Shown: piece by piece, positions 1 through 64,000 of the stretch
How the letters are laid out: each line of letters opens with the position of its first letter
Numbering within the stretch: position 1 is the first letter of the stretch
Origin: an uncultured Bacilli bacterium
GTDB taxonomy: Bacteria; Bacillota_I; Bacilli_A; RFN20; CAG-449
Assembly (NCBI GenBank): GCA_944332075.1
Contig: CALVJL010000002.1
Location: forward strand, 1 to 64,000
Direction: 5' to 3'
Length of the DNA: 64,000 bases
Notes under the pieces: generated by a model
Database searches by the model: none
What the model was told of the DNA's origin: nothing
What the model saw: the letters and a program-made list of their open reading frames with translations, nothing else
Program-made: the position numbers and the translations under genes

Positions 1-85
1 GGCGAAAACGTGTTAAATTGTATCATTATTCTATTGTTATATATTGTTAAATGTTCCGATAGACGGCACCATTTATGAAAAATTT

Positions 86-108
86 AGCCGCTATTAGCGG
101 CTTTTTTT
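86..108 (+). terminator. intrinsic terminator at the left edge
   Basis: A 6-bp stem AGCCGC/GCGGCT with loop TATTA is followed by seven T residues. It would end a transcript entering from left of the window. One forward frame is open from base 1 to a TGA at 76-78, but it resembles no family I know, so I do not call an upstream gene. Confidence 0.8.
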
Positions 109-361
109 GTATAAACTATCCTTAAAATTAGTTGATCAAACTTAAAACATCTATTTTGTTTCAATATGATGAGAACATTATCATGTCTACAAAAAAACAA
201 TAAAAATATTTAATTGTATTTCTTTTAATTTTTGATAATATAGAGCACATTTTACAATAAATAAATTAATTATTAGTATATTCTTTATGTTTAACCCTAT
301 ATAAATTTATATATCGCTTAAATTGTTTTGATTTTCAGAGGTATTTTATTTTTATGCGGTA
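109..361. other. AT-rich intergenic stretch, no gene seen
   Basis: There is no convincing reading frame, RNA or repeat here. It lies between the terminator at 86-108 and the cas9 promoter and may hold promoter-distal control sites of the CRISPR locus. I see only AT-rich sequence and weak imperfect inverted repeats. Confidence 0.6.
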
Positions 362-370
362 TGATATAAT
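362..370 (+). promoter_or_regulatory. candidate extended -10 promoter of cas9
   Basis: TGATATAAT is a TGn extended -10 element with a consensus TATAAT box at 365-370. No good -35 is seen, which is acceptable for an extended -10 promoter. Transcription would begin near 377 and give a cas9 leader of about 130 nt that is antisense to the tracrRNA. Confidence 0.5.
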
Positions 371-380
371 TTCTTTATAA

Positions 381-404
381 GAAAAAAACATCCATACGGA
401 TGTT
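381..404 (-). terminator. tracrRNA intrinsic terminator
   Basis: On the minus strand, AACATCC (404-398), loop GTAT, GGATGTT (393-387) is followed by a run of T down to 382. On the plus strand the hairpin is not followed by T, so cas9 transcription should pass through it. Confidence 0.85.
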
Positions 405-470
405 AGAATGGTCACACAATGCAACCTATGTTACGAATGAATTTTTATTTATACTCGTAATGTAATTCTA
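381..470 (-). ncRNA. tracrRNA of the type II-A system
   Basis: Read on the minus strand, the RNA starts with an anti-repeat. AGAATTACATTAC (469-457) pairs perfectly with the middle of the CRISPR repeat, then comes a GAGT bulge opposite repeat GA, then ATAAAT (452-447) pairs with repeat GTTTAT with one G-U pair. This lower stem, bulge and upper stem layout is that of Streptococcus pyogenes tracrRNA. A weak nexus follows, then a 7-bp hairpin GGTTGCA/TGTGACC (427-411 region), then the terminator hairpin AACATCC/GGATGTT with a T run. Length is about 90 nt. The RNA should pair with crRNA, recruit RNase III and load Cas9. It is divergent from cas9 and antisense to its leader. Confidence 0.88.
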
Positions 471-475
471 TGTGT

Positions 476-504
476 ATTATACCAAGAAAAAGAGAGGGGT
501 TCAA
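476..504 (-). promoter_or_regulatory. tracrRNA promoter inside the cas9 ribosome-binding region
   Basis: On the minus strand, TTGAAC (504-499) and a perfect TATAAT (481-476) are separated by exactly 17 bp. The expected start point is near 470, the first base of the anti-repeat. The -35 box lies between the cas9 Shine-Dalgarno sequence (about 492-499) and its ATG at 506, so the two elements share DNA. Confidence 0.8.
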
Positions 505-505
505 T

Positions 506-3500
506 ATGGAAGAAGAAAAATATTTATTGGGATTGGATATCGGAACAAATTCTGTTGGTTGGTGTTTAACAGACAAAAACTATAATGTTATTAAAAAGCA
601 AGGTAAGTCATTATGGGGTGTTCGGCTTTTTGAAGAGGCTAATACCGCCGCGGATAGAAGAATGCATCGCGCGAATCGAAGACGTTTATTTAGACGAAAG
701 GAAAGAATAAATTTGTTAAAAGATTTGTTTGCTGAAGAGATAGCTAAAGTTGATAATACTTTTTTACAAAGATTATCGGAAGCGCAGCTACATCATAGTG
801 ATAAAAAAATTAAAATAGATTATTTATTATTTAATGATATAAATTATTCTGATAAAGACTTTTATCATCAATATCCGACAATCTATCATTTAATAAATGA
901 TTTAATTAAGAATGATAAAAAATATGATATAAGGTTAGTTTATTTAGCTTGTGCATTTTTAATTAAATATCGCGGACATTTTTTATATGAAGGAGAATTT
1001 AAAACTTCTAGTGTCGCTGATTTCTCTAATTATCTTAATTTAATTAATGATAATGTTAATACTTATTATGGTGATACATCAGAAAATATTTTTGCTGTTG
1101 ATGATCAAATAATTTTAGATGTAATTCAAGATGTTAAAAACTTTCACGGCATCACTGATCTTAAAGCTAAACTTTCAAGATTAATTATTAAAGATACTAA
1201 ATTTTCAAAAGTATTGGTTTCGGTTATGTCAGGAGGATCAGTTAAAGTATCTAATTTAATTTCTTCTCTTGAATCTACAGATGTAGATTCTAGCGAAGAA
1301 ACTTTATCAATTGATGTAAAAGAAGAAAAATTTGAAGAAAATATCGCTACATTAAAAGCTAAGTATCCATCATTAGAGAATATCTTCATTTGTATTGAAC
1401 AATGTAAAAATATTTATGATTTCATAATTTTAAACAAACTTTTAAAAGACAAAAAATATCTTTGTGAAGCAATGATTGCTCGTTATGACGAACATAAATC
1501 TGATTTGAAAGATTTAAAAAGCTATATAAAGAAAAATTATAGTGATAAGTACTATGAAATTTTCCGTAAGTATCCATTCACGAAAAAAGGAAATAAAATT
1601 TCAGAAACTTGTAATTATGTTCATTATATTGGTAGCAACAACAATCGTAATAAAGTTACTAGATTTAGTCATTGCAAGAAGGAAGACTTTTATAAATATT
1701 TAAAAGGTATTTTCGGGTTAGATAAGATAAAAAAAGCAGATGATATTAATGATGAATTTTTAAAATCAATTTACTTGAAGATGAGTGAAGGAACATACCT
1801 ATTAAGGCAAAACGGACCAGATAATGGTGTTTTTCCTTATCAAATAAATTTAATGATGCTAAAAGCTATTCTCGATAATCAAAGCAAATACTATCAGTTC
1901 TTATCAACTTCTGATGAAGATGGCAGCGTTAAGAATAAGATTATTTCTTTGATGAAATTTAAGATTCCTTATTATGTTGGCCCTTTGTATAACGGAAATG
2001 ATGAAAATAGGAAAAAATTCGCTTGGGTCGTGCGTAAAGAGGAGAAAATATATCCTTGGAATTTTGATAGAGTTGTAGATAAATATGCAAGCGCAGAGGC
2101 TTTTATTAAAAAGATGCAAAATAAATGTACTTATTTATCAAATGAAGAATGTTTACCAAAAGAATCGTTGCTTTATTCTGAATATAATGTTTTATCAGAA
2201 TTAAATAAACTTTGCGTTAATGGTGTGCCATTAGAATTAGCAGCCAAAAATTATCTTATTGAAGAATTATATGAGAAAAGAAGCAATGTAACTAAAAAAA
2301 TGGTTATTGATTGCTTAAAATCATTTTATAATTCTAAGACTATCAATATATCTACTTCTAACAGTAAAGAAATGGAAGAAATACACGCTTCGTTAAAATC
2401 GCGTCATGATTTCATAAATATTTTTGGAAAAGATTATTTTGATAAACATATAGATGAAATTGAAGATATCATTTATAACATCACAATGTTTGAAGACAAA
2501 GATATTTTAAAATCTAGATTACAACAAAAATATTCTTTTGAGACTTCTATTTTGAATAAAATTCTAAAATTAAATTATAAGGGATGGGGACGCATTTCTA
2601 GAAAACTTCTTGCCGGATTACCAGCCGCGGACAAAAACGGAGAAATAATAGCAAATAATATAATTTCGATTATGCGGAATAGTAATCAAAATTTAATGGA
2701 AATTCTTTATGATTCAAAATATAATTATCAACAAATAATTGAAGATTATAATAATAAATTTATTCAAAAAGATACTTATGATATTGAGTCGATGAAGAGA
2801 TATATTGATGATTTATACGCTTCGCCGATGATGAAACGGTCGTTAGTTCAAACTTGTAAAATTATTTTAGAATTAGAAAAAATTATTCATCATCCAATAA
2901 ATGAATTTTATATTGAATGTACTCGTGAGCATGAGGAAAAGAAAGTTAAAGGGAATCGTAAAGATTCGCGTTATGAATCGGTTAAAAAATTGTTAGATGA
3001 TGCTTTTAAAGACAAAAAAATTCAATCAAATAATGATGATTTAGATTCGGTTAGAAAATTGCTTAAAGAAAAATGCGAAAATGATTCATCAATGTTAAGA
3101 AGCGATTATATTTATCTATATTTTACTCAGTTAGGTCGCTGCCTTTACACTGGACAAAAAATTAATTTTGATGATTTGATAAATGGCAATCTCGGTAAAT
3201 ATGACATTGACCATATTTATCCGCAATCTTTGGTTAAAGATGATAGTTTAGATAATAGGGTTTTAGTCGTTTCTGAAGCTAATAGATTGAAGAGTGATGA
3301 ATATCCGATAAAGTATACTGAATTAAAGCCTATAGATGGTTATAATGCTTTTGCGTACGCGAAATTCCTTTCAGATCATAAATTTATTAGTCAAGAAAAA
3401 TATCATCGCTTAACAAAGAGAACAACATTGACGGATGATGATTTGAAATCGTTTATTAACCGGCAATTAGTTTCTACTTCTCAATCGGTAAAAGCTGTAG

Positions 3501-4789
3501 CAGACTTGCTTAGACATTATAAAAAAGATGCATTGGTCGTATATTCTAAAGCTAATGCTGTTTCCGATTTTCGTCAAACCTTTGATATTATAAAATGCCG
3601 TGAAGCAAACGATTACCATCACGCTCATGATGCATATCTTAATATAGTTGTTGGACGAGTTTTACATGAGTATTTTAGATTTGATTCTCCGACAAATCAG
3701 ATTTTGAGATTACATGAAAAAGGATTCACATCTAATCCTAAAAAGGTGTTTATCGATAATGAAAATAAAAACAAATTGCCTCTTAAATCAAGAAATGGTG
3801 ATGTTATTTTGGATTATCAAAAAACGATAGATAAAGTAAAAAAACAAATATTTAATCATTTTGATATTTTCGTCACCACAAGAGCATATATTGGAACAAC
3901 CTTATTTGCCAAAGAATCAATTAAACCAGCAAGAGATGTCCAAGAAGGGGCCTTGCCTTTAAAGAAAAATGGATTATTGAATGATATTAAAAAGTATGGT
4001 GGATATTCTGATCTTAGTTTCGGAAGTTATATGCTAGTAGAATCTGATAGTAAAAAAGGTAAAAAGTATTCAATCGAGACCATACCGACAATCTACACAC
4101 ATTATTCTGATGAAGAAAAACTTGCATATTTAGTTAAAGAGAAAAAATTAGAAAATCCAAAAATTGTTTTGCCGGTTCTCAAAGTTAATACAGTCATTAA
4201 ATCAGGACATAGTAAATTCTGTATTACTGGTAAAACTAATGATTCATATCTTTGTAAAAATTTAAGTGAAGCTAATTTTAATAAGGAAGAATTAAAATTA
4301 ATAAAATTATCGACTAAGGCATTAGAAAAATTAAGAAAAATAGGTGTTGTCAGCGGTTATAAAATTTCAGAGGATACGGATTTAAATGAGTATGGTAATG
4401 AATTTTTAATTTCTGCTCCGAGAACAAACAAAAATTCACCTATTATTGTTACTTTAGAAGAAATGAAAAAGTTATTTAAGGTATTATCTAATAAATTAGA
4501 CAGCAATATTTATGAAGCTTTTTCGCCAATAAAAACTATATGTGAAACATTGCACAAAAAAGAATATATTGAAATGACAAATGATTTTAATTTGATTCAG
4601 TACATTGTCTTAAATCAATCAATTTTAAATTTAATTAAATGCGATAGAACATTATCTGATTTATCTGTGATTGGATTAAGTCAACATTCTGGATTTTTAT
4701 CTATATCCAAAAACATTAATATTTCAATGCAAATTATTTCTGAATCAATTACAGGATATTATACAAAAGTTTTATGGAGTAATGAGTGA
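506..4789 (+). CDS. cas9: Cas9 endonuclease, type II-A, 1427 aa
   Basis: RNA-guided DNA endonuclease that uses crRNA:tracrRNA. RuvC-I is at the N-terminus (YLLGLDIGTNSVGW, catalytic D11), followed by the Arg-rich bridge helix (about 45-75) and the REC lobe with an IKYRGHF motif. RuvC-II has FYIEC (E804), the HNH domain has DIDHIYPQ (H903), and RuvC-III has YHHAHDAYLN (H1039, D1042). A C-terminal PAM-interacting region follows. All nuclease residues are present, so it should be active. It is slightly longer than the S. pyogenes protein. The start at 506 is chosen because AGAGGGG precedes it at proper spacing and the protein then begins MEEEKYLLGLDIG; an upstream in-frame ATG at 470 coincides with the tracrRNA start. 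Its TGA overlaps the cas1 ATG. Confidence 0.97.
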   Translation: MEEEKYLLGLDIGTNSVGWCLTDKNYNVIKKQGKSLWGVRLFEEANTAADRRMHRANRRRLFRRKERINLLKDLFAEEIAKVDNTFLQRLSEAQLHHSDKKIKIDYLLFNDINYSDKDFYHQYPTIYHLINDLIKNDKKYDIRLVYLACAFLIKYRGHFLYEGEFKTSSVADFSNYLNLINDNVNTYYGDTSENIFAVDDQIILDVIQDVKNFHGITDLKAKLSRLIIKDTKFSKVLVSVMSGGSVKVSNLISSLESTDVDSSEETLSIDVKEEKFEENIATLKAKYPSLENIFICIEQCKNIYDFIILNKLLKDKKYLCEAMIARYDEHKSDLKDLKSYIKKNYSDKYYEIFRKYPFTKKGNKISETCNYVHYIGSNNNRNKVTRFSHCKKEDFYKYLKGIFGLDKIKKADDINDEFLKSIYLKMSEGTYLLRQNGPDNGVFPYQINLMMLKAILDNQSKYYQFLSTSDEDGSVKNKIISLMKFKIPYYVGPLYNGNDENRKKFAWVVRKEEKIYPWNFDRVVDKYASAEAFIKKMQNKCTYLSNEECLPKESLLYSEYNVLSELNKLCVNGVPLELAAKNYLIEELYEKRSNVTKKMVIDCLKSFYNSKTINISTSNSKEMEEIHASLKSRHDFINIFGKDYFDKHIDEIEDIIYNITMFEDKDILKSRLQQKYSFETSILNKILKLNYKGWGRISRKLLAGLPAADKNGEIIANNIISIMRNSNQNLMEILYDSKYNYQQIIEDYNNKFIQKDTYDIESMKRYIDDLYASPMMKRSLVQTCKIILELEKIIHHPINEFYIECTREHEEKKVKGNRKDSRYESVKKLLDDAFKDKKIQSNNDDLDSVRKLLKEKCENDSSMLRSDYIYLYFTQLGRCLYTGQKINFDDLINGNLGKYDIDHIYPQSLVKDDSLDNRVLVVSEANRLKSDEYPIKYTELKPIDGYNAFAYAKFLSDHKFISQEKYHRLTKRTTLTDDDLKSFINRQLVSTSQSVKAVADLLRHYKKDALVVYSKANAVSDFRQTFDIIKCREANDYHHAHDAYLNIVVGRVLHEYFRFDSPTNQILRLHEKGFTSNPKKVFIDNENKNKLPLKSRNGDVILDYQKTIDKVKKQIFNHFDIFVTTRAYIGTTLFAKESIKPARDVQEGALPLKKNGLLNDIKKYGGYSDLSFGSYMLVESDSKKGKKYSIETIPTIYTHYSDEEKLAYLVKEKKLENPKIVLPVLKVNTVIKSGHSKFCITGKTNDSYLCKNLSEANFNKEELKLIKLSTKALEKLRKIGVVSGYKISEDTDLNEYGNEFLISAPRTNKNSPIIVTLEEMKKLFKVLSNKLDSNIYEAFSPIKTICETLHKKEYIEMTNDFNLIQYIVLNQSILNLIKCDRTLSDLSVIGLSQHSGFLSISKNINISMQIISESITGYYTKVLWSNE

Positions 4790-5652
4790 TGGGATTTAGA
4801 ATAGTTTCAATAAAAAATAGATGCAAACTAGAATATTCTTTAAATTATTTAGTTGTAAGAAGTGAAAAAGAAACTAAAATCTGCATTGATGAAATTGCTG
4901 TTTTAATCGTGGCTTCAACAGAAGTTTCATTAACGGCTTCTTTATTATCTGCTTTAATGAACAAAAATATTTCCGTTATATTCTGCGATGCTAAGTATAA
5001 TCCTCAAAGCCAACTTCTTCCTTTTTATGGAACTATTGATACATATAAAAAAATATTTTTTCAAATCCGGTGGGATAATACTTTGAAAGGAGAGATTTGG
5101 AAAAGTATTATACAGAAAAAGATAGAAAATCAAGCTAAAAATTTATTTGAAATAAATGAAGAGGCGCATAATAAGTTAATTACATATAAAGATGAAGTAG
5201 AAATTCATGATAATACTAATAGAGAAGGGCATTCTGCAAAAGTGTAATTTAATGCCCTTTTTTCTTCTTCATTTTCTCGTAATAAAGATAATCTAATTAA
5301 CAAATTTTTGGATTATGGATACAGTATATTGCTAAGTGCAATCAATAGAGAAATTAAATCTTTTGGATATCTAACTGAAATTGGCATTCATCATATTGGA
5401 GAGACGAATCCGTTTAATTTATCATGTGATTTTATAGAACCTTTAAGACCATTAGTCGATTATTATGTGATTAACAAATTAGTAGATGATGGAAATTTTA
5501 AAAATGTATTTATTAATATGCTTAATTTAAAAGTTCGATATCGTGATAAAGAATTATTTTTAGAAAATGCTATTCATTCATATGTTGGTGGATTACTGAC
5601 TAATTTGAGAACAGGATCTTTAGTTGTGGATTTTATTGAATATGAGTTATAG
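4789..5652 (+). pseudogene. cas1: cas1, type II-A integrase, interrupted by an in-frame TAA
   Basis: Cas1 is the integrase that inserts new spacers together with Cas2 and Csn2. The reading frame matches II-A Cas1 from start (MGFRIVSIKNR) to end across 287 codons, but codon 153 (5245-5247) is TAA where the family has Tyr, in NREGHSAKV-stop-FNALF. The frame does not shift: after the stop it continues with FNALFSSSFSRNKDNLINKF, then LDYGYSILLS, IGIHH and DFIEPLRPLVD, so the later metal-ligand His and Glu are preserved. One base change (TAT or TAC to TAA) explains it. The truncated product would lack most of the active site. Either adaptation is lost, the stop is read through, or the base is a sequence error. 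The ATG overlaps the cas9 stop. Confidence 0.92.
5223..5263 (+). terminator. terminator-like hairpin around the premature cas1 stop
   Basis: AAGGGCATT (5225-5233) pairs perfectly with AATGCCCTT (5251-5259), extendable by a G-U and an A-T pair, and is followed by TTTTCTTC. The 17-nt loop contains the TAA at 5245-5247. The long loop and broken T tract make termination efficiency uncertain. It could reduce cas2/csn2 transcription if the region is not translated. Confidence 0.5.
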
Positions 5653-5962
5653 ATATATGAGACTACTATTAAGTTTTGATTTACCTGTGGAAAAGAAGGA
5701 ACAGCGGACAGCATATCGCCATTTTGTAAAAGATATAAAATCACTAGGCTTTTATCAATTTCAAAAATCGGTTTATATAAAGCTTTGCATGAATCAACAA
5801 ATGGCAGATGCATATATTAAAAAAGTTAAAAGTTTTGCCCCTAATGAAGGTTCTGTAGCGGTTTTAACAATTACAGAAAAACAGTTCAATGATATTAAAA
5901 TTTTACTTGGTGATAATATTACTGATGTCATAAATAGCGATGAAAGAATGATAGAATTATGA
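5642..5962 (+). CDS. cas2: Cas2, type II-A, 106 aa
   Basis: Small ferredoxin-fold partner of Cas1 in spacer integration. The N-terminus MSYRYMRLLLSFDLP and the later SVYIKL and TITEKQFNDI blocks match II-A Cas2, including the beta-strand Asp of the family. Length is normal. I take the ATG at 5642 rather than the upstream GTG at 5624 because family members begin MSYRYMR. The gene starts 11 bp before the cas1 stop, so translation probably depends on ribosomes reading the second half of cas1. The premature cas1 stop may therefore be polar on it. Confidence 0.93.
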   Translation: MSYRYMRLLLSFDLPVEKKEQRTAYRHFVKDIKSLGFYQFQKSVYIKLCMNQQMADAYIKKVKSFAPNEGSVAVLTITEKQFNDIKILLGDNITDVINSDERMIEL

Positions 5963-6609
5963 TTTTACAATTTAAAAGAATAGAATATAAATTTTTAATT
6001 GGTAATGGAGAAATATATAATTTAAAAATTGAAAACCAACATTTTTTAGCAGATATTCTTTCTTGGCTACAAGAAATAGATGAAGAAAAAATAATGCTTT
6101 TTGATACTATATTTTTAGATTTACAAAAATATTTACTTTTCTTATCTGATGTTATTAATTTAGATTTAAACATTAAAAAACAATTAACGACCTTGTATAC
6201 GAATATTGATAAAAACATAATTAAGGATGAACAAAGAATAAAACTTTCAGTAATTACAGAGTATATTAGTGACTTAATGAAGGATATTACTATTGATAAC
6301 AATGTTGAACTAGATTATGATGCTTCTATAGATTTTAAGACATTATTTTCTGCAATTAATCTTCGTTATAAAACTGAAGATCAAGACTATTTCCATAAGC
6401 TAATATATTATTTAAAAGCAACTATTGATATTAGTAAATATAAAGTTTTTGTTTGCTATTCCTTATTAGATTTATTGACAGATTTTGAAATTGATTTACT
6501 TAAGGAGTTTTTAGAATATAATCATTTGTCTTTAATAAGTATTGGTAATTCTAGTGTTAGAAATGGAGTTAAGACCATAATTGTTGATAGTGATTTATGT
6601 TTAATTTGA
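5959..6609 (+). CDS. csn2: Csn2, type II-A adaptation protein, 216 aa
   Basis: Csn2 forms tetrameric rings that bind DNA ends during spacer capture in II-A systems. The protein is of the usual length and has the family profile, with a start MILQFKRIEYKFL, a helical middle, and a C-terminal half with KYKVFVCYSLLDLLTD and a short ending. The ATG overlaps the cas2 stop by 4 bp. It is the last cas gene before the leader and array and defines the system as subtype II-A. Csn2 sequences vary widely, so the assignment rests on both profile and position. Confidence 0.88.
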   Translation: MILQFKRIEYKFLIGNGEIYNLKIENQHFLADILSWLQEIDEEKIMLFDTIFLDLQKYLLFLSDVINLDLNIKKQLTTLYTNIDKNIIKDEQRIKLSVITEYISDLMKDITIDNNVELDYDASIDFKTLFSAINLRYKTEDQDYFHKLIYYLKATIDISKYKVFVCYSLLDLLTDFEIDLLKEFLEYNHLSLISIGNSSVRNGVKTIIVDSDLCLI

Positions 6610-6685
6610 TAATTCATTAATGTTGATTTAGAATGTATTTGTAATGTATTCAAGAATTATTTATGTCATATTCTCTTAATTTGAG
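6610..6685 (+). promoter_or_regulatory. CRISPR leader with ATTTGAG anchoring site
   Basis: This 76-nt AT-rich stretch lies between csn2 and the first repeat. It ends in ATTTGAG (6679-6685) directly against repeat 1, the leader-anchoring sequence known from II-A systems to direct Cas1-Cas2 integration. It must also hold the pre-crRNA promoter, but no strong -35/-10 pair stands out. Confidence 0.75.
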
Positions 6686-7251
6686 GTTTATGAGTAATGT
6701 AATTCTTAATAACTCATGAACTATATTATATATATATATATGTGTCAAGTGCCGTTTATGAGTAATGTAATTCTTAATAACTCATGAACATATTTCACAA
6801 GAACCAGCGCCGAAGATCTGTTTATGAGTAATGTAATTCTTAATAACTCATGAACCCCTATGCCGTATGACTATCCAATACCTATGTTTATGAGTAATGT
6901 AATTCTTAATAACTCATGAACAAAAATCTACATGGTAAGATAACCCATAGTGTTTATGAGTAATGTAATTCTTAATAACTCATGAACTCTTCCAAAAATG
7001 GCACAATTTGACACTATGTTTATGAGTAATGTAATTCTTAATAACTCATGAACGTAATCAATGCTGCATCGGGTGTTAGAATTGTTTATGAGTAATGTAA
7101 TTCTTAATAACTCATGAACTGTTAGAAATTGGCAATCTAAAGTTGATGAGTTTATGAGTAATGTAATTCTTAATAACTCATGAACACGAAGCTGCAGCTG
7201 TTACCACTGATGATTGTTTATGGGTAATGTAATTTTAATTTATATATTTTA
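6686..7251 (+). CRISPR. CRISPR array, 9 repeats of 36 bp and 8 spacers
   Basis: Repeats start at 6686, 6754, 6820, 6886, 6952, 7018, 7084, 7150 and 7216. The first eight are identical (GTTTATGAGTAATG... ...AATAACTCATGAAC). The ninth is degenerate: it has G for A at position 8 and loses homology after AATGTAATT, which marks the distal end. Spacers are 30 nt except the leader-proximal one (6722-6753), which is 32 nt and contains a TA-dinucleotide run. The repeat ends are nearly inverted (GTTTATGAGT versus ACTCATGAAC). The leader is on the csn2 side, so transcription is forward. I recognise none of the spacers and saw no match to them elsewhere in the window. Confidence 0.98.
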
Positions 7252-7295
7252 TTAAAAGATAAATCCATTTATAATAAAATTATCGAGGGATATCT

Positions 7296-7922
7296 ATGGG
7301 AATAACTACAAAGGATACATTATTAGTTGTAGGTGCCATTGCTTTAGGTGCAGCCGTTGTAACTGGACTATACTTCATAACAAAACAAAGCAGTTCCGAG
7401 TATTTTTATTTTGCTAGCGATACGTACGCTAACATAAAGACTTATAGTATTCTTTTTGATAAAGTTGAACGCGAACTGAATATTGATTTTGAAGACTTAT
7501 ATCTCGTTAACAGCAGCTCTATTAAAGTAAATAAAGAAGGAGATATCACATATCTAGATTTATCCATGGGATTTGATAATGATGAGATGAGTTATTATGT
7601 AAATCTTCAGCTTAATCCAGATAGATATGCTTTGATGATGCAACCATTTGAGCATACTGAAAAAACATATATTAATTATGCGGCAGATGTTTTTAAATTG
7701 ATGAGCAAGATTCCTTCTGAAATGCTTTTAAGCGATGAGACTATTATCTCTTTTAGTGATACTATGATCGACTATGCTTTAGGCTATTATTATCATGATG
7801 GATATGTTGATTATTTAGATGAAAGAATTAATGGCGAGTATAACTATATGATGATTCTTGACCAAAGTAATCCTGAGAATATAGCTTTTGAAACTATTTA
7901 TTATGGGGTGTCTAGGGTATGA
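7296..7922 (+). CDS. membrane-anchored protein of unknown function, 208 aa
   Basis: I do not recognise this protein. An N-terminal hydrophobic segment (about residues 8-27) anchors a mostly extracytoplasmic, Tyr- and Asp-rich domain of about 180 residues with no obvious catalytic motif. GAGGG precedes the ATG, and a TATAAT box lies near 7271. Its stop overlaps the next ATG (ATGA), so the two membrane proteins are likely cotranscribed and may function together. The degenerate last CRISPR repeat ends less than 60 bp upstream, but nothing links the protein to CRISPR. Confidence 0.75.
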   Translation: MGITTKDTLLVVGAIALGAAVVTGLYFITKQSSSEYFYFASDTYANIKTYSILFDKVERELNIDFEDLYLVNSSSIKVNKEGDITYLDLSMGFDNDEMSYYVNLQLNPDRYALMMQPFEHTEKTYINYAADVFKLMSKIPSEMLLSDETIISFSDTMIDYALGYYYHDGYVDYLDERINGEYNYMMILDQSNPENIAFETIYYGVSRV

Positions 7923-8608
7923 GTAAAAAGTTTTTTATTTACAGCGTTGTGCTTAAAAGCTTAATTATTGGATTTTTGATTTCGGGGTTTACTGTAATTT
8001 TAGTAAACGGAATTGTGAACATGGATTTTTCTACGTTTACGTATTTCACAATTATTTCAAATATTTTTACTTTTATAACTACGATTTTCTTTTTGATTTG
8101 TACAATTAAACGTTATAAAGGTTTTTATTTGAGACCAAATAAAGTGTTTTTTATTTTTAGATTTTTCTCACTAATTGCAATTACTATTACTGGATTTATT
8201 TTTGATTTTTTAATTGTCCCTATCGGGGGGATTGAGTATTTAATGTCTTATCAAAGCGTTTGTTTTCACGTCATTATTCCTGTTTTAGCAATTCTTGATT
8301 TTCTTACCTGTAATAGAACTTATAAAATTAAAGTATCTTATATTTTCTTAGCATTGATCTATCCGGTTATTTATCTCTGCTTTGAAATGGCATTATCTTA
8401 TAGCGGATTCCGCTGGGATAATGGCGCGTCAGTTGCTCCATACCCATTCTTGGATTATAAAACCAATACCTGGTTTAATATCGGTGATGGCAAGATTGGC
8501 GTACTTTATTGGATCTTTGTCTTAATCGCTATTTTCATCGGTGTTGGCTTCCTTTATAAACTATTCCAGTTCTTAATAAAAAGAAGGTATTTAAATACCT
8601 TCGATTAA
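7919..8608 (+). CDS. Pr6Pr-like multipass membrane protein, 229 aa
   Basis: Six to seven hydrophobic segments are visible. The region around residues 165-185 (YSGFRWDNGASVAPYPFLDY) has the YPFLD signature of the Pr6Pr/FAR-17a/AIG1-like membrane family, whose members have been linked to lipid-ester hydrolysis in eukaryotes; the bacterial role is unknown. It overlaps the preceding membrane-anchored gene by 4 bp. Its 3' end carries a perfect palindrome that acts as a terminator for the opposing gene. The family call rests on the motif and topology only. Confidence 0.6.
   Translation: MSKKFFIYSVVLKSLIIGFLISGFTVILVNGIVNMDFSTFTYFTIISNIFTFITTIFFLICTIKRYKGFYLRPNKVFFIFRFFSLIAITITGFIFDFLIVPIGGIEYLMSYQSVCFHVIIPVLAILDFLTCNRTYKIKVSYIFLALIYPVIYLCFEMALSYSGFRWDNGASVAPYPFLDYKTNTWFNIGDGKIGVLYWIFVLIAIFIGVGFLYKLFQFLIKRRYLNTFD
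8577..8602 (-). terminator. intrinsic terminator for the leftward operon, inside an opposing gene
   Basis: GAAGGTATTT/AAATACCTTC (8583-8602) is a perfect palindrome followed, on the minus strand, by a run of five T. It serves the genes at 8605-10405 but lies wholly within the last codons of the convergent membrane-protein gene. Confidence 0.65.
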
Positions 8609-8868
8609 TATTTCCATTTTTGAAGTGAATAGTAGGCTTTATCGATTTCGCTATCGATAGAAACGTCGCTAGTATCTTCAATATAAAATGAAACGTTTTT
8701 ATATAAAGAGAGAAAAGTGTCAGTGTCAAGCAAATATGAATACGTATTTGACTGAACATATATTTTCTCTTTTTTCTTGGCAAAATAGGTCTTTTTGCTA
8801 TTTTGGACAATAAATAATAGTTCACCTTGATTAATTAACAATAAAGCTTTTTCTGCATTAATTTCCAT
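8605..8868 (-). CDS. small hypothetical protein, 87 aa
   Basis: Not recognised. It is a soluble protein rich in Lys, Tyr and Ser (MEINAEKALLLINQGELLFI...) with no membrane segment or metal motif. The ATG at 8868 follows GGTGAT; an upstream in-frame TTG at 8880 is less likely. It overlaps the end of the NYN-domain gene by 11 bp and is the last gene of that operon. Its stop overlaps the stop of the convergent membrane gene. Confidence 0.6.
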   Translation of the reverse strand: MEINAEKALLLINQGELLFIVQNSKKTYFAKKKEKIYVQSNTYSYLLDTDTFLSLYKNVSFYIEDTSDVSIDSEIDKAYYSLQKWKY

Positions 8869-9586
8869 TCTTATCACCAATCTTTATATAGGCTGTTTCT
8901 TTTCTTTTTTCGTCTTCGTATTCTAGATTATAGCCAAGTTTAATTAACTTATCTTGAGTTAATTTGAGTTTAGCAAGAGCAGGCACTTTTTTTACTTCAG
9001 ATACGAGATTAGAATAATAAATTCTTGCCTTATGGTTATTGTAATTATTGATAATGATTGTATTAATGGTATCCGATAAAAGTTGATCTTTTGTAGCTTG
9101 CTTCTTTTTCTTAGGTGAAGGTTTAACGACTTCTTTTTGATTTTTTAATTCTTCGATGAAATAGAAGTGATTAAATAATTTTTGATAGTCTTCGTTTGTC
9201 GTAGCTTTTGAACCGACCCCGATGATGGTTTTACCCATCAAACGGAGTTTAATAGCTAATTCAGCGTAGTCAGCATCGTTGCTGACGATGCAGAAAGCTT
9301 CAATATTATTTTGGGTATAGGCTAAATCAAGAGCTTCGATATAAAGGCGAAAATCTAATAAATTTTTTCTAACATCAGCATAAGTGCAAGAAAGATCTAA
9401 TCGATATTTTTTCAAATCATCGCTTAATTCTGCTTTTTTGATTTTTCCTAAATCGTTAACAATCATCTTACGCGGATAAAGCAAATCATAATTTAAATTG
9501 TTAAGCGACTTAAAAAGCTCATCGAGAATCTCGTGAGGTTTAATATTCTCTGAATCAAAGAGAATGGCACATTGATTATGGTTCAT
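8858..9586 (-). CDS. NYN-domain ribonuclease-like protein with C-terminal LOTUS/OST-HTH-like domain, 242 aa
   Basis: The N-terminal half matches the NYN (PIN-like, LabA-type) fold. ILFDSENI (about residues 8-15) supplies the first acidic residue, and SNDADYAELA (about 102-112) supplies the conserved S-D-D cluster. A Lys/Pro-rich linker (about 150-167) leads to a helical-beta C-terminal domain resembling an OST-HTH/LOTUS RNA-binding module. Such proteins act on RNA, but their substrates are mostly unknown. It lies 12 bp downstream of the HAD phosphatase gene, so the two are in one operon. Confidence 0.75.
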   Translation of the reverse strand: MNHNQCAILFDSENIKPHEILDELFKSLNNLNYDLLYPRKMIVNDLGKIKKAELSDDLKKYRLDLSCTYADVRKNLLDFRLYIEALDLAYTQNNIEAFCIVSNDADYAELAIKLRLMGKTIIGVGSKATTNEDYQKLFNHFYFIEELKNQKEVVKPSPKKKKQATKDQLLSDTINTIIINNYNNHKARIYYSNLVSEVKKVPALAKLKLTQDKLIKLGYNLEYEDEKRKETAYIKIGDKNGN

Positions 9587-9598
9587 AAATTCCTTTCA

Positions 9599-10405
9599 TT
9601 AGAAAAGATATTTTTTAATAGTTTGATATACTCCTTCTTCATCGTTTGACGGCACGATTTCATAAGCATGTTTACGTAATTCTTCAGAGAATGAATTATT
9701 CATTACGAAACCGTATTTAACGCTTTTAATCATTTCTAAATCATTATCATTATCTCCGAAAGCAAATACTTCATCTGGTGAAATATTTAGTTTCTTTAGT
9801 AAAGTTTTTAAGGCCTGTCCTTTACTAGCTTGAGGATTGAGAATTTCTAAGAAAAAAGCATGCGATCTAACGACTGTGTAGTCGGAAAAAACTTTGTTGA
9901 CCGCGTCTGATATCCTATCGATATTTTCTTTGCTTTCAGTGAAAGTCATTTTAATAAAATTCTCATTTTTGTAATGAATAAAAGGTTCAATCCGCAGAGG
10001 GGAAGCAGTTAAGTGGTGCTCAAATTCCACATAATCGGAATCGAGTTCGGAAATTAATTCCTCATATTGATTGTAGGCAAAGAATGATACTTGTTCCTGA
10101 ACGCTTAAAGCGTAAGCTCTTCTAACGACATCATAAGCGATATCTTTCTTATCAAGAGGTGAGAAATCTTTGTTTGAGAGAATTCTCGCTCCATTGAAGG
10201 ATATTGAATAATCATCTGCCGTGGTATTGCCGATAAGTTTGACAAATCTCTTAAGCGAATTAGTTGGCCTTCCAGTCGCTAAGACCAGTTTAATATTTTT
10301 TGAAGCTAATTCTTTAAGAATCTTTAAGGTTGCAGGAGAAATCTCGCTACGGGAATTTAGTAATGTACCATCTAAATCAACTGCTATTAATTTTATCTTT
10401 TCCAT
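9599..10405 (-). CDS. Cof-type HAD-IIB family phosphatase, 268 aa
   Basis: Motif I is DLDGTLL (D10 nucleophile, D12). Motif II lies in VLATGR, and motif IV is FGDNDNDLEMI (about 215-226), with the cap domain between. Members dephosphorylate sugar phosphates, nucleotides or flavin/PLP-type cofactors; the substrate cannot be read from sequence. Length is normal. It is the first gene of a leftward operon with the NYN protein and the 87-aa protein, and is divergent from recX. Confidence 0.85.
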   Translation of the reverse strand: MEKIKLIAVDLDGTLLNSRSEISPATLKILKELASKNIKLVLATGRPTNSLKRFVKLIGNTTADDYSISFNGARILSNKDFSPLDKKDIAYDVVRRAYALSVQEQVSFFAYNQYEELISELDSDYVEFEHHLTASPLRIEPFIHYKNENFIKMTFTESKENIDRISDAVNKVFSDYTVVRSHAFFLEILNPQASKGQALKTLLKKLNISPDEVFAFGDNDNDLEMIKSVKYGFVMNNSFSEELRKHAYEIVPSNDEEGVYQTIKKYLF

Positions 10406-10514
10406 ACTGATATTGTAGTTAAGAAAAATAAAATATGCAATTTATCGGCTTTAAAATGTTTGCAAAAATATGTAATATTAATAAGGTTAAGTTTATTACC
10501 CCTATCTTAAATTT

Positions 10515-11285
10515 ATGAGACAGATTAAAAATATTTTTTTTAAAAAAGATGAAATTATCTTAGCTATCGATGAAGAAAAACTTATTATCGATAAAAATAT
10601 TTTTGCCGAGCATTATCTTTATTTAGGTAAGCAGTTATCTAATGAAGAATATGATGTGATAAAAAACGAAATATCTTTAATTGAAATAAGAAAGAAATAT
10701 TTAAAAAAACTTTTAAAAAAGCGTTTATCAAAACAAGAAGTAATCAATCTTTTACAAAACGAAAAATTAAATATTGAGCAGATAAATAATTTAATAACGT
10801 TTTTTGAAAATAATTATTTGCTTAATGATAAGGTCTTAGAAAAAGAACTCTATGAAGAACTAGAACTAAAAAATACGTCCTATCAAGAAATTAAAAATAA
10901 TTTTTCTGAACGCGGTTTAAATTTAAATAAAAACTACGATAGCGAAACAGAATATCATAAAATATTGTTTTGGATTAATGCGAAGAAGAAATTGTTTGAA
11001 AGATGTTCTTTCCAAGAGCAAAAGCAAAAATTAAATTTGCTATTATTGAGGAAAGGTTTTCCTTCAGAATTGATAAACAGGGCCTTAAATGAGCAGCTTA
11101 CCTATGATGAAGATAATGAAAAAACATCTTTAACAAAAGAGGTTATCGCTTATTCACTTCGCAATGATTTATCAAATAAGGAAATAAAAGATAAATTTAT
11201 TAACAAACTCATAAGAAAAGGCTATCGTTACCATGATATTATTAAGACTATAGGAGATTTGGATTTATATGGACAAGATGATTAA
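10515..11285 (+). CDS. recX: RecX-type RecA regulator, 256 aa
   Basis: RecX binds RecA filaments and limits recombinase activity. The protein consists of repeated three-helix modules, including IRKKYLKKLLKKRLSKQEV..L, KLNLLLLRKGFPSELINRAL and KDKFINKLIRKGYRYHDII, which fit the RecX family. The first ~60 residues are a beta-rich extension as in Bacillus RecX. It overlaps the YhaM gene by 17 bp, forming a two-gene operon. Divergence in the family keeps this below certainty. Confidence 0.8.
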   Translation: MRQIKNIFFKKDEIILAIDEEKLIIDKNIFAEHYLYLGKQLSNEEYDVIKNEISLIEIRKKYLKKLLKKRLSKQEVINLLQNEKLNIEQINNLITFFENNYLLNDKVLEKELYEELELKNTSYQEIKNNFSERGLNLNKNYDSETEYHKILFWINAKKKLFERCSFQEQKQKLNLLLLRKGFPSELINRALNEQLTYDEDNEKTSLTKEVIAYSLRNDLSNKEIKDKFINKLIRKGYRYHDIIKTIGDLDLYGQDD

Positions 11286-12210
11286 TGAATATAAAGAAGG
11301 CGATCATATCGCCGCGGAATTATTAGTTACCAATGCGGTTAAGGGAGTTTCCAATGCTGGAGCACCTTATCTTTCATTAACTTTACAAGATAGAACTGGC
11401 ACAATTGATGCTAAGCGATGGGATTCTAACGATACAGAAGCAGCAATTTGCCAAATAGGCGATGTAATTTTAGTCAACGCTGATGTTATTGATTATCGCG
11501 GCAATTTACAGTTAAAAGTCATCGGCTTAGCTTCTGTTGATCAACGCAGCGTTGATTATAGTAAGTTTTGTCTTCCATCACCGGTTAGTCAGCAAGAGAT
11601 GGTTAGACAGCTAAAAAGCTACCTCTCATCAATCAAAGATGAAGAACTAAGTAAATTGGTCAACTATGTTATTAACGAACATTACGATGCATTTATTAGC
11701 TATCCAGCCGCGGTTAGAAACCATCATGAATATGCTTCAGGATTACTTTATCATACTTTATCAATGACTCAGGTCGCTGAATTCTTCGCTTCATTTTATG
11801 ATGATGTCGATAGAGATTTATTAATCGCTGGAACGCTTCTTCACGATGTTGGTAAAACAATTGAATTATCCGGCCCTATTGCCACCAAATATACTTTAGA
11901 GGGAAAATTGATTGGACATATTGCGATTATGGTCAGCGAAATTAGAGAAGCTAGCCATCATTTAAATCTCCATTCAGAAAAGATTTTATTATTAGAACAT
12001 ATGATTTTATCGCATCACGGAGAAAAAGAATTCGGATCCCCAATTCCTCCATTAACTAAAGAAGCATTCTTATTGCATGCGATTGATGATCTCGATGCGA
12101 AGATGAATATCATCTCTAAAGCTTTAGACGGTGTTAAAGAAGGAGAATTTTCTTCAAGAGTTCTAGCTATGGACGGAAGAAGTTTCTATCAAGAAAAGAA
12201 AAATAAATAA
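11269..12210 (+). CDS. yhaM: YhaM-type 3'-5' exoribonuclease, 313 aa
   Basis: An N-terminal OB-fold (about 10-95, with the NAGAPYLSLTLQDRTGTIDAKRW motif) is followed by an HD hydrolase domain with HHEYASGLLYHTLSM, GTLLHDVGK and MILSHHGEKEFGSP, which carry the metal-binding His/Asp residues. This domain pair is that of YhaM, a Firmicute exonuclease of RNA and DNA ends. Length fits. The start could be 11269 or 11278 (MINEYKEG). It overlaps recX, and a strong terminator follows at 12213. Confidence 0.9.
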   Translation: MDKMINEYKEGDHIAAELLVTNAVKGVSNAGAPYLSLTLQDRTGTIDAKRWDSNDTEAAICQIGDVILVNADVIDYRGNLQLKVIGLASVDQRSVDYSKFCLPSPVSQQEMVRQLKSYLSSIKDEELSKLVNYVINEHYDAFISYPAAVRNHHEYASGLLYHTLSMTQVAEFFASFYDDVDRDLLIAGTLLHDVGKTIELSGPIATKYTLEGKLIGHIAIMVSEIREASHHLNLHSEKILLLEHMILSHHGEKEFGSPIPPLTKEAFLLHAIDDLDAKMNIISKALDGVKEGEFSSRVLAMDGRSFYQEKKNK

Positions 12211-12212
12211 TT

Positions 12213-12237
12213 ATCAGAGGCATTGCCTCTGATTTTT
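12213..12237 (+). terminator. terminator after yhaM
   Basis: ATCAGAGGC, loop ATT, GCCTCTGAT, then TTTT. Confidence 0.85.
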
Positions 12238-12382
12238 AAAAGTTAGAAATTTGAATATAAAATCTTGAAAACCTCTAGAAAAAGGCTAAATAGATATCTA
12301 TTATTATTGATAGCTAGTGAGAAAATTAAATATCTATTATTTGTATAATCATTTATAATGATAGTGAAGGAGCAAAAAATAT

Positions 12383-13402
12383 ATGGCAATTTTAGTTACA
12401 GGCGGACTAGGTTATATTGGTTCGCATACCATCATTGAACTTATCAAGAAAGGTGAAAAAGTCATTGCAGTCGATAATTTATCTAATAGTAAAATTACAA
12501 TGATTGATCAAATTGAAAAAATCACCGGAGTTAGAATTACTTTCTATCAAGTCGATTGCCTTGATAAAGAAAAATTAGAAGAAGTATTTAAAGAAAATAA
12601 AGACATCCGCGATGTTATTCATTTCGCGGGAAGCAAAGCTGTCGGAGAAAGCTGCGTCAAGCCGTTGCTTTACTATGAAAACAACCTCATGTCGACAATT
12701 AATCTCTTAAATTTAATGATTAAATATGGGGTTAAAAACTTTATCTTCTCTTCTTCTGCTACAGTTTATGGAACACCTAAGAGAGTACCTCTTTACGAAA
12801 CCGATCCAATTGGAGGTACAACTAATCCTTATGGCACGACAAAATTAATCATCGAAGGTATTTTGCAAGACGTTTACAAAGTACATCCAGAGATGAATAT
12901 TGCAATCTTACGTTACTTTAACCCAATTGGCGCACATGAATCTGGATTGATTGGTGAGGCACCTAACGGAATCCCTAATAATTTAATGCCTTATATTACT
13001 CAAGTCGCCGTCGGACAAAGAGATCATCTTAATGTTTTTGGAGATGATTATCCAACAGTTGATGGAACGGGAGTCCGCGATTATATCCACGTCGTCGATT
13101 TAGCAACTGGACACGTCGCAGCATTAGAAAAATTAGCTACTAATCCTGGATTAGTTATTTATAATTTAGGAACTGGTAAAGGTACTTCAGTCTTAGAATT
13201 AGTTAAAGCTTTTGAAGAAGCAAACAATGTTAAAGTTCCTTATGAAATTGCTCCTAGAAGACCAGGCGATATCGCTGAATGCTACGCTAACTGCGATAAA
13301 GCTGAAAAAGAACTTCACTGGAAAGCAACACATACAATTGTTGATGCTTGCCGCGATTCTTGGAAATGGCAGCAATATTTCACTAAAGAAAGTAAAAAAT
13401 AA
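12383..13402 (+). CDS. galE: UDP-glucose 4-epimerase, 339 aa
   Basis: NAD-dependent extended short-chain dehydrogenase that interconverts UDP-glucose and UDP-galactose for sugar catabolism and surface glycans. The Rossmann motif GGLGYIGSH (residues 7-15), the catalytic SSS (123-125) and YxxxK (Y150, K154) are present, as are the NPIGAHESG and RRPGDIAE substrate-site motifs. Length is normal. AAGGAG precedes the ATG, and TATAAT at 12354-12359 is a likely -10. It stands alone between terminators, with no other gal genes nearby. Confidence 0.96.
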   Translation: MAILVTGGLGYIGSHTIIELIKKGEKVIAVDNLSNSKITMIDQIEKITGVRITFYQVDCLDKEKLEEVFKENKDIRDVIHFAGSKAVGESCVKPLLYYENNLMSTINLLNLMIKYGVKNFIFSSSATVYGTPKRVPLYETDPIGGTTNPYGTTKLIIEGILQDVYKVHPEMNIAILRYFNPIGAHESGLIGEAPNGIPNNLMPYITQVAVGQRDHLNVFGDDYPTVDGTGVRDYIHVVDLATGHVAALEKLATNPGLVIYNLGTGKGTSVLELVKAFEEANNVKVPYEIAPRRPGDIAECYANCDKAEKELHWKATHTIVDACRDSWKWQQYFTKESKK

Positions 13403-13410
13403 AAAAATAA

Positions 13411-13436
13411 AAGGTAACCGAGTGGTTACCTTTTTA
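13411..13436. terminator. bidirectional terminator between galE and the HIT gene
   Basis: AAGGTAACC, loop GAGT, GGTTACCTT, with T runs on the plus strand and A runs upstream that give T on the minus strand. It serves both convergent genes. Confidence 0.85.
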
Positions 13437-13442
13437 TATTGC

Positions 13443-13856
13443 TTATAAATCTTTTTTAATCAATGAAGCAACTGCCGGTAAATTGAGCTCAGAGATTTGA
13501 CGCGGGATAAAGTCAATCTTCAAGGAATCTTTTGAGTCATAACGCGGAATTACGTGAATGTGAAAATGCATTACAGTTTGACCAGCGACTTCGTTGGTAT
13601 TGATAAGGATATTGACACCTTTAGCACCTAATGAAGCAACTTCAGCCTGAGCGATTTTTTGTGCGGCTGCCATCGCTTTTCCTAATAAATCCTTTGGAAC
13701 ATATAATAAATTTTGAAAATGTTCTTTAGTTATTACTAGGCAATGACCGCGAGTTACCGGGTTAGTGTCAAGAAAGGCTAAAATATCGTTATCTTCATAA
13801 ACTTTATGACATGGAATCTCACCACGAGCTATTTTACAAAAAATACAATCATCCAT
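13443..13856 (-). CDS. HIT-family nucleotide hydrolase, 137 aa
   Basis: Histidine-triad protein with the diagnostic HFHIHVIPR (residues 97-105) and the N-terminal CIFCKIARGEIP metal-binding start typical of HinT/Hit proteins. It hydrolyses nucleotide phosphoramidates or dinucleotides and acts as a cytosolic dimer. Length is standard. It is a single-gene unit, convergent with galE and codirectional with the lipoprotein operon upstream, from which it is separated by a terminator at 13914-13937. Confidence 0.92.
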   Translation of the reverse strand: MDDCIFCKIARGEIPCHKVYEDNDILAFLDTNPVTRGHCLVITKEHFQNLLYVPKDLLGKAMAAAQKIAQAEVASLGAKGVNILINTNEVAGQTVMHFHIHVIPRYDSKDSLKIDFIPRQISELNLPAVASLIKKDL

Positions 13857-13913
13857 TATTTTTTACCTCTATTTAAGAATATTTTATACATTTAGTTATC
13901 TTTTTTCAATGTA

Positions 13914-13937
13914 TAAAAAAAGGAGCCGTAGCTCCTT
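13914..13937 (-). terminator. terminator of the PrsA-like lipoprotein operon
   Basis: On the minus strand, AAGGAGC, loop TACG, GCTCCTT is followed by a run of T. The hairpin starts at the stop codon of the second lipoprotein gene. Confidence 0.85.
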
Positions 13938-15495
13938 ATTCACCATAATGGTATTTATCGTCCATTACATTAGGATATGTAGATTCAACATAATCATAGA
14001 AGTCTTGATCATGGAATTGTAAATCGTAGTAATCAAGATAATAAGTGATTGCTTCTGATTGATTAGTATCAGATGTACCTAATGTTCTAGCGATTTCCTT
14101 AGCAACTTCTGGATTAGCTCCATCTTTGAAGGAAGAGTTATTGTAGTAGTTATTTACAACTACGATGTAGTAAGCAGTTGTACCAGCATCATAGATAGCA
14201 TAACGCGATGAATAATCGTTTTCTGCTGGATCGTTAGGGGATGTCGCTGGAGCTAAGAGCTGGACTGTTGATCCATCTTTACCTGTAACTGTTACGACAT
14301 TACGTTGAACTTGTGAAGAGAATAAACGAGTGCTGATATCACTTGGTAATGATGAATATCCGCCTGATTTAATAACTAAACCATCATTAACATAAATTTC
14401 GCTAGTTTGTAATTGTCTTTCTTTTAAAGTAATACCCCATTCAAGAGGATATGAGAAACTACCAGTAAATTCAGAAGCGAGTGATTCGTTATAGTTAGGG
14501 TTGGTATCAGATAAGAAGTGATATTCACCATCTTCATAAGTTGCTACTTGACTGATATCTTCTTCCATTTCCTCAGCTTTAGTAAATAAATCATTGCTGA
14601 CTGCAAATTCATGTTCTTTATAATCAACTGAATCTGGTTTTGTGAGTTCGGTATCATCATAAACACCATTGTAGATTCTTGACATTGATTCAAGATCAAA
14701 CGAACCAGTTGGAGTTTCACCGTTGATATAAGCGTTGAAATAGCTATTGATTAACATTGGAACAGCACCTTCGTGATCGGTGATGGTGCTTAACTTAATA
14801 TAATAAGCATCACGGGCGAAGCTTCTGCCAATTGAAGAGAAGTTACGGTTATAAATGAATACAGAAGTTAATAAAGTCTTTAAGTAGACTGGATAAATTT
14901 CTTTTTCAATATAATCGGTGTAATCAGCCTTGAAAATATCATCATAAGTTGATTCTGGTGTGATAAGATAATCAGTTGTGAATTCATCACCGACAATATC
15001 ATAAAGAGATGATCTTAAATCATTAACTAATTTTTCTTCTTGGAAGTAGTAGTCAACATTGTAAGAATCTTCTTTAGCCTTATCAATCATCTTATCTTGA
15101 ACTTCTTCAATGATGATTTGTTGAAGAGATTCAGCGCTAGCTTTAATATCATCAGCATAAGCTGCGACTTCACCTGATTTGTGAGCAAGAATCTTGGTTA
15201 CGTTATCAAGAACAGTGTTGAATTGATCTTTTGTTAAACCATAGAATTTTGCAACTTCATTTTTAGCAATTTCAGTGATAATAGCATTGAGAATTGTTGA
15301 ATTAGAAGTGCCGGAATCAATTAATTGATCATAGATAACTTCGAAATCGTTATCATAATAATCATTCTTTCCACCGCCGAATTCAACTAAGAAATCGTTG
15401 TTGACAACGTTACCTGGACGAGCGACAACTTCATCACAAGCAACTAGGGAAATTGCGGATAATCCTACTAATAATATTTTATTAAACTTTTTCAT
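13936..15495 (-). CDS. lipoprotein, possible degenerate PrsA/SurA-like protein, 519 aa
   Basis: A signal peptide with lipobox LVAC (C20) predicts a surface lipoprotein. The middle region is helical with a stretch near 205-245 (LLTSVFIYNRNFSSIG... AYYIKLSTI) that lies where a parvulin domain would sit, and there is a C-terminal helical part as in PrsA foldases. No HxRHIL-type motif is kept, so isomerase activity is unlikely. The start codon overlaps the stop of the upstream lipoprotein gene (TAATG), which implies coupled translation and related function in folding exported proteins. Function is an inference. Confidence 0.55.
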   Translation of the reverse strand: MKKFNKILLVGLSAISLVACDEVVARPGNVVNNDFLVEFGGGKNDYYDNDFEVIYDQLIDSGTSNSTILNAIITEIAKNEVAKFYGLTKDQFNTVLDNVTKILAHKSGEVAAYADDIKASAESLQQIIIEEVQDKMIDKAKEDSYNVDYYFQEEKLVNDLRSSLYDIVGDEFTTDYLITPESTYDDIFKADYTDYIEKEIYPVYLKTLLTSVFIYNRNFSSIGRSFARDAYYIKLSTITDHEGAVPMLINSYFNAYINGETPTGSFDLESMSRIYNGVYDDTELTKPDSVDYKEHEFAVSNDLFTKAEEMEEDISQVATYEDGEYHFLSDTNPNYNESLASEFTGSFSYPLEWGITLKERQLQTSEIYVNDGLVIKSGGYSSLPSDISTRLFSSQVQRNVVTVTGKDGSTVQLLAPATSPNDPAENDYSSRYAIYDAGTTAYYIVVVNNYYNNSSFKDGANPEVAKEIARTLGTSDTNQSEAITYYLDYYDLQFHDQDFYDYVESTYPNVMDDKYHYGE

Positions 15496-17216
15496 TAGTT
15501 AGCACCTCCGATTGGTTGATATTCAGGGTCAAATAATGCAGTGATTTGATCTTCTGAAATTTCTTTTGATGATAATTGATCTTGTAATTGGAGAAGTTGG
15601 ACATATGAATCCCATGCGTTTTGATATGTTTCATTAGCTGAGTAATTAGATGTGTCTCTAGCAGCAGCAATATACGCATCAATTAATTCTTCAACTTTAT
15701 CATTAATTGTGACTGAACCGAATTTCTCAAGAGCTTCAGCGTATGCTTCTTCATAGAAGCGGAAATTCATATGAGAATCGAATCCTTTGACATTTGTTTC
15801 AATGCCTTCAGCTCTCTTTTCATAATCTTCGTTTGTGCCCTTAATATAGGTGACATATGTATTCATCTTGGAAACATCAGCGTTAGAAGCTGGAACGTCC
15901 ATAGTCCAATAAGCATCTAAGGATGTTAATAAATCACTAACTGATTGATCAGAAGATTTAACAAACGGTGATCTTTGAGCGATGATGAAGAAAATTCCTT
16001 GATATCCGGAATCGCTATCGCCAGAACCAGAACCGCTTCTTGTAACTAAAATTGGGCGACCGGTTTCATCGACGAGAACATCATCTGCTTTTGCATCGGA
16101 AGCTGACAAACCAGCAATATGTTTGAATCTAGCTTTCTCACCTTGAACTGAAGCGGATGTTCCTCTAACAATGCAACCTAATGAGTGTTCATTGAGGTAT
16201 TTATTGAAAAGAATGTTACGAGGATAGTAAGCTTCGTTACCATCTTTTACTTGATTTCCGTCTTGGTTAAGTGTGACGTTAGCAAATTCGTTTAATTTTT
16301 CGAAAACTTCGTATGGAATTCTGTTAACTTTACTTTCTACGTATGATTTATCTTCTTCATCAAGAGGAATTAATGCAGATCCGCTCTTAGCGACATATGT
16401 TGTATCATCTTCTGATGCTTGTCTTTCATCATATGCAGCGACAGCTTCTTGAGCGTCAGCATTGAAGAATTCATCGTATTGATATAATGCGAACTTGAAT
16501 TCGTTAACAAATGATGTAGTTGTTGACATAATGGATGTTTCACCATAGTTTGTCTTACTTGAATCATCATCAGAAACTTGTAATGCAATTTCACCGAATG
16601 AGAGGTTGCCAGAAGCTAATAATTGTGCAGCGGCAGCTAAACTCTTGGCATCATCGCTAGAAACAGTTCCGTTATATAAACTTGTTCCAGATGAAGTTTT
16701 AATTAAAATGTGACGTACATGGTACGGTGCGTAGTATTGGATATACTCGCTTAATAAAGCATTAAGATTTTCATTATCGTTTGCTTCATAGTAATCTTCT
16801 TCAAATTCTGCTTTTTGAGCATCGAGATAATAAACTTGCTCGAGCTCATCGAGAGATTCGACACCTTGTTTTTCTAAGGCATTTGATAATTCGGTACGAT
16901 AAGATGTTCCGTTTGTAGATGCTGCTGAACGCGCACTATCGACGAAATCATCAAGCTTTTGATCAACTGTATCCTGAATGCTATCAGTGATAGGCTGTAC
17001 CGCTCTTACTAAAACATCATAAACTGCTTCAAAGTACTGGCTTGCACCTGCGGAGGTGTTAGAGTAGTTGTTAAACAAATCGTCAGCAGTATATTCAGTA
17101 CCATCTCCTAATTTGACAATGACTTGACCATTCTCGCCGTCTAATGGACTGATGCCATTACATCCGACTAAAGTCAAACCACTTACCATTGATAAGAGAA
17201 GTAATTTCTTTTTCAT
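15495..17216 (-). CDS. PrsA-like lipoprotein with parvulin peptidyl-prolyl isomerase domain, 573 aa
   Basis: The signal peptide ends in lipobox LVGC (C19). Residues about 30-165 form a SurA/PrsA-like helical chaperone region. YHVRHILIKT (about 178-187) is the first strand and active-site His motif of parvulins. This domain is followed by long additional sequence, so the protein is about twice the size of Bacillus PrsA. Such proteins fold secreted proteins outside the membrane. The ATG at 17216 is preferred over an upstream TTG because AGGAGG lies 11 bp before it. It is the first gene of a two-lipoprotein operon, divergent from suf. Confidence 0.78.
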   Translation of the reverse strand: MKKKLLLLSMVSGLTLVGCNGISPLDGENGQVIVKLGDGTEYTADDLFNNYSNTSAGASQYFEAVYDVLVRAVQPITDSIQDTVDQKLDDFVDSARSAASTNGTSYRTELSNALEKQGVESLDELEQVYYLDAQKAEFEEDYYEANDNENLNALLSEYIQYYAPYHVRHILIKTSSGTSLYNGTVSSDDAKSLAAAAQLLASGNLSFGEIALQVSDDDSSKTNYGETSIMSTTTSFVNEFKFALYQYDEFFNADAQEAVAAYDERQASEDDTTYVAKSGSALIPLDEEDKSYVESKVNRIPYEVFEKLNEFANVTLNQDGNQVKDGNEAYYPRNILFNKYLNEHSLGCIVRGTSASVQGEKARFKHIAGLSASDAKADDVLVDETGRPILVTRSGSGSGDSDSGYQGIFFIIAQRSPFVKSSDQSVSDLLTSLDAYWTMDVPASNADVSKMNTYVTYIKGTNEDYEKRAEGIETNVKGFDSHMNFRFYEEAYAEALEKFGSVTINDKVEELIDAYIAAARDTSNYSANETYQNAWDSYVQLLQLQDQLSSKEISEDQITALFDPEYQPIGGAN

Positions 17217-17315
17217 GGGCGAAAAGTCCTCCTTTTTCAAATATAGCGTATTAATAATACTTTATTGATAAGCCCTTTTCAATATAAAAATCCTTTTTTT
17301 GCGTATCTTAAATAA

Positions 17316-17456
17316 CGCATATGCGCATGCGCGAAAGTTTTTACTAGGCGCTAATTAATTCAAAAAATATAGTTATTGCCTAGTGCAATCGCAAAAAAAC
17401 TAATATCTTAGATTAATTCTAAAAATCTAATATAAATTATCTTTGTTTTAGCGCCT
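17316..17456. promoter_or_regulatory. divergent control region with nested inverted repeats (lipoprotein operon / suf)
   Basis: Two overlapping perfect 10-bp palindromes lie at 17316-17325 (CGCATATGCG) and 17323-17332 (GCGCATGCGC). ACTAGGC (17343-17349) is inverted as GCCTAGT (17378-17384). AGGCGCTAA (17346-17354) is inverted as TTAGCGCCT (17448-17456), which sits in the suf promoter spacer. TTAGATT (17408-17414) is inverted as AATCTAA (17424-17430). These look like operator sites for one or more regulators; which ones is unknown. Confidence 0.55.
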
Positions 17457-17471
17457 TTGTTGTAGTAGAAT
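17443..17471 (+). promoter_or_regulatory. suf operon promoter
   Basis: TTGTTT and TAGAAT are separated by 17 bp. The inverted-repeat half TTAGCGCCT overlaps the spacer, a position where a bound repressor would block RNA polymerase. AGGAGGT follows before the sufC GTG start. Confidence 0.6.
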
Positions 17472-17495
17472 ATTGACGCTTAGGAGGTAACAACA

Positions 17496-18317
17496 GTGCA
17501 AGAATTAGTTATCAAAAATCTCCATGTTAGCGTGGAAGGAAAAGAAATATTAAAAGGTGTAAACCTTGTTATAAACAAAAAAGATAATGTGGCATTATTA
17601 GGTCCTAATGGACACGGTAAATCTACATTGCTTGCCGCCATTATGGGAAATCCAAAATATGAGGTCACCAAAGGTGAAATTCTTATAGATGGAAAAGATG
17701 TTCTCAAGATGAGCGTCGATGAGAGAAGCAAAAACGGCATATTCTTGGCTATGCAATATCCACCAGAAGTTCCAGGTGTTGTCAATGCTGATTTCTTAAA
17801 ATCGGCTATCAATGCTCACCGCGATCAACCAATTAAATTATTTGAGTTTTATCGTGACTTAGATAGAATCTGCAAAGAGATGAATATTCCTTTAGATTTA
17901 GCTAATCGTTTCCTCAACGAAGGATTTTCTGGCGGTGAAAAAAAGAGAAATGAAATTTTGCAGATGATGCTTTTAAAACCTGATTTTGCAATGCTTGATG
18001 AAATTGATTCTGGACTTGATGTCGATGCGATTAATATTGTCTCAAAAGCGATTAATGAACTAGAAAAAAATGATATGTCATTTTTGATTGTTAGCCATTA
18101 TGCTAGACTCTATGAATTAATTCATCCGACAAGAGCTGCTATCATGATTAATGGCAGAATTGTTCTTGAAGGTGATACATCATTAATTGAAAAGATTGAT
18201 AAAGAAGGGTATGAGTTCTTAAAGAAAGAATACAACATCAATATCAAGAAAGAAGAGTCTCCGGTTATGAATTCTGTTTCACTTGGTTCATGTGCCGTAA
18301 AACAGACAATTAAATAG
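17496..18317 (+). CDS. sufC: SufC, Fe-S cluster assembly ATPase, 273 aa
   Basis: ABC-type ATPase of the SufBCD scaffold. Walker A is GPNGHGKS (36-43), the signature is FSGGEKKRNE, Walker B is AMLDEIDSGLD, and the switch His lies in VSHYARL. These match SufC, including the family-specific EIDSGLD. Start codon is GTG with AGGAGGT 7-8 bp upstream. It carries a ~25-residue C-terminal tail beyond the usual end. It is first in sufCDSUB, the Firmicute gene order. It acts in the cytosol to build [4Fe-4S] clusters, which the hydrogenases in this window need. Confidence 0.97.
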   Translation: MQELVIKNLHVSVEGKEILKGVNLVINKKDNVALLGPNGHGKSTLLAAIMGNPKYEVTKGEILIDGKDVLKMSVDERSKNGIFLAMQYPPEVPGVVNADFLKSAINAHRDQPIKLFEFYRDLDRICKEMNIPLDLANRFLNEGFSGGEKKRNEILQMMLLKPDFAMLDEIDSGLDVDAINIVSKAINELEKNDMSFLIVSHYARLYELIHPTRAAIMINGRIVLEGDTSLIEKIDKEGYEFLKKEYNINIKKEESPVMNSVSLGSCAVKQTIK

Positions 18318-18327
18318 GTGATATCAA

Positions 18328-19158
18328 ATGAAAGTCATTAATATTTCTCATTTGGTTAATGAAGAAGACAACACCTTAACTTTAGAAATTAGCAATAATC
18401 AAACCGGTGAGGTGAAAGTTGATTGGCATGATTTGCCGGCAAGTGAAAATTATCACTTAGTTACTGGTGATAATACTAATCTTGAAATCTTAGAACTGAA
18501 CGAAAAAAATAGTCATGTCATATATGATATTGGTGAAAATTCCAAGGTTAAGTTAAATATATTTAATAGCGTACAAGGTGAATCTTTAACAAGAGAATTT
18601 AACATTCAGGCGAACGCATCTTTAGAAGTTGCTTTTGCTGATTTTTCTGTTGGCGATAAATCGCTCAAAGTTGACGCTAATCTTTTAAGCGAAGGTGCTA
18701 GCATCTATTGGCACCTAGCTACTATTTCTGAAAAAAATGATAAGAAAAATTTTGTAATCAATTTTAATCATTTAGCTGGCAATACTTTTGCTAAAATGGA
18801 AAATTATGGTGTTGCAAAAGATACTTCTACTTTGAATTTTTTAGGAAACGCAAAAATCTTTAAAGGATCCAAAGGCTCTTCAACAAATCAACTTGCTAAA
18901 ATATTAGTCTTTGATAAAGGTGTTCACGCTAAAGCATCTCCAATGCTCTGCATTGATGAAAATGATGTTAAAGCTTTCCATGGAGCTAGTGAAGGACAAA
19001 TCAATAAAGATCATATTTTCTACTTGATGTCTAGGGGTGTTAGCGAGGCTGAAGCAAAAAAATTAATCACCTATGGTTATCTATATCCAATTATTCAAAC
19101 ATTTAGTGAAGAAGATATTAAAAATGCAATTGTCGATTGCATTACGAAAAGAGTGTAA
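18328..19158 (+). CDS. sufD: SufD-like scaffold protein, short form, 276 aa
   Basis: Right-handed beta-helix core shared by SufB and SufD, with the C-terminal HGASEGQINKDHIFYLMSRGVSEAEAKKLI motif (about 218-248) that docks SufC. It is much shorter than typical SufD (over 400 aa). The N-terminal helical domain is missing and only the core and C-terminal helices remain. GGTGAT precedes the ATG, which lies 10 bp after sufC. The short form suggests a minimal scaffold, as seen in streamlined genomes, rather than a broken gene, since the frame is clean. Confidence 0.9.
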   Translation: MKVINISHLVNEEDNTLTLEISNNQTGEVKVDWHDLPASENYHLVTGDNTNLEILELNEKNSHVIYDIGENSKVKLNIFNSVQGESLTREFNIQANASLEVAFADFSVGDKSLKVDANLLSEGASIYWHLATISEKNDKKNFVINFNHLAGNTFAKMENYGVAKDTSTLNFLGNAKIFKGSKGSSTNQLAKILVFDKGVHAKASPMLCIDENDVKAFHGASEGQINKDHIFYLMSRGVSEAEAKKLITYGYLYPIIQTFSEEDIKNAIVDCITKRV

Positions 19159-19160
19159 TT

Positions 19161-20390
19161 ATGGTTGATTTTAATGAATTAAGAAAAGATTTTCCGATGC
19201 TTAACGGAAAAATAATGCAAAAACATCCATTAGTATATTTTGACAATGCTGCTACATCATTAAAACCTTATCAAGTTATCAATGCAGAAATGGATTATTA
19301 CTGCAACTACTGCGCAAATGAACACCGCGGGGATTACGATATTGCACATCGCGTTGACGTTGAATATGAAAATGTTAGAAATAAAGTAGCAAAGTTCATC
19401 AATTGTGAATCAAGAGAGGTTGTTTTTACTTCTGGTGCTTCAATGTCGTTAAATATGGTTGCTCATGGCTATGCTTTACAGAATTTAACTGCTGATGATG
19501 AAATTCTTATCACTGATGCCGAACATGCTTCAAATGTTCTTCCATGGTTCAAGGTCGCGGAAACTATTCACTGCAAAATTGGCTACATCGATTTAGATAA
19601 AGAAGGACGCGTGACTATCGAAAATTTAAAAAAGGCATTAAATCCGCATGTTAAAATCGTTGCTTTAGCCCAAGTTACTAATGTTTTAGGGTATTCAATT
19701 GATATTAAGGAATTTGCAAAAGTAATCCACCAAAACGGAGCAATTTTCGTTGTCGATGGAGCACAATCAGTTCCGCATATGAAAGTTGATGTTAAGGATG
19801 CTGATATTGATTTCTTAGCTTTCTCCGGACATAAAATGTGCGGACCGACCGGTATTGGTGTTCTATACGGTAAATATGATTTGCTTGATAAAATGGATCC
19901 TTTAATGACTGGCGGTGGAATGAATACTCGCTTTGATACCTGCGGATATATTGGCTATCAATATCCACCTTTAAAATTTGAGGCGGGAACGCAGAATATT
20001 GCCGGTGTCATCGGTTTAGGTGCCGCTATTGATTATTTAGAAAAAATCGGTATGGATAATATCGAAAAACGCGAAAAAGAATTAAAAGAATACGCTATTA
20101 GCAAATTGAGCAAATTAGATAATATTATCGTCTATAACGCTACTTCTGAATCAGGTATTATTGCATTTAATGTTAAAGATGTCTTTGCTCAAGATACAGC
20201 GACTTTATTAAATTCATATGGTGTTGCTGTTAGAAGCGGCAATCACTGCGCAAAAATACTTAATGAATTTTTAAAAACGGATGCAACAGTCCGGGCTTCT
20301 TTATATTTTTACAATACATTTGAAGAAATTGATGCTTTCGTTGAAGCATGCAAGAAAGGTGGTGACTTCTTAGATGCCTATTTCAATTAA
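19161..20390 (+). CDS. sufS: SufS cysteine desulfurase, 409 aa
   Basis: Class V PLP enzyme that removes sulfur from L-cysteine for Fe-S assembly. The PLP Lys lies in FSGHKMCGPTGIG (about 222-234), and the catalytic Cys lies in VRSGNHCAKIL near residue 363. The N-terminus (FPML...YFDNAATS.KP) is typical. The ATG at 19161 begins MVDFNELRKDFPML as in relatives; an upstream in-frame start would overlap sufD. Group II desulfurases transfer sulfur to SufU, encoded next. Confidence 0.96.
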   Translation: MVDFNELRKDFPMLNGKIMQKHPLVYFDNAATSLKPYQVINAEMDYYCNYCANEHRGDYDIAHRVDVEYENVRNKVAKFINCESREVVFTSGASMSLNMVAHGYALQNLTADDEILITDAEHASNVLPWFKVAETIHCKIGYIDLDKEGRVTIENLKKALNPHVKIVALAQVTNVLGYSIDIKEFAKVIHQNGAIFVVDGAQSVPHMKVDVKDADIDFLAFSGHKMCGPTGIGVLYGKYDLLDKMDPLMTGGGMNTRFDTCGYIGYQYPPLKFEAGTQNIAGVIGLGAAIDYLEKIGMDNIEKREKELKEYAISKLSKLDNIIVYNATSESGIIAFNVKDVFAQDTATLLNSYGVAVRSGNHCAKILNEFLKTDATVRASLYFYNTFEEIDAFVEACKKGGDFLDAYFN

Positions 20391-20805
20391 TGAAATGATG
20401 ATGCGGGAAATTATTATGGATCACTATACCCATCCGCGTAATCGCCGTGAAGGTGATGCATCATATAAGACTATTTATATGGATTCAGATTCTTGCATCG
20501 ATAAAATTTATGTTCAGGCTAAGATTGAAAATGGTATTCTTGTCGATGTCTGCTTTCATGGTGTGGGATGTGCTATTTCCATAGCTTCTACTTCTATCAT
20601 GACAGAACTTTTAAAAGGAAAAACCATTTCAGAAGCTGAAAATATTATTAAAAATTATTTAGCTATGATTCACGAAGAACCATATGATGCGGATGTTCTT
20701 GATGAGGCTATTGTTTTTATGAATACTTCTAAGCAAGCTGCAAGAATTAAATGTGCCACTATTGGTTTTAACGGAATGGAAAAGCTTTTGAAAGGAGATA
20801 AATAA
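20374..20805 (+). CDS. sufU: SufU sulfur-transfer protein, 143 aa
   Basis: Zinc-bound sulfurtransferase that takes persulfide from SufS. It carries the start YTHPRNRRE, the three ligand-type Cys positions ([23 protein letters not shown]) and the SufU-type insert missing in IscU. The ATG overlaps sufS by 17 bp, with AAAGGTGG upstream. It is separate from any NifU-like scaffold and supports a Firmicute-type SUF pathway. Confidence 0.94.
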
Positions 20806-22184
20806 TGGATCAAGAATACAAATATGGGTTTAAAAATGATGATGTATCTATTATCAAAACTCCTAAAGGTTTAAACAAGCAGGTTGTCAGAGAAATTTCT
20901 GCTTTAAAAAATGAGCCGGAATGGATGCTAGATTTCCGCCTTAAAGCTCTCGATTTTTTCTTAAAATCACCGCTTCCTAAATTTGGACCCGATCTTTCAT
21001 CTTTAGATTTTAATTCCTACACTTATTTTATTCGTTCGACTAAACACGTTGAAAAAAGCTGGGATGAAGTTCCTGATACTATTAAGCAAACTTTCCAAAA
21101 ATTAGGAATTCCTGAGGCTGAACAAAAATATTTAGCTGGTGTCTCAACGCAATATGAATCGGAAGTTGTTTATCATAATATGCTTAAGGAAGTTGAAGAG
21201 AAAGGAGTTATTTTCCTCGATACTGATACAGCTTTAAAAACTTTCCCAGATCTTTTTAAAAAATATTTTAATACGGTCGTTAATTACCGCGATAATAAAT
21301 TCTCCGCGCTTAACGGAGCAGTTTGGTCGGGTGGCTCATTCATTTATGTTCCTAAGGGAGTTAAATTAGAAAAACCATTACAATCTTATTTCCGCATCAA
21401 TAATGAAAAGATGGGACAATTTGAACGTACCTTAATCATTGTTGATGAAGGGGCAGATGTTCACTATGTTGAGGGATGTACCGCGCCGATATATTCAACA
21501 GAATCTTTACATGCTGCTGTCGTCGAAATTATTGTTGAAAAAGGCGGACACTGCCGATATTCAACAATTCAAAACTGGTCTAATAACATTATCAATTTAG
21601 TTACTAAGAGAGCTAAAGTTGAAGAAAACGGCTTTATGGAATGGATTGACGGGAATATTGGATCGCAAATTAATATGAAATATCCTTGCTGCATTCTTAA
21701 TGGACGCGGCGCAAAAGGAGACTGCATTTCTATTGCTGTCGCTGATAAAGGACAATATCAAGATGCAGGAGCAAAGATGATTCATTTAGCTCCAGAAACC
21801 ACATCTACTATTATTTCAAAATCAATTGTTAAAAATGGAGGAAGGGCTAATTATCGCGGAAGAGTTGTGCTCGGACCTAATGCGGAAAACTCGAAAGCGC
21901 ATATTGAATGTGATACTTTGATTCTTGATGATATTTCTTCTTCAGATACTATTCCTAGTAATGAGATTAGCAACAATACTTCATATCTTGAACATGAAGC
22001 AACTGTTAGTAAAATCAATGATGATCAATTGTTTTATTTGATGTCGAAAGGTTTAAGCAAGCAAGAAGCTACCCAAATGATTATTATGGGATTCATCGAA
22101 CCGTTCTCTAAAGAATTGCCGATGGAATATGCTGTCGAACTCAATCGCTTAATTAAAATGGATATGGAAGGCAGTATTGGTTAA
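20805..22184 (+). CDS. sufB: SufB Fe-S scaffold protein, 459 aa
   Basis: Main scaffold subunit of SufBCD. It shows the full SufB profile, including an N-terminal helical region, [46 protein letters not shown] (cluster-site Cys region), [19 protein letters not shown], and the SufC-docking [18 protein letters not shown]. Length is normal. The start overlaps the sufU stop (TAATG). It is the last suf gene; mnmG follows after 1 bp, so read-through into the tRNA-modification genes is likely. Confidence 0.97.
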
Positions 22185-22185
22185 T

Positions 22186-24051
22186 ATGAATTACGATTAT
22201 GATATCATTGTCGTCGGCGGCGGGCACGCGGGAATGGAAGCCGCTTTCGCTTCAGCGCATATGGGCTTAAAAACCCTTTTGATAACATTAAATTTTAAAA
22301 AAATTTCAAATATGCCGTGCAATCCTTCTATCGGTGGATCGGCTAAAGGTATCGTCGTTAGAGAAGTTGATGCTTTAGGCGGTATGATGGGAATTTGCGC
22401 TGATGAAGGAGCATTACAGATTAAATTTCTTAACACTGGTAAGGGACCTGGTGTTCAATGTCTTCGCGCTCAAGAGGATAAATTAAATTATCCGCGCGTT
22501 GTGCAAAGATATGCTTTTAACACACCAAATTTAACATTAAAAGAAGGTATGGTCATCGATTTACTTCACGATGATGAAAAGGTTTTCGGTGTTCGCTTAA
22601 AAGACCAAGATATCTATTCTAAAGCGGTTATTTTAACAACTGGAACCTATATGGAAAGTCAAATTTTAGTCGGTCATACTTCGCGCGAAGCTGGACCTGA
22701 TGGAGAAAAGGCTTCTAAGGGATTATCACCAAAACTAAGTGAGATGGGGATTAAAATTTTACGTCTCAAAACAGGAACTCCTCAAAGAATTAAAAGTTCA
22801 TCTATTGATTATGATGTCTTAACTCCTCAATACGGAATGGAAGGAAATCTTTGCTTTTCCTATACTCACGATCATTCATTGCCTTTAAACAAACAAATTC
22901 TTTGTTATTTAACTTATACTAATGCAAAAACCCATCAATTAATCCGTGATCACTTAAAAGAATCGGCAATGTATGGGGGAATGGTAACTGGTGTTGGACC
23001 GCGTTACTGCCCATCTATTGAAGATAAGATTGTTCGTTTTGCTGATAAAGAAAGACATCAATTATTTCTTGAACCAGAATCTTTAGAGACAGATTCAATT
23101 TATTTGCAAGGCTTTTCAACTTCAATGCCAGAAGACATTCAGCTTCAGATGGTTCATTCTTTAAAAGGACTTGAACATGCTGAAATTTTAAAGTATGCTT
23201 ATGCAATCGAATATGATGCTATTTATCCAACTCAATTTGATCCTTGTTTAATGGTTAAGCGTTGGCCAGGTCTTTATTGCGGCGGACAAATTTGCGGTAC
23301 ATCCGGATATGAAGAAGCTGCCGGATTAGGTTTAATGGCAGGTATCAATGCTGCGTTAAAAATTTTAGGAAAAGAACCTCTCATTCTAAAAAGAGATGAA
23401 GCTTATATCGGAGTTATGATTGATGATTTGATTAATAAAGGCACGAAGGAGCCATATCGCCTATTATCATCACGCGCGGAATACCGGCTTTTGATGAGAC
23501 ATGATAATGCTGATTTACGCCTTACTGAATACGGGCATAAAATTGGCTTAATCCCAGATGAAAGATATAATAAATTTGTTTCTAAATGTGAAAATATCAG
23601 CAAAAATAAAGAAATCCTTGAAAAGACAATTTTATCTGGAAAACCTGAAGTTGCTGAAAAAGTATCTAAAATTATCCATAGTGATTTTAAAGGTGGAGTA
23701 TCATTAGCTTTGCTTTTAAAACGACCAGAAGTGAAATATGCTGATATTAAACAATTTGCTGATTTATTACCTTTAGATAAAACCGGCGAAGAGCAATTAG
23801 AAATAATGGTAAAATACGAAGGATATATCGATAAAGAAAAGAAGGAAGCTGAACGCATGCGGAAACTTGAGGAATTAAAAATCCCGAGAAATTTCGTCTA
23901 TAAACACTTAGATGGTTTAGCTTTAGAGGCGAGAGAAAAACTTGCTGAGGTCGATCCTCTAACGATTGGTCAAGCTTCGCGGATATCCGGGGTTAATCCT
24001 TCAGATATCGCATGCTTATTAATCCATATTAGGAGAGATAAAAATGACTAA
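22186..24051 (+). CDS. mnmG: MnmG (GidA), tRNA uridine-5-carboxymethylaminomethyl modification enzyme, 621 aa
   Basis: FAD-binding partner of MnmE that modifies wobble U34 of tRNAs. The dinucleotide-binding motif is IIVVGGGHAGMEAA (about 7-20), followed by NPSIGGSAKG, CGTSGYEEAAGQG-like CGTSGYEEAAGLG, and the C-terminal ASRISGVNPSDIACLLIH helical domain. Length is normal. The ATG at 22186 is chosen over an upstream TTG because it starts the FAD strand directly. It follows sufB and is coupled to rsmG, a common pairing. Confidence 0.97.
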   Translation: MNYDYDIIVVGGGHAGMEAAFASAHMGLKTLLITLNFKKISNMPCNPSIGGSAKGIVVREVDALGGMMGICADEGALQIKFLNTGKGPGVQCLRAQEDKLNYPRVVQRYAFNTPNLTLKEGMVIDLLHDDEKVFGVRLKDQDIYSKAVILTTGTYMESQILVGHTSREAGPDGEKASKGLSPKLSEMGIKILRLKTGTPQRIKSSSIDYDVLTPQYGMEGNLCFSYTHDHSLPLNKQILCYLTYTNAKTHQLIRDHLKESAMYGGMVTGVGPRYCPSIEDKIVRFADKERHQLFLEPESLETDSIYLQGFSTSMPEDIQLQMVHSLKGLEHAEILKYAYAIEYDAIYPTQFDPCLMVKRWPGLYCGGQICGTSGYEEAAGLGLMAGINAALKILGKEPLILKRDEAYIGVMIDDLINKGTKEPYRLLSSRAEYRLLMRHDNADLRLTEYGHKIGLIPDERYNKFVSKCENISKNKEILEKTILSGKPEVAEKVSKIIHSDFKGGVSLALLLKRPEVKYADIKQFADLLPLDKTGEEQLEIMVKYEGYIDKEKKEAERMRKLEELKIPRNFVYKHLDGLALEAREKLAEVDPLTIGQASRISGVNPSDIACLLIHIRRDKND

Positions 24052-24754
24052 GGAACAATTCTCACTTCTTCTTTCAGAAAATAATTTAATGCTTAGCCAA
24101 AATCAACTTAATCAATTAGATCAATACTTTTATCTTTTAATTGAAAAGAATAAGGTTATGAATTTAACCGGAATCACTGAAGAAGGAGAAGTCTACGAAA
24201 AACATTTTTATGATTCGTTACTTTTTACTTTCTCTGCTTTTTTTAAAAAAGAAGGAGCGAGTTTAATTGATGTTGGTAGCGGAGCAGGTTTTCCTGGGTT
24301 GGTTATCGCTATCTGCTATCCAAATTTAGATGTTACTTTACTTGAACCTTTAGGCAAACGCTGCAACTTTTTAAATGAAGTAATTTCTGCACTTAAACTA
24401 ATTAACGTAAAAGTTATTAATATGCGAAGCGAAGATTATGCGCTGACTAATCGCGAAAAATATGATTTCTGCGTATCTAGAGCTGTTGCCAGATTAAATA
24501 TCCTTCTTGAATTAATGATGCCTTTAATCAAGGTTGGAGGTATCTTTATTGCTTTAAAAGGCGATAAAGGCGATGAAGAATTATCAGAAGCAGCTAATGC
24601 TTTGAAAAAATTATCAGGAACAGTTATTGAAAAACAAGAAGTAACTTTGCCGACCAATCATGATAAAAGAATTAATATTTTTGTTAAAAAAGAAAAAGCA
24701 ACCGCGAATATTTACCCGCGGTTATATGCAAAAATAAAAAAGAAACCTTTATAA
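24044..24754 (+). CDS. rsmG: RsmG (GidB), 16S rRNA G527 N7-methyltransferase, 236 aa
   Basis: SAM-dependent methyltransferase of the 530 loop of 16S rRNA. It has MNLTGITEEGEVYEKHFYDSLLF, the SAM motif LIDVGSGAGFPGL (about 74-86), and SRAVARLNILLELMMPLIKVGG. The ATG overlaps the mnmG end by 8 bp. It closes the suf-mnmG-rsmG block, followed by a strong terminator. Confidence 0.96.
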   Translation: MTKEQFSLLLSENNLMLSQNQLNQLDQYFYLLIEKNKVMNLTGITEEGEVYEKHFYDSLLFTFSAFFKKEGASLIDVGSGAGFPGLVIAICYPNLDVTLLEPLGKRCNFLNEVISALKLINVKVINMRSEDYALTNREKYDFCVSRAVARLNILLELMMPLIKVGGIFIALKGDKGDEELSEAANALKKLSGTVIEKQEVTLPTNHDKRINIFVKKEKATANIYPRLYAKIKKKPL

Positions 24755-24757
24755 TAA

Positions 24758-24784
24758 AATCTCGGTTTTGCCGAGATTTTTTTG
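24758..24784 (+). terminator. terminator after rsmG
   Basis: AATCTCGG, loop TTTTG, CCGAGATT, then a T run. Confidence 0.9.
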
Positions 24785-24820
24785 CTTTAAATATAAAAAG
24801 TGCGATAAAATTAAAATATC

Positions 24821-24851
24821 ACCAATAAAATTTATGACTTTATTGTATTAA
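24821..24851 (+). promoter_or_regulatory. bipartite promoter-like motif upstream of the ECF sigma gene (copy 1)
   Basis: ACCAATAAAA, 12 bp, TTGTATTAA. The same two boxes with the same 12-bp spacing recur at 26437-26467 before the downstream lipoprotein gene. Box spacing suits -35 and -10 elements of an ECF sigma factor, so I read it as an autoregulated promoter. The TTGTATTAA box ends only 13 bp from the ATG, so the leader would be very short. Confidence 0.6.
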
Positions 24852-24864
24852 TAATAGGAGGGCT

Positions 24865-25374
24865 ATGGAGTTAGATGAAATTCTTTCCCAATTAAAAAAA
24901 GGGGATTACTCACACTTTCAAGAATTCTATAATCAGACAAGTAAGTCTCTCTTTTTCACCGCGTTGATGATTTTAAAAGACGAGCATCTCGCAAATGATA
25001 TCGTTCAGGAAAGCTATGTCAAAATGTTTCAAAATATTGACGCGCTTGATCCTAAACAAAAAATTAATTACTATCTTACGACTATTGCTAGAAATCTCGC
25101 AATCAATGAATACAACAAAAGAAAGAGAGAAATAACTGATGAAGAAATGCTTCTCTTAAAAACTGGAACTTATCATTTTTCAAAACTAAATGATGAATGC
25201 GAAGCGATTCTTAGTGTTCTTGATGAAGATATTGAACGCGAAATAGTTACTTACCATGTTTTATTTGAATATAAGTTTCGAGAAATTAGTCAATTAGTGG
25301 ATAAACCTTTAGGAACTGTTCTCTGGATTTATAACAAGGCGATTAAAAAGTTGCAAGAGAGGGTGATTCGATGA
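24865..25374 (+). CDS. ECF-type RNA polymerase sigma factor, 169 aa
   Basis: Region 2 (about 15-85) contains FYNQTSKSLFFTALMILKDEHLANDIVQESYVKMFQNI, the DxxQE-like core-binding and -10 contact segment. Region 4 (about 115-165) contains an HTH with FREISQLVDKPLGTVLWIYNKAIKKLQERV. Regions 1.1 and 3 are absent, as in ECF factors. AGGAGG lies upstream of the ATG. Its stop overlaps the anti-sigma start (ATGA), the usual sigma/anti-sigma coupling. Confidence 0.88.
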   Translation: MELDEILSQLKKGDYSHFQEFYNQTSKSLFFTALMILKDEHLANDIVQESYVKMFQNIDALDPKQKINYYLTTIARNLAINEYNKRKREITDEEMLLLKTGTYHFSKLNDECEAILSVLDEDIEREIVTYHVLFEYKFREISQLVDKPLGTVLWIYNKAIKKLQERVIR

Positions 25375-26405
25375 AGAAGCAAGAAGTAAAAGAAAAACTG
25401 AAACAAGCTTATGAGGAAATAAATGTTCCTTCTTTTGATGAAGGCTTGATTCAAAAACTTGAAGATGCGAGATTAAATCAAACAGTTTCACCAATTAAAA
25501 AGAAATTTGTTTTTCCTTGGAAGCCGGCAGCTTTACTTCTCGGTGCAGGGGTTGTAGCCGCGGTGATTTTTATTCCGTGGAACAGTAGTTCTCCAATCTC
25601 ATCAGTTCCAGGAAATGTTATCGAAGTAACTCGTGCGAAAAATGTTATTAGCAATGAAATTATGATTGCGGGATTATTGACCGATGAAGAAACTGGACAA
25701 ATTTATGCATTGAGAAAAGCGAGAAGTAATTCGGAAAACTATAAAGAATCAGTCAATTTAATCCACGAATATCTTTTATCTGGTGAATTACTATTAAATA
25801 AAAGTAATTTAAAGACAGAAATATTTTATAATGATAATCCAAATTATAATTACGATTATTTAATGGAAGTGAGTTATTCAGATGCGAATGATCATTTGAT
25901 GTATCAGTTTTATTATTCGGAAAGTAAAAGATATGAAAGCGATGAAGATGATTTTGATGAAATAAGTATTGATTTTGAAGGCGTTATGATTATTGATAAT
26001 CAAGAATATCAAGTATTTGGTCATCGCGAAAACGAAGAAAATGAAGAATATGAAGTTGAAACTAATATATCTTTTAATGGCGAGAAAATTCTAAAAGTTG
26101 AACAAGAAACAGAAATTAATGAAAATGAATATACTTATACTTATTATCAAAATAATCAACCGTTCCGCGAAGTAAGCCAAGAAGTTGAAACTGAAAATGG
26201 TCGAAGAGAAATGTCGATATCTGTAAAAGAAGGTAATAAGGAACAAGAATTTGAATTTACTTACTTAGATGATAATAAAATATCATGCGAATATTCATTA
26301 GAAGAAGGTGAATCGGAAACAGAAATTGAATTGATGATTACCGAGTATAATGATTATTATCTCTATCAGTCTAAAGGACGCGAAGATATTATCATTGATA
26401 AATAA
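25371..26405 (+). CDS. membrane anti-sigma-like protein with large outer domain, 344 aa
   Basis: An N-terminal cytosolic segment of about 45 residues (helical, charged) is followed by one transmembrane segment (about 48-67) and an acidic, beta-rich outer domain of about 270 residues. Position and overlap with the sigma gene make it the likely anti-sigma, although no zinc-binding HxxxCxxC motif is present. Residues about 140-320 align with the downstream lipoprotein (EGVMIIDNQEYQVFGH versus EGIVIHDDVTYSLVGE, KVEQETE versus TIEQESE). The outer domain probably senses something at the surface; the ligand is unknown. Confidence 0.72.
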   Translation: MKKQEVKEKLKQAYEEINVPSFDEGLIQKLEDARLNQTVSPIKKKFVFPWKPAALLLGAGVVAAVIFIPWNSSSPISSVPGNVIEVTRAKNVISNEIMIAGLLTDEETGQIYALRKARSNSENYKESVNLIHEYLLSGELLLNKSNLKTEIFYNDNPNYNYDYLMEVSYSDANDHLMYQFYYSESKRYESDEDDFDEISIDFEGVMIIDNQEYQVFGHRENEENEEYEVETNISFNGEKILKVEQETEINENEYTYTYYQNNQPFREVSQEVETENGRREMSISVKEGNKEQEFEFTYLDDNKISCEYSLEEGESETEIELMITEYNDYYLYQSKGREDIIIDK

Positions 26406-26430
26406 AAGTCAGAAATTTCTGACTTTTTTA
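26404..26430 (+). terminator. terminator after the sigma/anti-sigma pair
   Basis: AAAGTCAGAAA/TTTCTGACTTT, a perfect palindrome, followed by a T run. It separates the two-gene unit from the lipoprotein gene, which has its own promoter motif. Confidence 0.8.
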
Positions 26431-26436
26431 TTTTTT

Positions 26437-26467
26437 ACCAATAAAAAGGCTTTCTCGTTTGTATTAA
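26437..26467 (+). promoter_or_regulatory. bipartite promoter-like motif before the paralogous lipoprotein (copy 2)
   Basis: ACCAATAAAA, 12 bp, TTGTATTAA, identical in both boxes and spacing to 24821-24851, while the 12-bp spacer differs. The conservation is limited to the boxes, as expected of promoter elements. The lipoprotein ATG lies 32 bp downstream. Confidence 0.65.
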
Positions 26468-26499
26468 GGATGTAAAGAAAGAAATGAGGTATTTAAAAT

Positions 26500-27333
26500 A
26501 TGAAAAAATTAATGTTAATCGCTTTAGCAGCTGCATCAGTTGGAATTATGGCATCATGCTCGGTCAGTAATTCATTATCAAATGGTATTGTTGGCAATAC
26601 CCAATCGAATACATTGGATTTTAAACAAATCTATTCAATGTCAGCGATTTCTTCTATTTCGTTATTTGATAACGTCGGTTCAGTAAGAGGTATGAGAAAA
26701 GCTTTAACTGACGCGGATAAAAAAAGAATCATTCAAAACTTTGAGATGGTTGAAAAGTTAATCTCAAATAACGCTGTCGTTAGCGAAGAAAAACCTTCAA
26801 CTATCGCTGGTTACGAAACGATGTATGAAATAACAATTACTGATTTAGATAATACACAGGATGTATACACCTATCATTATAATGAAGTTGCTAGAGAGCA
26901 AGAACGCGATGAAGAAGAGATTTATATTGAAGGTATTGTTATCCACGATGATGTCACATATTCGCTAGTCGGTGAAAAAGAACTCGAAGGTAATGAAGTT
27001 GAAATGTCATTTAAAGTTTCTTTAGATCAAAATACTTTTGTAACTATCGAACAAGAAAGCGAAGATGGTGAAAACGGATTTGAATATGCGTTATTTGAAA
27101 ACGGCCGTAAAGTTTATGAAACAGAATTAGAATATGAAGTCGAACGCGGAAAAATTGAATATGAATTTGAAGAAAAATCAACTTCCGGAACTCGCGAATA
27201 TAAATTCGTTACAAAAAATGTGAATGGTCAAGTGTTTATTATCGCTGAAATTAAGGAAAACGGACAAACCACATACGCTAGATTCCATTTAACTACTGAT
27301 GAAAACGGAAATAGAGTTTATCAATTTGATTAA
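26500..27333 (+). CDS. lipoprotein paralogous to the anti-sigma outer domain, 277 aa
   Basis: The signal peptide has lipobox MASC (C20). The mature part is acidic and beta-rich and aligns over about 180 residues with the outer domain of the adjacent anti-sigma-like protein, so they share a fold and an ancestor. No known family was recognised. It is the probable target gene of the ECF sigma factor, given the shared upstream motif. It may bind the same ligand as the anti-sigma or compete with it, which is inference. Confidence 0.72.
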   Translation: MKKLMLIALAAASVGIMASCSVSNSLSNGIVGNTQSNTLDFKQIYSMSAISSISLFDNVGSVRGMRKALTDADKKRIIQNFEMVEKLISNNAVVSEEKPSTIAGYETMYEITITDLDNTQDVYTYHYNEVAREQERDEEEIYIEGIVIHDDVTYSLVGEKELEGNEVEMSFKVSLDQNTFVTIEQESEDGENGFEYALFENGRKVYETELEYEVERGKIEYEFEEKSTSGTREYKFVTKNVNGQVFIIAEIKENGQTTYARFHLTTDENGNRVYQFD

Positions 27334-27344
27334 TAAATATTCTT

Positions 27345-27374
27345 GGGCTTGCTTAGAAGCAAGCTCTTTTTTTT
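27345..27374 (+). terminator. terminator after the lipoprotein gene
   Basis: GGGCTTGCTT, AG, AAGCAAGCTC, then a T run. Confidence 0.85.
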
Positions 27375-27401
27375 GCTAAAAAAAATACTTATAATAATTT
27401 T

Positions 27402-28076
27402 ATGGAAACTTGGAACGAATTTTTTGATAAAGAAAGAGAATTGCCATATTATCAACAAATGCATGCAAAAGTCATGGAGGAATATAAAGATAGGGTAATC
27501 TATCCACCTTATCACGATATTTTGAATGCATTCAAATTGACTCCTCTAAAATCAGCAAACGTAATTATTATCGGACAAGATCCTTATCATGAAAAAGGCC
27601 AGGCGATGGGTTTAGCCTTTTCTGTTCCCAAAGATAAAGAATTGCCGCCTTCTTTAAAAAATATTTATCAAGAAATCGGTAATGAATATCATCAAGAAGT
27701 TAATCAGGACGGAGATTTGACTTATTTAGCTAAACAAGGGGTTTTATTACTCAATAGAACTTTGACTGTTAGAGAACATCAGGCAAATTCTCATCAAGAC
27801 TACGGCTATGATATTTTGTTAATGCATGTGATGGAAGTATTGAATAAAGAAGAATCTCCTAAGGTGTTTTTGCTTTGGGGAAGTTTTGCTATTTCTTTAA
27901 GAAAATATATTACTAATCCAAAGCATTTAATTTTAACATCTCCTCATCCAAGCCCGCTTTCGGCTTATCGGGGATTTTTTGGAAATAATCACTTTGTCAA
28001 AGCTAATGAATTTTTAAGAAAGAATAATTTGACTGAGATAAAGTGGATTAAGAAAGATTATTTAGCCGGTCAATAG
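27402..28076 (+). CDS. ung: uracil-DNA glycosylase, family 1, 224 aa
   Basis: Removes uracil from DNA in base-excision repair. The catalytic motif GQDPYH (58-63, D60) and the HPSPLSAYRGFFGNNHF motif (about 183-199) are intact, and length is normal. It is a single gene between terminators; the downstream terminator begins before its stop codon. Confidence 0.97.
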   Translation: METWNEFFDKERELPYYQQMHAKVMEEYKDRVIYPPYHDILNAFKLTPLKSANVIIIGQDPYHEKGQAMGLAFSVPKDKELPPSLKNIYQEIGNEYHQEVNQDGDLTYLAKQGVLLLNRTLTVREHQANSHQDYGYDILLMHVMEVLNKEESPKVFLLWGSFAISLRKYITNPKHLILTSPHPSPLSAYRGFFGNNHFVKANEFLRKNNLTEIKWIKKDYLAGQ

Positions 28077-28089
28077 ACCGGTTTTTTTT
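28066..28089 (+). terminator. terminator overlapping the ung stop
   Basis: CCGGTC, loop AATA, GACCGG, then eight T. The stop codon lies inside the hairpin. Confidence 0.88.
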
Positions 28090-28092
28090 ATT

Positions 28093-28148
28093 CATGAATA
28101 TTTATATTCATGTAAGAGGTTGCACGGAATAACAAAAATATTTAAAAT
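28093..28148 (+). promoter_or_regulatory. sensory hydrogenase operon promoter with upstream 20-bp palindrome
   Basis: CATGAATAT, TT, ATATTCATG is a perfect inverted repeat at 28093-28112. Seven bases later comes a promoter TTGCAC (28120-28125), 17 bp, TAAAAT (28143-28148). A site just upstream of -35 suits an activator. The regulator is not identified. Confidence 0.65.
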
Positions 28149-28174
28149 ATGATTAAAAGAAGAGGTAACAACAT

Positions 28175-28426
28175 ATGAAATTATTTGTTTGCGTGGGCTC
28201 ATCGTGCCATTTGAAAGGATCCCATGATGTTATTAAACGGCTTCAAGAATTGATCAAAGAATACCATGTTTATTATGACATTGAATTAGCGGCATCATTT
28301 TGCTTAGGACACTGCGCGGAAGGTGTTGCCATGATGGTTGATGATGAATTAATTTTAAATGCTAACAAAGATACGATTGATGATATTTTTATTAATCAAA
28401 TTTTGCCGCGTGTAAGAAAGGAGTAA
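28175..28426 (+). CDS. small thioredoxin-like [2Fe-2S] ferredoxin, 83 aa
   Basis: The four Cys positions CVGSSC (about 6-11) and CLGHC (about 43-47) match the thioredoxin-like [2Fe-2S] domain found in NuoE/HydC and in Trx-like ferredoxins. It is only the cluster domain, without the NuoE helical part. It probably carries electrons to or from the PAS-containing hydrogenase encoded 4 bp downstream. AGAGGTAAC precedes the ATG. Confidence 0.85.
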   Translation: MKLFVCVGSSCHLKGSHDVIKRLQELIKEYHVYYDIELAASFCLGHCAEGVAMMVDDELILNANKDTIDDIFINQILPRVRKE

Positions 28427-28430
28427 TATT

Positions 28431-30110
28431 ATGGATTTTTTACGTTTTGAAATAGATTCTTGTAAAGATTGTTACTCTTGCTTGCGTAATTGCCCAACCA
28501 AATCAATTAAGTTTATTAATAATAAAGCAGAAATTATTTATGATACTTGCGTTCTTTGCGGCCACTGCGTTAATGTTTGTCCTCAAAATGCTAAGCGCGT
28601 CATATCAGATGTTGAAAATGTTCGAGAATTAATAAAAAAATATCCAGGAAAAGTTGCTTTGAGCGTCGCTCCTTCTTTTATTTCTAATTTTCCAGTTAAA
28701 TCTTTTAAGTCTTTTAAAGATGTAGCTTTAAAAATGGGATTTGCTAAAGTTGAAGAAACAGCGATTGGAGCGTTTTATGTTACAAGAGAATATGAACGTT
28801 TAATTAGATCAAAAAAATATAAAACATTAATTACTACTTGCTGCCCAGCTGCAGTTAAGTATGTCTGTCAAAACTATCCTGATGCAGTTAAATATTTAGC
28901 ACCAGTTGTTTCTCCGATGGTCGCTCATGCGAAAATTATTAAACATGATAATGGTGATGACTTCCATGTAGTATTTGTTGGGCCTTGCATTGCGAAGAAA
29001 AAAGAAGCCTACGAATCAAAAGAAGTCGACTTTGCTTTGACTTTTGAAGAATTTGAAAAAATGCGGATAGAAGATAATTTAATTTTTCCTAATTTTGAAG
29101 ACTTAGAGGAAAGTGATAATCGCGCGCGTTTTTATCCAATTACTAGAGGAATAATCAAATCTTTTTCTCATGGTGATACACCTGAATTTGATTCAATTAC
29201 TGTCGACGGCGTTAGTGATATTATGGATGTTCTCGGAGATATTGAAGAATTAAATGATGTTTTTTTAGAGATGAATATGTGCCGCGGAGGTTGTATAAAC
29301 GGACCTTGTAAATTATCTAAAAATTCGGCGACAAAAGATAATACTGTCGTCAGAAATTATGTAAGAAAAGAACGCGGTGAAAAGTTTGTTGAAAAACCAT
29401 ATGATGATATAGATTTCTCATACGAATATAAGCCAATCAAAAATCCATTGAAAATTCCTAGTGAAGCAGAAATACAAAAGATTCTCAATCATATTTTCAT
29501 CTATAAAAAAGAAGATGAAATTAATTGTGGAGCGTGCGGATATAAAACTTGCCGCGACAAAGCCATAGCGGTTTATAACAATATCGCTGATGCTGAATTC
29601 TGTATGCCGTATTTAAAAAATCGCGCGGAATCAATTTCTAATGAAATTATTAAGCATACACCTAATGCGATTATTACAATTAATAAATATGGTGTGATTG
29701 TTGATGCTAATGAATCGGCATTCCAATTCTTAAAAACCGATAAACGCTGCGTCGGACATTTTTATCAAGAGTATGTCACTTTACCTGAGTTATTAGAGGC
29801 TTTAGAAAAAGGTGAAAATGTTAAGTCAGTAACCGTTTATCTCGATCAAACTCAGATGTATTGCGATGTTTCAATTACTGTTGTTAAAGAGCATGGATTA
29901 GCTTTCGCCATCTTTAAGGATAAAACAGAGGTTACATTGTCTGAAGAAAAAATGCGGGCTTTAAGAAACGAAATGGTAACTGTTACCGATTCCGTTATTA
30001 ATAAACAAATGATGGCAGTCCAAGAAATTGCTTCATTACTTGGTGAATCAACAGCAGAAGCTAAAGCCGCTTTAGTTAAATTCAAAAACAGTTTAAAGGA
30101 AGAAGAATAG
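28431..30110 (+). CDS. sensory-type [FeFe] hydrogenase with PAS domain (HydS-like), 559 aa
   Basis: In order, the protein has two [4Fe-4S] motifs (CYSCLRNC, CVLCGHCVNVC, about 11-55), an H-cluster domain with L1 TTCCPAAV (about 136), L2 GPCIAKKKEA (about 185) and L3 NMCRGGCINGPC (about 281), a CGACGYKTC Fe-S motif (about 365), a PAS domain (about 405-500) and a helical C-terminus. Loop sequences depart from the catalytic HydA at 33741 (TSCCPGW, MPCLAKK, MACPGGC), as expected for group C/D hydrogenases, which are thought to sense H2 or redox state. Neighbours are a small ferredoxin and a PP2C phosphatase, the known sensory arrangement in clostridia. Confidence 0.9.
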   Translation: MDFLRFEIDSCKDCYSCLRNCPTKSIKFINNKAEIIYDTCVLCGHCVNVCPQNAKRVISDVENVRELIKKYPGKVALSVAPSFISNFPVKSFKSFKDVALKMGFAKVEETAIGAFYVTREYERLIRSKKYKTLITTCCPAAVKYVCQNYPDAVKYLAPVVSPMVAHAKIIKHDNGDDFHVVFVGPCIAKKKEAYESKEVDFALTFEEFEKMRIEDNLIFPNFEDLEESDNRARFYPITRGIIKSFSHGDTPEFDSITVDGVSDIMDVLGDIEELNDVFLEMNMCRGGCINGPCKLSKNSATKDNTVVRNYVRKERGEKFVEKPYDDIDFSYEYKPIKNPLKIPSEAEIQKILNHIFIYKKEDEINCGACGYKTCRDKAIAVYNNIADAEFCMPYLKNRAESISNEIIKHTPNAIITINKYGVIVDANESAFQFLKTDKRCVGHFYQEYVTLPELLEALEKGENVKSVTVYLDQTQMYCDVSITVVKEHGLAFAIFKDKTEVTLSEEKMRALRNEMVTVTDSVINKQMMAVQEIASLLGESTAEAKAALVKFKNSLKEEE

Positions 30111-30111
30111 T

Positions 30112-31272
30112 ATGAAGTTCTTTATTGATGACGGGTATGTTTCCCTTAATCACGTCGGAGAAGAACTCTGCGGTGATAAGGTAGAAATCGTAAGAAAAGA
30201 AAACGGGACAACTATTGTTCTTGCTGATGGTTTAGGATCAGGTGTTAAAGCTAATATTTTGGCTACTTTGACTAGCAAACTTCTTTCCATTATGATTGCT
30301 TCAGGCGCGGATATTGAAGAATGCATTGCTTCGGTTATTTCTACTTTGCCAGTTTGTAAAGTTAGAAAAGTCGCTTATTCAACTTTTACGGTTATTCATA
30401 TCGACCATAATGGAAAGGGATATATTTTTGAATTTGATAATCCACCTCTGATTTATATTCGCGACGGGAAACTATACAATCTTCCACGCGAAAAGAAAAC
30501 TATCATGAATAAAAATGTCTATTGCTCAATTATTGACGGCAAAGAAAATGATACGATTGTCTTTTGCTCCGATGGTGCCCCGCATGCCGGAATTGGGAAA
30601 ACGATGAACCTTGGATGGTCGATTGAAGACATTGCTGATTATATTATAAAAAACTATAGAATAGATATGTCGGCTAGACAAATTGCGGCGATGGTTGGGG
30701 AAACTTGTAATGCTTTATATATGGGTGAGCCAGGTGATGATACGACAGTTGGGGCATTAAAATTAATAACCCCGCTTGCTGTTAATATCTTAGTTGGGCC
30801 CCCGGTTAACCCAGAAGATGATTATACGATGGCGGATAGCTTTATGAGAACCGAAGGATTAAAAGTTGTCTGCGGAGGAACGACTAGTAAAATTATCGCT
30901 CGTTATCTCCATGAGGATATTAAGACATCATTAAATTATTATTCGCCAGATGTTCCGCCAATCGCGGTCATCAAAGGTATTGATTTAGTAACAGAAGGTG
31001 TTATTACTTTAGGAAAAGTTTTAGATGTTACTCAGCATTATTTAGATATTAAAAGCGTTGATAGCAAGGCTTTGGATGAAAAAGATGGTGCGACATTGAT
31101 TGCAAATTTAATTTTAAAAAGAGCATCGCATGTCAATCTTTTTGTCGGTACAACACTTAATCCGGCACATAAGGATTTACCGATTGATTTATCGATGAAA
31201 ATGAAGATTGTTGAGAATTTAAAAAAGTGTTTAGAAGAATGCGGCAAGATTGTTACAATTCAATATCACTAA
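30112..31272 (+). CDS. SpoIIE/PP2C-type serine phosphatase of the sensory hydrogenase module, 386 aa
   Basis: The metal-binding motifs VLADGLGSGVKAN (about 37-49), FCSDGAPHAG (about 148-157) and GEPGDDTTVGALK (about 205-217) define a PP2C/SpoIIE phosphatase over residues 1-220. The remaining ~165 residues form a second domain found in the hydrogenase-linked family and not in SpoIIE itself. It starts 1 bp after the HydS gene. It probably converts the hydrogenase signal into protein dephosphorylation; the target is unknown and no kinase is encoded here. Confidence 0.88.
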   Translation: MKFFIDDGYVSLNHVGEELCGDKVEIVRKENGTTIVLADGLGSGVKANILATLTSKLLSIMIASGADIEECIASVISTLPVCKVRKVAYSTFTVIHIDHNGKGYIFEFDNPPLIYIRDGKLYNLPREKKTIMNKNVYCSIIDGKENDTIVFCSDGAPHAGIGKTMNLGWSIEDIADYIIKNYRIDMSARQIAAMVGETCNALYMGEPGDDTTVGALKLITPLAVNILVGPPVNPEDDYTMADSFMRTEGLKVVCGGTTSKIIARYLHEDIKTSLNYYSPDVPPIAVIKGIDLVTEGVITLGKVLDVTQHYLDIKSVDSKALDEKDGATLIANLILKRASHVNLFVGTTLNPAHKDLPIDLSMKMKIVENLKKCLEECGKIVTIQYH

Positions 31273-31304
31273 ATAATTGACATTTTTCTTACTTTGCCTA
31301 ATTT

Positions 31305-31336
31305 TTATTAAATGTTATACAAAAAATCTTTATAAT
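31305..31336 (+). promoter_or_regulatory. hydCBA promoter with possible Rex operator
   Basis: TATAAT (31331-31336) with TTAAAT 17 bp upstream. Overlapping the -35, TTATTAA, 4 bp, TATACAA (31305-31322) matches 11 of the 14 specified positions of the clostridial Rex consensus TTGTTAA-N4-TTAACAA. Rex is an NADH-responsive repressor of hydrogenase genes. The promoter is likely; the Rex site is tentative. Confidence 0.45.
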
Positions 31337-31361
31337 AGAAAATGCGTGTGGGAGGAAACAT

Positions 31362-31826
31362 ATGAAATCCAACAAAGAATTGTTTGCTGAACTCGATACT
31401 TTTATCGAAGAAAAGCATAATGATCCATCAGAACTGATTGCTATTTTGCATAAGGCACAGGGTTTGTTTGGATATCTTCCGATGAACGTTCAGCAGTTCA
31501 TCGCAGATAAATTAAAAATTAATGTATCAAGAGTTTATGGTGTAGTAACATTTTATTCGTTCTTTACCATGGTGCCAAAGGGGGATAATGTCATCAATAT
31601 TTGCTTAGGTACTGCTTGCTTCGTTAGAGGAGCAAATGATTTACTAGCAAGAGTCGAAGAAATTTTAAAAATTAAAAATGGTGAAACTACTCCGGATGGA
31701 AAATTTACTTTAACGACATTGCGCTGCGTTGGAGCGTGCGGATTAGCTCCAGTTATGCAGATTAATGATAAGACGTATGGTAATTTAAAAGTCGATGATA
31801 TCGACGGAATCTTATCGCAATATTAA
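31362..31826 (+). CDS. hydC: HydC, NuoE-like [2Fe-2S] subunit of bifurcating [FeFe] hydrogenase, 154 aa
   Basis: NuoE-type subunit with a helical N-terminus (LIAILHKAQGLFGYLP, VYGVVTFYSFF) and a thioredoxin-like [2Fe-2S] domain whose Cys residues lie in CLGTACF and RCVGACG. GGAGG lies 6 bp before the ATG. It is first in hydC-hydB-hydA, and in the trimer it passes electrons toward the flavin subunit. Its own promoter lies at 31308-31336. Confidence 0.93.
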   Translation: MKSNKELFAELDTFIEEKHNDPSELIAILHKAQGLFGYLPMNVQQFIADKLKINVSRVYGVVTFYSFFTMVPKGDNVINICLGTACFVRGANDLLARVEEILKIKNGETTPDGKFTLTTLRCVGACGLAPVMQINDKTYGNLKVDDIDGILSQY

Positions 31827-31836
31827 GGAGATGACT

Positions 31837-33729
31837 ATGAAGAAGATTAATTCACGTGAAGAATTGTTAGCTTTATATGAACAATATCAGTCACTTCTCG
31901 ATTTGAGAAAAGAAGAAAAAGATGTTAGTGAAAAGTATCATATTTCTGTTTGTGGAGGAACGGGTTGTACTTCCTCTAATTCTTTAGAAATTGTCGAAGA
32001 ATTAAAAAAATATGCGGAAGTTTACCATGTTGCTGACAAAGTTGAAATTTCTATTACTGGTTGCTTTGGCTTTTGTGAAAGAGGACCGATTGTTAAAATT
32101 TTCCCTGATCATACTTTCTATGTTAAAGTAACACCTCAAGATGCTGAAAAAATAATTAAACAACATATTGTTGAAGGTAAAGTCGTTGAAGAACTTCTCT
32201 ATAAAAACGAAAAAGGAGAAAAAGTTTCTAAACAAGATAACATCAATTTCTATAAAAAACAACACCGCATTGCTTTACGTAACTGCGGATTGATTAATCC
32301 AGAAGTTTTAGAAGAAACAATTGCGGTTAAAGGCTATCAAGCTCTAGCTAAAGTATTATATGAAATGACACCTGATGATGTTATTAAAGAAGTCTCTGAT
32401 TCGGGATTGCGCGGTAGAGGCGGAGCAGGTTTCCTCACCGGACAAAAATGGCGTTTTGCTAAGGCAGCTGTTTCCGATAAAAAATATATTATCTGTAATG
32501 CTGATGAAGGCGATCCAGGAGCTTTTATGGACCGTTCTATCTTAGAAGGTGATCCACATTCGGTTTTAGAATCAATGGCGATTGCTGGATACGCTATTGG
32601 AGCTGATGAAGGTGAAATCTATATCCGCGCGGAATATCCATTAGCGGTTCATCGCTTAGAAATCGCTATTCGCGAAGCTACTGAAGCAGGACTTTTAGGC
32701 GATCATATTTTAGGAACAAATTTCTCATTCCATATCAATATTAAATATGGTGCTGGTGCTTTCGTCTGCGGCGAAGAGACAGCATTGATTCATTCAATTG
32801 AAGGTAAAAGAGGAGAACCAACTTTAAAACCTCCTTTCCCAGCGACAAAAGGTCTTTTTGGAAAACCTACTAATGTTAATAACGTTGAAACCTGGGCAAA
32901 TATTCCAGTGATTATTCTTGATGGCGGAAAGAAATTTGCTGAATTAGGAACTGAAAAATCTAAAGGAACTAAAGTCTTTGCTCTTGCCGGAAAGATTAAT
33001 AATGTCGGGTTAGTTGAAGTCCCTATGGGAACCACGCTTAGAGAAATTATTTATGATATCGGCGGTGGAATTAAAAACGGAAAGAAATTTAAAGCCGTTC
33101 AAACCGGTGGACCATCAGGCGGTTGCTTAAGCGAAAAAGATCTCGATACCCCAATTGATTATGATAACCTTGTTGAAAAAGGTTCAATGATGGGTTCAGG
33201 AGGAATGATTGTTCTCGATGAAGATGACTGCATGGTTAATATTGCAAAATTCTATTTAGAATTCACGGTTGAAGAAAGCTGCGGTAAATGCACTCCATGC
33301 CGCGTTGGTAATAAGAGAATGTTAGAAATTTTAACTAAGATTACCGACGGCAACGGAACTGAGCAAGATTTAGTCGATTTACAAGAATTAGCCCATGTTA
33401 TTAAAGATTGCTCGTTATGCGCATTAGGTCAATCAGCACCGAACCCGGTTTTATCGACAATGCAAGGATTTATGGATGAATATATCGCTCACGTCAGAGA
33501 TAAAAAATGTCCAGCTGGGACTTGCAAAAATTTAGTTAATTACGAGATTATCGAAAAGAATTGTTTAGGATGCGGATTATGCGCGCGTAACTGCCCGGTC
33601 AACGCGATTTTCAAAACGGATAGACCAGCGAAGAATCCACGTCTTATGGCATATGAAATTGATGGAAGTAAATGCGTAAAATGCGGTACTTGCCTACATA
33701 AGTGCCCAGCTAAGGCCATCATCAAATAG
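31837..33729 (+). CDS. hydB: HydB, NuoF-like FMN/NADH subunit of bifurcating hydrogenase, 630 aa
   Basis: Domains in order are a thioredoxin-like [2Fe-2S] domain (CGGTGC, GCFGFC), NuoF core with NADH/FMN loops (RGRGGAGFLTGQKW; GAGAFVCGEETALI), a [4Fe-4S] motif SCGKCTPCRVG, and a C-terminal pair of [4Fe-4S] motifs (CLGCGLCARNC, CVKCGTCLHKC). This is the HydB layout of the electron-bifurcating HydABC complex, which couples NADH and reduced ferredoxin oxidation to H2 formation. I take the ATG at 31837, preceded by AAGGAG at 6-bp spacing, rather than an earlier in-frame start inside hydC. Confidence 0.94.
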   Translation: MKKINSREELLALYEQYQSLLDLRKEEKDVSEKYHISVCGGTGCTSSNSLEIVEELKKYAEVYHVADKVEISITGCFGFCERGPIVKIFPDHTFYVKVTPQDAEKIIKQHIVEGKVVEELLYKNEKGEKVSKQDNINFYKKQHRIALRNCGLINPEVLEETIAVKGYQALAKVLYEMTPDDVIKEVSDSGLRGRGGAGFLTGQKWRFAKAAVSDKKYIICNADEGDPGAFMDRSILEGDPHSVLESMAIAGYAIGADEGEIYIRAEYPLAVHRLEIAIREATEAGLLGDHILGTNFSFHINIKYGAGAFVCGEETALIHSIEGKRGEPTLKPPFPATKGLFGKPTNVNNVETWANIPVIILDGGKKFAELGTEKSKGTKVFALAGKINNVGLVEVPMGTTLREIIYDIGGGIKNGKKFKAVQTGGPSGGCLSEKDLDTPIDYDNLVEKGSMMGSGGMIVLDEDDCMVNIAKFYLEFTVEESCGKCTPCRVGNKRMLEILTKITDGNGTEQDLVDLQELAHVIKDCSLCALGQSAPNPVLSTMQGFMDEYIAHVRDKKCPAGTCKNLVNYEIIEKNCLGCGLCARNCPVNAIFKTDRPAKNPRLMAYEIDGSKCVKCGTCLHKCPAKAIIK

Positions 33730-33740
33730 GAGGGAAGAAA

Positions 33741-35465
33741 ATGTTAGTTAATATTAAAATCAACGGCAAAAATTATCAAGCAGATTCTTCTTTAACTATT
33801 TTGAAGGTCGCTAGACGTTATCATATTCATATTCCGACACTTTGCTATATGTTTCATGAGGAAACCAATCTTGAACATAAACCAGCTTCTTGCCGCGTTT
33901 GCGTAGTTGAAGTAAAAGGAAAAAGAAATCTTGTTCCTGCTTGTGCGACAACTGTTTATGAAGGCATGGAAGTAACTACTAATTCGATTAAATGTATTGA
34001 ATACCGTAAAAACATTGTTGAATTACTTTTATCTAATCACCCGAATGATTGCGTTTACTGCGCGAAAAATAATCGCTGCGAATTGCAGAGTTTAGCTGCT
34101 GAATTAGGTATTAGAAATGTTCATTACCACGGAGAACTATCACAGAAAAATGAATACAAAAATATTCGCGGATTGATGAAAAATCCGGCTAAATGTATCC
34201 TTTGTAATAGATGTACAGCAGTTTGCCGTGAAGTCCAATCAATTGAAGCTATCGTTCCAACGATGAGAGGATTTAAGACGGTTATCTCGTCTCCTAGTAA
34301 ATGTATTACTTGCGGTCAATGTATCCAAGTTTGTCCAACTGGTGCTTTGATCCAAGAGGATAATACTTTCCAAGTCGAAAAGCTATTAGCTGATCCAACC
34401 AAATTTGTCGTAGTTAATACTGCTCCGGCAGTCCGCGTTTCTTTAGGTGATGAATTTAATTATCCCGCTGGCGCGGATGTCACTAAAAAGATGGTTGCTT
34501 CTTTAAGAGAATTAGGCTTTGATAAAGTCTTTGATACCAACTTTGGTGCAGATTTAACTATTATGGAAGAAGCTACAGAATTTATTGAAAGATATAAGTC
34601 CGGTAAAAATCTTCCACTGATTACTTCTTGCTGCCCAGGATGGGTGAAGTTTATTGAATCATTCTACCCTGAATTACTCCATTTGCCTTCATCTTGCAAA
34701 TCGCCTACTGAAATGTTTGGTGCAATTGTTAAATCATACTATGCAGAAAAGAACCATCTCGATCCAAAGGATATCGTCGTTGTTTCATTAATGCCATGTT
34801 TAGCTAAGAAAAGAGAAGCGGCAAGAACTGAATTAAGTAATGACGGCTATCAAAATGTCGATATTGTCTTGACAGTTAAAGAATATGCTGATCTTCTTAA
34901 AAGAAGAGGTATTGATCTTAGAGAATTACCAGATGCGGACTTTGATCATCCATTAGGTGAATCTTCTGGTGCTGGAGATATTTTCGGTAATACTGGAGGT
35001 GTTATTGAAGCCGTAGCTAGAACTGCTTCTAAATGGTTATCAGGTGAAGTTAAAGATGTTAATTTCACACAGGTTAGAGGTTTATCAGGAGTTAGAGAAG
35101 CTTTAGTTAGAGTTTCTGATGATATTTCACTTTCTCTTTGCGTCTGCTCAGGATTAAAGGGAGCTAGAGATGTCTTAGAAAAAATTAAGAGAGGCGAAGC
35201 TCATTACGATGCCATTGAAATCATGGCTTGTCCTGGTGGCTGCGTTAATGGCGGAGGACAACCTATTAGACAAGATATGGAACAAATCAATGTTATTAGG
35301 GCTCGTCAAAAAGGTATCTACGATATCGATAAGAATAAATTAGTTAGAATTTCTTGCGATAATGAAGAAATTAAAGAGCTATATCATGATTATTTAATCG
35401 CTCCGGGTTCAGAAAAAGCTCACGAGTTATTACATACAGTATTCCACGATTCTTCAAAAGCATAA
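33741..35465 (+). CDS. hydA: HydA, catalytic [FeFe] hydrogenase subunit, 574 aa
   Basis: Domains in order are an N-terminal [2Fe-2S] ferredoxin (residues 1-80), a His-ligated [4Fe-4S] site (HPNDCVYCAKNNRCE), two [4Fe-4S] motifs (CILCNRCTAVC, CITCGQCIQVC), the H-cluster domain with TSCCPGW (about 296-302), MPCLAKK (about 351-357) and MACPGGCVNGGG (about 495-506), and a small-subunit C-terminus. All ligands of a catalytic enzyme are present. It evolves H2 during fermentation. The maturases HydEFG are not in this window. AGGAGG precedes the start. Confidence 0.96.
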   Translation: MLVNIKINGKNYQADSSLTILKVARRYHIHIPTLCYMFHEETNLEHKPASCRVCVVEVKGKRNLVPACATTVYEGMEVTTNSIKCIEYRKNIVELLLSNHPNDCVYCAKNNRCELQSLAAELGIRNVHYHGELSQKNEYKNIRGLMKNPAKCILCNRCTAVCREVQSIEAIVPTMRGFKTVISSPSKCITCGQCIQVCPTGALIQEDNTFQVEKLLADPTKFVVVNTAPAVRVSLGDEFNYPAGADVTKKMVASLRELGFDKVFDTNFGADLTIMEEATEFIERYKSGKNLPLITSCCPGWVKFIESFYPELLHLPSSCKSPTEMFGAIVKSYYAEKNHLDPKDIVVVSLMPCLAKKREAARTELSNDGYQNVDIVLTVKEYADLLKRRGIDLRELPDADFDHPLGESSGAGDIFGNTGGVIEAVARTASKWLSGEVKDVNFTQVRGLSGVREALVRVSDDISLSLCVCSGLKGARDVLEKIKRGEAHYDAIEIMACPGGCVNGGGQPIRQDMEQINVIRARQKGIYDIDKNKLVRISCDNEEIKELYHDYLIAPGSEKAHELLHTVFHDSSKA

Positions 35466-35469
35466 CAAA

Positions 35470-35496
35470 AAAATGGTTCATAACGAACCATTTTTC
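35470..35496. terminator. bidirectional terminator between hydA and htpG
   Basis: AATGGTTC, loop ATAAC, GAACCATT, flanked by A and T runs. It serves both convergent operons. Confidence 0.85.
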
Positions 35497-35503
35497 TTTT
35501 GCT

Positions 35504-37411
35504 TTATTTTGCAGCTTTAATCATTAACTGCGTCAGTTTCTTGGTGAATTCATAAGGGTCTTTTAACGGCATATTTTCCATTAATAAGGCTTCGTCGAGA
35601 AGAACTGATGCATAAGTTGATAATTCTTCTTTATCAGTGTTATAAACATTCTCTAAGGCATGGAATAATTCATGGTTAGGGTTGATTTCTAAGATTCTCT
35701 TGGCTTTTGGAGCGTTACCTTGGCTTAAAGCCGACATAACTTTTTCCATTTCGAATGAGAGACCTTCTCCGGAAACAAGGCAAACCGGTGAAGAATCAAG
35801 GCGAGAAGATAATTTAACTTCATCGACGTCATTGCCTAAGGCATCTTTAATCGCGGTTAATAAATCTTTCTTTTCTTCGCTGGTCTTTTCAATCTCTTTC
35901 TTTTCGTCATCGCTTTGCAAGTCGATATTGCCTTGAATAGATTTAAACTTTTTGTTATCGTATTCGCTTAAGATATCTGTGACGAATTCATCGATATCAT
36001 CGCTAAAGATTAAGACATCATAGCCCTTTTTCTTTAAAGCTTCCATCTGCGGCATCATTTCTGCAGCAGCTTTATCCTTCGCGGAGACATAGTAGATTTC
36101 TTTTTGATCTTCTTTCATCTCTGAGACATAAGTCTTTAAGGAAATATATTCATCATGGTTGATAGAATGATAGACTAAGAGATCTTTCAAATCATCTTTT
36201 CTTCTGCCAAATTCATCGTATACACCATATTTGATATTAACACCAAATTCTTTAAAGAATTCACTATACTTATTGAAATCATTTTCTTTCATCGAGGTTA
36301 ATTCATTTAAAATTTTCTTTTCGACAGAAGAAGCAATTTTCTTAAGTTGGCGATCTTGTTGAAGAATTTCACGGGAGATATTAAGGCTTAAATCACTTGA
36401 ATCGACCAGGCCTTTAACAAAGCGGAGATAATCAGGTAATAAGTCTTTGCACTTATCCATGATAAAGACTCCTTTTGAATAGAGTTGAAGACCTTTTTCA
36501 TATTGTTCTGAATAGAGGTTATAAGGTGCTTTCTTTGGGATGAAAAGCATTGCATCATAGCTAATTAATCCTTCAACGTGAGTGAAGATAGAGGTGAGAG
36601 GATCATCAAATTCATGGAATTTTTCTTTATAGAATTTATTTAAATCTTCTTGTGATACTTCGCTCTTATTCTTCTTCCAAAGAGGAATCATTGAGTTAAG
36701 AGTTTCTAATGTTGTTTCTTCGTGAGTCTTCTTTTCATCATCTTTATCTGGAACTTGATGAGTTACCATCATTTGAATTGGATAACGGATATAATCAGAA
36801 TATTTCTTGACTAATTCTTCAATTTTATATACTTCGAGGAATTCATCATAGTTTTCTTCTTCGGTATTATCTCTGAGATATAAGGTAATATCTGTTCCAT
36901 CTGAAGTCTTTGAACATTCTTCAATTTCGTATGTATCTTCACCTTCGGAGATAAAGCGGTAAGCTTTGTCGCTATAAGGTGATTTAGTTTCAACAACAAC
37001 TTTTTTAGCAACCATAAAGGCTGAATAGAAACCAACACCGAATTGTCCAATGATATCAATAGCGTCTTTTCCTTCTTTACCTTCAGCTTCTTTTAACTTC
37101 TTTAAGAATTCTGAAGAACCAGAGGAAGCGATTGTACCGAGGTTATTGTTAATTTCTTCATAAGTCATACCGATACCATTATCGCTAATTTTGATGGTTC
37201 TATTTTCTTTATTAACTTCAATAAAAATGCGGTAATCATTTCTCTTGGTTAATTTTTCATCATTGAGAGAGAGATAATGATATTTATCTATTGCATCAGA
37301 TGCGTTAGAAATAAGCTCTCTTAAGAATATTTCTTTATTAGTATAAATCGAGTTAATCATTAAATTGAGTAACCGTTTAGATTCAGTTTTAAATTCTTTT
37401 GTTTCTGCCAT
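35504..37411 (-). CDS. htpG: HtpG, Hsp90-family chaperone, 635 aa
   Basis: N-terminal GHKL ATPase motifs ELISNASDAIDK (about 33-44), DNGIGM (about 78-83) and GQFGVGFYSAF (about 118-128), then middle and dimerisation domains of normal length. It is a cytosolic ATP-dependent chaperone. AGGAGG precedes the ATG. It is transcribed alone from a sigma-A promoter overlapped by a CIRCE operator, so heat control by HrcA is likely. Confidence 0.97.
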   Translation of the reverse strand: MAETKEFKTESKRLLNLMINSIYTNKEIFLRELISNASDAIDKYHYLSLNDEKLTKRNDYRIFIEVNKENRTIKISDNGIGMTYEEINNNLGTIASSGSSEFLKKLKEAEGKEGKDAIDIIGQFGVGFYSAFMVAKKVVVETKSPYSDKAYRFISEGEDTYEIEECSKTSDGTDITLYLRDNTEEENYDEFLEVYKIEELVKKYSDYIRYPIQMMVTHQVPDKDDEKKTHEETTLETLNSMIPLWKKNKSEVSQEDLNKFYKEKFHEFDDPLTSIFTHVEGLISYDAMLFIPKKAPYNLYSEQYEKGLQLYSKGVFIMDKCKDLLPDYLRFVKGLVDSSDLSLNISREILQQDRQLKKIASSVEKKILNELTSMKENDFNKYSEFFKEFGVNIKYGVYDEFGRRKDDLKDLLVYHSINHDEYISLKTYVSEMKEDQKEIYYVSAKDKAAAEMMPQMEALKKKGYDVLIFSDDIDEFVTDILSEYDNKKFKSIQGNIDLQSDDEKKEIEKTSEEKKDLLTAIKDALGNDVDEVKLSSRLDSSPVCLVSGEGLSFEMEKVMSALSQGNAPKAKRILEINPNHELFHALENVYNTDKEELSTYASVLLDEALLMENMPLKDPYEFTKKLTQLMIKAAK

Positions 37412-37442
37412 AAGTTAGAAACCTCCTTTTGCACACAAAATA

Positions 37443-37484
37443 ATTATAACGCGCTTTTTAGCACTGTCAAGTTATGAGTGCTAA
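37443..37484 (-). promoter_or_regulatory. htpG promoter with CIRCE (HrcA) operator
   Basis: Promoter on the minus strand: TTGACA (37470-37465), 16 bp, TATAAT (37448-37443). CIRCE inverted repeat at 37458-37484: TTAGCACTG, 9 bp, GAGTGCTAA, one base off the consensus TTAGCACTC-N9-GAGTGCTAA. The operator covers the -35 box, so HrcA binding would repress transcription. Confidence 0.88.
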
Positions 37485-37514
37485 TTTATTTCTAAAAAAA
37501 ATAAGCCACAAGGC

Positions 37515-37769
37515 TTAATTTCTTTTCTCTAGCAGATTGTTCAACATTTTTTCTTCGTCGCTAGTGAAGGATTTATCTTCAACAATTGAAACGAAGAGAT
37601 TCATCAAAGATGGATAAACATGTACTAAATCTTTGTCATTAATAGATATTTCTTCACCGATGGTGTAATGACCGTTGATTAAGCAATAGTCAGTTGAACT
37701 TCTCATTATAGATTTGGACTGACATGATGCAATAATCAAACCAGATTTCAATGAAGTTTCGTTACCCAT
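37515..37769 (-). CDS. small hypothetical protein, 84 aa
   Basis: Not recognised. It is a soluble protein (MGNETSLKSGLIIASCQS...) with a helical C-terminus rich in Glu, Asp and Lys, and no membrane segment or cofactor motif. AGAGGTAA precedes the ATG. It follows the membrane-protein gene by 25 bp and may be in its transcript. Length and RBS support a real gene, but nothing suggests its role. Confidence 0.55.
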   Translation of the reverse strand: MGNETSLKSGLIIASCQSKSIMRSSTDYCLINGHYTIGEEISINDKDLVHVYPSLMNLFVSIVEDKSFTSDEEKMLNNLLEKRN

Positions 37770-37794
37770 AGTTACCTCTAGTAGTTACATCTTA

Positions 37795-38709
37795 TCAAAA
37801 TAAAGATTTATCGGCAATGAGTTTCTCTTTGTTTATAATTTGTAACCGCTTAGCAAAGAAAATATGGTAAATAATGTTGCTTGCTAAATATATAAGAAAT
37901 AAGTAAACAAAAAGTGAACCAAGAGTGAATACTATTGGAGCAGCATCATATATCTGATAAATAATCTCAACTGGAAAATTAATTGGTTCAGACAGAAGCA
38001 TTAAATTTGAATCGCATAAAATATTAATTAAAAGATCATATGTGATGATGATACCGGTAAAGTAAAGATAATATGGATAATTTTTCCAAGTAGGTTTAAA
38101 TAATCCGTTATATAAATAAAGCAGAGAACAATAAACTAATCCGCCATGATAGACAAAACTATGGATTGATAGAAAATGGAATAGAGGAACTGATGGTAAA
38201 GAAGTGGTTGGGCATATTAAAAATACTAAACCGCCTATTAATGCTCCTCCTCCAATATAAGCATCGGATATTTTACGGATAAATGGTGTATTTGCGCGGC
38301 TGAGCAAGGCAGCATATATGAATAATGAGCAGAAAAATAACGGCATCCATTCAATTAAGGAAACAAATTTAGTTTCATTAATAATGAATTTATACAGAAT
38401 TTTAATGATTTCTAAAATTAAGAAGAAAATTCCGATTCCAAATGTAATATTCCTAATTCTTTTTTCAGAAAAATTTTTAGTAAAAACAAAAAGAATCGCA
38501 ACTATAATCAAAGTAATACCCAGCGCGATAAAATGCGGAATATTGAAAAGACCATTAGGAGGTAATTCTCCTTCTTTTGCAAAAAAATCAAAAAATGAAA
38601 ATAACAAACCAATATTTAGCATACCAACATATGGTAAAACATTGCAGATAACAATTCTATAAGATAAAGTTATTAAAGTATAAAAAATAAAAAATGTGAT
38701 AATGAGCAC
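37795..38709 (-). CDS. YwaF/TMEM164-like multipass membrane protein, up to 304 aa
   Basis: About seven hydrophobic segments. The EWMPLFFCSLFIYAALL segment and a later HFLSIHSFVYHGGLVYCSLLYL helix with paired His resemble the YwaF/TIGR02206 integral membrane family, related to eukaryotic TMEM164. The role in bacteria is not established. The start is uncertain: a GTG at 38709 has no clear RBS, and an ATG at 38625 is the alternative. The 5' end lies about 50 bp from the opposing tRNA-Leu gene. Confidence 0.6.
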   Translation of the reverse strand: MLIITFFIFYTLITLSYRIVICNVLPYVGMLNIGLLFSFFDFFAKEGELPPNGLFNIPHFIALGITLIIVAILFVFTKNFSEKRIRNITFGIGIFFLILEIIKILYKFIINETKFVSLIEWMPLFFCSLFIYAALLSRANTPFIRKISDAYIGGGALIGGLVFLICPTTSLPSVPLFHFLSIHSFVYHGGLVYCSLLYLYNGLFKPTWKNYPYYLYFTGIIITYDLLINILCDSNLMLLSEPINFPVEIIYQIYDAAPIVFTLGSLFVYLFLIYLASNIIYHIFFAKRLQIINKEKLIADKSLF

Positions 38710-38757
38710 GTAACTTGTTGATTATCTCTATTAAATAATTTAAAATCATTAATGCAC

Positions 38758-38844
38758 GCTGGGCTGGCGGAACAGGTATACGCACAGGTCTCAAAAACCT
38801 GCGGAAGTGATTCCATGTGAGTTCGATTCTCATGCCCAGCACCA
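38758..38844 (+). tRNA. tRNA-Leu, anticodon CAA
   Basis: 87 nt with encoded CCA. The acceptor stem is GCTGGGC/GCCCAGC, the D-stem GCG/CGC, and the anticodon stem CAGGT/ACCTG with loop CTCAAAA, giving anticodon CAA (codon TTG). A long class II variable arm and the T-arm GTGAG-TTCGATT-CTCAT are present. It stands alone and is followed by a terminator. Confidence 0.97.
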
Positions 38845-38858
38845 TACAGATGAAACTT

Positions 38859-38906
38859 CCCCCATTTCTTTGCCCATTAGGGTATGATAGAAATGGGGGT
38901 TTTTGT
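38859..38906 (+). terminator. terminator of tRNA-Leu
   Basis: CCCCCATTTCT (38859-38869) pairs with AGAAATGGGGG (38889-38899), followed by TTTTTG. The 19-nt loop contains a small internal GCCCATTAGGGT hairpin. The stem is unusually long for this window. Confidence 0.8.
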
Positions 38907-39055
38907 TATGAAATATACATTAAAAGAAAAACTGGGGTACGTAAAGATAGCTTTTAATAAATTTGATTTACGAAATGTGTAGTTATTTTTTTAAAAGTGA
39001 TTGTTTATTTATGTGTTTTTCTTGTAACTATATTTTAAGGTGATAAAATCTAATT
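38907..39055. other. intergenic stretch, no supported gene
   Basis: Only a 24-codon frame (38908-38982) is present, without a ribosome-binding site or recognisable family. The rest is AT-rich and probably carries the corA promoter. Confidence 0.5.
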
Positions 39056-40018
39056 ATGATTACAATATTTAAAGAAAACGGAAAAGAAGTTTTAAGAAAC
39101 GATTACGAAGATATTAGCGGAATTGAAATCGAAAGCGGAAGCTGGATTCATATTAGTAATCCAACAGCCGATATCATCAATAGAGTTTGTGAATTAACTT
39201 CGATGTCAAACGAATTATTGTTATGTGCGCTGGATGATGAAGAATCTGCTCGTGTTGATACCGATGACGGAGATACTTTAATCGTTCTTGATACTCCATT
39301 AGCCATTGATGAAAGTAATGCTAACTACACGACAGTACCTTTTATCATTGGATATAATCGTAGCTATTATGTAACTATTTGTAAGCATGATGTTCCTTTG
39401 ATTAACGATTTATTTAGAAAAGTAAAAGTTATCGAACCGCATAAACATGTTAGATTGACTCTTTATTTTGTTAATGTTTTAGCCTCAATATTTATTACAT
39501 TCTTAAAAAGAATTAATACGCATACTGAAAATTTGGAAACAAAATTAAGAACATCGACAAAAAATAAAGAATTGCTTGAATTAATGGATACTAATAAAAC
39601 ATTAGTTTATTTCTCAACCGCGTTAAATGCTGATAAAGGTGTCTTAAGTCGTCTATTAAGAAGTCAAACTTATAAAAAATTTGAAAGCGATTTTGATTTG
39701 ATGGAAGATACTCAAGTTGAAATGGATCAAGCTATTGAAATGTGTTCGATTTACCGAAACATTCTTTCAGGTATGATGGATGCCTTTGCATCAATTATTA
39801 ATAATAATATGAACGTCATAATGAAAACTTTGACGGTTGTAACTATTATTATTTCCTTACCTACATTAGTTGCATCTATTTACGGAATGAATGTTAATGA
39901 TATGCCGTTAGCTGAGAATAAATTTGGATTTTGGATTGTTTTATCAATTTGTATTATATTCGCATTAATCGGTTCGATTGTTTTACTCTATATCGGTAGA
40001 GATAAAAAGAATCGTTAA
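39056..40018 (+). CDS. corA: CorA-family Mg2+/divalent cation transporter, 320 aa
   Basis: A long cytosolic N-terminal funnel (residues 1-255) is followed by two C-terminal transmembrane helices (about 260-280, 293-313) with the signature GMNV between them (SIYGMNVNDMP). Pentameric channel for Mg2+. Length is normal. No RNA sensor of the M-box or ykoK type is seen upstream. Two SHOCT membrane proteins follow but need not be related in function. Confidence 0.95.
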   Translation: MITIFKENGKEVLRNDYEDISGIEIESGSWIHISNPTADIINRVCELTSMSNELLLCALDDEESARVDTDDGDTLIVLDTPLAIDESNANYTTVPFIIGYNRSYYVTICKHDVPLINDLFRKVKVIEPHKHVRLTLYFVNVLASIFITFLKRINTHTENLETKLRTSTKNKELLELMDTNKTLVYFSTALNADKGVLSRLLRSQTYKKFESDFDLMEDTQVEMDQAIEMCSIYRNILSGMMDAFASIINNNMNVIMKTLTVVTIIISLPTLVASIYGMNVNDMPLAENKFGFWIVLSICIIFALIGSIVLLYIGRDKKNR

Positions 40019-40045
40019 TGAATAAAAAAAGAGGGGGTATTTATA

Positions 40046-40444
40046 ATGAAAACAGCTGCAAAAGTATTTTTAATTATAGGAATGGTAGGAAATTCACTAG
40101 GCTTAATTTTTAGCTTTTTAGGAACGCCGCTTATGCTAATCTTATCAGGATGTATGGCCGCAGTGATTTTACTTGTCGGTATATTTACTTTTAAGAAACT
40201 TGATACTGCACATAGCAAAAATGAAATTATTGGATGGGGTATTGCTTCATTAATATTAGTTAACTTAATTGCCGGTATTTTAGTTCTTTGCATTCCAGAA
40301 AGCGAATTTACAAAAAATGGAAGTGCACCGCTCTCTGCTAATGATTTAGAAAAGAAGCTTCAAGAATTAGAAACTTTAAGAAGCAACGGCACTATTTCTG
40401 AAGATGAATACCAAGATTTAAGAAATAGAATCTTAAATAAATAG
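40046..40444 (+). CDS. membrane protein with C-terminal SHOCT domain, 132 aa
   Basis: Three hydrophobic segments in residues 4-90, then a linker and a C-terminal helical pair (LEKKLQELETLRSNGTISEDEYQDLRNRIL) that fits the SHOCT domain, a short module often found at protein C-termini. It shares layout and N-terminal sequence with the next gene (MKTAAKVFLIIG versus MKIAARVFIYIG), so the two are tandem duplicates. Function is unknown. Confidence 0.75.
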   Translation: MKTAAKVFLIIGMVGNSLGLIFSFLGTPLMLILSGCMAAVILLVGIFTFKKLDTAHSKNEIIGWGIASLILVNLIAGILVLCIPESEFTKNGSAPLSANDLEKKLQELETLRSNGTISEDEYQDLRNRILNK

Positions 40445-40464
40445 CAAAGTAGGGGGTTATTTTT

Positions 40465-40947
40465 ATGAAAATTGCTGCGAGAGTCTTTATTTATATCGGT
40501 TATGTTCTTTCAATTTTTTGCACTTTGTTTATGCTAATCTTTGCAGTTAATTTTAGACCGGCTGTCCAGATATTAATTGATAATGGTGAAATTATTATTG
40601 ATGAAGAATCATTATTGATGCTGAGCACAATGATATGGGTTGCTCTTGTTATCGTTATTATTTATACTGTCGCAACTTTTATTGTTGGTATAAAAACTGA
40701 TAAACATTTAAAAAATGGTTTTACTGGTGATGGACAAATTATTCTTTATGGTGTTTTAAGCTTAATCTTCGTTAATATTTTAGCAGGGCTTTTTGTTTTA
40801 TTGCTCTTGGCTGTTAAGGAAGATGGTAATAACGATGAAGAACTTAATAAGCGATTAAACGAGTTAAAAGATCTGCTTGACAGAGGCTTAATTAACGAAG
40901 AAGAATATTCTGAACTTAAGAAAAGAGCTATCGAAAAAAACATATAA
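40465..40947 (+). CDS. membrane protein with C-terminal SHOCT domain, paralogue, 160 aa
   Basis: Three hydrophobic segments, the second preceded by an acidic loop (DNGEIIIDEES), and a C-terminal SHOCT-like pair (LNKRLNELKDLLDRGLINEEEYSELKKRA). It is a diverged copy of the preceding gene, 20 bp downstream, with its own AGGGGG ribosome-binding site. A terminator follows. No function can be assigned. Confidence 0.75.
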   Translation: MKIAARVFIYIGYVLSIFCTLFMLIFAVNFRPAVQILIDNGEIIIDEESLLMLSTMIWVALVIVIIYTVATFIVGIKTDKHLKNGFTGDGQIILYGVLSLIFVNILAGLFVLLLLAVKEDGNNDEELNKRLNELKDLLDRGLINEEEYSELKKRAIEKNI

Positions 40948-40976
40948 ATTATTAAGAAAAGAACAAAAAGATATCA

Positions 40977-41009
40977 ACATACTTATGAAAATAAGTATGT
41001 TTTTATTTT
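40977..41009 (+). terminator. terminator after the SHOCT genes
   Basis: ACATACTTAT, loop GAAA, ATAAGTATGT, then TTTTATTTT. Confidence 0.88.
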
Positions 41010-41055
41010 GATGTATAGTATAAAATTATAGGTGATTAATAGGAGAAATAACTCT

Positions 41056-43053
41056 ATGGATGCTAAAGAGAGAATTACAACTTTAACTAGACTTTTGAAT
41101 ACATATGCCTATCAATATTATGTCGAAGATAATCCTCAGATATCTGATTTTGAATATGATCAACTATATCAAGAATTAGTAACTTTAGAAAAGCAATATC
41201 CTCAGTATGCTCTTGATGACTCACCAACAAAGAGAGTTGCTGATAAAGTGCTTGATAAATTCGAAAAAATTACCCATGTCGTCAAAATGATGTCGATAGA
41301 TGATGTCTTTTCAATTGGAGAAGTAGAAAAATTTGTTGAAGATATTAGAAAAATAAATCCTAATGCTATCTTTAATTGCGAATTAAAAATCGATGGACTA
41401 TCTGTTTCTTGTATCTATGAAAATGGCCTTTTAAAAGTTGCTTCGACAAGAGGTAATGGGACAGTTGGCGAAATCGTCACGGATAATGCTAAAACCATTC
41501 ATGCAATCCCGTTAAAATTAACCAAACCGATTTCTATTGAAGCTAGAGGTGAGATTTTTATGCCGAAAAAATCACTTTTAAAATTAAATCAAGAACGTAA
41601 AGAAGAAGGCCTTGATGAATTTCAAAATTGCCGTAATGCCGCTTCGGGAACTATTAAATCTTTAGATAGCAAAATTGTCGCAAAAAGAAATCTAGATAAT
41701 TTTATGTATACACTTCTTGATGATAAAGGCGTAGTAACTCAAGATGGAGCTTTAAAAGAACTTGAAGAGTTAGGCTTCAAGGTTAATAAAGAAGGTAGGG
41801 TCTGCCATGATGTTCAAGAAATATCTGACTATATTGAATATTGGAGAACTCATAAAGATGATTTGCCATATCCAATTGATGGAGTTGTCATTAAAGTTAA
41901 TGAACTCAATACTTACGATGAAATAGGATATACGGTAAAATCCCCAAAATGGTGTATCGCTTTTAAGTATCCAGCTGAAGAAGCTTCTTCAATTTTAAGG
42001 AGCATTACTTTCCAAGTGGGACGGACAGGTGTAGTTACGCCGGTTGCTAATTTTGATACGGTTTATATTTCAGGAACAGATGTCTCAAGGGCAACTCTCC
42101 ATAATGAAGATTTTATTAAATTAAGAGATATCCGTGTCGGAGATGTAATTAAAGTTAGAAAATCTGGAGAAATAATTCCTGAGGTTTTCGCAGTTGATTT
42201 TTCAAAGCGCAAAGCTGATAGCAAACCTTTCCAAATGATTGAATATTGCCCTGTCTGCGGCAGTAAACTAGTTAGAAATGACGGAGAAGCTGATTATTTT
42301 TGCTTAAATCCAAATTGTAAGGCGAGAATACTTAATTCTTTAATCCATTTTGCTAGTAAACCAGCGATGAATATTGAATCTCTCGGTGATCGGTTGATTG
42401 AAAATTTTTATAACCTTGGATTTATCAAATCTATTCCAGATATATATCATCTTTACGAAAAAAGAGATGAGTTAATTAAATTAGAAAAACTCGGTGAAAA
42501 ATCGGTTGATAATATTCTTTCTTCAATCGATGTTTCTAAGTCGAATAATCTCGATAAAGTATTATTTGGACTAGGCATTAGAAACGTTGGAGCGAAAGTA
42601 GCGACTGTTCTCTGTGAAAATTTTGACACTATTGATAAATTAAAAAATGCAACAGTTGAGCAATTGACCGCAATTCCGGATATTGGATTAGTTATTGCTG
42701 AAAGCGTGGTTAGTTACTTTAAAAATGAAGCAAATTTAAAGATGATTGAAGAACTTCGCAGCTCTGGTGTCAATATGTCTTATAAAAAGAGAAATACTGT
42801 CGATGGAGCTTTTGCTCATAAAATTGTTGTCTTAACTGGTAATTTAAAAAATTATACCCGTGAACAGGCTTCGGATATCATTATTTCATTAGGTGGGTCG
42901 ACTTCTTCCTCAGTTTCTAAAAAGACAGATTTAGTTTTAGCTGGTGAAAAGGCTGGATCAAAATTAACTAAGGCTCAAGCTTTGGGAATTAAAATCATTT
43001 CTGAAGAAGAGTTTATGGAGATGATTAAAGCAAAGGAGGATGTTAATGAATAA
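41056..43053 (+). CDS. ligA: NAD-dependent DNA ligase LigA, 665 aa
   Basis: Essential replicative ligase. The adenylated Lys is in CELKIDGLSVS (K111), with the NTase and OB domains after it. A zinc finger CPVCGSKL...CLNPNC (about 396-420), helix-hairpin-helix repeats, and a C-terminal BRCT domain (about 590-665) complete the usual layout. I start at 41056 because AGGAG lies 10 bp upstream; an in-frame GTG at 41032 lacks an RBS. It overlaps the ABC exporter gene by 8 bp. Confidence 0.97.
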   Translation: MDAKERITTLTRLLNTYAYQYYVEDNPQISDFEYDQLYQELVTLEKQYPQYALDDSPTKRVADKVLDKFEKITHVVKMMSIDDVFSIGEVEKFVEDIRKINPNAIFNCELKIDGLSVSCIYENGLLKVASTRGNGTVGEIVTDNAKTIHAIPLKLTKPISIEARGEIFMPKKSLLKLNQERKEEGLDEFQNCRNAASGTIKSLDSKIVAKRNLDNFMYTLLDDKGVVTQDGALKELEELGFKVNKEGRVCHDVQEISDYIEYWRTHKDDLPYPIDGVVIKVNELNTYDEIGYTVKSPKWCIAFKYPAEEASSILRSITFQVGRTGVVTPVANFDTVYISGTDVSRATLHNEDFIKLRDIRVGDVIKVRKSGEIIPEVFAVDFSKRKADSKPFQMIEYCPVCGSKLVRNDGEADYFCLNPNCKARILNSLIHFASKPAMNIESLGDRLIENFYNLGFIKSIPDIYHLYEKRDELIKLEKLGEKSVDNILSSIDVSKSNNLDKVLFGLGIRNVGAKVATVLCENFDTIDKLKNATVEQLTAIPDIGLVIAESVVSYFKNEANLKMIEELRSSGVNMSYKKRNTVDGAFAHKIVVLTGNLKNYTREQASDIIISLGGSTSSSVSKKTDLVLAGEKAGSKLTKAQALGIKIISEEEFMEMIKAKEDVNE

Positions 43054-44779
43054 AGTAAAATACTTCTTTTCCTTTTATAAACCGCATTGGAAATTATTTG
43101 TTTTTGATTTATCATGCGCGTTTATTGTCGCTGGATGTAATTTGTTTTATCCAACGATTGCTAGAAACATTATCAATATTTATGTTCCGAGAAAAGAACT
43201 AGACTTAATTTTTATTTGGTCAGGAATTTTGCTCGCTGTCTATATCTTAAAATTAATTCTTAATTACTGCTTACAATATTGGGGACATATCGTCGGAGTA
43301 CGAATCCAAGGTGATATGCGGAAAACCATGTTTAAAAAATTAGAAAAGCTTCCGTATTCGTATTACGATGAAACTAAAACCGGAACTATCATGTCGAGGA
43401 TTATTAATGATTTGATGGATATATCGGAATTAGCTCATCACGGACCAGAAGATTTATTTTTATCAATGGTTACCTTTATTGGGGCTTTTGTCATTATTGC
43501 GATGATGAATATCTATTTAGCCTTAATCGTTTTTGTATTAATTCCATTTATTCTTTTTTTCTTGATTAAAAGAAGGAAAAAGCAAAAAGAAGCTTTTCGC
43601 CAGATGCGGATTAAAACCGGTGAAATCAACGCTCAAGTTGAGTCATCGATATCGGGAATTAGAGTTTCTAAAGCCTATGGGGCAACTGAACATGAAATTG
43701 AAAAATTTAATGAATCGAATATTTCATTCCAGCAAGCCCGCGGTGAAGCTTATCGGCAAATGGGTATATTTAATGCCGGGATTAATTTCTTTAGCGATAT
43801 GCTTTACTTGATTGCAATTTTAGCAGGTGGTGTATTCTTCTACTATGATTTAATCGATTCCGGTGATTTTACGGCTTTTATTCTTTATATCACTACCTTG
43901 ATTACTCCTATTAGAAACTTTATCGCTATTTTTGAACAAATTCAAAATGGGTCAACTGGCTTTGAACGCTTTGTCGAGATTATGAACGAAGAGGAAGAGC
44001 AAGAAGATACCGATGCAATTGAATTAAAAGATATTCATGATGAAATAAAGTATGAAAACGTTACTTTCCATTATGGAAAGAAAGATATCGATGAAGTTAA
44101 TTACGTCATCAAAGATTTTTCTTTAACAATAAAAAAAGGAGAAACTGTTGCATTAGTTGGACCTTCGGGAGGAGGTAAAACTACTTTATGTCATCTTTTG
44201 CCGCGCTTTTATGAAATAGATTCGGGAAGGATTACCATAGATGGAGTAGATATTCGTCGTTTTACTCGGGATTCATTAAGAAAACATATCGGTATCGTCG
44301 CTCAAGATGTATTCTTATTCTCTGGTACGGTTAAAGAAAATATTGCCTATGGTAACCTAGACGCTAGCGATGAAGAAATTAAAAAAGCTGCTCAATTAGC
44401 AAATATTGATAAGTTTATTGAAAGTTTGCCAGAAGGATATAATACTTATGTCGGTGAACGCGGAGTTAAACTCTCAGGCGGACAAAAGCAGAGAATATCT
44501 ATTGCGAGAGCTTTCTTAAAAAATCCAGAGGTTTTAATTCTCGATGAAGCTACTTCGGCTTTGGATAACGTAACTGAGATGCAGATTCAAGATGCTCTTG
44601 ATAAATTATGCGTCGGCCGTACAACGATTGTTGTCGCTCACCGCTTATCGACTGTTAAGAAGGCTGATAGGATTATTGTTATTACCGATAAAGGAATAGT
44701 CGAAGAAGGTAATCACGAAGAATTATTAAAGAAAAACGGATTATATGCTTCTTTATATAAATATCAATTTAGAGATTAA
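43046..44779 (+). CDS. ABC exporter, fused membrane and ATPase domains, 577 aa
   Basis: MsbA/LmrA-type half transporter. Six transmembrane helices lie in residues 15-310, then an ATPase with Walker A GPSGGGKTT (about 371-379), LSGGQKQR, Walker B LILDEATSALD and the switch H in VAHRLSTV. It probably exports lipids or drugs as a homodimer. AGGAGG 6 bp before the ATG at 43046 fixes the start; an earlier ATG at 43040 is too close to the RBS. It is the last gene of the ligA unit. Substrate is unknown. Confidence 0.92.
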   Translation: MNKVKYFFSFYKPHWKLFVFDLSCAFIVAGCNLFYPTIARNIINIYVPRKELDLIFIWSGILLAVYILKLILNYCLQYWGHIVGVRIQGDMRKTMFKKLEKLPYSYYDETKTGTIMSRIINDLMDISELAHHGPEDLFLSMVTFIGAFVIIAMMNIYLALIVFVLIPFILFFLIKRRKKQKEAFRQMRIKTGEINAQVESSISGIRVSKAYGATEHEIEKFNESNISFQQARGEAYRQMGIFNAGINFFSDMLYLIAILAGGVFFYYDLIDSGDFTAFILYITTLITPIRNFIAIFEQIQNGSTGFERFVEIMNEEEEQEDTDAIELKDIHDEIKYENVTFHYGKKDIDEVNYVIKDFSLTIKKGETVALVGPSGGGKTTLCHLLPRFYEIDSGRITIDGVDIRRFTRDSLRKHIGIVAQDVFLFSGTVKENIAYGNLDASDEEIKKAAQLANIDKFIESLPEGYNTYVGERGVKLSGGQKQRISIARAFLKNPEVLILDEATSALDNVTEMQIQDALDKLCVGRTTIVVAHRLSTVKKADRIIVITDKGIVEEGNHEELLKKNGLYASLYKYQFRD

Positions 44780-44780
44780 A

Positions 44781-44806
44781 AAAGGACCAACTGGTCCTTT
44801 ATTTTT
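44781..44806. terminator. terminator between the ABC exporter and degV
   Basis: AAAGGACC, loop AACT, GGTCCTTT, flanked by A and T runs. It works in either direction between convergent genes and overlaps the degV stop. Confidence 0.8.
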
Positions 44807-45650
44807 TCATGATATAGAGAATTCCGATTGTTCCAGGCCCGCAGTGAGATGAGATAACCGCGCCAGCGTGGGTTACCATAATATTTTCTGCAGGTAAATA
44901 TTTTAATAATTCATTATAGAGATATTTTTCAGAACTATCAGCAAATGTCGATGTTAGCATTACAAGAGAAGTATCCATATTTGGTAAGTCCTTTTTGAAT
45001 ATTTCAAGTAATGCGTTGCAGGCTTTGATTGTTTTACCAATCGGTTTTTTATAGACGATCATGCCTCCGTCAACTACACGGATAATCGGTTTGAGATATA
45101 AGGCTGAAGCTAAGAAATAAGCAACGCCTGAGCAGCGACCGCCTTTGTAAAGATAATCCATAGTTTCTATTAAAAATTGCGAACGAACTAATGGACGAAT
45201 TTTTAAGAGTTCTTCGTTAATTTCAGCGAGATTTTTTCCTTCTTTAACTAATTCAACAGCTCTAGTTACTTGTAGACCAATTCCCGTTGAAAGATTTAAG
45301 GAATCAAAGATTAAAATCCTTCCTTTTTCAAAATTTTCACTAGCTAAACAAGCGTTTTGATATGAAGATGACATTTTACTAGAAATACCGGTATAAAAGA
45401 TGTCATATCCTTCATCAATATATTTTTGGAAGCAAGTAATAAATTCGCCAACTGAAATAGCTGATGTTTTAGGTAATATTTTATTTTTTTCAACATATGA
45501 ATAAAGATCTTTGACGGTAATATCTATTCCGTCATGATAAACTTTGTCGCCAAAGGTAACACCTAAAGGAATTACGCTAATGTTATTTTCTTCAAGATAT
45601 TCTTTTGTTAAGTCACTTGTCGAGTCTACGATTATCTTAATTTTATTCAT
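44799..45650 (-). CDS. DegV-family fatty-acid-binding protein, 283 aa
   Basis: Start IIVDSTSDLT, the SAISVGEFITCF and FDSLNLSTGIG motifs, and the C-terminal HAGAVISSHCGPGTIGI are those of DegV/FakB proteins. These bind a fatty acid for phosphorylation by FakA in the fatty-acid kinase pathway. Length is normal. AAGGAG lies just upstream of the ATG. Whether this copy is a true FakB cannot be told without FakA in view. Confidence 0.9.
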   Translation of the reverse strand: MNKIKIIVDSTSDLTKEYLEENNISVIPLGVTFGDKVYHDGIDITVKDLYSYVEKNKILPKTSAISVGEFITCFQKYIDEGYDIFYTGISSKMSSSYQNACLASENFEKGRILIFDSLNLSTGIGLQVTRAVELVKEGKNLAEINEELLKIRPLVRSQFLIETMDYLYKGGRCSGVAYFLASALYLKPIIRVVDGGMIVYKKPIGKTIKACNALLEIFKKDLPNMDTSLVMLTSTFADSSEKYLYNELLKYLPAENIMVTHAGAVISSHCGPGTIGILYIMKK

Positions 45651-45710
45651 ATAGTCTCCTTATTATCTTTGATTTATAATATTATTTTATCATAAAAGAA
45701 GATATTGTCA

Positions 45711-46886
45711 TTAAATTAGTTTTATCTGGTCGGCTATTTTTTTGTTGATTAAACCAAACCTTGAGAGAACTGGCATTAATAGTTTAAATACTGCGAATAA
45801 TAATAGTGATTGCGGAATAAGGTAAATTAAATTTTTTGGAAGTGAAAATAATAACATATAATAAAGCGTTTGAGTCATATTATAACCGGCGACTATTCCC
45901 CAAGATATCCCTCCGATTATAACGTTAGAAAATATTCCGATAACTAGCCGCATTAATAATATTCTTGGAAAACTAATTTTGCTTTTATAGAGAAATAGTC
46001 CGTAAATAAAACCGGTAAACATCGCTTGGATTACATACCCGATAAAGAATCCAGTTCCTGATGTATCAAATAAGAAAAAACCGATTGTGTCTGAGAAAAA
46101 ACCGATTACTAATCCAGCAATAGGGCCGAATAATGCGGTGATTAATGAAAAGAAAATAAATCCAAACGAGAGACCTAAATTAGCAAAACCTGATGGTAAG
46201 ACGAGCAATTTTGAAACGAGCATTAAGGCAAATAGCATCGCGGTTATCGTTATTTTCCTAACATCTTTAACAAAATCTAAACTTCCTTTCCAGTATCCTT
46301 TGTAAAATGGCGATGGGAAAGTATCAGATAAATCATAAAAATTATCCTCTTTTTTCATCGGTAAAATTATAATTACTGCCGCACTTACTACTAGCCCGCA
46401 TATCAATGCGTATAATCCACCTAAATAAGGGGAATACATATTAGTTATTTCAATAATATTTTTCTCATCTAAGTAATGGATATTTTCCTCCCCGACATAT
46501 GTATTTAAATAGTCTTCAATAAACTTTTTGCCTCGCGTTGAAATATTGTTTTGAGATGATAGATAAAATTCATCATAATAACTATATTCTGTACTGATAT
46601 GATAAATACCATCTATTTCTGAAATAGAAAAATCATTATTGCTAAATAGTTTTTCAACGTTGATATTTTGATATTTTTCAGCAGAATTGCGAATTGTTGA
46701 TAATTTTTCTTCTGTCACAAAATTGTCAATATTTATCTGAACATCAGATGTGAAATAGCAATTAATTACGCCATTATAATTATTAGAAATTGAAGTAATA
46801 AAATATCCGATTAAAAAAGAAAGTAATAATGCAAACACAATTATTACCTTCCGCTTATATAATTTCATACATATTTCTTTGATCAT
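45711..46886 (-). CDS. folate ECF transporter S component (FolT-like) fused to an N-terminal extracytoplasmic domain, 391 aa
   Basis: Residues about 205-391 are a six-helix ECF S component. LPSGFANLGLSFG, ALFGPIAGLVIGFFSDTIGFFLF and the YVIQAMFTGFIYGLFLY helix match the folate subfamily. The N-terminal ~200 residues are extra: a transmembrane helix (about 14-33), an outer domain (about 34-155), a second transmembrane helix (about 158-178) and a charged cytosolic linker, a layout like a short Wzz-type protein. A THF riboswitch lies directly upstream, supporting folate as substrate. The energising EcfAAT module is elsewhere. I start at the ATG at 46886; an in-frame TTG at 46901 is less likely. 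Confidence 0.85.
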   Translation of the reverse strand: MIKEICMKLYKRKVIIVFALLLSFLIGYFITSISNNYNGVINCYFTSDVQINIDNFVTEEKLSTIRNSAEKYQNINVEKLFSNNDFSISEIDGIYHISTEYSYYDEFYLSSQNNISTRGKKFIEDYLNTYVGEENIHYLDEKNIIEITNMYSPYLGGLYALICGLVVSAAVIIILPMKKEDNFYDLSDTFPSPFYKGYWKGSLDFVKDVRKITITAMLFALMLVSKLLVLPSGFANLGLSFGFIFFSLITALFGPIAGLVIGFFSDTIGFFLFDTSGTGFFIGYVIQAMFTGFIYGLFLYKSKISFPRILLMRLVIGIFSNVIIGGISWGIVAGYNMTQTLYYMLLFSLPKNLIYLIPQSLLLFAVFKLLMPVLSRFGLINKKIADQIKLI

Positions 46887-46913
46887 TTTCTTGACCCCCA
46901 AGGCCCGCGATCA

Positions 46914-46993
46914 AAGGCGGACTGGCTAATAAACCGCCTTGTCAGTTCGTCCATATCAATCCGTTTTGATACAGCACTTAACGCTTATTAGCC
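46914..46993 (-). ncRNA. tetrahydrofolate (THF) riboswitch with expression platform
   Basis: On the minus strand, P1 is GGCTAATAA (46993-46985) with TTATTAGCC (46932-46924). Between them are the conserved GCGTTAAGTG, a 7-bp P3 (CTGTATC/GATATGG) with a GGAT-containing loop, and ACGAA, then GCGG before P1 closes. These match the THF riboswitch in order and spacing. AAGGCGG (46940-46934), at the aptamer 3' side, can instead pair with CCGCCTT (46920-46914), a hairpin exclusive of P1. The start codon lies about 28 nt further on, so control is probably translational. The regulated gene is a folate transporter. Confidence 0.8.
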
Positions 46994-47063
46994 GCAACAA
47001 CAACATTTTATCTTAAATTTTTAATCCTTTCAACTGCCTTATTAGCTAATAAAATTGAGAAAA

Positions 47064-47091
47064 AGCATAAAATAGGGTAAAAAAGTGTAAA
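47064..47091 (-). promoter_or_regulatory. candidate promoter of the riboswitch-folate transporter transcript
   Basis: On the minus strand, TTTACA (47091-47086) and TATGCT (47069-47064) are separated by 16 bp. The transcript would carry about 65 nt before the aptamer. Confidence 0.4.
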
Positions 47092-47191
47092 TTTTATGAT
47101 ATCGTTTTTTCACTTTAATATAAAATGTTTTATATTAAGTTATCTTATTCACCGAAAATACCCATAAATTTATCAAATGGAAAATATTTTC

Positions 47192-47221
47192 TTGCTAAAT
47201 AAAAACCGTCTTTATTATAAT
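47192..47221 (+). promoter_or_regulatory. opp operon promoter
   Basis: TTGCTA (47192-47197), 18 bp, TATAAT (47216-47221). The predicted start is near 47228, the first base of the leader hairpin. Confidence 0.55.
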
Positions 47222-47227
47222 AAATGC

Positions 47228-47272
47228 AATATTAGCAGGACGGCTAAGCCGTTTTAGTATCTCGCTGATATT
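47228..47272 (+). promoter_or_regulatory. 5'-terminal stem-loop of the oppA leader
   Basis: AATATTAGC (47228-47236) pairs with GCTGATATT (47264-47272) with one G-U pair. Inside it, ACGGC/GCCGT forms a second hairpin. It ends about 8 nt before the AAAGGAG ribosome-binding site. A hairpin at the very 5' end usually protects mRNA from decay. I see no known riboswitch motif. Confidence 0.5.
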
Positions 47273-47297
47273 TTTAATGAAAGGAGCTAATAATAAT

Positions 47298-50132
47298 ATG
47301 AAGAAAAGAACTCTAAAAGGCGCTGCAATGTTAGCCTTAGTCTCTACAAGTGTTGTTGCTCTTGCTGCTTGTGGTGGAAGAGGTAGTTCAAGTGGATCCG
47401 GTTCGGCTGGACACTATACCTATAACACATCTTTAACAATTGCACCTACAACTTGGAACACCCATAACTGGGAAACATCTGAACAAAGCTATATCCAAGG
47501 CTTTACCGAAATGGGCCTTTACGATGTTATTTTAAATTCAACAAAAAATGGTTATGAATTCGTTTCAGAAATGGCAAGCGATTTCCCTCACGATTTAGTT
47601 AAGGAAAATAAACTTTCTGCACAAGAAAGAATCGAAGCTATGGAGATTCTCGGTTCTGAAGGTAACTTAACCAATGGTCAAATTTGGGAAATTGACCTTA
47701 ACCAAAATGCTAAATGGGAAGACGGCACTCCTATTACAGCTGAAGATTACATTAAATCAATGGAACTCCAATTGAGTCCACAATATGTTAACTACCGTGC
47801 TGATAGCTACTACGCTAATAACTTTGTTATCGCTAATGCTGAAAGATATTTCAAACAAGGTCGTTCAACTCTTGAACCAGCTTACACCTACATTGATAAA
47901 GAGAATACTTCTCAAGCTGTTCAATGGACTGATACTAATGCATATAACGATGGTCTTGAAGTTATTAACATCGGCAAATATAACCCTGCAGTAGATTCAC
48001 TTTTCAGTGATTCAGGTTCTACAAGCAGCAGTGATATCACACTTGAAACATTATTAAGCCAATTCGGCGGTGATGATACAATTTCTCAAGCAGTTAGACT
48101 TGCTTGCTTACGTGTTGATGATGCTGTGAAGAATTACTTAATTGATTTACACGTTACTTCAAAGGGTGATACACCAGATTCTGGTTGGGAAGAAGTTGAA
48201 CAACCAAGCGATATCACAACTGAACAACTTAATGCTGATATTGATATTCAAGTATTCGATACAGTTAAAATTAAAGTTAGAACTGAAATCTCGACTATCT
48301 ATGATATTGATGATCCAAAAGACCCTAATTTTGGTAAAGAAGATCCTAACAAATTTGAAGATTACTCAAGAGATGCTCTCGTTGCTGATTTAAATACAAT
48401 TGCACAAGGATTATTTAGCAGAAATACTTGGGCTAATAAACAATGGGCTTACCTCTGCTTCCTCTTCGTTAACTACTATAACGATGATACAGTTGATTTC
48501 TCAGAAGTCGGTATTAAAGCAGTTGAAGGCAATCCATACAAGTTTAGACTTTACTTAGCTATCCCAATGTCTTCACTTGATTTACGTTTCTCATTGACTA
48601 GCAACTGGTTAGTTAAAGCAGATTTATATGAACGTTTAACTGAAACATTACCTGGCGGAACTACCGTTAGAACAAAATATGGTACATTATCCGCAGATAA
48701 CTATATGTCTTATGGTCCATATAGACTTGAAACATATTCAACTACTTCATTCCGTATTGTCAGAAATGAAAATTGGTATGGTTATACCGATGGCAAACAT
48801 GAAGGACAATACCAAATGGATGAACTCTATACACGTATTATTCCAAAGCAAGAAACTGCTCTTAATGAATTCATGGCAGGACGTCTTGATGACGTTGAAC
48901 TCACAAGAGACAACATGAAAGACTATGGCGATTCTGAAAGAAGAACAACCACACTTGAATCTTATACTCAAAAGATTTCCTTTAACTCTGATAGAGCTTC
49001 TCTCTTATCAAGACAAACAACTGGTGTTAACAAGACAATTCTCGCTAACCTCGATTTCCGTAAAGGATTATCGTTAGGTATCAATAGACAATCTGTCGCT
49101 AATGTTACATCTGGTTCTCAACCATTCACCGGATTACTCAATAGCTTATATTTAACAGATGTCGCTTCTGGTGAAAAATATCGTAATACTGAACAAGGTA
49201 AATCTGTTTACACCAACTTATATAAAGATTTAGGTGGAACACCAGATAATAAAACAGCTTTAGCTGAAAGCGCAAATGGTTACAATTCTTCCATGGCTGC
49301 TTACTATGTTGCTAATGCAATTGAAACAGAACTCGCTTCTGATCAAACAGGACACCTTGTCAACGGTGATAAAATTAGACTTGACTTAAGAGTTTACGAT
49401 GCTACTAGTGAAACAACTGTCGATATGAACTTTGAATTAAGCTCAGCCTTCGATAAGACATTAAAAGATGCTGTTGCCTTACTTAAGCAAAGAGATCCTC
49501 AAAAGTATTCTAACTTGAATCTCACAATTGAAATCAATGCTGTTACCGACCAAGACTACTACAACACAGCAAAAACCGGTAACTTCGATATGATCTTCTC
49601 AATTTGGGGCGGCGCTAATATTGCACCATACAACCTCATGCAAGTTTACTGCGATGCTGATTTCACAAATACTTGTGAATATGGTTTCAAAGGTAAACAA
49701 AATGATCCAAATGTTGCTAACTTATGGATTGATTTAAATGGAAACGGAAGTGCTGATTCCGGTGAAACCAAGACAATACATGCTTGGTATACATCTCTTA
49801 CCGATGGTACATACTATGAACCAGATGGTGACCGCGATGAACAAGGCAATTTCATTGATGAATCAGAACAAGCAAGATTTGATACTGTACACAATCAAAA
49901 GTTAACAATCTTAGCTAGCCTTGAATTAGCTATTTTACAGAGATGGGAAGCAGTTCCATTACTCGCAAGAGGAACATCTACATTAACTTCTTGGAAAGTT
50001 GAAAACGCTACTGATACTTACTACGACTTTGTTGGCTTCGGTGGAATTCGTTTCATGACATTTACATATGACGATGCACAATGGGCTAACTTAGTTGCTG
50101 AAGCAGGTGGCAACTTAAGCAATGAGTATTAA
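47298..50132 (+). CDS. oppA: OppA-like peptide-binding lipoprotein, 944 aa
   Basis: The signal peptide has lipobox LAAC (C25), followed by a family 5 solute-binding domain (WEIDLNQNAKWEDGTPITAEDYIKSMEL, SYGPYRLETYSTTSFRIVRNENWY). It is much larger than usual OppA (about 550 aa), with inserts around residues 180-400 and near the C-terminus. It captures peptides outside the membrane for OppBCDF. I start at 47298, preceded by AAAGGAG; an in-frame ATG at 47277 lies before the RBS. A stable hairpin separates it from oppB. Confidence 0.92.
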   Translation: MKKRTLKGAAMLALVSTSVVALAACGGRGSSSGSGSAGHYTYNTSLTIAPTTWNTHNWETSEQSYIQGFTEMGLYDVILNSTKNGYEFVSEMASDFPHDLVKENKLSAQERIEAMEILGSEGNLTNGQIWEIDLNQNAKWEDGTPITAEDYIKSMELQLSPQYVNYRADSYYANNFVIANAERYFKQGRSTLEPAYTYIDKENTSQAVQWTDTNAYNDGLEVINIGKYNPAVDSLFSDSGSTSSSDITLETLLSQFGGDDTISQAVRLACLRVDDAVKNYLIDLHVTSKGDTPDSGWEEVEQPSDITTEQLNADIDIQVFDTVKIKVRTEISTIYDIDDPKDPNFGKEDPNKFEDYSRDALVADLNTIAQGLFSRNTWANKQWAYLCFLFVNYYNDDTVDFSEVGIKAVEGNPYKFRLYLAIPMSSLDLRFSLTSNWLVKADLYERLTETLPGGTTVRTKYGTLSADNYMSYGPYRLETYSTTSFRIVRNENWYGYTDGKHEGQYQMDELYTRIIPKQETALNEFMAGRLDDVELTRDNMKDYGDSERRTTTLESYTQKISFNSDRASLLSRQTTGVNKTILANLDFRKGLSLGINRQSVANVTSGSQPFTGLLNSLYLTDVASGEKYRNTEQGKSVYTNLYKDLGGTPDNKTALAESANGYNSSMAAYYVANAIETELASDQTGHLVNGDKIRLDLRVYDATSETTVDMNFELSSAFDKTLKDAVALLKQRDPQKYSNLNLTIEINAVTDQDYYNTAKTGNFDMIFSIWGGANIAPYNLMQVYCDADFTNTCEYGFKGKQNDPNVANLWIDLNGNGSADSGETKTIHAWYTSLTDGTYYEPDGDRDEQGNFIDESEQARFDTVHNQKLTILASLELAILQRWEAVPLLARGTSTLTSWKVENATDTYYDFVGFGGIRFMTFTYDDAQWANLVAEAGGNLSNEY

Positions 50133-50158
50133 TAATTATTAAAAATTAGAGCACTTAT

Positions 50159-50199
50159 AAGACCAAGACAAGTGGTGTTGAACTAACTGTTTTGGTCTT
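50159..50199 (+). terminator. intercistronic stem-loop between oppA and oppB
   Basis: AAGACCAAGACA (50159-50170) pairs over 12 bp with TGTTTTGGTCTT (50188-50199), including one G-U pair, with a 17-nt loop. Only TT A follows, so it is not a strong intrinsic terminator. More likely it protects the oppA 3' end or partly attenuates, raising OppA over the membrane subunits. Confidence 0.6.
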
Positions 50200-50224
50200 T
50201 AGGTGTCTTATAGAGGGAAGTAAA

Positions 50225-51283
50225 ATGAGGGATACAAAAAGCACATTAATTTACATTTTAAAACGATTGTGTTTGATGATTGTTACTTTTGTAATCATTT
50301 TCACTATCTGCTTCTTTTTAATCAGACTTCTTCCTCTAAAGTTTAGTCCGGGACCTGGTGACTCGGAATATATCTTTTATGAGATTCAAGTAGCTTTAGG
50401 AAGATACACGAAAGGAAGCGATGGAGAATACTATCAAACACCATTACTCCAACAATTCTTTACGTTTGTTAAAAATTTATTTGCTCCGGCCTCTTATCCT
50501 AACGGAGATGGAACTTACACGCAAGTTAGCCGCTTTGGTTATGCTTGGTCAAGTGCAATTGGCTATATGGTCTCGCCTGTTGAAGTTTTATTTAACAGAA
50601 TGCCTCCAACAATTTTTATCAACGTTTACTCTATTATCATCTCAACACCAATAGGCTTACTTTTAGGCATTTATATGGCCTTGAGAAAGAATAAATGGCA
50701 AGATCATGCTCTTAGCATTTTCGTTATGTTACTTATTTCTGTTCCAGGCTTCGTTTATGCTTTCTTCTTACAATATTTACTCGGCTATGCAAATGGTGGT
50801 GTTTTGCCTCCAACATTAGCTGATAGAAATGAATATGGCTGGTTTAGTTCACAGATGTTACTTTCAATGATCTTGCCAGTTATTGCTATGTCACTTGGCT
50901 CAATCGCCGGATTTGCTCGTTATACTAGAGCAGAATTAACTGAGGTTTTAACTTCAGACTTTATGCTTTTAGCTAGAACTAAAGGCTTAACTAGAGCTCA
51001 AGCAACTGTACGTCACGCTTTCAGAAACTCTTTAGTACCTATTTTCCCAATGATTTTAGGACAGATTATCAGCGTCCTTTCTGGATCGGTTGTTATTGAA
51101 CAGATTTTCGCGGTTGGCGGTGTCGGTTCATTATTCTTAGATTCAATTAACAATTCAGACTACGATGTCTTCCAATTCGTCGGTATGTTCTATGTTGTTA
51201 TCGGACTTGTTGGCGGATTAGTAGTTGATATCTCTTACGGACTTGTCGATCCGCGTATTAGAATGGGAGGAGGTAAGCAATAA
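50225..51283 (+). CDS. oppB: OppB-like peptide permease, 352 aa
   Basis: Inner-membrane permease with an N-terminal helix (about 12-32), an enlarged outer loop (about 40-120), and five further helices in the BPD domain. The EAA-type loop is ARTKGLTRAQATVRHAFRNSL. The last segment YGLVDPRIRMGG is typical of OppB. I start at 50225, preceded by AGAGGGAAG. It is coupled to oppC by TAATG. Confidence 0.94.
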   Translation: MRDTKSTLIYILKRLCLMIVTFVIIFTICFFLIRLLPLKFSPGPGDSEYIFYEIQVALGRYTKGSDGEYYQTPLLQQFFTFVKNLFAPASYPNGDGTYTQVSRFGYAWSSAIGYMVSPVEVLFNRMPPTIFINVYSIIISTPIGLLLGIYMALRKNKWQDHALSIFVMLLISVPGFVYAFFLQYLLGYANGGVLPPTLADRNEYGWFSSQMLLSMILPVIAMSLGSIAGFARYTRAELTEVLTSDFMLLARTKGLTRAQATVRHAFRNSLVPIFPMILGQIISVLSGSVVIEQIFAVGGVGSLFLDSINNSDYDVFQFVGMFYVVIGLVGGLVVDISYGLVDPRIRMGGGKQ

Positions 51284-52947
51284 TGAGTGAAATGAACAAA
51301 AACGAAGCATTATTACCAGTTGAAAACGAAAAAGAAATGTTCGAATTCGCTAATGCTGACAAAACGCTTCATGATACTAAGTTTGAAACCAAACCTATAT
51401 CTTATCTCCATGACTGTTTAAGAAGATTTGCTAAAAACAAGGCTTCAGTTGTCGCTGGAATCATTATTTTATTAATCGTTCTCTTCGCTATCTTTGAACC
51501 AATTGTTGATCCAAAGAGCTACGTCACCGGTTCTGATTACGTTAATGGTTACCGCGATTCAGTCTTTGCTAACGCTACGCCATATAATCCATTGTTTAAA
51601 GGTACTGGATTCTGGGATGGAACAGCAGTTATTTCTAATATGAAAGAGAATACTTATAATATTAGAAAATTAACTGATTTAGAAAATCCTAATCGCCCAT
51701 ATATTGTTGAACTTCTTGAAGTCAACGAAGAAGGCGGTATCTTCAACAAACAGAAAAACTATGTTGTTAGAGTTGATACTTATGCTGTCGGTAATTTAAC
51801 CGAAATTATCAGTACTTCAGAATATGAAAAATTACTTAAATATAATGAAGCTCAACCTGATGATCAAAAAGTTTTAAAACCATTAGTTGATGTCAATACA
51901 TATTTAGAAAAAGCTAGAGCAAAACTCGAAGCTGAAGGAGTTGATGCATCAGCTATCTCACAACTTATCGATGGAACATCTGGTATGAAACAATATTACC
52001 AAGATAATCCAAGCATTTATTTTGAAATTTATCCAGTTAAGGGTAGCAATGGACGTTACACAACGACATATGAAGCTGTTCTTGATAATTCTGGAAAACC
52101 AATCAATATTTATATGACCGATGAAAACGGCGACTATATCTATGCTATGAAGCAAAACGCTGATTATGAAGTCCGTGTCGATTATATCGAATATTACAAA
52201 TTTAAAAATGGATTTGATCCAGTATTCTTATTTGGATGCAATTCACAAGGTCAAGATATTTGTCTGCGTCTTGCTCTCGGCTGCCGGTTCTCGCTTTTAC
52301 TCGGTATCGGCATTACGATTATTAACTTTATTATTGGTTTAATTTGGGGAGCAATTTCAGGATACTATGGCGGAACTGCTGACTTAATCATGGAAAGAAT
52401 CACTGATATTCTCTCTAATGTTCCTTCAATTATCATTATGACAATTGTCCAAATTCAGCTTAATAATAACCTAGCGTTGAATCAGGCTTTAGGCGCGGTT
52501 GGATGTATTGTTGTCGCATTCCTTATCGCTTTCGTCTATAACGGATGGGTCGGCGTATCATCGACAACAAGAATGCAATTCTACCGCTTTAAAGGCCAAG
52601 AGTACGTCTTAGCTTCTAGAACTTTAGGTGCTAGAGACTCTCGATTAATTTTCAAACACATTTTGCCAAATGCTGCTGGTACTTTAGTTACTTCCTGCGT
52701 CTTGATGGTTCCAAGTGTCATCTTCTCAGAATCTAACTTATCTTACTTAGGTATTATCGACTTCTCGACATCAAATATCGTTTCTTTAGGTGCGATGTTA
52801 AATGATGGTCAAGGCAAACTTTCAACTTATCCGCACATCTTATTATTCCCAGCAATTGTTATCTCATTATTGATGATTTCGTTTAACTTATTCGGTAATG
52901 GATTAAGAGATGCGTTTAACACCAGTTTAAGAGGAAGCGAGGATTAA
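51283..52947 (+). CDS. oppC: OppC-like peptide permease with large extracytoplasmic insert, 554 aa
   Basis: The N-terminal cytosolic segment and first helix (KNKASVVAGIIILLIVLFAIF, about 48-70) are followed by about 240 residues outside the membrane before the permease domain begins near residue 318 (NSQGQDICLRLALGCRFSLLLG). The EAA loop is ASRTLGARDSRLIFKHILPN. Normal OppC is about 300 aa with a short loop at this place. The insert is hydrophilic and has no obvious family. It may contact the oversized OppA. Confidence 0.92.
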   Translation: MSEMNKNEALLPVENEKEMFEFANADKTLHDTKFETKPISYLHDCLRRFAKNKASVVAGIIILLIVLFAIFEPIVDPKSYVTGSDYVNGYRDSVFANATPYNPLFKGTGFWDGTAVISNMKENTYNIRKLTDLENPNRPYIVELLEVNEEGGIFNKQKNYVVRVDTYAVGNLTEIISTSEYEKLLKYNEAQPDDQKVLKPLVDVNTYLEKARAKLEAEGVDASAISQLIDGTSGMKQYYQDNPSIYFEIYPVKGSNGRYTTTYEAVLDNSGKPINIYMTDENGDYIYAMKQNADYEVRVDYIEYYKFKNGFDPVFLFGCNSQGQDICLRLALGCRFSLLLGIGITIINFIIGLIWGAISGYYGGTADLIMERITDILSNVPSIIIMTIVQIQLNNNLALNQALGAVGCIVVAFLIAFVYNGWVGVSSTTRMQFYRFKGQEYVLASRTLGARDSRLIFKHILPNAAGTLVTSCVLMVPSVIFSESNLSYLGIIDFSTSNIVSLGAMLNDGQGKLSTYPHILLFPAIVISLLMISFNLFGNGLRDAFNTSLRGSED

Positions 52948-52950
52948 TTT

Positions 52951-54726
52951 ATGGAAAGAAATACAAATCAAAAAGTTCTCGAAGTAAAAAACCTTCGTAT
53001 CTCCTTTAAAACCAATTCTGGAACAGTTAAAGCTGTCCGCGGAATTTCCTTTGATTTATATAAAGGCCGGACACTGGCTATTGTCGGTGAATCCGGATCT
53101 GGTAAATCAGTTACTTCAAAAGCTATTTTAGGAATTTTAGCTAATAATAAGATTGTTGAAGATGGACAAATTATCTTTGACGGTAAGGACTTGTTAAAGA
53201 TTAACGAAGAGACCTTTACTCACATCAGAGGTGTTAAAATCTCTATGATCTTCCAAGACCCTCTTTCATCATTAAATCCAATTATGAAAGTTGGTAAACA
53301 GTTAACTGAAGCGATGTATTTAAAAGCTAAGGCTTCTAAAAGAGAAGCTAAAGTCGCTATTAAAAAACTTAATAATGTTTTATCGCATTATGGTGATGCT
53401 AATATATTAAAACAGTTACATAACACTGTTTCAGAAATGAAACTCGATAGCGATAAATCATCATTAAATCCATATACAGATTTATTTAAATCAGCAGTTG
53501 AAGGATCGATTAATTATCAAGAAGAAGCTTTAAAAACTCTTAAAGAATTAGTCCTTAACTTCAAAGAAAATTTCTTTGCTTCATTTGACGGATTTGATGT
53601 TAAGAAAACTAAGGCGGAATTGATTAAATTAAAAAAGCCACTTAAACATGCAATTTATCCATTATCAGTTGATCCTGATGATATTATCGAAGTCTTCTTC
53701 GTTTCGATGAATGAATATCTTGATTCGTTTGTTCAAGCTATTAAATTAAATAGCAAAAGAGAAGCTTTACTCGCTAAACATAATGTGACAGACGTTTTTG
53801 ATTTACCTGCAGATGTTAGAGCAAAAGAGAGAGAAGTTCTCTTAAAGAGCGAAGATTATTTCAAGATGATGCTCGATACTGTCGATGAGCTTCTTGAACA
53901 TATTGATGCTGTTATTAGAAGTGAAAATAATATTGATGAATATTTTAATGATTTCATAGATGTTTACTATGATGCAGTTATCGCTTCTAAAAAGACAATG
54001 ACAGCAGCTGATGCAAAAGCGCGGGCTATTGAGCTTCTTAAGGAAGTTGGTATCCCTGATCCAGAAAGAAGATATTATCAATACCCATTTGAATTTTCAG
54101 GTGGTATGCGTCAAAGAATTGTTATCGCAATTGCTTTATCAAGTAATCCAGAAGTCTTAATCTGTGATGAACCGACAACGGCTTTGGACGTCACTATTCA
54201 AGCGCAGATTCTTGAACTCATCAATAAATTAAAAGCAGAGAAGAATTTATCAATTATCTTCATCACTCACGACTTAGGTGTTGTTGCTAATATGGCGGAT
54301 GATATCGCGGTTATGTATGCTGGAAAGATTGTTGAATACGGAACTGTTTACGATATTTTCTACGATCCGCGTCATCCTTATACTTGGGCATTGCTTTCAT
54401 CTATGCCAGACTTAGATACTAAGGAAAAACTTGATGCGATTCCAGGTACTCCACCAAATATGCTTCTGCCTCCAAAAGGTGATGCCTTTGCTGACAGAAA
54501 TAAATATGCATTAAAAATCGATTATGAAAAGCGTCCACCATTCTATCAAGTTTCTGATACGCATTTTGCTGCAACTTGGTTATTAAATGAAAACGCTCCT
54601 GATGTTGAAGCTCCGAAAATCGTTAAAGAAAGAATTGCGAATTCTATCAAGAGAAATCCGGATAATATTCCATCATATACATTAAAGAAAAATTCAATTT
54701 TGGAAAGTTTAGGAGGTGACAGATAA
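52951..54726 (+). CDS. oppD: OppD-like ATPase with insert between Q-loop and signature, 591 aa
   Basis: Walker A GESGSGKS (46-53), Q-loop FQDPLSSLNP (101-110), signature FSGGMRQR (382-389), Walker B VLICDEPTTALD (402-413), switch H in FITHDLG, and the C-terminal oligopeptide-ABC domain (PYTWALLSSMPDL). Between Q-loop and signature about 230 extra residues, helical and charged (about 122-352), enlarge the protein from the usual ~340 aa. All catalytic residues remain. Mycoplasma OppD proteins carry inserts of the same kind. Confidence 0.94.
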   Translation: MERNTNQKVLEVKNLRISFKTNSGTVKAVRGISFDLYKGRTLAIVGESGSGKSVTSKAILGILANNKIVEDGQIIFDGKDLLKINEETFTHIRGVKISMIFQDPLSSLNPIMKVGKQLTEAMYLKAKASKREAKVAIKKLNNVLSHYGDANILKQLHNTVSEMKLDSDKSSLNPYTDLFKSAVEGSINYQEEALKTLKELVLNFKENFFASFDGFDVKKTKAELIKLKKPLKHAIYPLSVDPDDIIEVFFVSMNEYLDSFVQAIKLNSKREALLAKHNVTDVFDLPADVRAKEREVLLKSEDYFKMMLDTVDELLEHIDAVIRSENNIDEYFNDFIDVYYDAVIASKKTMTAADAKARAIELLKEVGIPDPERRYYQYPFEFSGGMRQRIVIAIALSSNPEVLICDEPTTALDVTIQAQILELINKLKAEKNLSIIFITHDLGVVANMADDIAVMYAGKIVEYGTVYDIFYDPRHPYTWALLSSMPDLDTKEKLDAIPGTPPNMLLPPKGDAFADRNKYALKIDYEKRPPFYQVSDTHFAATWLLNENAPDVEAPKIVKERIANSIKRNPDNIPSYTLKKNSILESLGGDR

Positions 54727-56519
54727 TGAAACTTGATTTAATTACTTTATTGTTATCTCCTGAAGAAACTACCTCGGCATCTGTTGAATCCAAACCAGCA
54801 CCTAAAAAGCGCGGCAGAAAGCCAGGATCTAAAAATAAGACAACAACTAAAAAGTCAACATCTTCTAAAAAGACTACAAGTGCCTCTAAGAAGAAACCTG
54901 CTACTAGAAAGCCTCGTGTTAAAAAAGAGGAAATCGTTGAAGAAACTATCACTGAAATTACTCAAAGTAATGGTGAAGAAATAAAAGAAACAGAAATTGT
55001 TACTGAAACAGTAGTCCCTGAAGTAGTTGAAACTGCTGCTCACCATGAAGATGAATATAAGCCTGGTGATGTTGAAAAATTAAAACCAACTGGTAAAGTT
55101 GGAGGATTCGATTATGACCATGCTGAAGTTTTATTAGATGTTCGCCATTTAAAACAATTCTTCCGCTTCGGTAGAGGAAAATATAAATATAACAAGGCTG
55201 TTAACAACGTCTCGTTTAAAATTTATAAGGGTGAAGTCTTTGGCTTAGTTGGTGAATCTGGTTGCGGCAAGACTACAACTGGACGTTCAATTATTAAACT
55301 TTATAAAATCACTTCGGGCGACGTATGGTTCAAAGGAGTCAGAATTGCGGCCGGTGTGAGATGGAATCAAAAGGAAATTAAGTTTACTAAGATTCGTCTT
55401 AATGAAGCATTAAAAAAATATGCCTCTGAAAAGAAAGCTGAACTTGAAGCTTTAAATCTTGAATTTAATGATGCTTTCCATGAAAATCTTTCGCCGAGCA
55501 AAGTACGTAAAGAGATTAAAGAGCATGCTGACAACTATGAAGAGAAGAGCGAATTTTTACGTCGTCACGATGAAATTATCGCTAAATTTAATGAGCTAGC
55601 TGATAAAAAAATTGATGAAGCTGTAAATATTATTTCTGTTCAAAGAGAAAAAATTAAGAAAGCTCGTCACGATAATCGTTACTGCAATAAAGATATGCAG
55701 AAAAAGGCTGTCGCTGAAGTTAAAGAGCAATATGCTGATATTATCGAGCGGGTAAAAGCTGATAAGAATTCATTAAGCGAAGAGGAAACTAAACGCTTTA
55801 ATGAATATAAAGCTGCTTTGAAAAAAGCGAAAAAGGAAACAATTACTAGTAAGATTCAAATGATCTTCCAAGATCCTATCGCTTCATTAAATCCGAGAAT
55901 GACCGTCAGAAATATTATTGCTGAAGGCTTAATTATTCAAGGTGTACATGATAAAGATTATGTTACTAAGGAAGTTAACCGCGTTCTTGAATTAGTCGGC
56001 TTAGTTCCTGAACACGCAAACCGTTATCCACACGAATTCTCAGGTGGACAACGCCAAAGAATCGGTATTGCTCGGGCAATTATTATGAATCCTGAACTGA
56101 TTATCGCTGACGAACCGGTTTCGGCTCTCGACGTTTCAATTCAAGCTCAAGTCATTAACTTACTTAACGATTTAAGAAACAATTTAGGATTAACTATCCT
56201 CTTTATCGCTCATAACCTTTCGGTTGTTAAATATTTCTGTGACCGAATTGCCGTTATGTATTATGGTAACCTCGTTGAGTTAACAACTTCTGATGAGTTA
56301 TTTGCTCATCCGTTGCATCCATATACCAAATCACTTCTCTCAGCTGTCCCACATCCAGATCCAAATCTCGAAAAAGGCAGAAAGAGAATTGCTTACGATT
56401 CTTCTTTCCATGATTACTCTAAACAAAAACCAACTCTTAGAGAATTAGCAAAAGGACATTTCGTCCTCTGCAATGATGAAGAAGAAATTCGTTACAGAAA
56501 AGAATTAGAAGGAAAGTAA
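54726..56519 (+). CDS. oppF: OppF-like ATPase with AT-hook-like N-terminal tail and coiled-coil insert, 597 aa
   Basis: Residues about 26-70 are a Lys/Arg/Ser/Thr-rich tail with PKKRGRKPGSKNK, an AT-hook-like core (RGRKPG). An acidic stretch follows (70-115). The ATPase then begins, with Walker A GESGCGKT (176-183), Q-loop FQDPIASLNP (381-390), signature FSGGQRQR (438-445) and Walker B LIIADEPVSALD (458-469). An insert of about 170 residues (about 207-375), helical and charged, lies between Walker A and the Q-loop. The start overlaps the oppD stop (TAATG). The tail may bind nucleic acid or membrane lipids; neither is shown. Confidence 0.93.
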   Translation: MKLDLITLLLSPEETTSASVESKPAPKKRGRKPGSKNKTTTKKSTSSKKTTSASKKKPATRKPRVKKEEIVEETITEITQSNGEEIKETEIVTETVVPEVVETAAHHEDEYKPGDVEKLKPTGKVGGFDYDHAEVLLDVRHLKQFFRFGRGKYKYNKAVNNVSFKIYKGEVFGLVGESGCGKTTTGRSIIKLYKITSGDVWFKGVRIAAGVRWNQKEIKFTKIRLNEALKKYASEKKAELEALNLEFNDAFHENLSPSKVRKEIKEHADNYEEKSEFLRRHDEIIAKFNELADKKIDEAVNIISVQREKIKKARHDNRYCNKDMQKKAVAEVKEQYADIIERVKADKNSLSEEETKRFNEYKAALKKAKKETITSKIQMIFQDPIASLNPRMTVRNIIAEGLIIQGVHDKDYVTKEVNRVLELVGLVPEHANRYPHEFSGGQRQRIGIARAIIMNPELIIADEPVSALDVSIQAQVINLLNDLRNNLGLTILFIAHNLSVVKYFCDRIAVMYYGNLVELTTSDELFAHPLHPYTKSLLSAVPHPDPNLEKGRKRIAYDSSFHDYSKQKPTLRELAKGHFVLCNDEEEIRYRKELEGK

Positions 56520-56525
56520 TCTTTA

Positions 56526-57035
56526 ATGAAAAATAAACCGGAACAAGAAAATGAAACTAATCCGTTAGCATTGCAAAAAAAGGTGCATGAATTATCAAAA
56601 AACAACGAAAAAGATGGATCCGTTAAGGCTTACCTTATCGGATTCATCATTACTTTTCTTGTCGATTCATTAATTGCTGTTAGTTATATCTTAATAAGCT
56701 TATCAGCAAAATCGTTTGATGTTGATAATATCACCCTCTATCGCACTTTAAGCGATGGCTTTGCGTTACCTGGCGTGTTTACTTTATTGTTTTATGCTTT
56801 AATTCTTGTGTCGCGCGGCGGTGCGTTTGATGCGATTGGCTATAGTGTAAAATTGGTGTTATATTCGATTTTTACTCCTAATTTAAGAGAAACTAAATTA
56901 CCAAAAACTTATGCTGATTATAAAGAATTAAAACGCGGCAGAAAACAATCAAGTCTATCTTATATTGCCATTAGCGGAGCTTTATTTTTCTTAACCGGTC
57001 TTATTTTCTTGATTATTTTTAACCTTTATGCTTAA
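56526..57035 (+). CDS. DUF3899-like membrane protein, 169 aa
   Basis: A hydrophilic N-terminus of about 35 residues, then helices at about 39-62, 83-103 and 145-166. The cytosolic segment with YADYKELKRGRKQ matches the DUF3899 family known from low-GC Gram-positives. Function is unknown. It follows oppF by 6 bp and is probably in the opp transcript. No terminator separates it from the protease gene downstream. Confidence 0.65.
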   Translation: MKNKPEQENETNPLALQKKVHELSKNNEKDGSVKAYLIGFIITFLVDSLIAVSYILISLSAKSFDVDNITLYRTLSDGFALPGVFTLLFYALILVSRGGAFDAIGYSVKLVLYSIFTPNLRETKLPKTYADYKELKRGRKQSSLSYIAISGALFFLTGLIFLIIFNLYA

Positions 57036-57067
57036 TATATAAACAACATTTTAAGGAGGTTTTATCG

Positions 57068-58777
57068 ATGAAAAAACTTTTAAGTTTATCAACGTTTGGA
57101 TTACTTGCTCTGTTAGTCGTCGGTTGCGGCGGAACTAGTAGTTCAATTTCACCATCTACATCACAAACACCGTCTATATCAACTGGAACAAGCACTTCTA
57201 CAGGCTCTTCTTCTGTTGATACAAATGTTTTAACTAATAAAGATTTTGAAAAAGCTAAAACAACATATATTGATGATGATGGTCAAGAGAAGGAATTAAA
57301 TATGAATACCCTCTATACAAATGATGGGGCTCCTCATCTTGACTCACAAGAAACTTTGCATGCTCTAGTCGTTCCATTTGGTTTTACCGATACGAGCTTA
57401 CAATCAGTTCAAACTCAAGAAAATATCGACCGCATTAAGTTATCGTTCTTTGGTTCTAGAGAAGAACTTGAAGCAGCGGGTGGATGGATGTCAGTTGCTG
57501 ATTACTATAAGACATCTTCTTTCGGTGATTCTGATTTTGAAGGTGAAGTATTAAATACATGGGTAACCTATCCAGGAACAGCAGATGCTTTTAAAAATGC
57601 AAACCTCAACAATACTGGTATCGGTGCTGCTACATATATCAGAAACTGGTATCTTACCGAATATGCTAAAGAGGGTCATGGACAATTAGGTGCAGATGCT
57701 CATCCATTATCATGGTATGACGCTAACCAAGATGGATTCTTAGATTTAGTTTGGATTGTTTATTCACATCCAACTGTCTCAGGTGATACTAATAACTGGT
57801 GGGCATACGTTACATATACTATGGCACAAAAGCCAACCGATATTACTAACCCAGTTGTTCAAACTTTAGGTTGGGCTTCAATCGACTGGTTAAATAAAGG
57901 TTTCAATGGATATGATCCACATACATTTATCCATGAAACTGGTCATACTTACGGCCTTGATGACTACTATGACTACAAGAATTCTTGGTCACCAATGGGT
58001 AAGATTGATATGATGGATAACAACCTCGGCGATCATAGTGCATTTTCTAAGTTCTGCCTCGGATGGGTCAATCCATTAGTTGTCGATATCGAAAAAGGTG
58101 AAAAGGCAGTTATTACTCTTTATCCAACAACTACTTCTGGCGATTGCTTTATCTTACCTTCACAAAACTATAACGGAACTGCTTTCGATGAATATATTAT
58201 GGTTGAATTAATGGCACCATATGGAATTATTCAAGAAAGAGATTATACTGCTGGATATCAAAATGTTAATGGTTACTCTGAAGCTGGCATCCGTATTTCA
58301 CACGTTGATGCTCGCGTTTATAATGATAACCATGATGAATATTTAACCACAAATCCTGAAGACGGAATTGGATATCGTGTATGCAATACTAAAGGTGGTA
58401 GAGAAGGCTATAAAAAAGACTCAGATTACTGGCCAAGAGATAATGGCACAAAGCAATCTTATACTTTGACATCAATCTTTGAATCTTATTACAATACATC
58501 TAAATACACACTTAATGCTCCAGATTATGGCGCATCAAATTCTAGCTTATTTGGTGAAAGTGATGTATTCGCCCTTAACCTAGGATGGGGCAAAAACTTC
58601 ATGCCTTCTGGATCAAATCTTTGGAACAAAGCCAAAACTATTACCGGATGGCAAGGAAGCAACCAAACATACGAAATTGATGAAACAATGACATGTGACT
58701 ACTATCTTACAGTTCTCAGCATTGAAGAAGATGCTGAACATGGATATGTCGCTCAAGTTCAAGTAGAAATGCTATAA
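57068..58777 (+). CDS. M6-family (immune inhibitor A-like) metalloprotease lipoprotein, 569 aa
   Basis: A signal peptide with lipobox VVGC (C20) and a Ser/Thr-rich linker (22-55) tether a secreted domain. HETGHTYGLDD (residues 289-299) is the zinc-binding HExxH motif with the following G-x-x-D of M6 proteases, and MGKIDMMDNNLGDHSAFSK is the Met-turn region. It cleaves proteins at the cell surface. The position 33 bp after the opp cluster suggests it supplies peptides to OppA. AAGGAGG precedes the start. Confidence 0.88.
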   Translation: MKKLLSLSTFGLLALLVVGCGGTSSSISPSTSQTPSISTGTSTSTGSSSVDTNVLTNKDFEKAKTTYIDDDGQEKELNMNTLYTNDGAPHLDSQETLHALVVPFGFTDTSLQSVQTQENIDRIKLSFFGSREELEAAGGWMSVADYYKTSSFGDSDFEGEVLNTWVTYPGTADAFKNANLNNTGIGAATYIRNWYLTEYAKEGHGQLGADAHPLSWYDANQDGFLDLVWIVYSHPTVSGDTNNWWAYVTYTMAQKPTDITNPVVQTLGWASIDWLNKGFNGYDPHTFIHETGHTYGLDDYYDYKNSWSPMGKIDMMDNNLGDHSAFSKFCLGWVNPLVVDIEKGEKAVITLYPTTTSGDCFILPSQNYNGTAFDEYIMVELMAPYGIIQERDYTAGYQNVNGYSEAGIRISHVDARVYNDNHDEYLTTNPEDGIGYRVCNTKGGREGYKKDSDYWPRDNGTKQSYTLTSIFESYYNTSKYTLNAPDYGASNSSLFGESDVFALNLGWGKNFMPSGSNLWNKAKTITGWQGSNQTYEIDETMTCDYYLTVLSIEEDAEHGYVAQVQVEML

Positions 58778-58782
58778 AATTT

Positions 58783-58820
58783 AAGGTGGTTTGGATAAAA
58801 AATCTAAATCACCTTTTATT
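58783..58820 (+). terminator. terminator after the M6 protease gene
   Basis: AAGGTGGTTTGGAT pairs imperfectly with ATCTAAATCACCTT across a short A loop, followed by TTATTT. Confidence 0.7.
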
Positions 58821-58950
58821 TCTAATTAGTATATTGTTTTAATAAAAAGTTATTATTATCTTTATTTTGTAATTAAAAAGTGCTTTAATTATCAATAACT
58901 AATAATAATTAGTTAATTATTAATTTACAAAAAAAGAAAAGGAGAAAGTT

Positions 58951-60882
58951 ATGAGAAAAGCTAAAAAGATTTTGCTCACAGCCATGCTCGTTGGAAGCAT
59001 GGGAATCTTGGCGTCTTGTGGCGGTGGTTCTTCCACAGGTAATACATCTACCACACCATCAACGCCTTCAACTTCAGTTCCTGGAACAGATACAGTCCCA
59101 GTAACTAGAATTGTTATTGACCAAGAAGCTATGCCTGACTACGTAGTTAATAATGAATTCCTCGATGTTACAAAGTATGTTACATTCTATGGTGCTGGTA
59201 ATGTTGTTGTTGAGAATCCAGAATTCACATTAACACCTACAAGTAATGCCGACTGCGTTGAAATCGATGGAAGCACTATTATTCCGGTTAAAGAATCAAA
59301 TGGCTTAGTTAGAATTCAAATTAAATCTGGAAATGCTACAGCATATTTAACATTCACATCTATTTCAAAAACAAAAGATGATTTCATGAAGGCTCTTGAT
59401 ACTTTGGGCGATGAATATGCATATTATAATGCTAAAATTGATACTAGTGGATATGTTTCAGTAGAAGATCCATTTGTTTTCAATTCAAGCAGATATATGA
59501 TTGTTAATTTTGACGATAGCTATGAAGGATATGGTCAATTTGGTACTGTAGAAGAACCAAAAGGAATGTATTATATCAAAGGTCAAACAGATATTCATGG
59601 CAATTTAACAAGTTTTGAGGCTGATCCAGGTGCAATTGGAATTCAATTATCCGATTATACTTTCGGAGGCGGATTATCTATAGATCCGTTAACATTTACT
59701 TCTTATGAAGAAACAGATGCTTTTGGCAATCTAAGTGGATATCTTGAATTAAAAGATGAAGACACAATCAATGACATTTGCTTAAATGAAATGATGATGC
59801 TTTCACCAAGAGAAATATATGAGTTACCTGGTAATAATTTAGTAGCTAGCTATGATTTTGTTACACCTTGGATTACTATTCAACCTAATATTATCACCGA
59901 TTCTGAAAGTGATGTTGCAGGTCACTTAATGATGATTGGTTTCGATTTAAAAAATAAAACAACAAGTCAAGTCGAAAGTACCTATATTTCCGCACTTTTC
60001 ATGTTTACTGGAACAGGTGCTGATACCCTCAATAAATTACCTGCTCTTGATGAATTCTTAGCAGATGAAGCTAATATTCCTACACCTATTTCACCAACTG
60101 CTTTAAAAACTCGTTTATCGGAAATTTCAGAAATAAATAACTATACAATTGACATTAAGCATCAATGGGCAGTTATTGATAGAACAACTGGTGAAGTTAA
60201 GAGATCTGTCCCAGTTACTCAAATTCCTGAATCTTGGACACAAAGCGGTATTGAAACCTATATTTCAACAAAATATGGTACCAGAACCGTTAAGGTCAAT
60301 GGTGATGAAATCTATAACGAAATGAGTATTGATACAGTTGGAATTGGAGAAGATTCTAAACCAGTTGTCAATACTGCTACTAGCGTATCTGGATTCAAGA
60401 AAGTCGATGATACATTATATTCATTCACTGGCTCTTCATTAGATGCAGCAACTTGGACAGTATCTAGTGATGAGGCTAATTTCTCTACAAAAGCTAGAGT
60501 TGGTGCTATCCTTAATGCAAATATTGATCAAACCAACATTTCTACAGTTACTGAAAACGAAGATGGATCAACTGTATATGAAGGAACAGGTATCTACAAT
60601 ACAGATTTCCTTAGAGCATTCATCAACCTTGATCCATATTCAGGTTATGCTTATGGTGATGGCAATATCATTGCTGAATTATATGTCAATGGTATGTCTT
60701 GGTTAAATCAAACCAGCTACACAATTACTGTCGAAGCTGATGGCGATGTTCACTTCTTCTTATATGTCGCTTGGGATTACGTTGAAAACAGTTCAAGTGA
60801 GATGTATGCTTGGACACTTGACTACACCATCACTAATGTCGGAACAACTACATTACCTACATTAACTCCATCAGTTAATTAA
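58951..60882 (+). CDS. large lipoprotein of unknown function, 643 aa
   Basis: The signal peptide has lipobox LASC (C23), followed by a Ser/Thr/Pro-rich linker (27-50) and a long beta-rich domain. An early stretch (about 50-130) reads like a bacterial Ig-like fold. The C-terminal 150 residues, rich in Tyr, Trp and Asn, may bind glycans or proteins. I do not recognise a catalytic motif. AAGGAGAAAG precedes the ATG. It is a monocistronic unit between terminators, probably a surface-exposed protein. Confidence 0.7.
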   Translation: MRKAKKILLTAMLVGSMGILASCGGGSSTGNTSTTPSTPSTSVPGTDTVPVTRIVIDQEAMPDYVVNNEFLDVTKYVTFYGAGNVVVENPEFTLTPTSNADCVEIDGSTIIPVKESNGLVRIQIKSGNATAYLTFTSISKTKDDFMKALDTLGDEYAYYNAKIDTSGYVSVEDPFVFNSSRYMIVNFDDSYEGYGQFGTVEEPKGMYYIKGQTDIHGNLTSFEADPGAIGIQLSDYTFGGGLSIDPLTFTSYEETDAFGNLSGYLELKDEDTINDICLNEMMMLSPREIYELPGNNLVASYDFVTPWITIQPNIITDSESDVAGHLMMIGFDLKNKTTSQVESTYISALFMFTGTGADTLNKLPALDEFLADEANIPTPISPTALKTRLSEISEINNYTIDIKHQWAVIDRTTGEVKRSVPVTQIPESWTQSGIETYISTKYGTRTVKVNGDEIYNEMSIDTVGIGEDSKPVVNTATSVSGFKKVDDTLYSFTGSSLDAATWTVSSDEANFSTKARVGAILNANIDQTNISTVTENEDGSTVYEGTGIYNTDFLRAFINLDPYSGYAYGDGNIIAELYVNGMSWLNQTSYTITVEADGDVHFFLYVAWDYVENSSSEMYAWTLDYTITNVGTTTLPTLTPSVN

Positions 60883-60889
60883 TTATTAA

Positions 60890-60919
60890 AAAGAACTGGA
60901 AAATTCCAGTTCTTTTTTT
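60890..60919 (+). terminator. terminator after the large lipoprotein gene
   Basis: AAAGAACTGGAA and TTCCAGTTCTTT with a 2-base centre, followed by a T run. Confidence 0.88.
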
Positions 60920-60933
60920 ATGCAAAAATCTAT

Positions 60934-60957
60934 AAAAAAACACCTCAATTGAGGTGT
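60934..60957 (-). terminator. terminator of tRNA-Val
   Basis: On the minus strand, ACACCTCAA/TTGAGGTGT is followed by a run of seven T. Confidence 0.85.
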
Positions 60958-60968
60958 GATTTTCTTAA

Positions 60969-61044
60969 TGGTGGGCACTGAGGGGATCGAACCCCCGACC
61001 TTCTGTACGTCAAACAGATGCTCTCCCAGCTGAGCTAAATGCCC
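60969..61044 (-). tRNA. tRNA-Val, anticodon GAC
   Basis: 76 nt on the minus strand with encoded CCA. The acceptor stem is GGGCATT/AGTGCCC, the D-arm AGCTCAGCTGGGAGAGC, the anticodon stem TCTGT/ACAGA with loop TTGACGT, giving GAC (codons GTC/GTT), and the T-arm GGGGGTTCGATCCCCT. A terminator follows at 60934-60957. Confidence 0.97.
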
Positions 61045-61121
61045 GGTGCAAGTATTATAATAAAGATATCTTTGATGAAAGTCAACAAGTTTTTTCATTA
61101 TTTTAATGATATAATGAGATT

Positions 61122-62108
61122 ATGGATTTTGAAAAATTTTTATTACTTACGGAGCATATTGAAAAATATCATGAGCAAATCTATTTAGTAGGTGGATATG
61201 TCCGTGATTATCTTTTAAATAAAGTGTCTTCTGACTGCGATTTAACAACGACCGCTTCACCAGCTTTGCTTTCTCAAATTTTCCCCAATTGCAATAAGGA
61301 GTTTATTCAGTATGGGTTTGTGAGAATCAATTTTCTTAACGAGACACTTGATATTGCATCGCTACGCGAAGAAGAGTACATACAAAGAAGAAAACCAGCA
61401 AAGATAACATTTATTAAAGATTTAAAGTTAGATAGCAATCGAAGAGATTTTACTATTAACTCTCTCTATATGGATAAAAATAAAAATATCTATGATTATC
61501 ATTTCGGCATTGATGATCTTAAAAATAGAATAGTTAGAATTATTGGTTCCTATAAAAGATATGATGAAGATCCTTTAAGGTTAATCCGTGGAATTCGTTT
61601 TACTTATCAATTAGGATTTTCTTTTTTGCCAGAAGAAAAAAAGTATGTTCAAGATCATCTTTATTTATTAAATGATGTTTCATTTTTTCAAGTAGAGAAA
61701 GAATATCAAAAATTATTACATTTTATTGATAAAGAAACATTAAAAAAAGATTATGATTTTTCTGATGTAGTATTAAGTATCCCTAAGAATTTACTAGGAC
61801 AAATAGTTTTGCTAGATACTTTGGACAAAAAAACATTTGTTAGCCTCTATGAAAGAGGGGTCCATTTAATTTGTTTAAAAAATCTTGATAAAGAATTACT
61901 TACAGATTATCAACGATATCTAGTATTGGTTAATAACTTTGATGAATTTACTAAAGCTCATCAAAATAGACAGATGATAATCTTACCATATTCAGAATCC
62001 CTCTTACCAATGAGTTCGTCCTTGATTGATATTGAAAAGAAAGAACTTTATAATAGAAAAATACAGAAAGAAATAAAGGATTATTTTAAAGCTTATGAGC
62101 AAGATTAA
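61122..62108 (+). CDS. cca: CCA-adding/poly(A) polymerase-type tRNA nucleotidyltransferase, 328 aa
   Basis: Class II nucleotidyltransferase. LVGGYVRDYLL (about 21-31), SSDCDLTT (about 35-42, metal-binding acids), RRDFTINSLYMDKN (about 110-123) and EDPLRLIRGIRFTYQLGF (about 151-168) are all present. It repairs tRNA 3' ends. At 328 aa it is short: the C-terminal body and tail are reduced. The tRNAs in this window encode CCA, so repair rather than obligatory addition is likely. It overlaps the DnaD-like gene by 14 bp. Confidence 0.9.
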   Translation: MDFEKFLLLTEHIEKYHEQIYLVGGYVRDYLLNKVSSDCDLTTTASPALLSQIFPNCNKEFIQYGFVRINFLNETLDIASLREEEYIQRRKPAKITFIKDLKLDSNRRDFTINSLYMDKNKNIYDYHFGIDDLKNRIVRIIGSYKRYDEDPLRLIRGIRFTYQLGFSFLPEEKKYVQDHLYLLNDVSFFQVEKEYQKLLHFIDKETLKKDYDFSDVVLSIPKNLLGQIVLLDTLDKKTFVSLYERGVHLICLKNLDKELLTDYQRYLVLVNNFDEFTKAHQNRQMIILPYSESLLPMSSSLIDIEKKELYNRKIQKEIKDYFKAYEQD

Positions 62109-62757
62109 ATTTGATCAACTAAACTATCTAAATATATTAATTTCTCAATACAAAGAGCTCGGATTAACGGAGAATGAATTAATCGTTTTATTATTAATCG
62201 ATTTATATGATAAAGAAAATCCTTCGTTAATTACCGGTGAATTACTTCAAGGCAAAATGAACTTACCTTCTAAAGAAATTGATGATATTATCGTTTCTTT
62301 ATTAGAAAAAAAGTTTGTTTCTTATGAGATGAAGGATTCTTTGATGGTGACTTCTCCAAAACCGATGAAAGAAAAAGTATTAAATTATTTTGTTAATAAT
62401 ATTATTAACTCAAAATCTGAAGAAGAACAGAAAGTTAAAGACGATGAATTCCAAGAAGTATTAAAGGTCTTGCAAGACCGTCTTGGCAGAGTCTTAACAC
62501 CTTTAGAAATCGATAAAGTCTCATCTTGGTTTGATGATGATATCGATAAAGATTTAATTATAAAAGTTATTGACTCTTTAATGGCAAAAAGAGGAAAAAT
62601 CTCTTCATTAAATGTTATTGATAAAGCTTTGGTCAAAGAAATTTCTCATCAAGATGTTCTCGATGAAGGATTTACTTCGGTTGATAGCACATCGAAAAAG
62701 AATATTAAAGATGCTTTAGAAATCGCTTCTTATGACTGGGTTAAAAAAGATGAGTAA
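62095..62757 (+). CDS. DnaD-like replication-initiation protein, 220 aa
   Basis: An N-terminal winged-helix domain (ELGLTENELIVLLLIDLYDKEN..., residues about 18-100) and a C-terminal helical domain (LQDRLGRVLTPLEIDKVSSWFDDDIDKDLIIKVIDSL) fit DnaD of Firmicutes, which helps load the replicative helicase. In Bacillus dnaD lies directly before nth, the same arrangement as here, which strengthens the call. It overlaps the nth start. Confidence 0.85.
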   Translation: MSKIKFDQLNYLNILISQYKELGLTENELIVLLLIDLYDKENPSLITGELLQGKMNLPSKEIDDIIVSLLEKKFVSYEMKDSLMVTSPKPMKEKVLNYFVNNIINSKSEEEQKVKDDEFQEVLKVLQDRLGRVLTPLEIDKVSSWFDDDIDKDLIIKVIDSLMAKRGKISSLNVIDKALVKEISHQDVLDEGFTSVDSTSKKNIKDALEIASYDWVKKDE

Positions 62758-63439
62758 AGAAACAGATATTATGGAGTATTTTGATGAAATACTTCCAAAT
62801 GCCGCGTGCGAATTAAATTATTCAAAAGACTATGAATTAGTAATTGCAGTTATGTTAAGCGCACAGACGACGGATAAATCGGTTAATCAAGTTACTGCGC
62901 ATCTTTTTAAAGACTTTCCGACTTTAAAGTCTTTAGCGGACGCTAAATACGAAGATATCGCTAATGAGATAAGATCATTAGGCCTCTATCAGACAAAAGC
63001 AAAAAATATTATTTTAATCGCTAAGCAAATCTTAGATGTGTTTGATGGTAAGGTTCCATCTGATAAACAGAAATTAATGACTTTACCGGGGGTCGGTAAT
63101 AAGACAGCAAATGTGATTCGCGCGGAGATTTTTAAAATTCCCGAATTCCCTGTTGATACCCATATTGCGAGAATTAGTAAAAGACTTGGCTTAGCGAAAA
63201 ACGATGACGATGTGTTAACAATAGAAAAAAAGCTCCGGAGAAAGTTTCCCCGCGAGCGTTATATTTTGCTTCATCATCAGTTTATTCATTTTGGTAGATA
63301 TCTTTGCAAAGCCAAAAATCCTGATTGTAAAAATTGTAAGTTGACTAAATATTGCCGTGAAAATAAACTTTCTCAACAATCTTCAAAAAATCTAAACGCG
63401 GCCGATAGCCCTGTTCAACTAGATAACCATTCTCTTTAA
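62750..63439 (+). CDS. nth: endonuclease III (Nth), 229 aa
   Basis: DNA glycosylase/AP lyase for oxidised pyrimidines. The helix-hairpin-helix LPGVGNKTANV includes the catalytic Lys, and VDTHIARISKRL holds the catalytic Asp. The [4Fe-4S] loop is C-x6-C-x2-C-x5-C (CKAKNPDCKNCKLTKYC, ending near 63357). About 25 residues continue past this loop in a hydrophilic tail that overlaps the opposing recU gene by 95 bp. The ATG at 62750 overlaps the dnaD stop; an upstream ATG at 62732 is the alternative. Confidence 0.95.
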   Translation: MSKETDIMEYFDEILPNAACELNYSKDYELVIAVMLSAQTTDKSVNQVTAHLFKDFPTLKSLADAKYEDIANEIRSLGLYQTKAKNIILIAKQILDVFDGKVPSDKQKLMTLPGVGNKTANVIRAEIFKIPEFPVDTHIARISKRLGLAKNDDDVLTIEKKLRRKFPRERYILLHHQFIHFGRYLCKAKNPDCKNCKLTKYCRENKLSQQSSKNLNAADSPVQLDNHSL

Positions 63440-63932
63440 TTTGTTTTAAGGTGATAGATTTTCTGTCACCTTTTTCATATGCTTCAATAATATAAGAAGC
63501 ATCGATAAGATAAACTTCTTGCAAAGTGATAAAGTAGATTAAAAAGAAAGCAATTCCTTGATGACGAATTACGCTTTTTAAATGTTTGATTTGCTGAGAA
63601 GGAATATTATGAAATGATAACGAGGTAGTTGATTTGGTTTCTTTGCATTCAAAATCAATATATCTTCCTTTATAAACACCGTTATAATCAGTTGTCGATT
63701 GTTTTTCAAAATATGCGTCAGTAATTTTAAAATTATGCGCATAATCTACCTTTACTACATGAATTGGTGTAGGTCTTTTATAGATGACAGCGAGATCTTG
63801 TTCAAGATAATATGATGCGGATAAACTAACACTTTTTTCAAAGTCCATGCCGCGGTTAGCAAACACTGTAGCCTTAGTATTGTTGACGACACTATTATCA
63901 ATTTGATTTTTAGCTCCGTTAGGGTATTTCAT
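63345..63932 (-). CDS. recU: RecU Holliday junction resolvase, 195 aa
   Basis: Start MKYPNGAKN with NRGMDFEKSVSLSASYYL, then the nuclease core IDFECKETKSTTSLSFHNIPSQQIKHLKS with its D-E-K metal-binding residues, matches RecU of Firmicutes. It resolves recombination intermediates. Length is normal. It converges on nth, and their coding ends overlap by 95 bp, so neither gene has a private terminator here. Confidence 0.93.
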   Translation of the reverse strand: MKYPNGAKNQIDNSVVNNTKATVFANRGMDFEKSVSLSASYYLEQDLAVIYKRPTPIHVVKVDYAHNFKITDAYFEKQSTTDYNGVYKGRYIDFECKETKSTTSLSFHNIPSQQIKHLKSVIRHQGIAFFLIYFITLQEVYLIDASYIIEAYEKGDRKSITLKQIKENGYLVEQGYRPRLDFLKIVEKVYFHGNI

Positions 63933-63941
63933 ATCTGCCTC

Positions 63942-64000
63942 TTATTTAAGATAATCATACATCATTTGCTTAAATTCTTCACTTGATAAATCTAATCCCG
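63942..64000 (-). CDS. C-terminal end of a gene running off the window
   Basis: An open frame on the minus strand ends in TAA (63944-63942), encoding GLDLSSEEFKQMMYDYLK at its C-terminus. It lies 9 bp upstream of recU and would be in the same operon. The fragment is too short to name. Confidence 0.5.
   Translation of the reverse strand, partial: GLDLSSEEFKQMMYDYLK

What the first reader, a model, noticed from the sequence alone, without database searches (positions are those of the whole stretch)
4789..5652. cas1 inactivated by one in-frame stop while the rest of the II-A locus is intact
Codon 153 is TAA where II-A Cas1 has Tyr (NREGHSAKV-stop-FNALF). The frame resumes without a shift, and all later conserved blocks, including IGIHH and DFIEPLRPLVD, are preserved over 134 codons. 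Decay has not accumulated, so the change is recent, tolerated by read-through, or an error. If real, the locus has interference parts (Cas9, tracrRNA, array) but no complete adaptation integrase: a CRISPR memory frozen in time.
Basis: partly seen in the sequence, partly recalled or inferred. Interest (0 to 1): 0.72.

Follow-up and report, generated by a model that had tools for sequence, protein, structure and literature searches.

The report
Recently broken cas1 beside intact Cas9
In one low-GC bacterial genome of the class that includes the mycoplasmas, a single-base change has put a stop codon in the middle of cas1, the gene needed to record new viral infections, while the Cas9 parts that use old records look intact; this kind of gene loss is already known, so the case is a tidy but ordinary example.

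Summary
TAA at 5245-5247 is the only stop inside a 288-codon type II-A cas1 (4789-5652), and the frame continues unshifted. Among 38 non-redundant relatives the residue is Tyr in 37 (TAT 30, TAC 7) and Phe in one; none has a stop. Both Tyr codons are one substitution from TAA. The stop lies seven codons after the first active-site Glu (E146) and removes the other catalytic residues (H202, D214, E217, R220). The genome has no second cas1, and none of 43 tRNAs reads UAA. UAA ends 28 of 33 long reading frames in the window, so read-through is implausible. The downstream half shows no decay or faster evolution; under a neutral model the stop is younger than about 0.035 substitutions per site. Cas9, tracrRNA, Cas2, Csn2, leader anchor and array look intact. 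Best reading: a young nonsense allele that leaves interference possible and adaptation blocked; less likely, a strain variant or consensus error in a draft assembly. Loss of adaptation genes around a retained Cas9 is documented elsewhere.

The parts
506..4789 (+). cas9 (type II-A, about 1427 aa from ATG 506; the ORF can also start at ATG 470), intact
   Evidence: TIGR01865 at 8.5e-236 over the full profile; no internal stop; RuvC and HNH motifs LGLDIGTNS, YIECTRE, YDIDHIYPQ, NRLKSDE and YHHAHDAYLN all present
376..470 (-). predicted tracrRNA: anti-repeat at about 447-470, intrinsic terminator at 404-387
   Evidence: repeat/anti-repeat duplex -18.2 kcal/mol on the - strand; terminator at 404-387 and promoter-like TTGAAC-17-TATAAT with TG at 504-476, both - strand. 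Ends are estimates.
4789..5652 (+). cas1 reading frame, 288 codons, interrupted at codon 153
5245..5247 (+). in-frame TAA in place of a conserved Tyr codon (S. pyogenes Cas1 numbering about 156)
5221..5263 (+). terminator-like hairpin (13-pair stem with G-U pairs, 17-nt loop, T-rich tail) with the TAA in its loop
   Evidence: -16.0 kcal/mol, z -3.3; 3 of 1000 synonymous shuffles of cas1 give such a hairpin; not seen in relatives
5642..5962 (+). cas2, intact; its start overlaps the end of cas1
   Evidence: TIGR01573 at 2.2e-18, PF09827, coordinates
5959..6609 (+). csn2, intact
   Evidence: TIGR01866 at 3.4e-30 over 1-222/222
6679..6685 (+). ATTTGAG directly before the first repeat, as in the known II-A leader-anchoring sequence (from own knowledge)
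6686..7251 (+). CRISPR array: eight identical 36-nt repeats, eight spacers (one of 32 nt, seven of 30 nt), degenerate last repeat from 7216

Best explanation
A genuine and recent nonsense mutation (Tyr codon TAT or TAC to TAA) has inactivated the only cas1 of this genome. Translation stops after 152 residues. The product keeps the N-terminal domain and the first active-site Glu but lacks the other four active-site residues, so it cannot integrate spacers. Cas9, tracrRNA and the eight-spacer array remain, so existing spacers can probably still guide cleavage while new ones cannot be added. Because cas1 and cas2 overlap and a terminator-like hairpin surrounds the stop, cas2 and csn2 output is probably reduced too. 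Shown by sequence: the stop, its uniqueness, the missing second cas1, the missing suppressor tRNA, and the intact neighbouring genes. Inferred: loss of integration, retained interference, polarity.
For: Single in-frame TAA at a residue that is Tyr in 37 and Phe in 1 of 38 relatives. The homologous S. pyogenes active site is E149, H205, D217, E220 and R223, and the H205A/E220A mutant loses acquisition (PMC12216489); four of these five lie after the stop. No other cas1 in a 98.75% complete genome. 43 tRNAs, none reading UAA. 28 of 33 long frames in the window end in TAA. First in-frame start after the stop is TTG at 5308, residue 174, with no ribosome-binding site that I can see. All near-invariant downstream residues kept, 23 of 23. 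The window's share of total tree length is 0.012 for the downstream half and 0.021 for the upstream half, so no acceleration. Neutral simulation: 95% limit about 0.035 substitutions per site. Isolated stops are rare elsewhere in this genome: of 49 ABC ATPase matches one has stops, and it has two.
Against: The genome is an unnamed 20-contig draft, so a base error or a minority strain allele in the consensus is possible, and no reads or second strain were available. The two same-genus genomes have no cas1 to compare. Interference competence is inferred: no convincing protospacer was found.
Confidence: 0.72

Rival explanations
1. Consensus error or strain mixture: the population carries mostly a Tyr codon and the TAA is an assembly error or a minority allele.
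For: Draft multi-contig genome; one base change explains everything; no decay downstream. Hairpins can lower local read quality.
Against: It is a substitution, not the indel typical of long-read error. Isolated internal stops are not seen in 48 of 49 ABC ATPase matches of the same genome, nor in cas9. The changed base is not in a long homopolymer.
Confidence: 0.2
2. Read-through, or independent translation of a second fragment, gives working Cas1 at low level (suppression or split Cas1).
For: The downstream half is fully conserved. A class relative, G318, has its cas1 broken by a one-base frameshift at almost the same place.
Against: No UAA-reading tRNA; UAA is the standard terminator here; the TAAT context terminates efficiently (own knowledge). 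The first in-frame restart is TTG at residue 174, omitting 20 residues, several of them conserved. The G318 lesion is a one-base loss in an A run, an ordinary indel.
Confidence: 0.05
3. The stop and hairpin together are a selected switch that shuts off cas1-cas2-csn2 while keeping cas9 expressed.
For: The hairpin with T tail around the stop is rare under synonymous shuffling, 3 of 1000, and is the only such structure I found inside a cas gene. Codons 156-161, which form its 3' side, differ from close relatives.
Against: The hairpin thresholds were chosen after seeing it. Two other hairpins in cas9 fold more strongly, at -19.7 and -19.3 kcal/mol. No relative shares it, so there is no sign of conservation.
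Confidence: 0.03

Closest known systems
Stepwise inactivation of II-A CRISPR-Cas in Mycoplasma gallisepticum (PMC11893278)
   Same: Single-base stop codons in a type II-A locus of the same broad bacterial class; additional mutations inactivating cas1 or cas2 were reported in some isolates
   Different: There the isolates with inactivated cas1 or cas2 also had truncated cas9; here cas9 is intact and only cas1 is broken
Campylobacter coli clade 3 type II-C locus with cas9 but no cas1 or cas2 (PMC4607530)
   Same: Cas9 kept without an adaptation integrase
   Different: Complete absence of the genes and a different subtype (II-C); here cas1 is present and one base from open
Canonical type II-A Cas1 of S. 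pyogenes and E. faecalis (PDB 4zkj, 5xvn; PMC12216489)
   Same: Same family over the full length, same active-site residues when the frame is read through
   Different: Stop at codon 153 removes four of five active-site residues

Membership tests
Type II-A CRISPR-Cas locus | cas9, cas1, cas2 and csn2 in order, with a CRISPR array | tested here: met
   TIGR01865, TIGR03639, TIGR01573, TIGR01866 matches in order; array
Type II-A CRISPR-Cas locus | tracrRNA with an anti-repeat | tested here: met
   anti-repeat duplex -18.2 kcal/mol on the - strand at 446-490; expression not testable
Functional type II Cas1 integrase | Open reading frame through all active-site residues | tested here: not met
   TAA at codon 153 before H202, D214, E217, R220
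Functional type II Cas1 integrase | Integrates new spacers | not testable with these tools
   needs an acquisition assay
Pseudogene (recent nonsense allele) | Disabling lesion unique to this lineage, with conserved remainder | tested here: met
Pseudogene (recent nonsense allele) | Lesion confirmed in reads or in a second strain | not testable with these tools
   no reads or same-species genome available; genus-mates lack cas1
Stop-codon reassignment or suppression | tRNA able to read UAA, or UAA avoided as a terminator | tested here: not met
   43 tRNAs without a UUA anticodon; 28 of 33 long frames end in TAA

The most novel reading that the evidence does not exclude
The stop codon and the surrounding terminator-like hairpin act together as a selected off-switch that separates adaptation from interference within one II-A operon, fixing the spacer repertoire while keeping Cas9 active.
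Probability: 0.03. Interest if true: 0.55.

Novelty: new member of a known kind. Interest (0 to 1): 0.25.

Why it matters
If real, it is a clean natural example of a II-A locus caught at the first step of losing adaptation while everything else looks intact, useful for asking whether Cas9 with a fixed spacer set is stable or is followed by loss of the whole locus. It does not change current understanding, since loss of adaptation genes with retained Cas9 and point-mutation decay of II-A loci have been reported.

Tried and rejected
Second cas1 in the genome: none. Suppressor tRNA: none. Same-species copy in other collections: none found; the best genome-contig hits are 64% identical and viral contigs gave none. 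Protospacers: one 22-nt match to Streptococcus prophages; seed hits in viral contigs did not extend to full spacers, with 7 or more mismatches in L090 and L091, and L092 has the same record length as the Javan prophages and was not extended further; treated as chance. Self-targeting: none inside the window and no own-genome match beyond the array. Codon-usage scan for other interrupted genes in the window: one hit at 56517, read as an ordinary boundary between two genes, but the scan did not flag the cas1 stop either, so it is insensitive. My first relatives script read minus-strand loci on the wrong strand; one search replaces it. Template-switch origin of the hairpin's 3' arm considered; the copy is not exact, so not pursued.

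Full report
What was checked. The window is the first 64 kb of contig C2 of a 1.47-Mb genome in 20 contigs, 98.75% complete. The cas1 frame begins with the ATG at 4789, overlapping the cas9 stop, and ends with TAG at 5650-5652. Codon 153, at 5245-5247, is TAA, with no frame shift. Both halves match the type II Cas1 profile. The finding is accurate as written.

More than chance? Twenty-one relatives from whole genomes and further loci from a second collection gave 38 non-redundant Cas1 besides the window's. Tyr is at this place in 37 (TAT 30, TAC 7) and Phe in one; no other has an internal stop. In the order, 53 of 279 genomes have a cas1 over the cut-off and only this one has a stop. In a phylum sample, apart from genomes with only TGA inside the frame (read here as mycoplasma-type genomes that use TGA for Trp), the other broken copies were G318, G527, G351 and fragments such as G053, with frameshifts or several lesions. 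Broken cas1 is thus uncommon but not unique.

Consequence for the protein. The homologous S. pyogenes active site is E149, H205, D217, E220, R223 (PMC12216489). The window's E146, H202, D214, E217 and R220 correspond at a constant offset of three. The stop follows E146 by seven codons and removes the other four. In that paper a double substitution at H205 and E220 abolishes acquisition. The first in-frame restart codon is TTG at residue 174, without a ribosome-binding site that I can see. A functional Cas1 from this frame is therefore unlikely.

Read-through. None of the 43 tRNAs found in the genome has a UUA anticodon. UAA ends 28 of the 33 long frames in the window, so a general UAA suppressor would be harmful. 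The following base is T, a strong termination context (own knowledge). There is no second cas1 to work in trans.

Age. All 23 near-invariant residues of the downstream half are kept. On trees of the two halves, the window's share of total length is 0.021 before the stop and 0.012 after it. A simulation of neutral substitution puts the 95% limit for keeping these residues and acquiring no further stop at about 0.035 substitutions per site; stops alone give 0.122. The model used assumed composition and transition bias, so the figures are rough. Codons 156-161 just after the stop differ from close relatives, including Gly159 to Ser, but the site varies in more distant ones.

Rest of the locus. 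Cas9 is full length with RuvC and HNH motifs present. A tracrRNA is predicted on the - strand upstream of cas9, with an anti-repeat, a promoter-like site and a terminator. Cas2 and Csn2 are complete. The array has eight identical repeats and eight spacers, and ATTTGAG lies directly before the first repeat. Interference therefore looks possible, but no convincing target was found.

The hairpin. The TAA lies in the loop of a hairpin at 5221-5263 followed by a T-rich tail: -16 kcal/mol, z -3.3. The standard scan missed it because its loop is 17 nt. With criteria set after seeing it, only 3 of 1000 synonymous shuffles of cas1 contain one, and no other cas gene here does; the other window hits were not individually checked against gene boundaries. 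Relatives lack it, though some share parts of the 5' arm. Two cas9 hairpins are stronger but did not pass the T-tail criterion. It may lower expression of cas2 and csn2, but this is an inference from a feature picked after the fact.

Error or real? No reads are available. Against an error-ridden assembly, only one of 49 ABC ATPase matches carries stops, and it has two; cas9 is clean. I give about 0.72 to a genuine recent nonsense allele, 0.20 to an error or strain mixture, and the rest to read-through or a selected switch.

Relation to what is known. M. gallisepticum II-A loci decay by single-base stops in cas9, with further mutations inactivating cas1 or cas2 in some isolates (PMC11893278). 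C. coli clade 3 keeps cas9 without cas1 or cas2 (PMC4607530). In the window's own family, G005 shows the reverse case: cas9 broken by stops and cas1 open. The finding is a new instance of a known kind.

Noticed in passing
L104 (G001:C73:1-8000), ORF 415-3096 -, array 170-336: Same-genus genome G001 has a Cas13d-like effector (NCBIfam VI_Cas13d 119.9 bits, below its 150 cut-off; PADLOC Cas13d 1.4e-42) beside a three-repeat array, with no cas1 found and only a weak sub-cut-off cas9 hit. The last 23 nt of its repeat match the window's II-A repeat at 21 of 23 positions, which suggests that Cas13d arrays may borrow a II-A adaptation module.
   Followed up: partly
L104 3257-6748 +: Next to the Cas13d-like gene, a 1163-aa protein matches the Tmn defence model at 6.5e-42, so this may be a small defence island.
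   Followed up: no
L093 2131-3032 - (G318): cas1 of class relative G318 is split by a one-base frameshift at the residues matching window 151-153, almost the same place as the TAA, with both halves otherwise conserved.
   Followed up: partly
L096 (G005:C23:13500-20500): In same-family genome G005 cas9 is broken by TAG and TAA while cas1 is open, the mirror image of the window.
   Followed up: no
6722-6753: The leader-proximal spacer is 32 nt instead of 30 and begins with a (TA)n run, possibly from slippage.
   Followed up: no
1-470: The contig starts about 500 bases upstream of cas9, just beyond the predicted tracrRNA, so the upstream neighbourhood of the locus is unknown.
   Followed up: no
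8858-9586: A 242-aa NYN-domain protein is encoded on the - strand downstream of the array (PF01936 at 8e-12).
   Followed up: no
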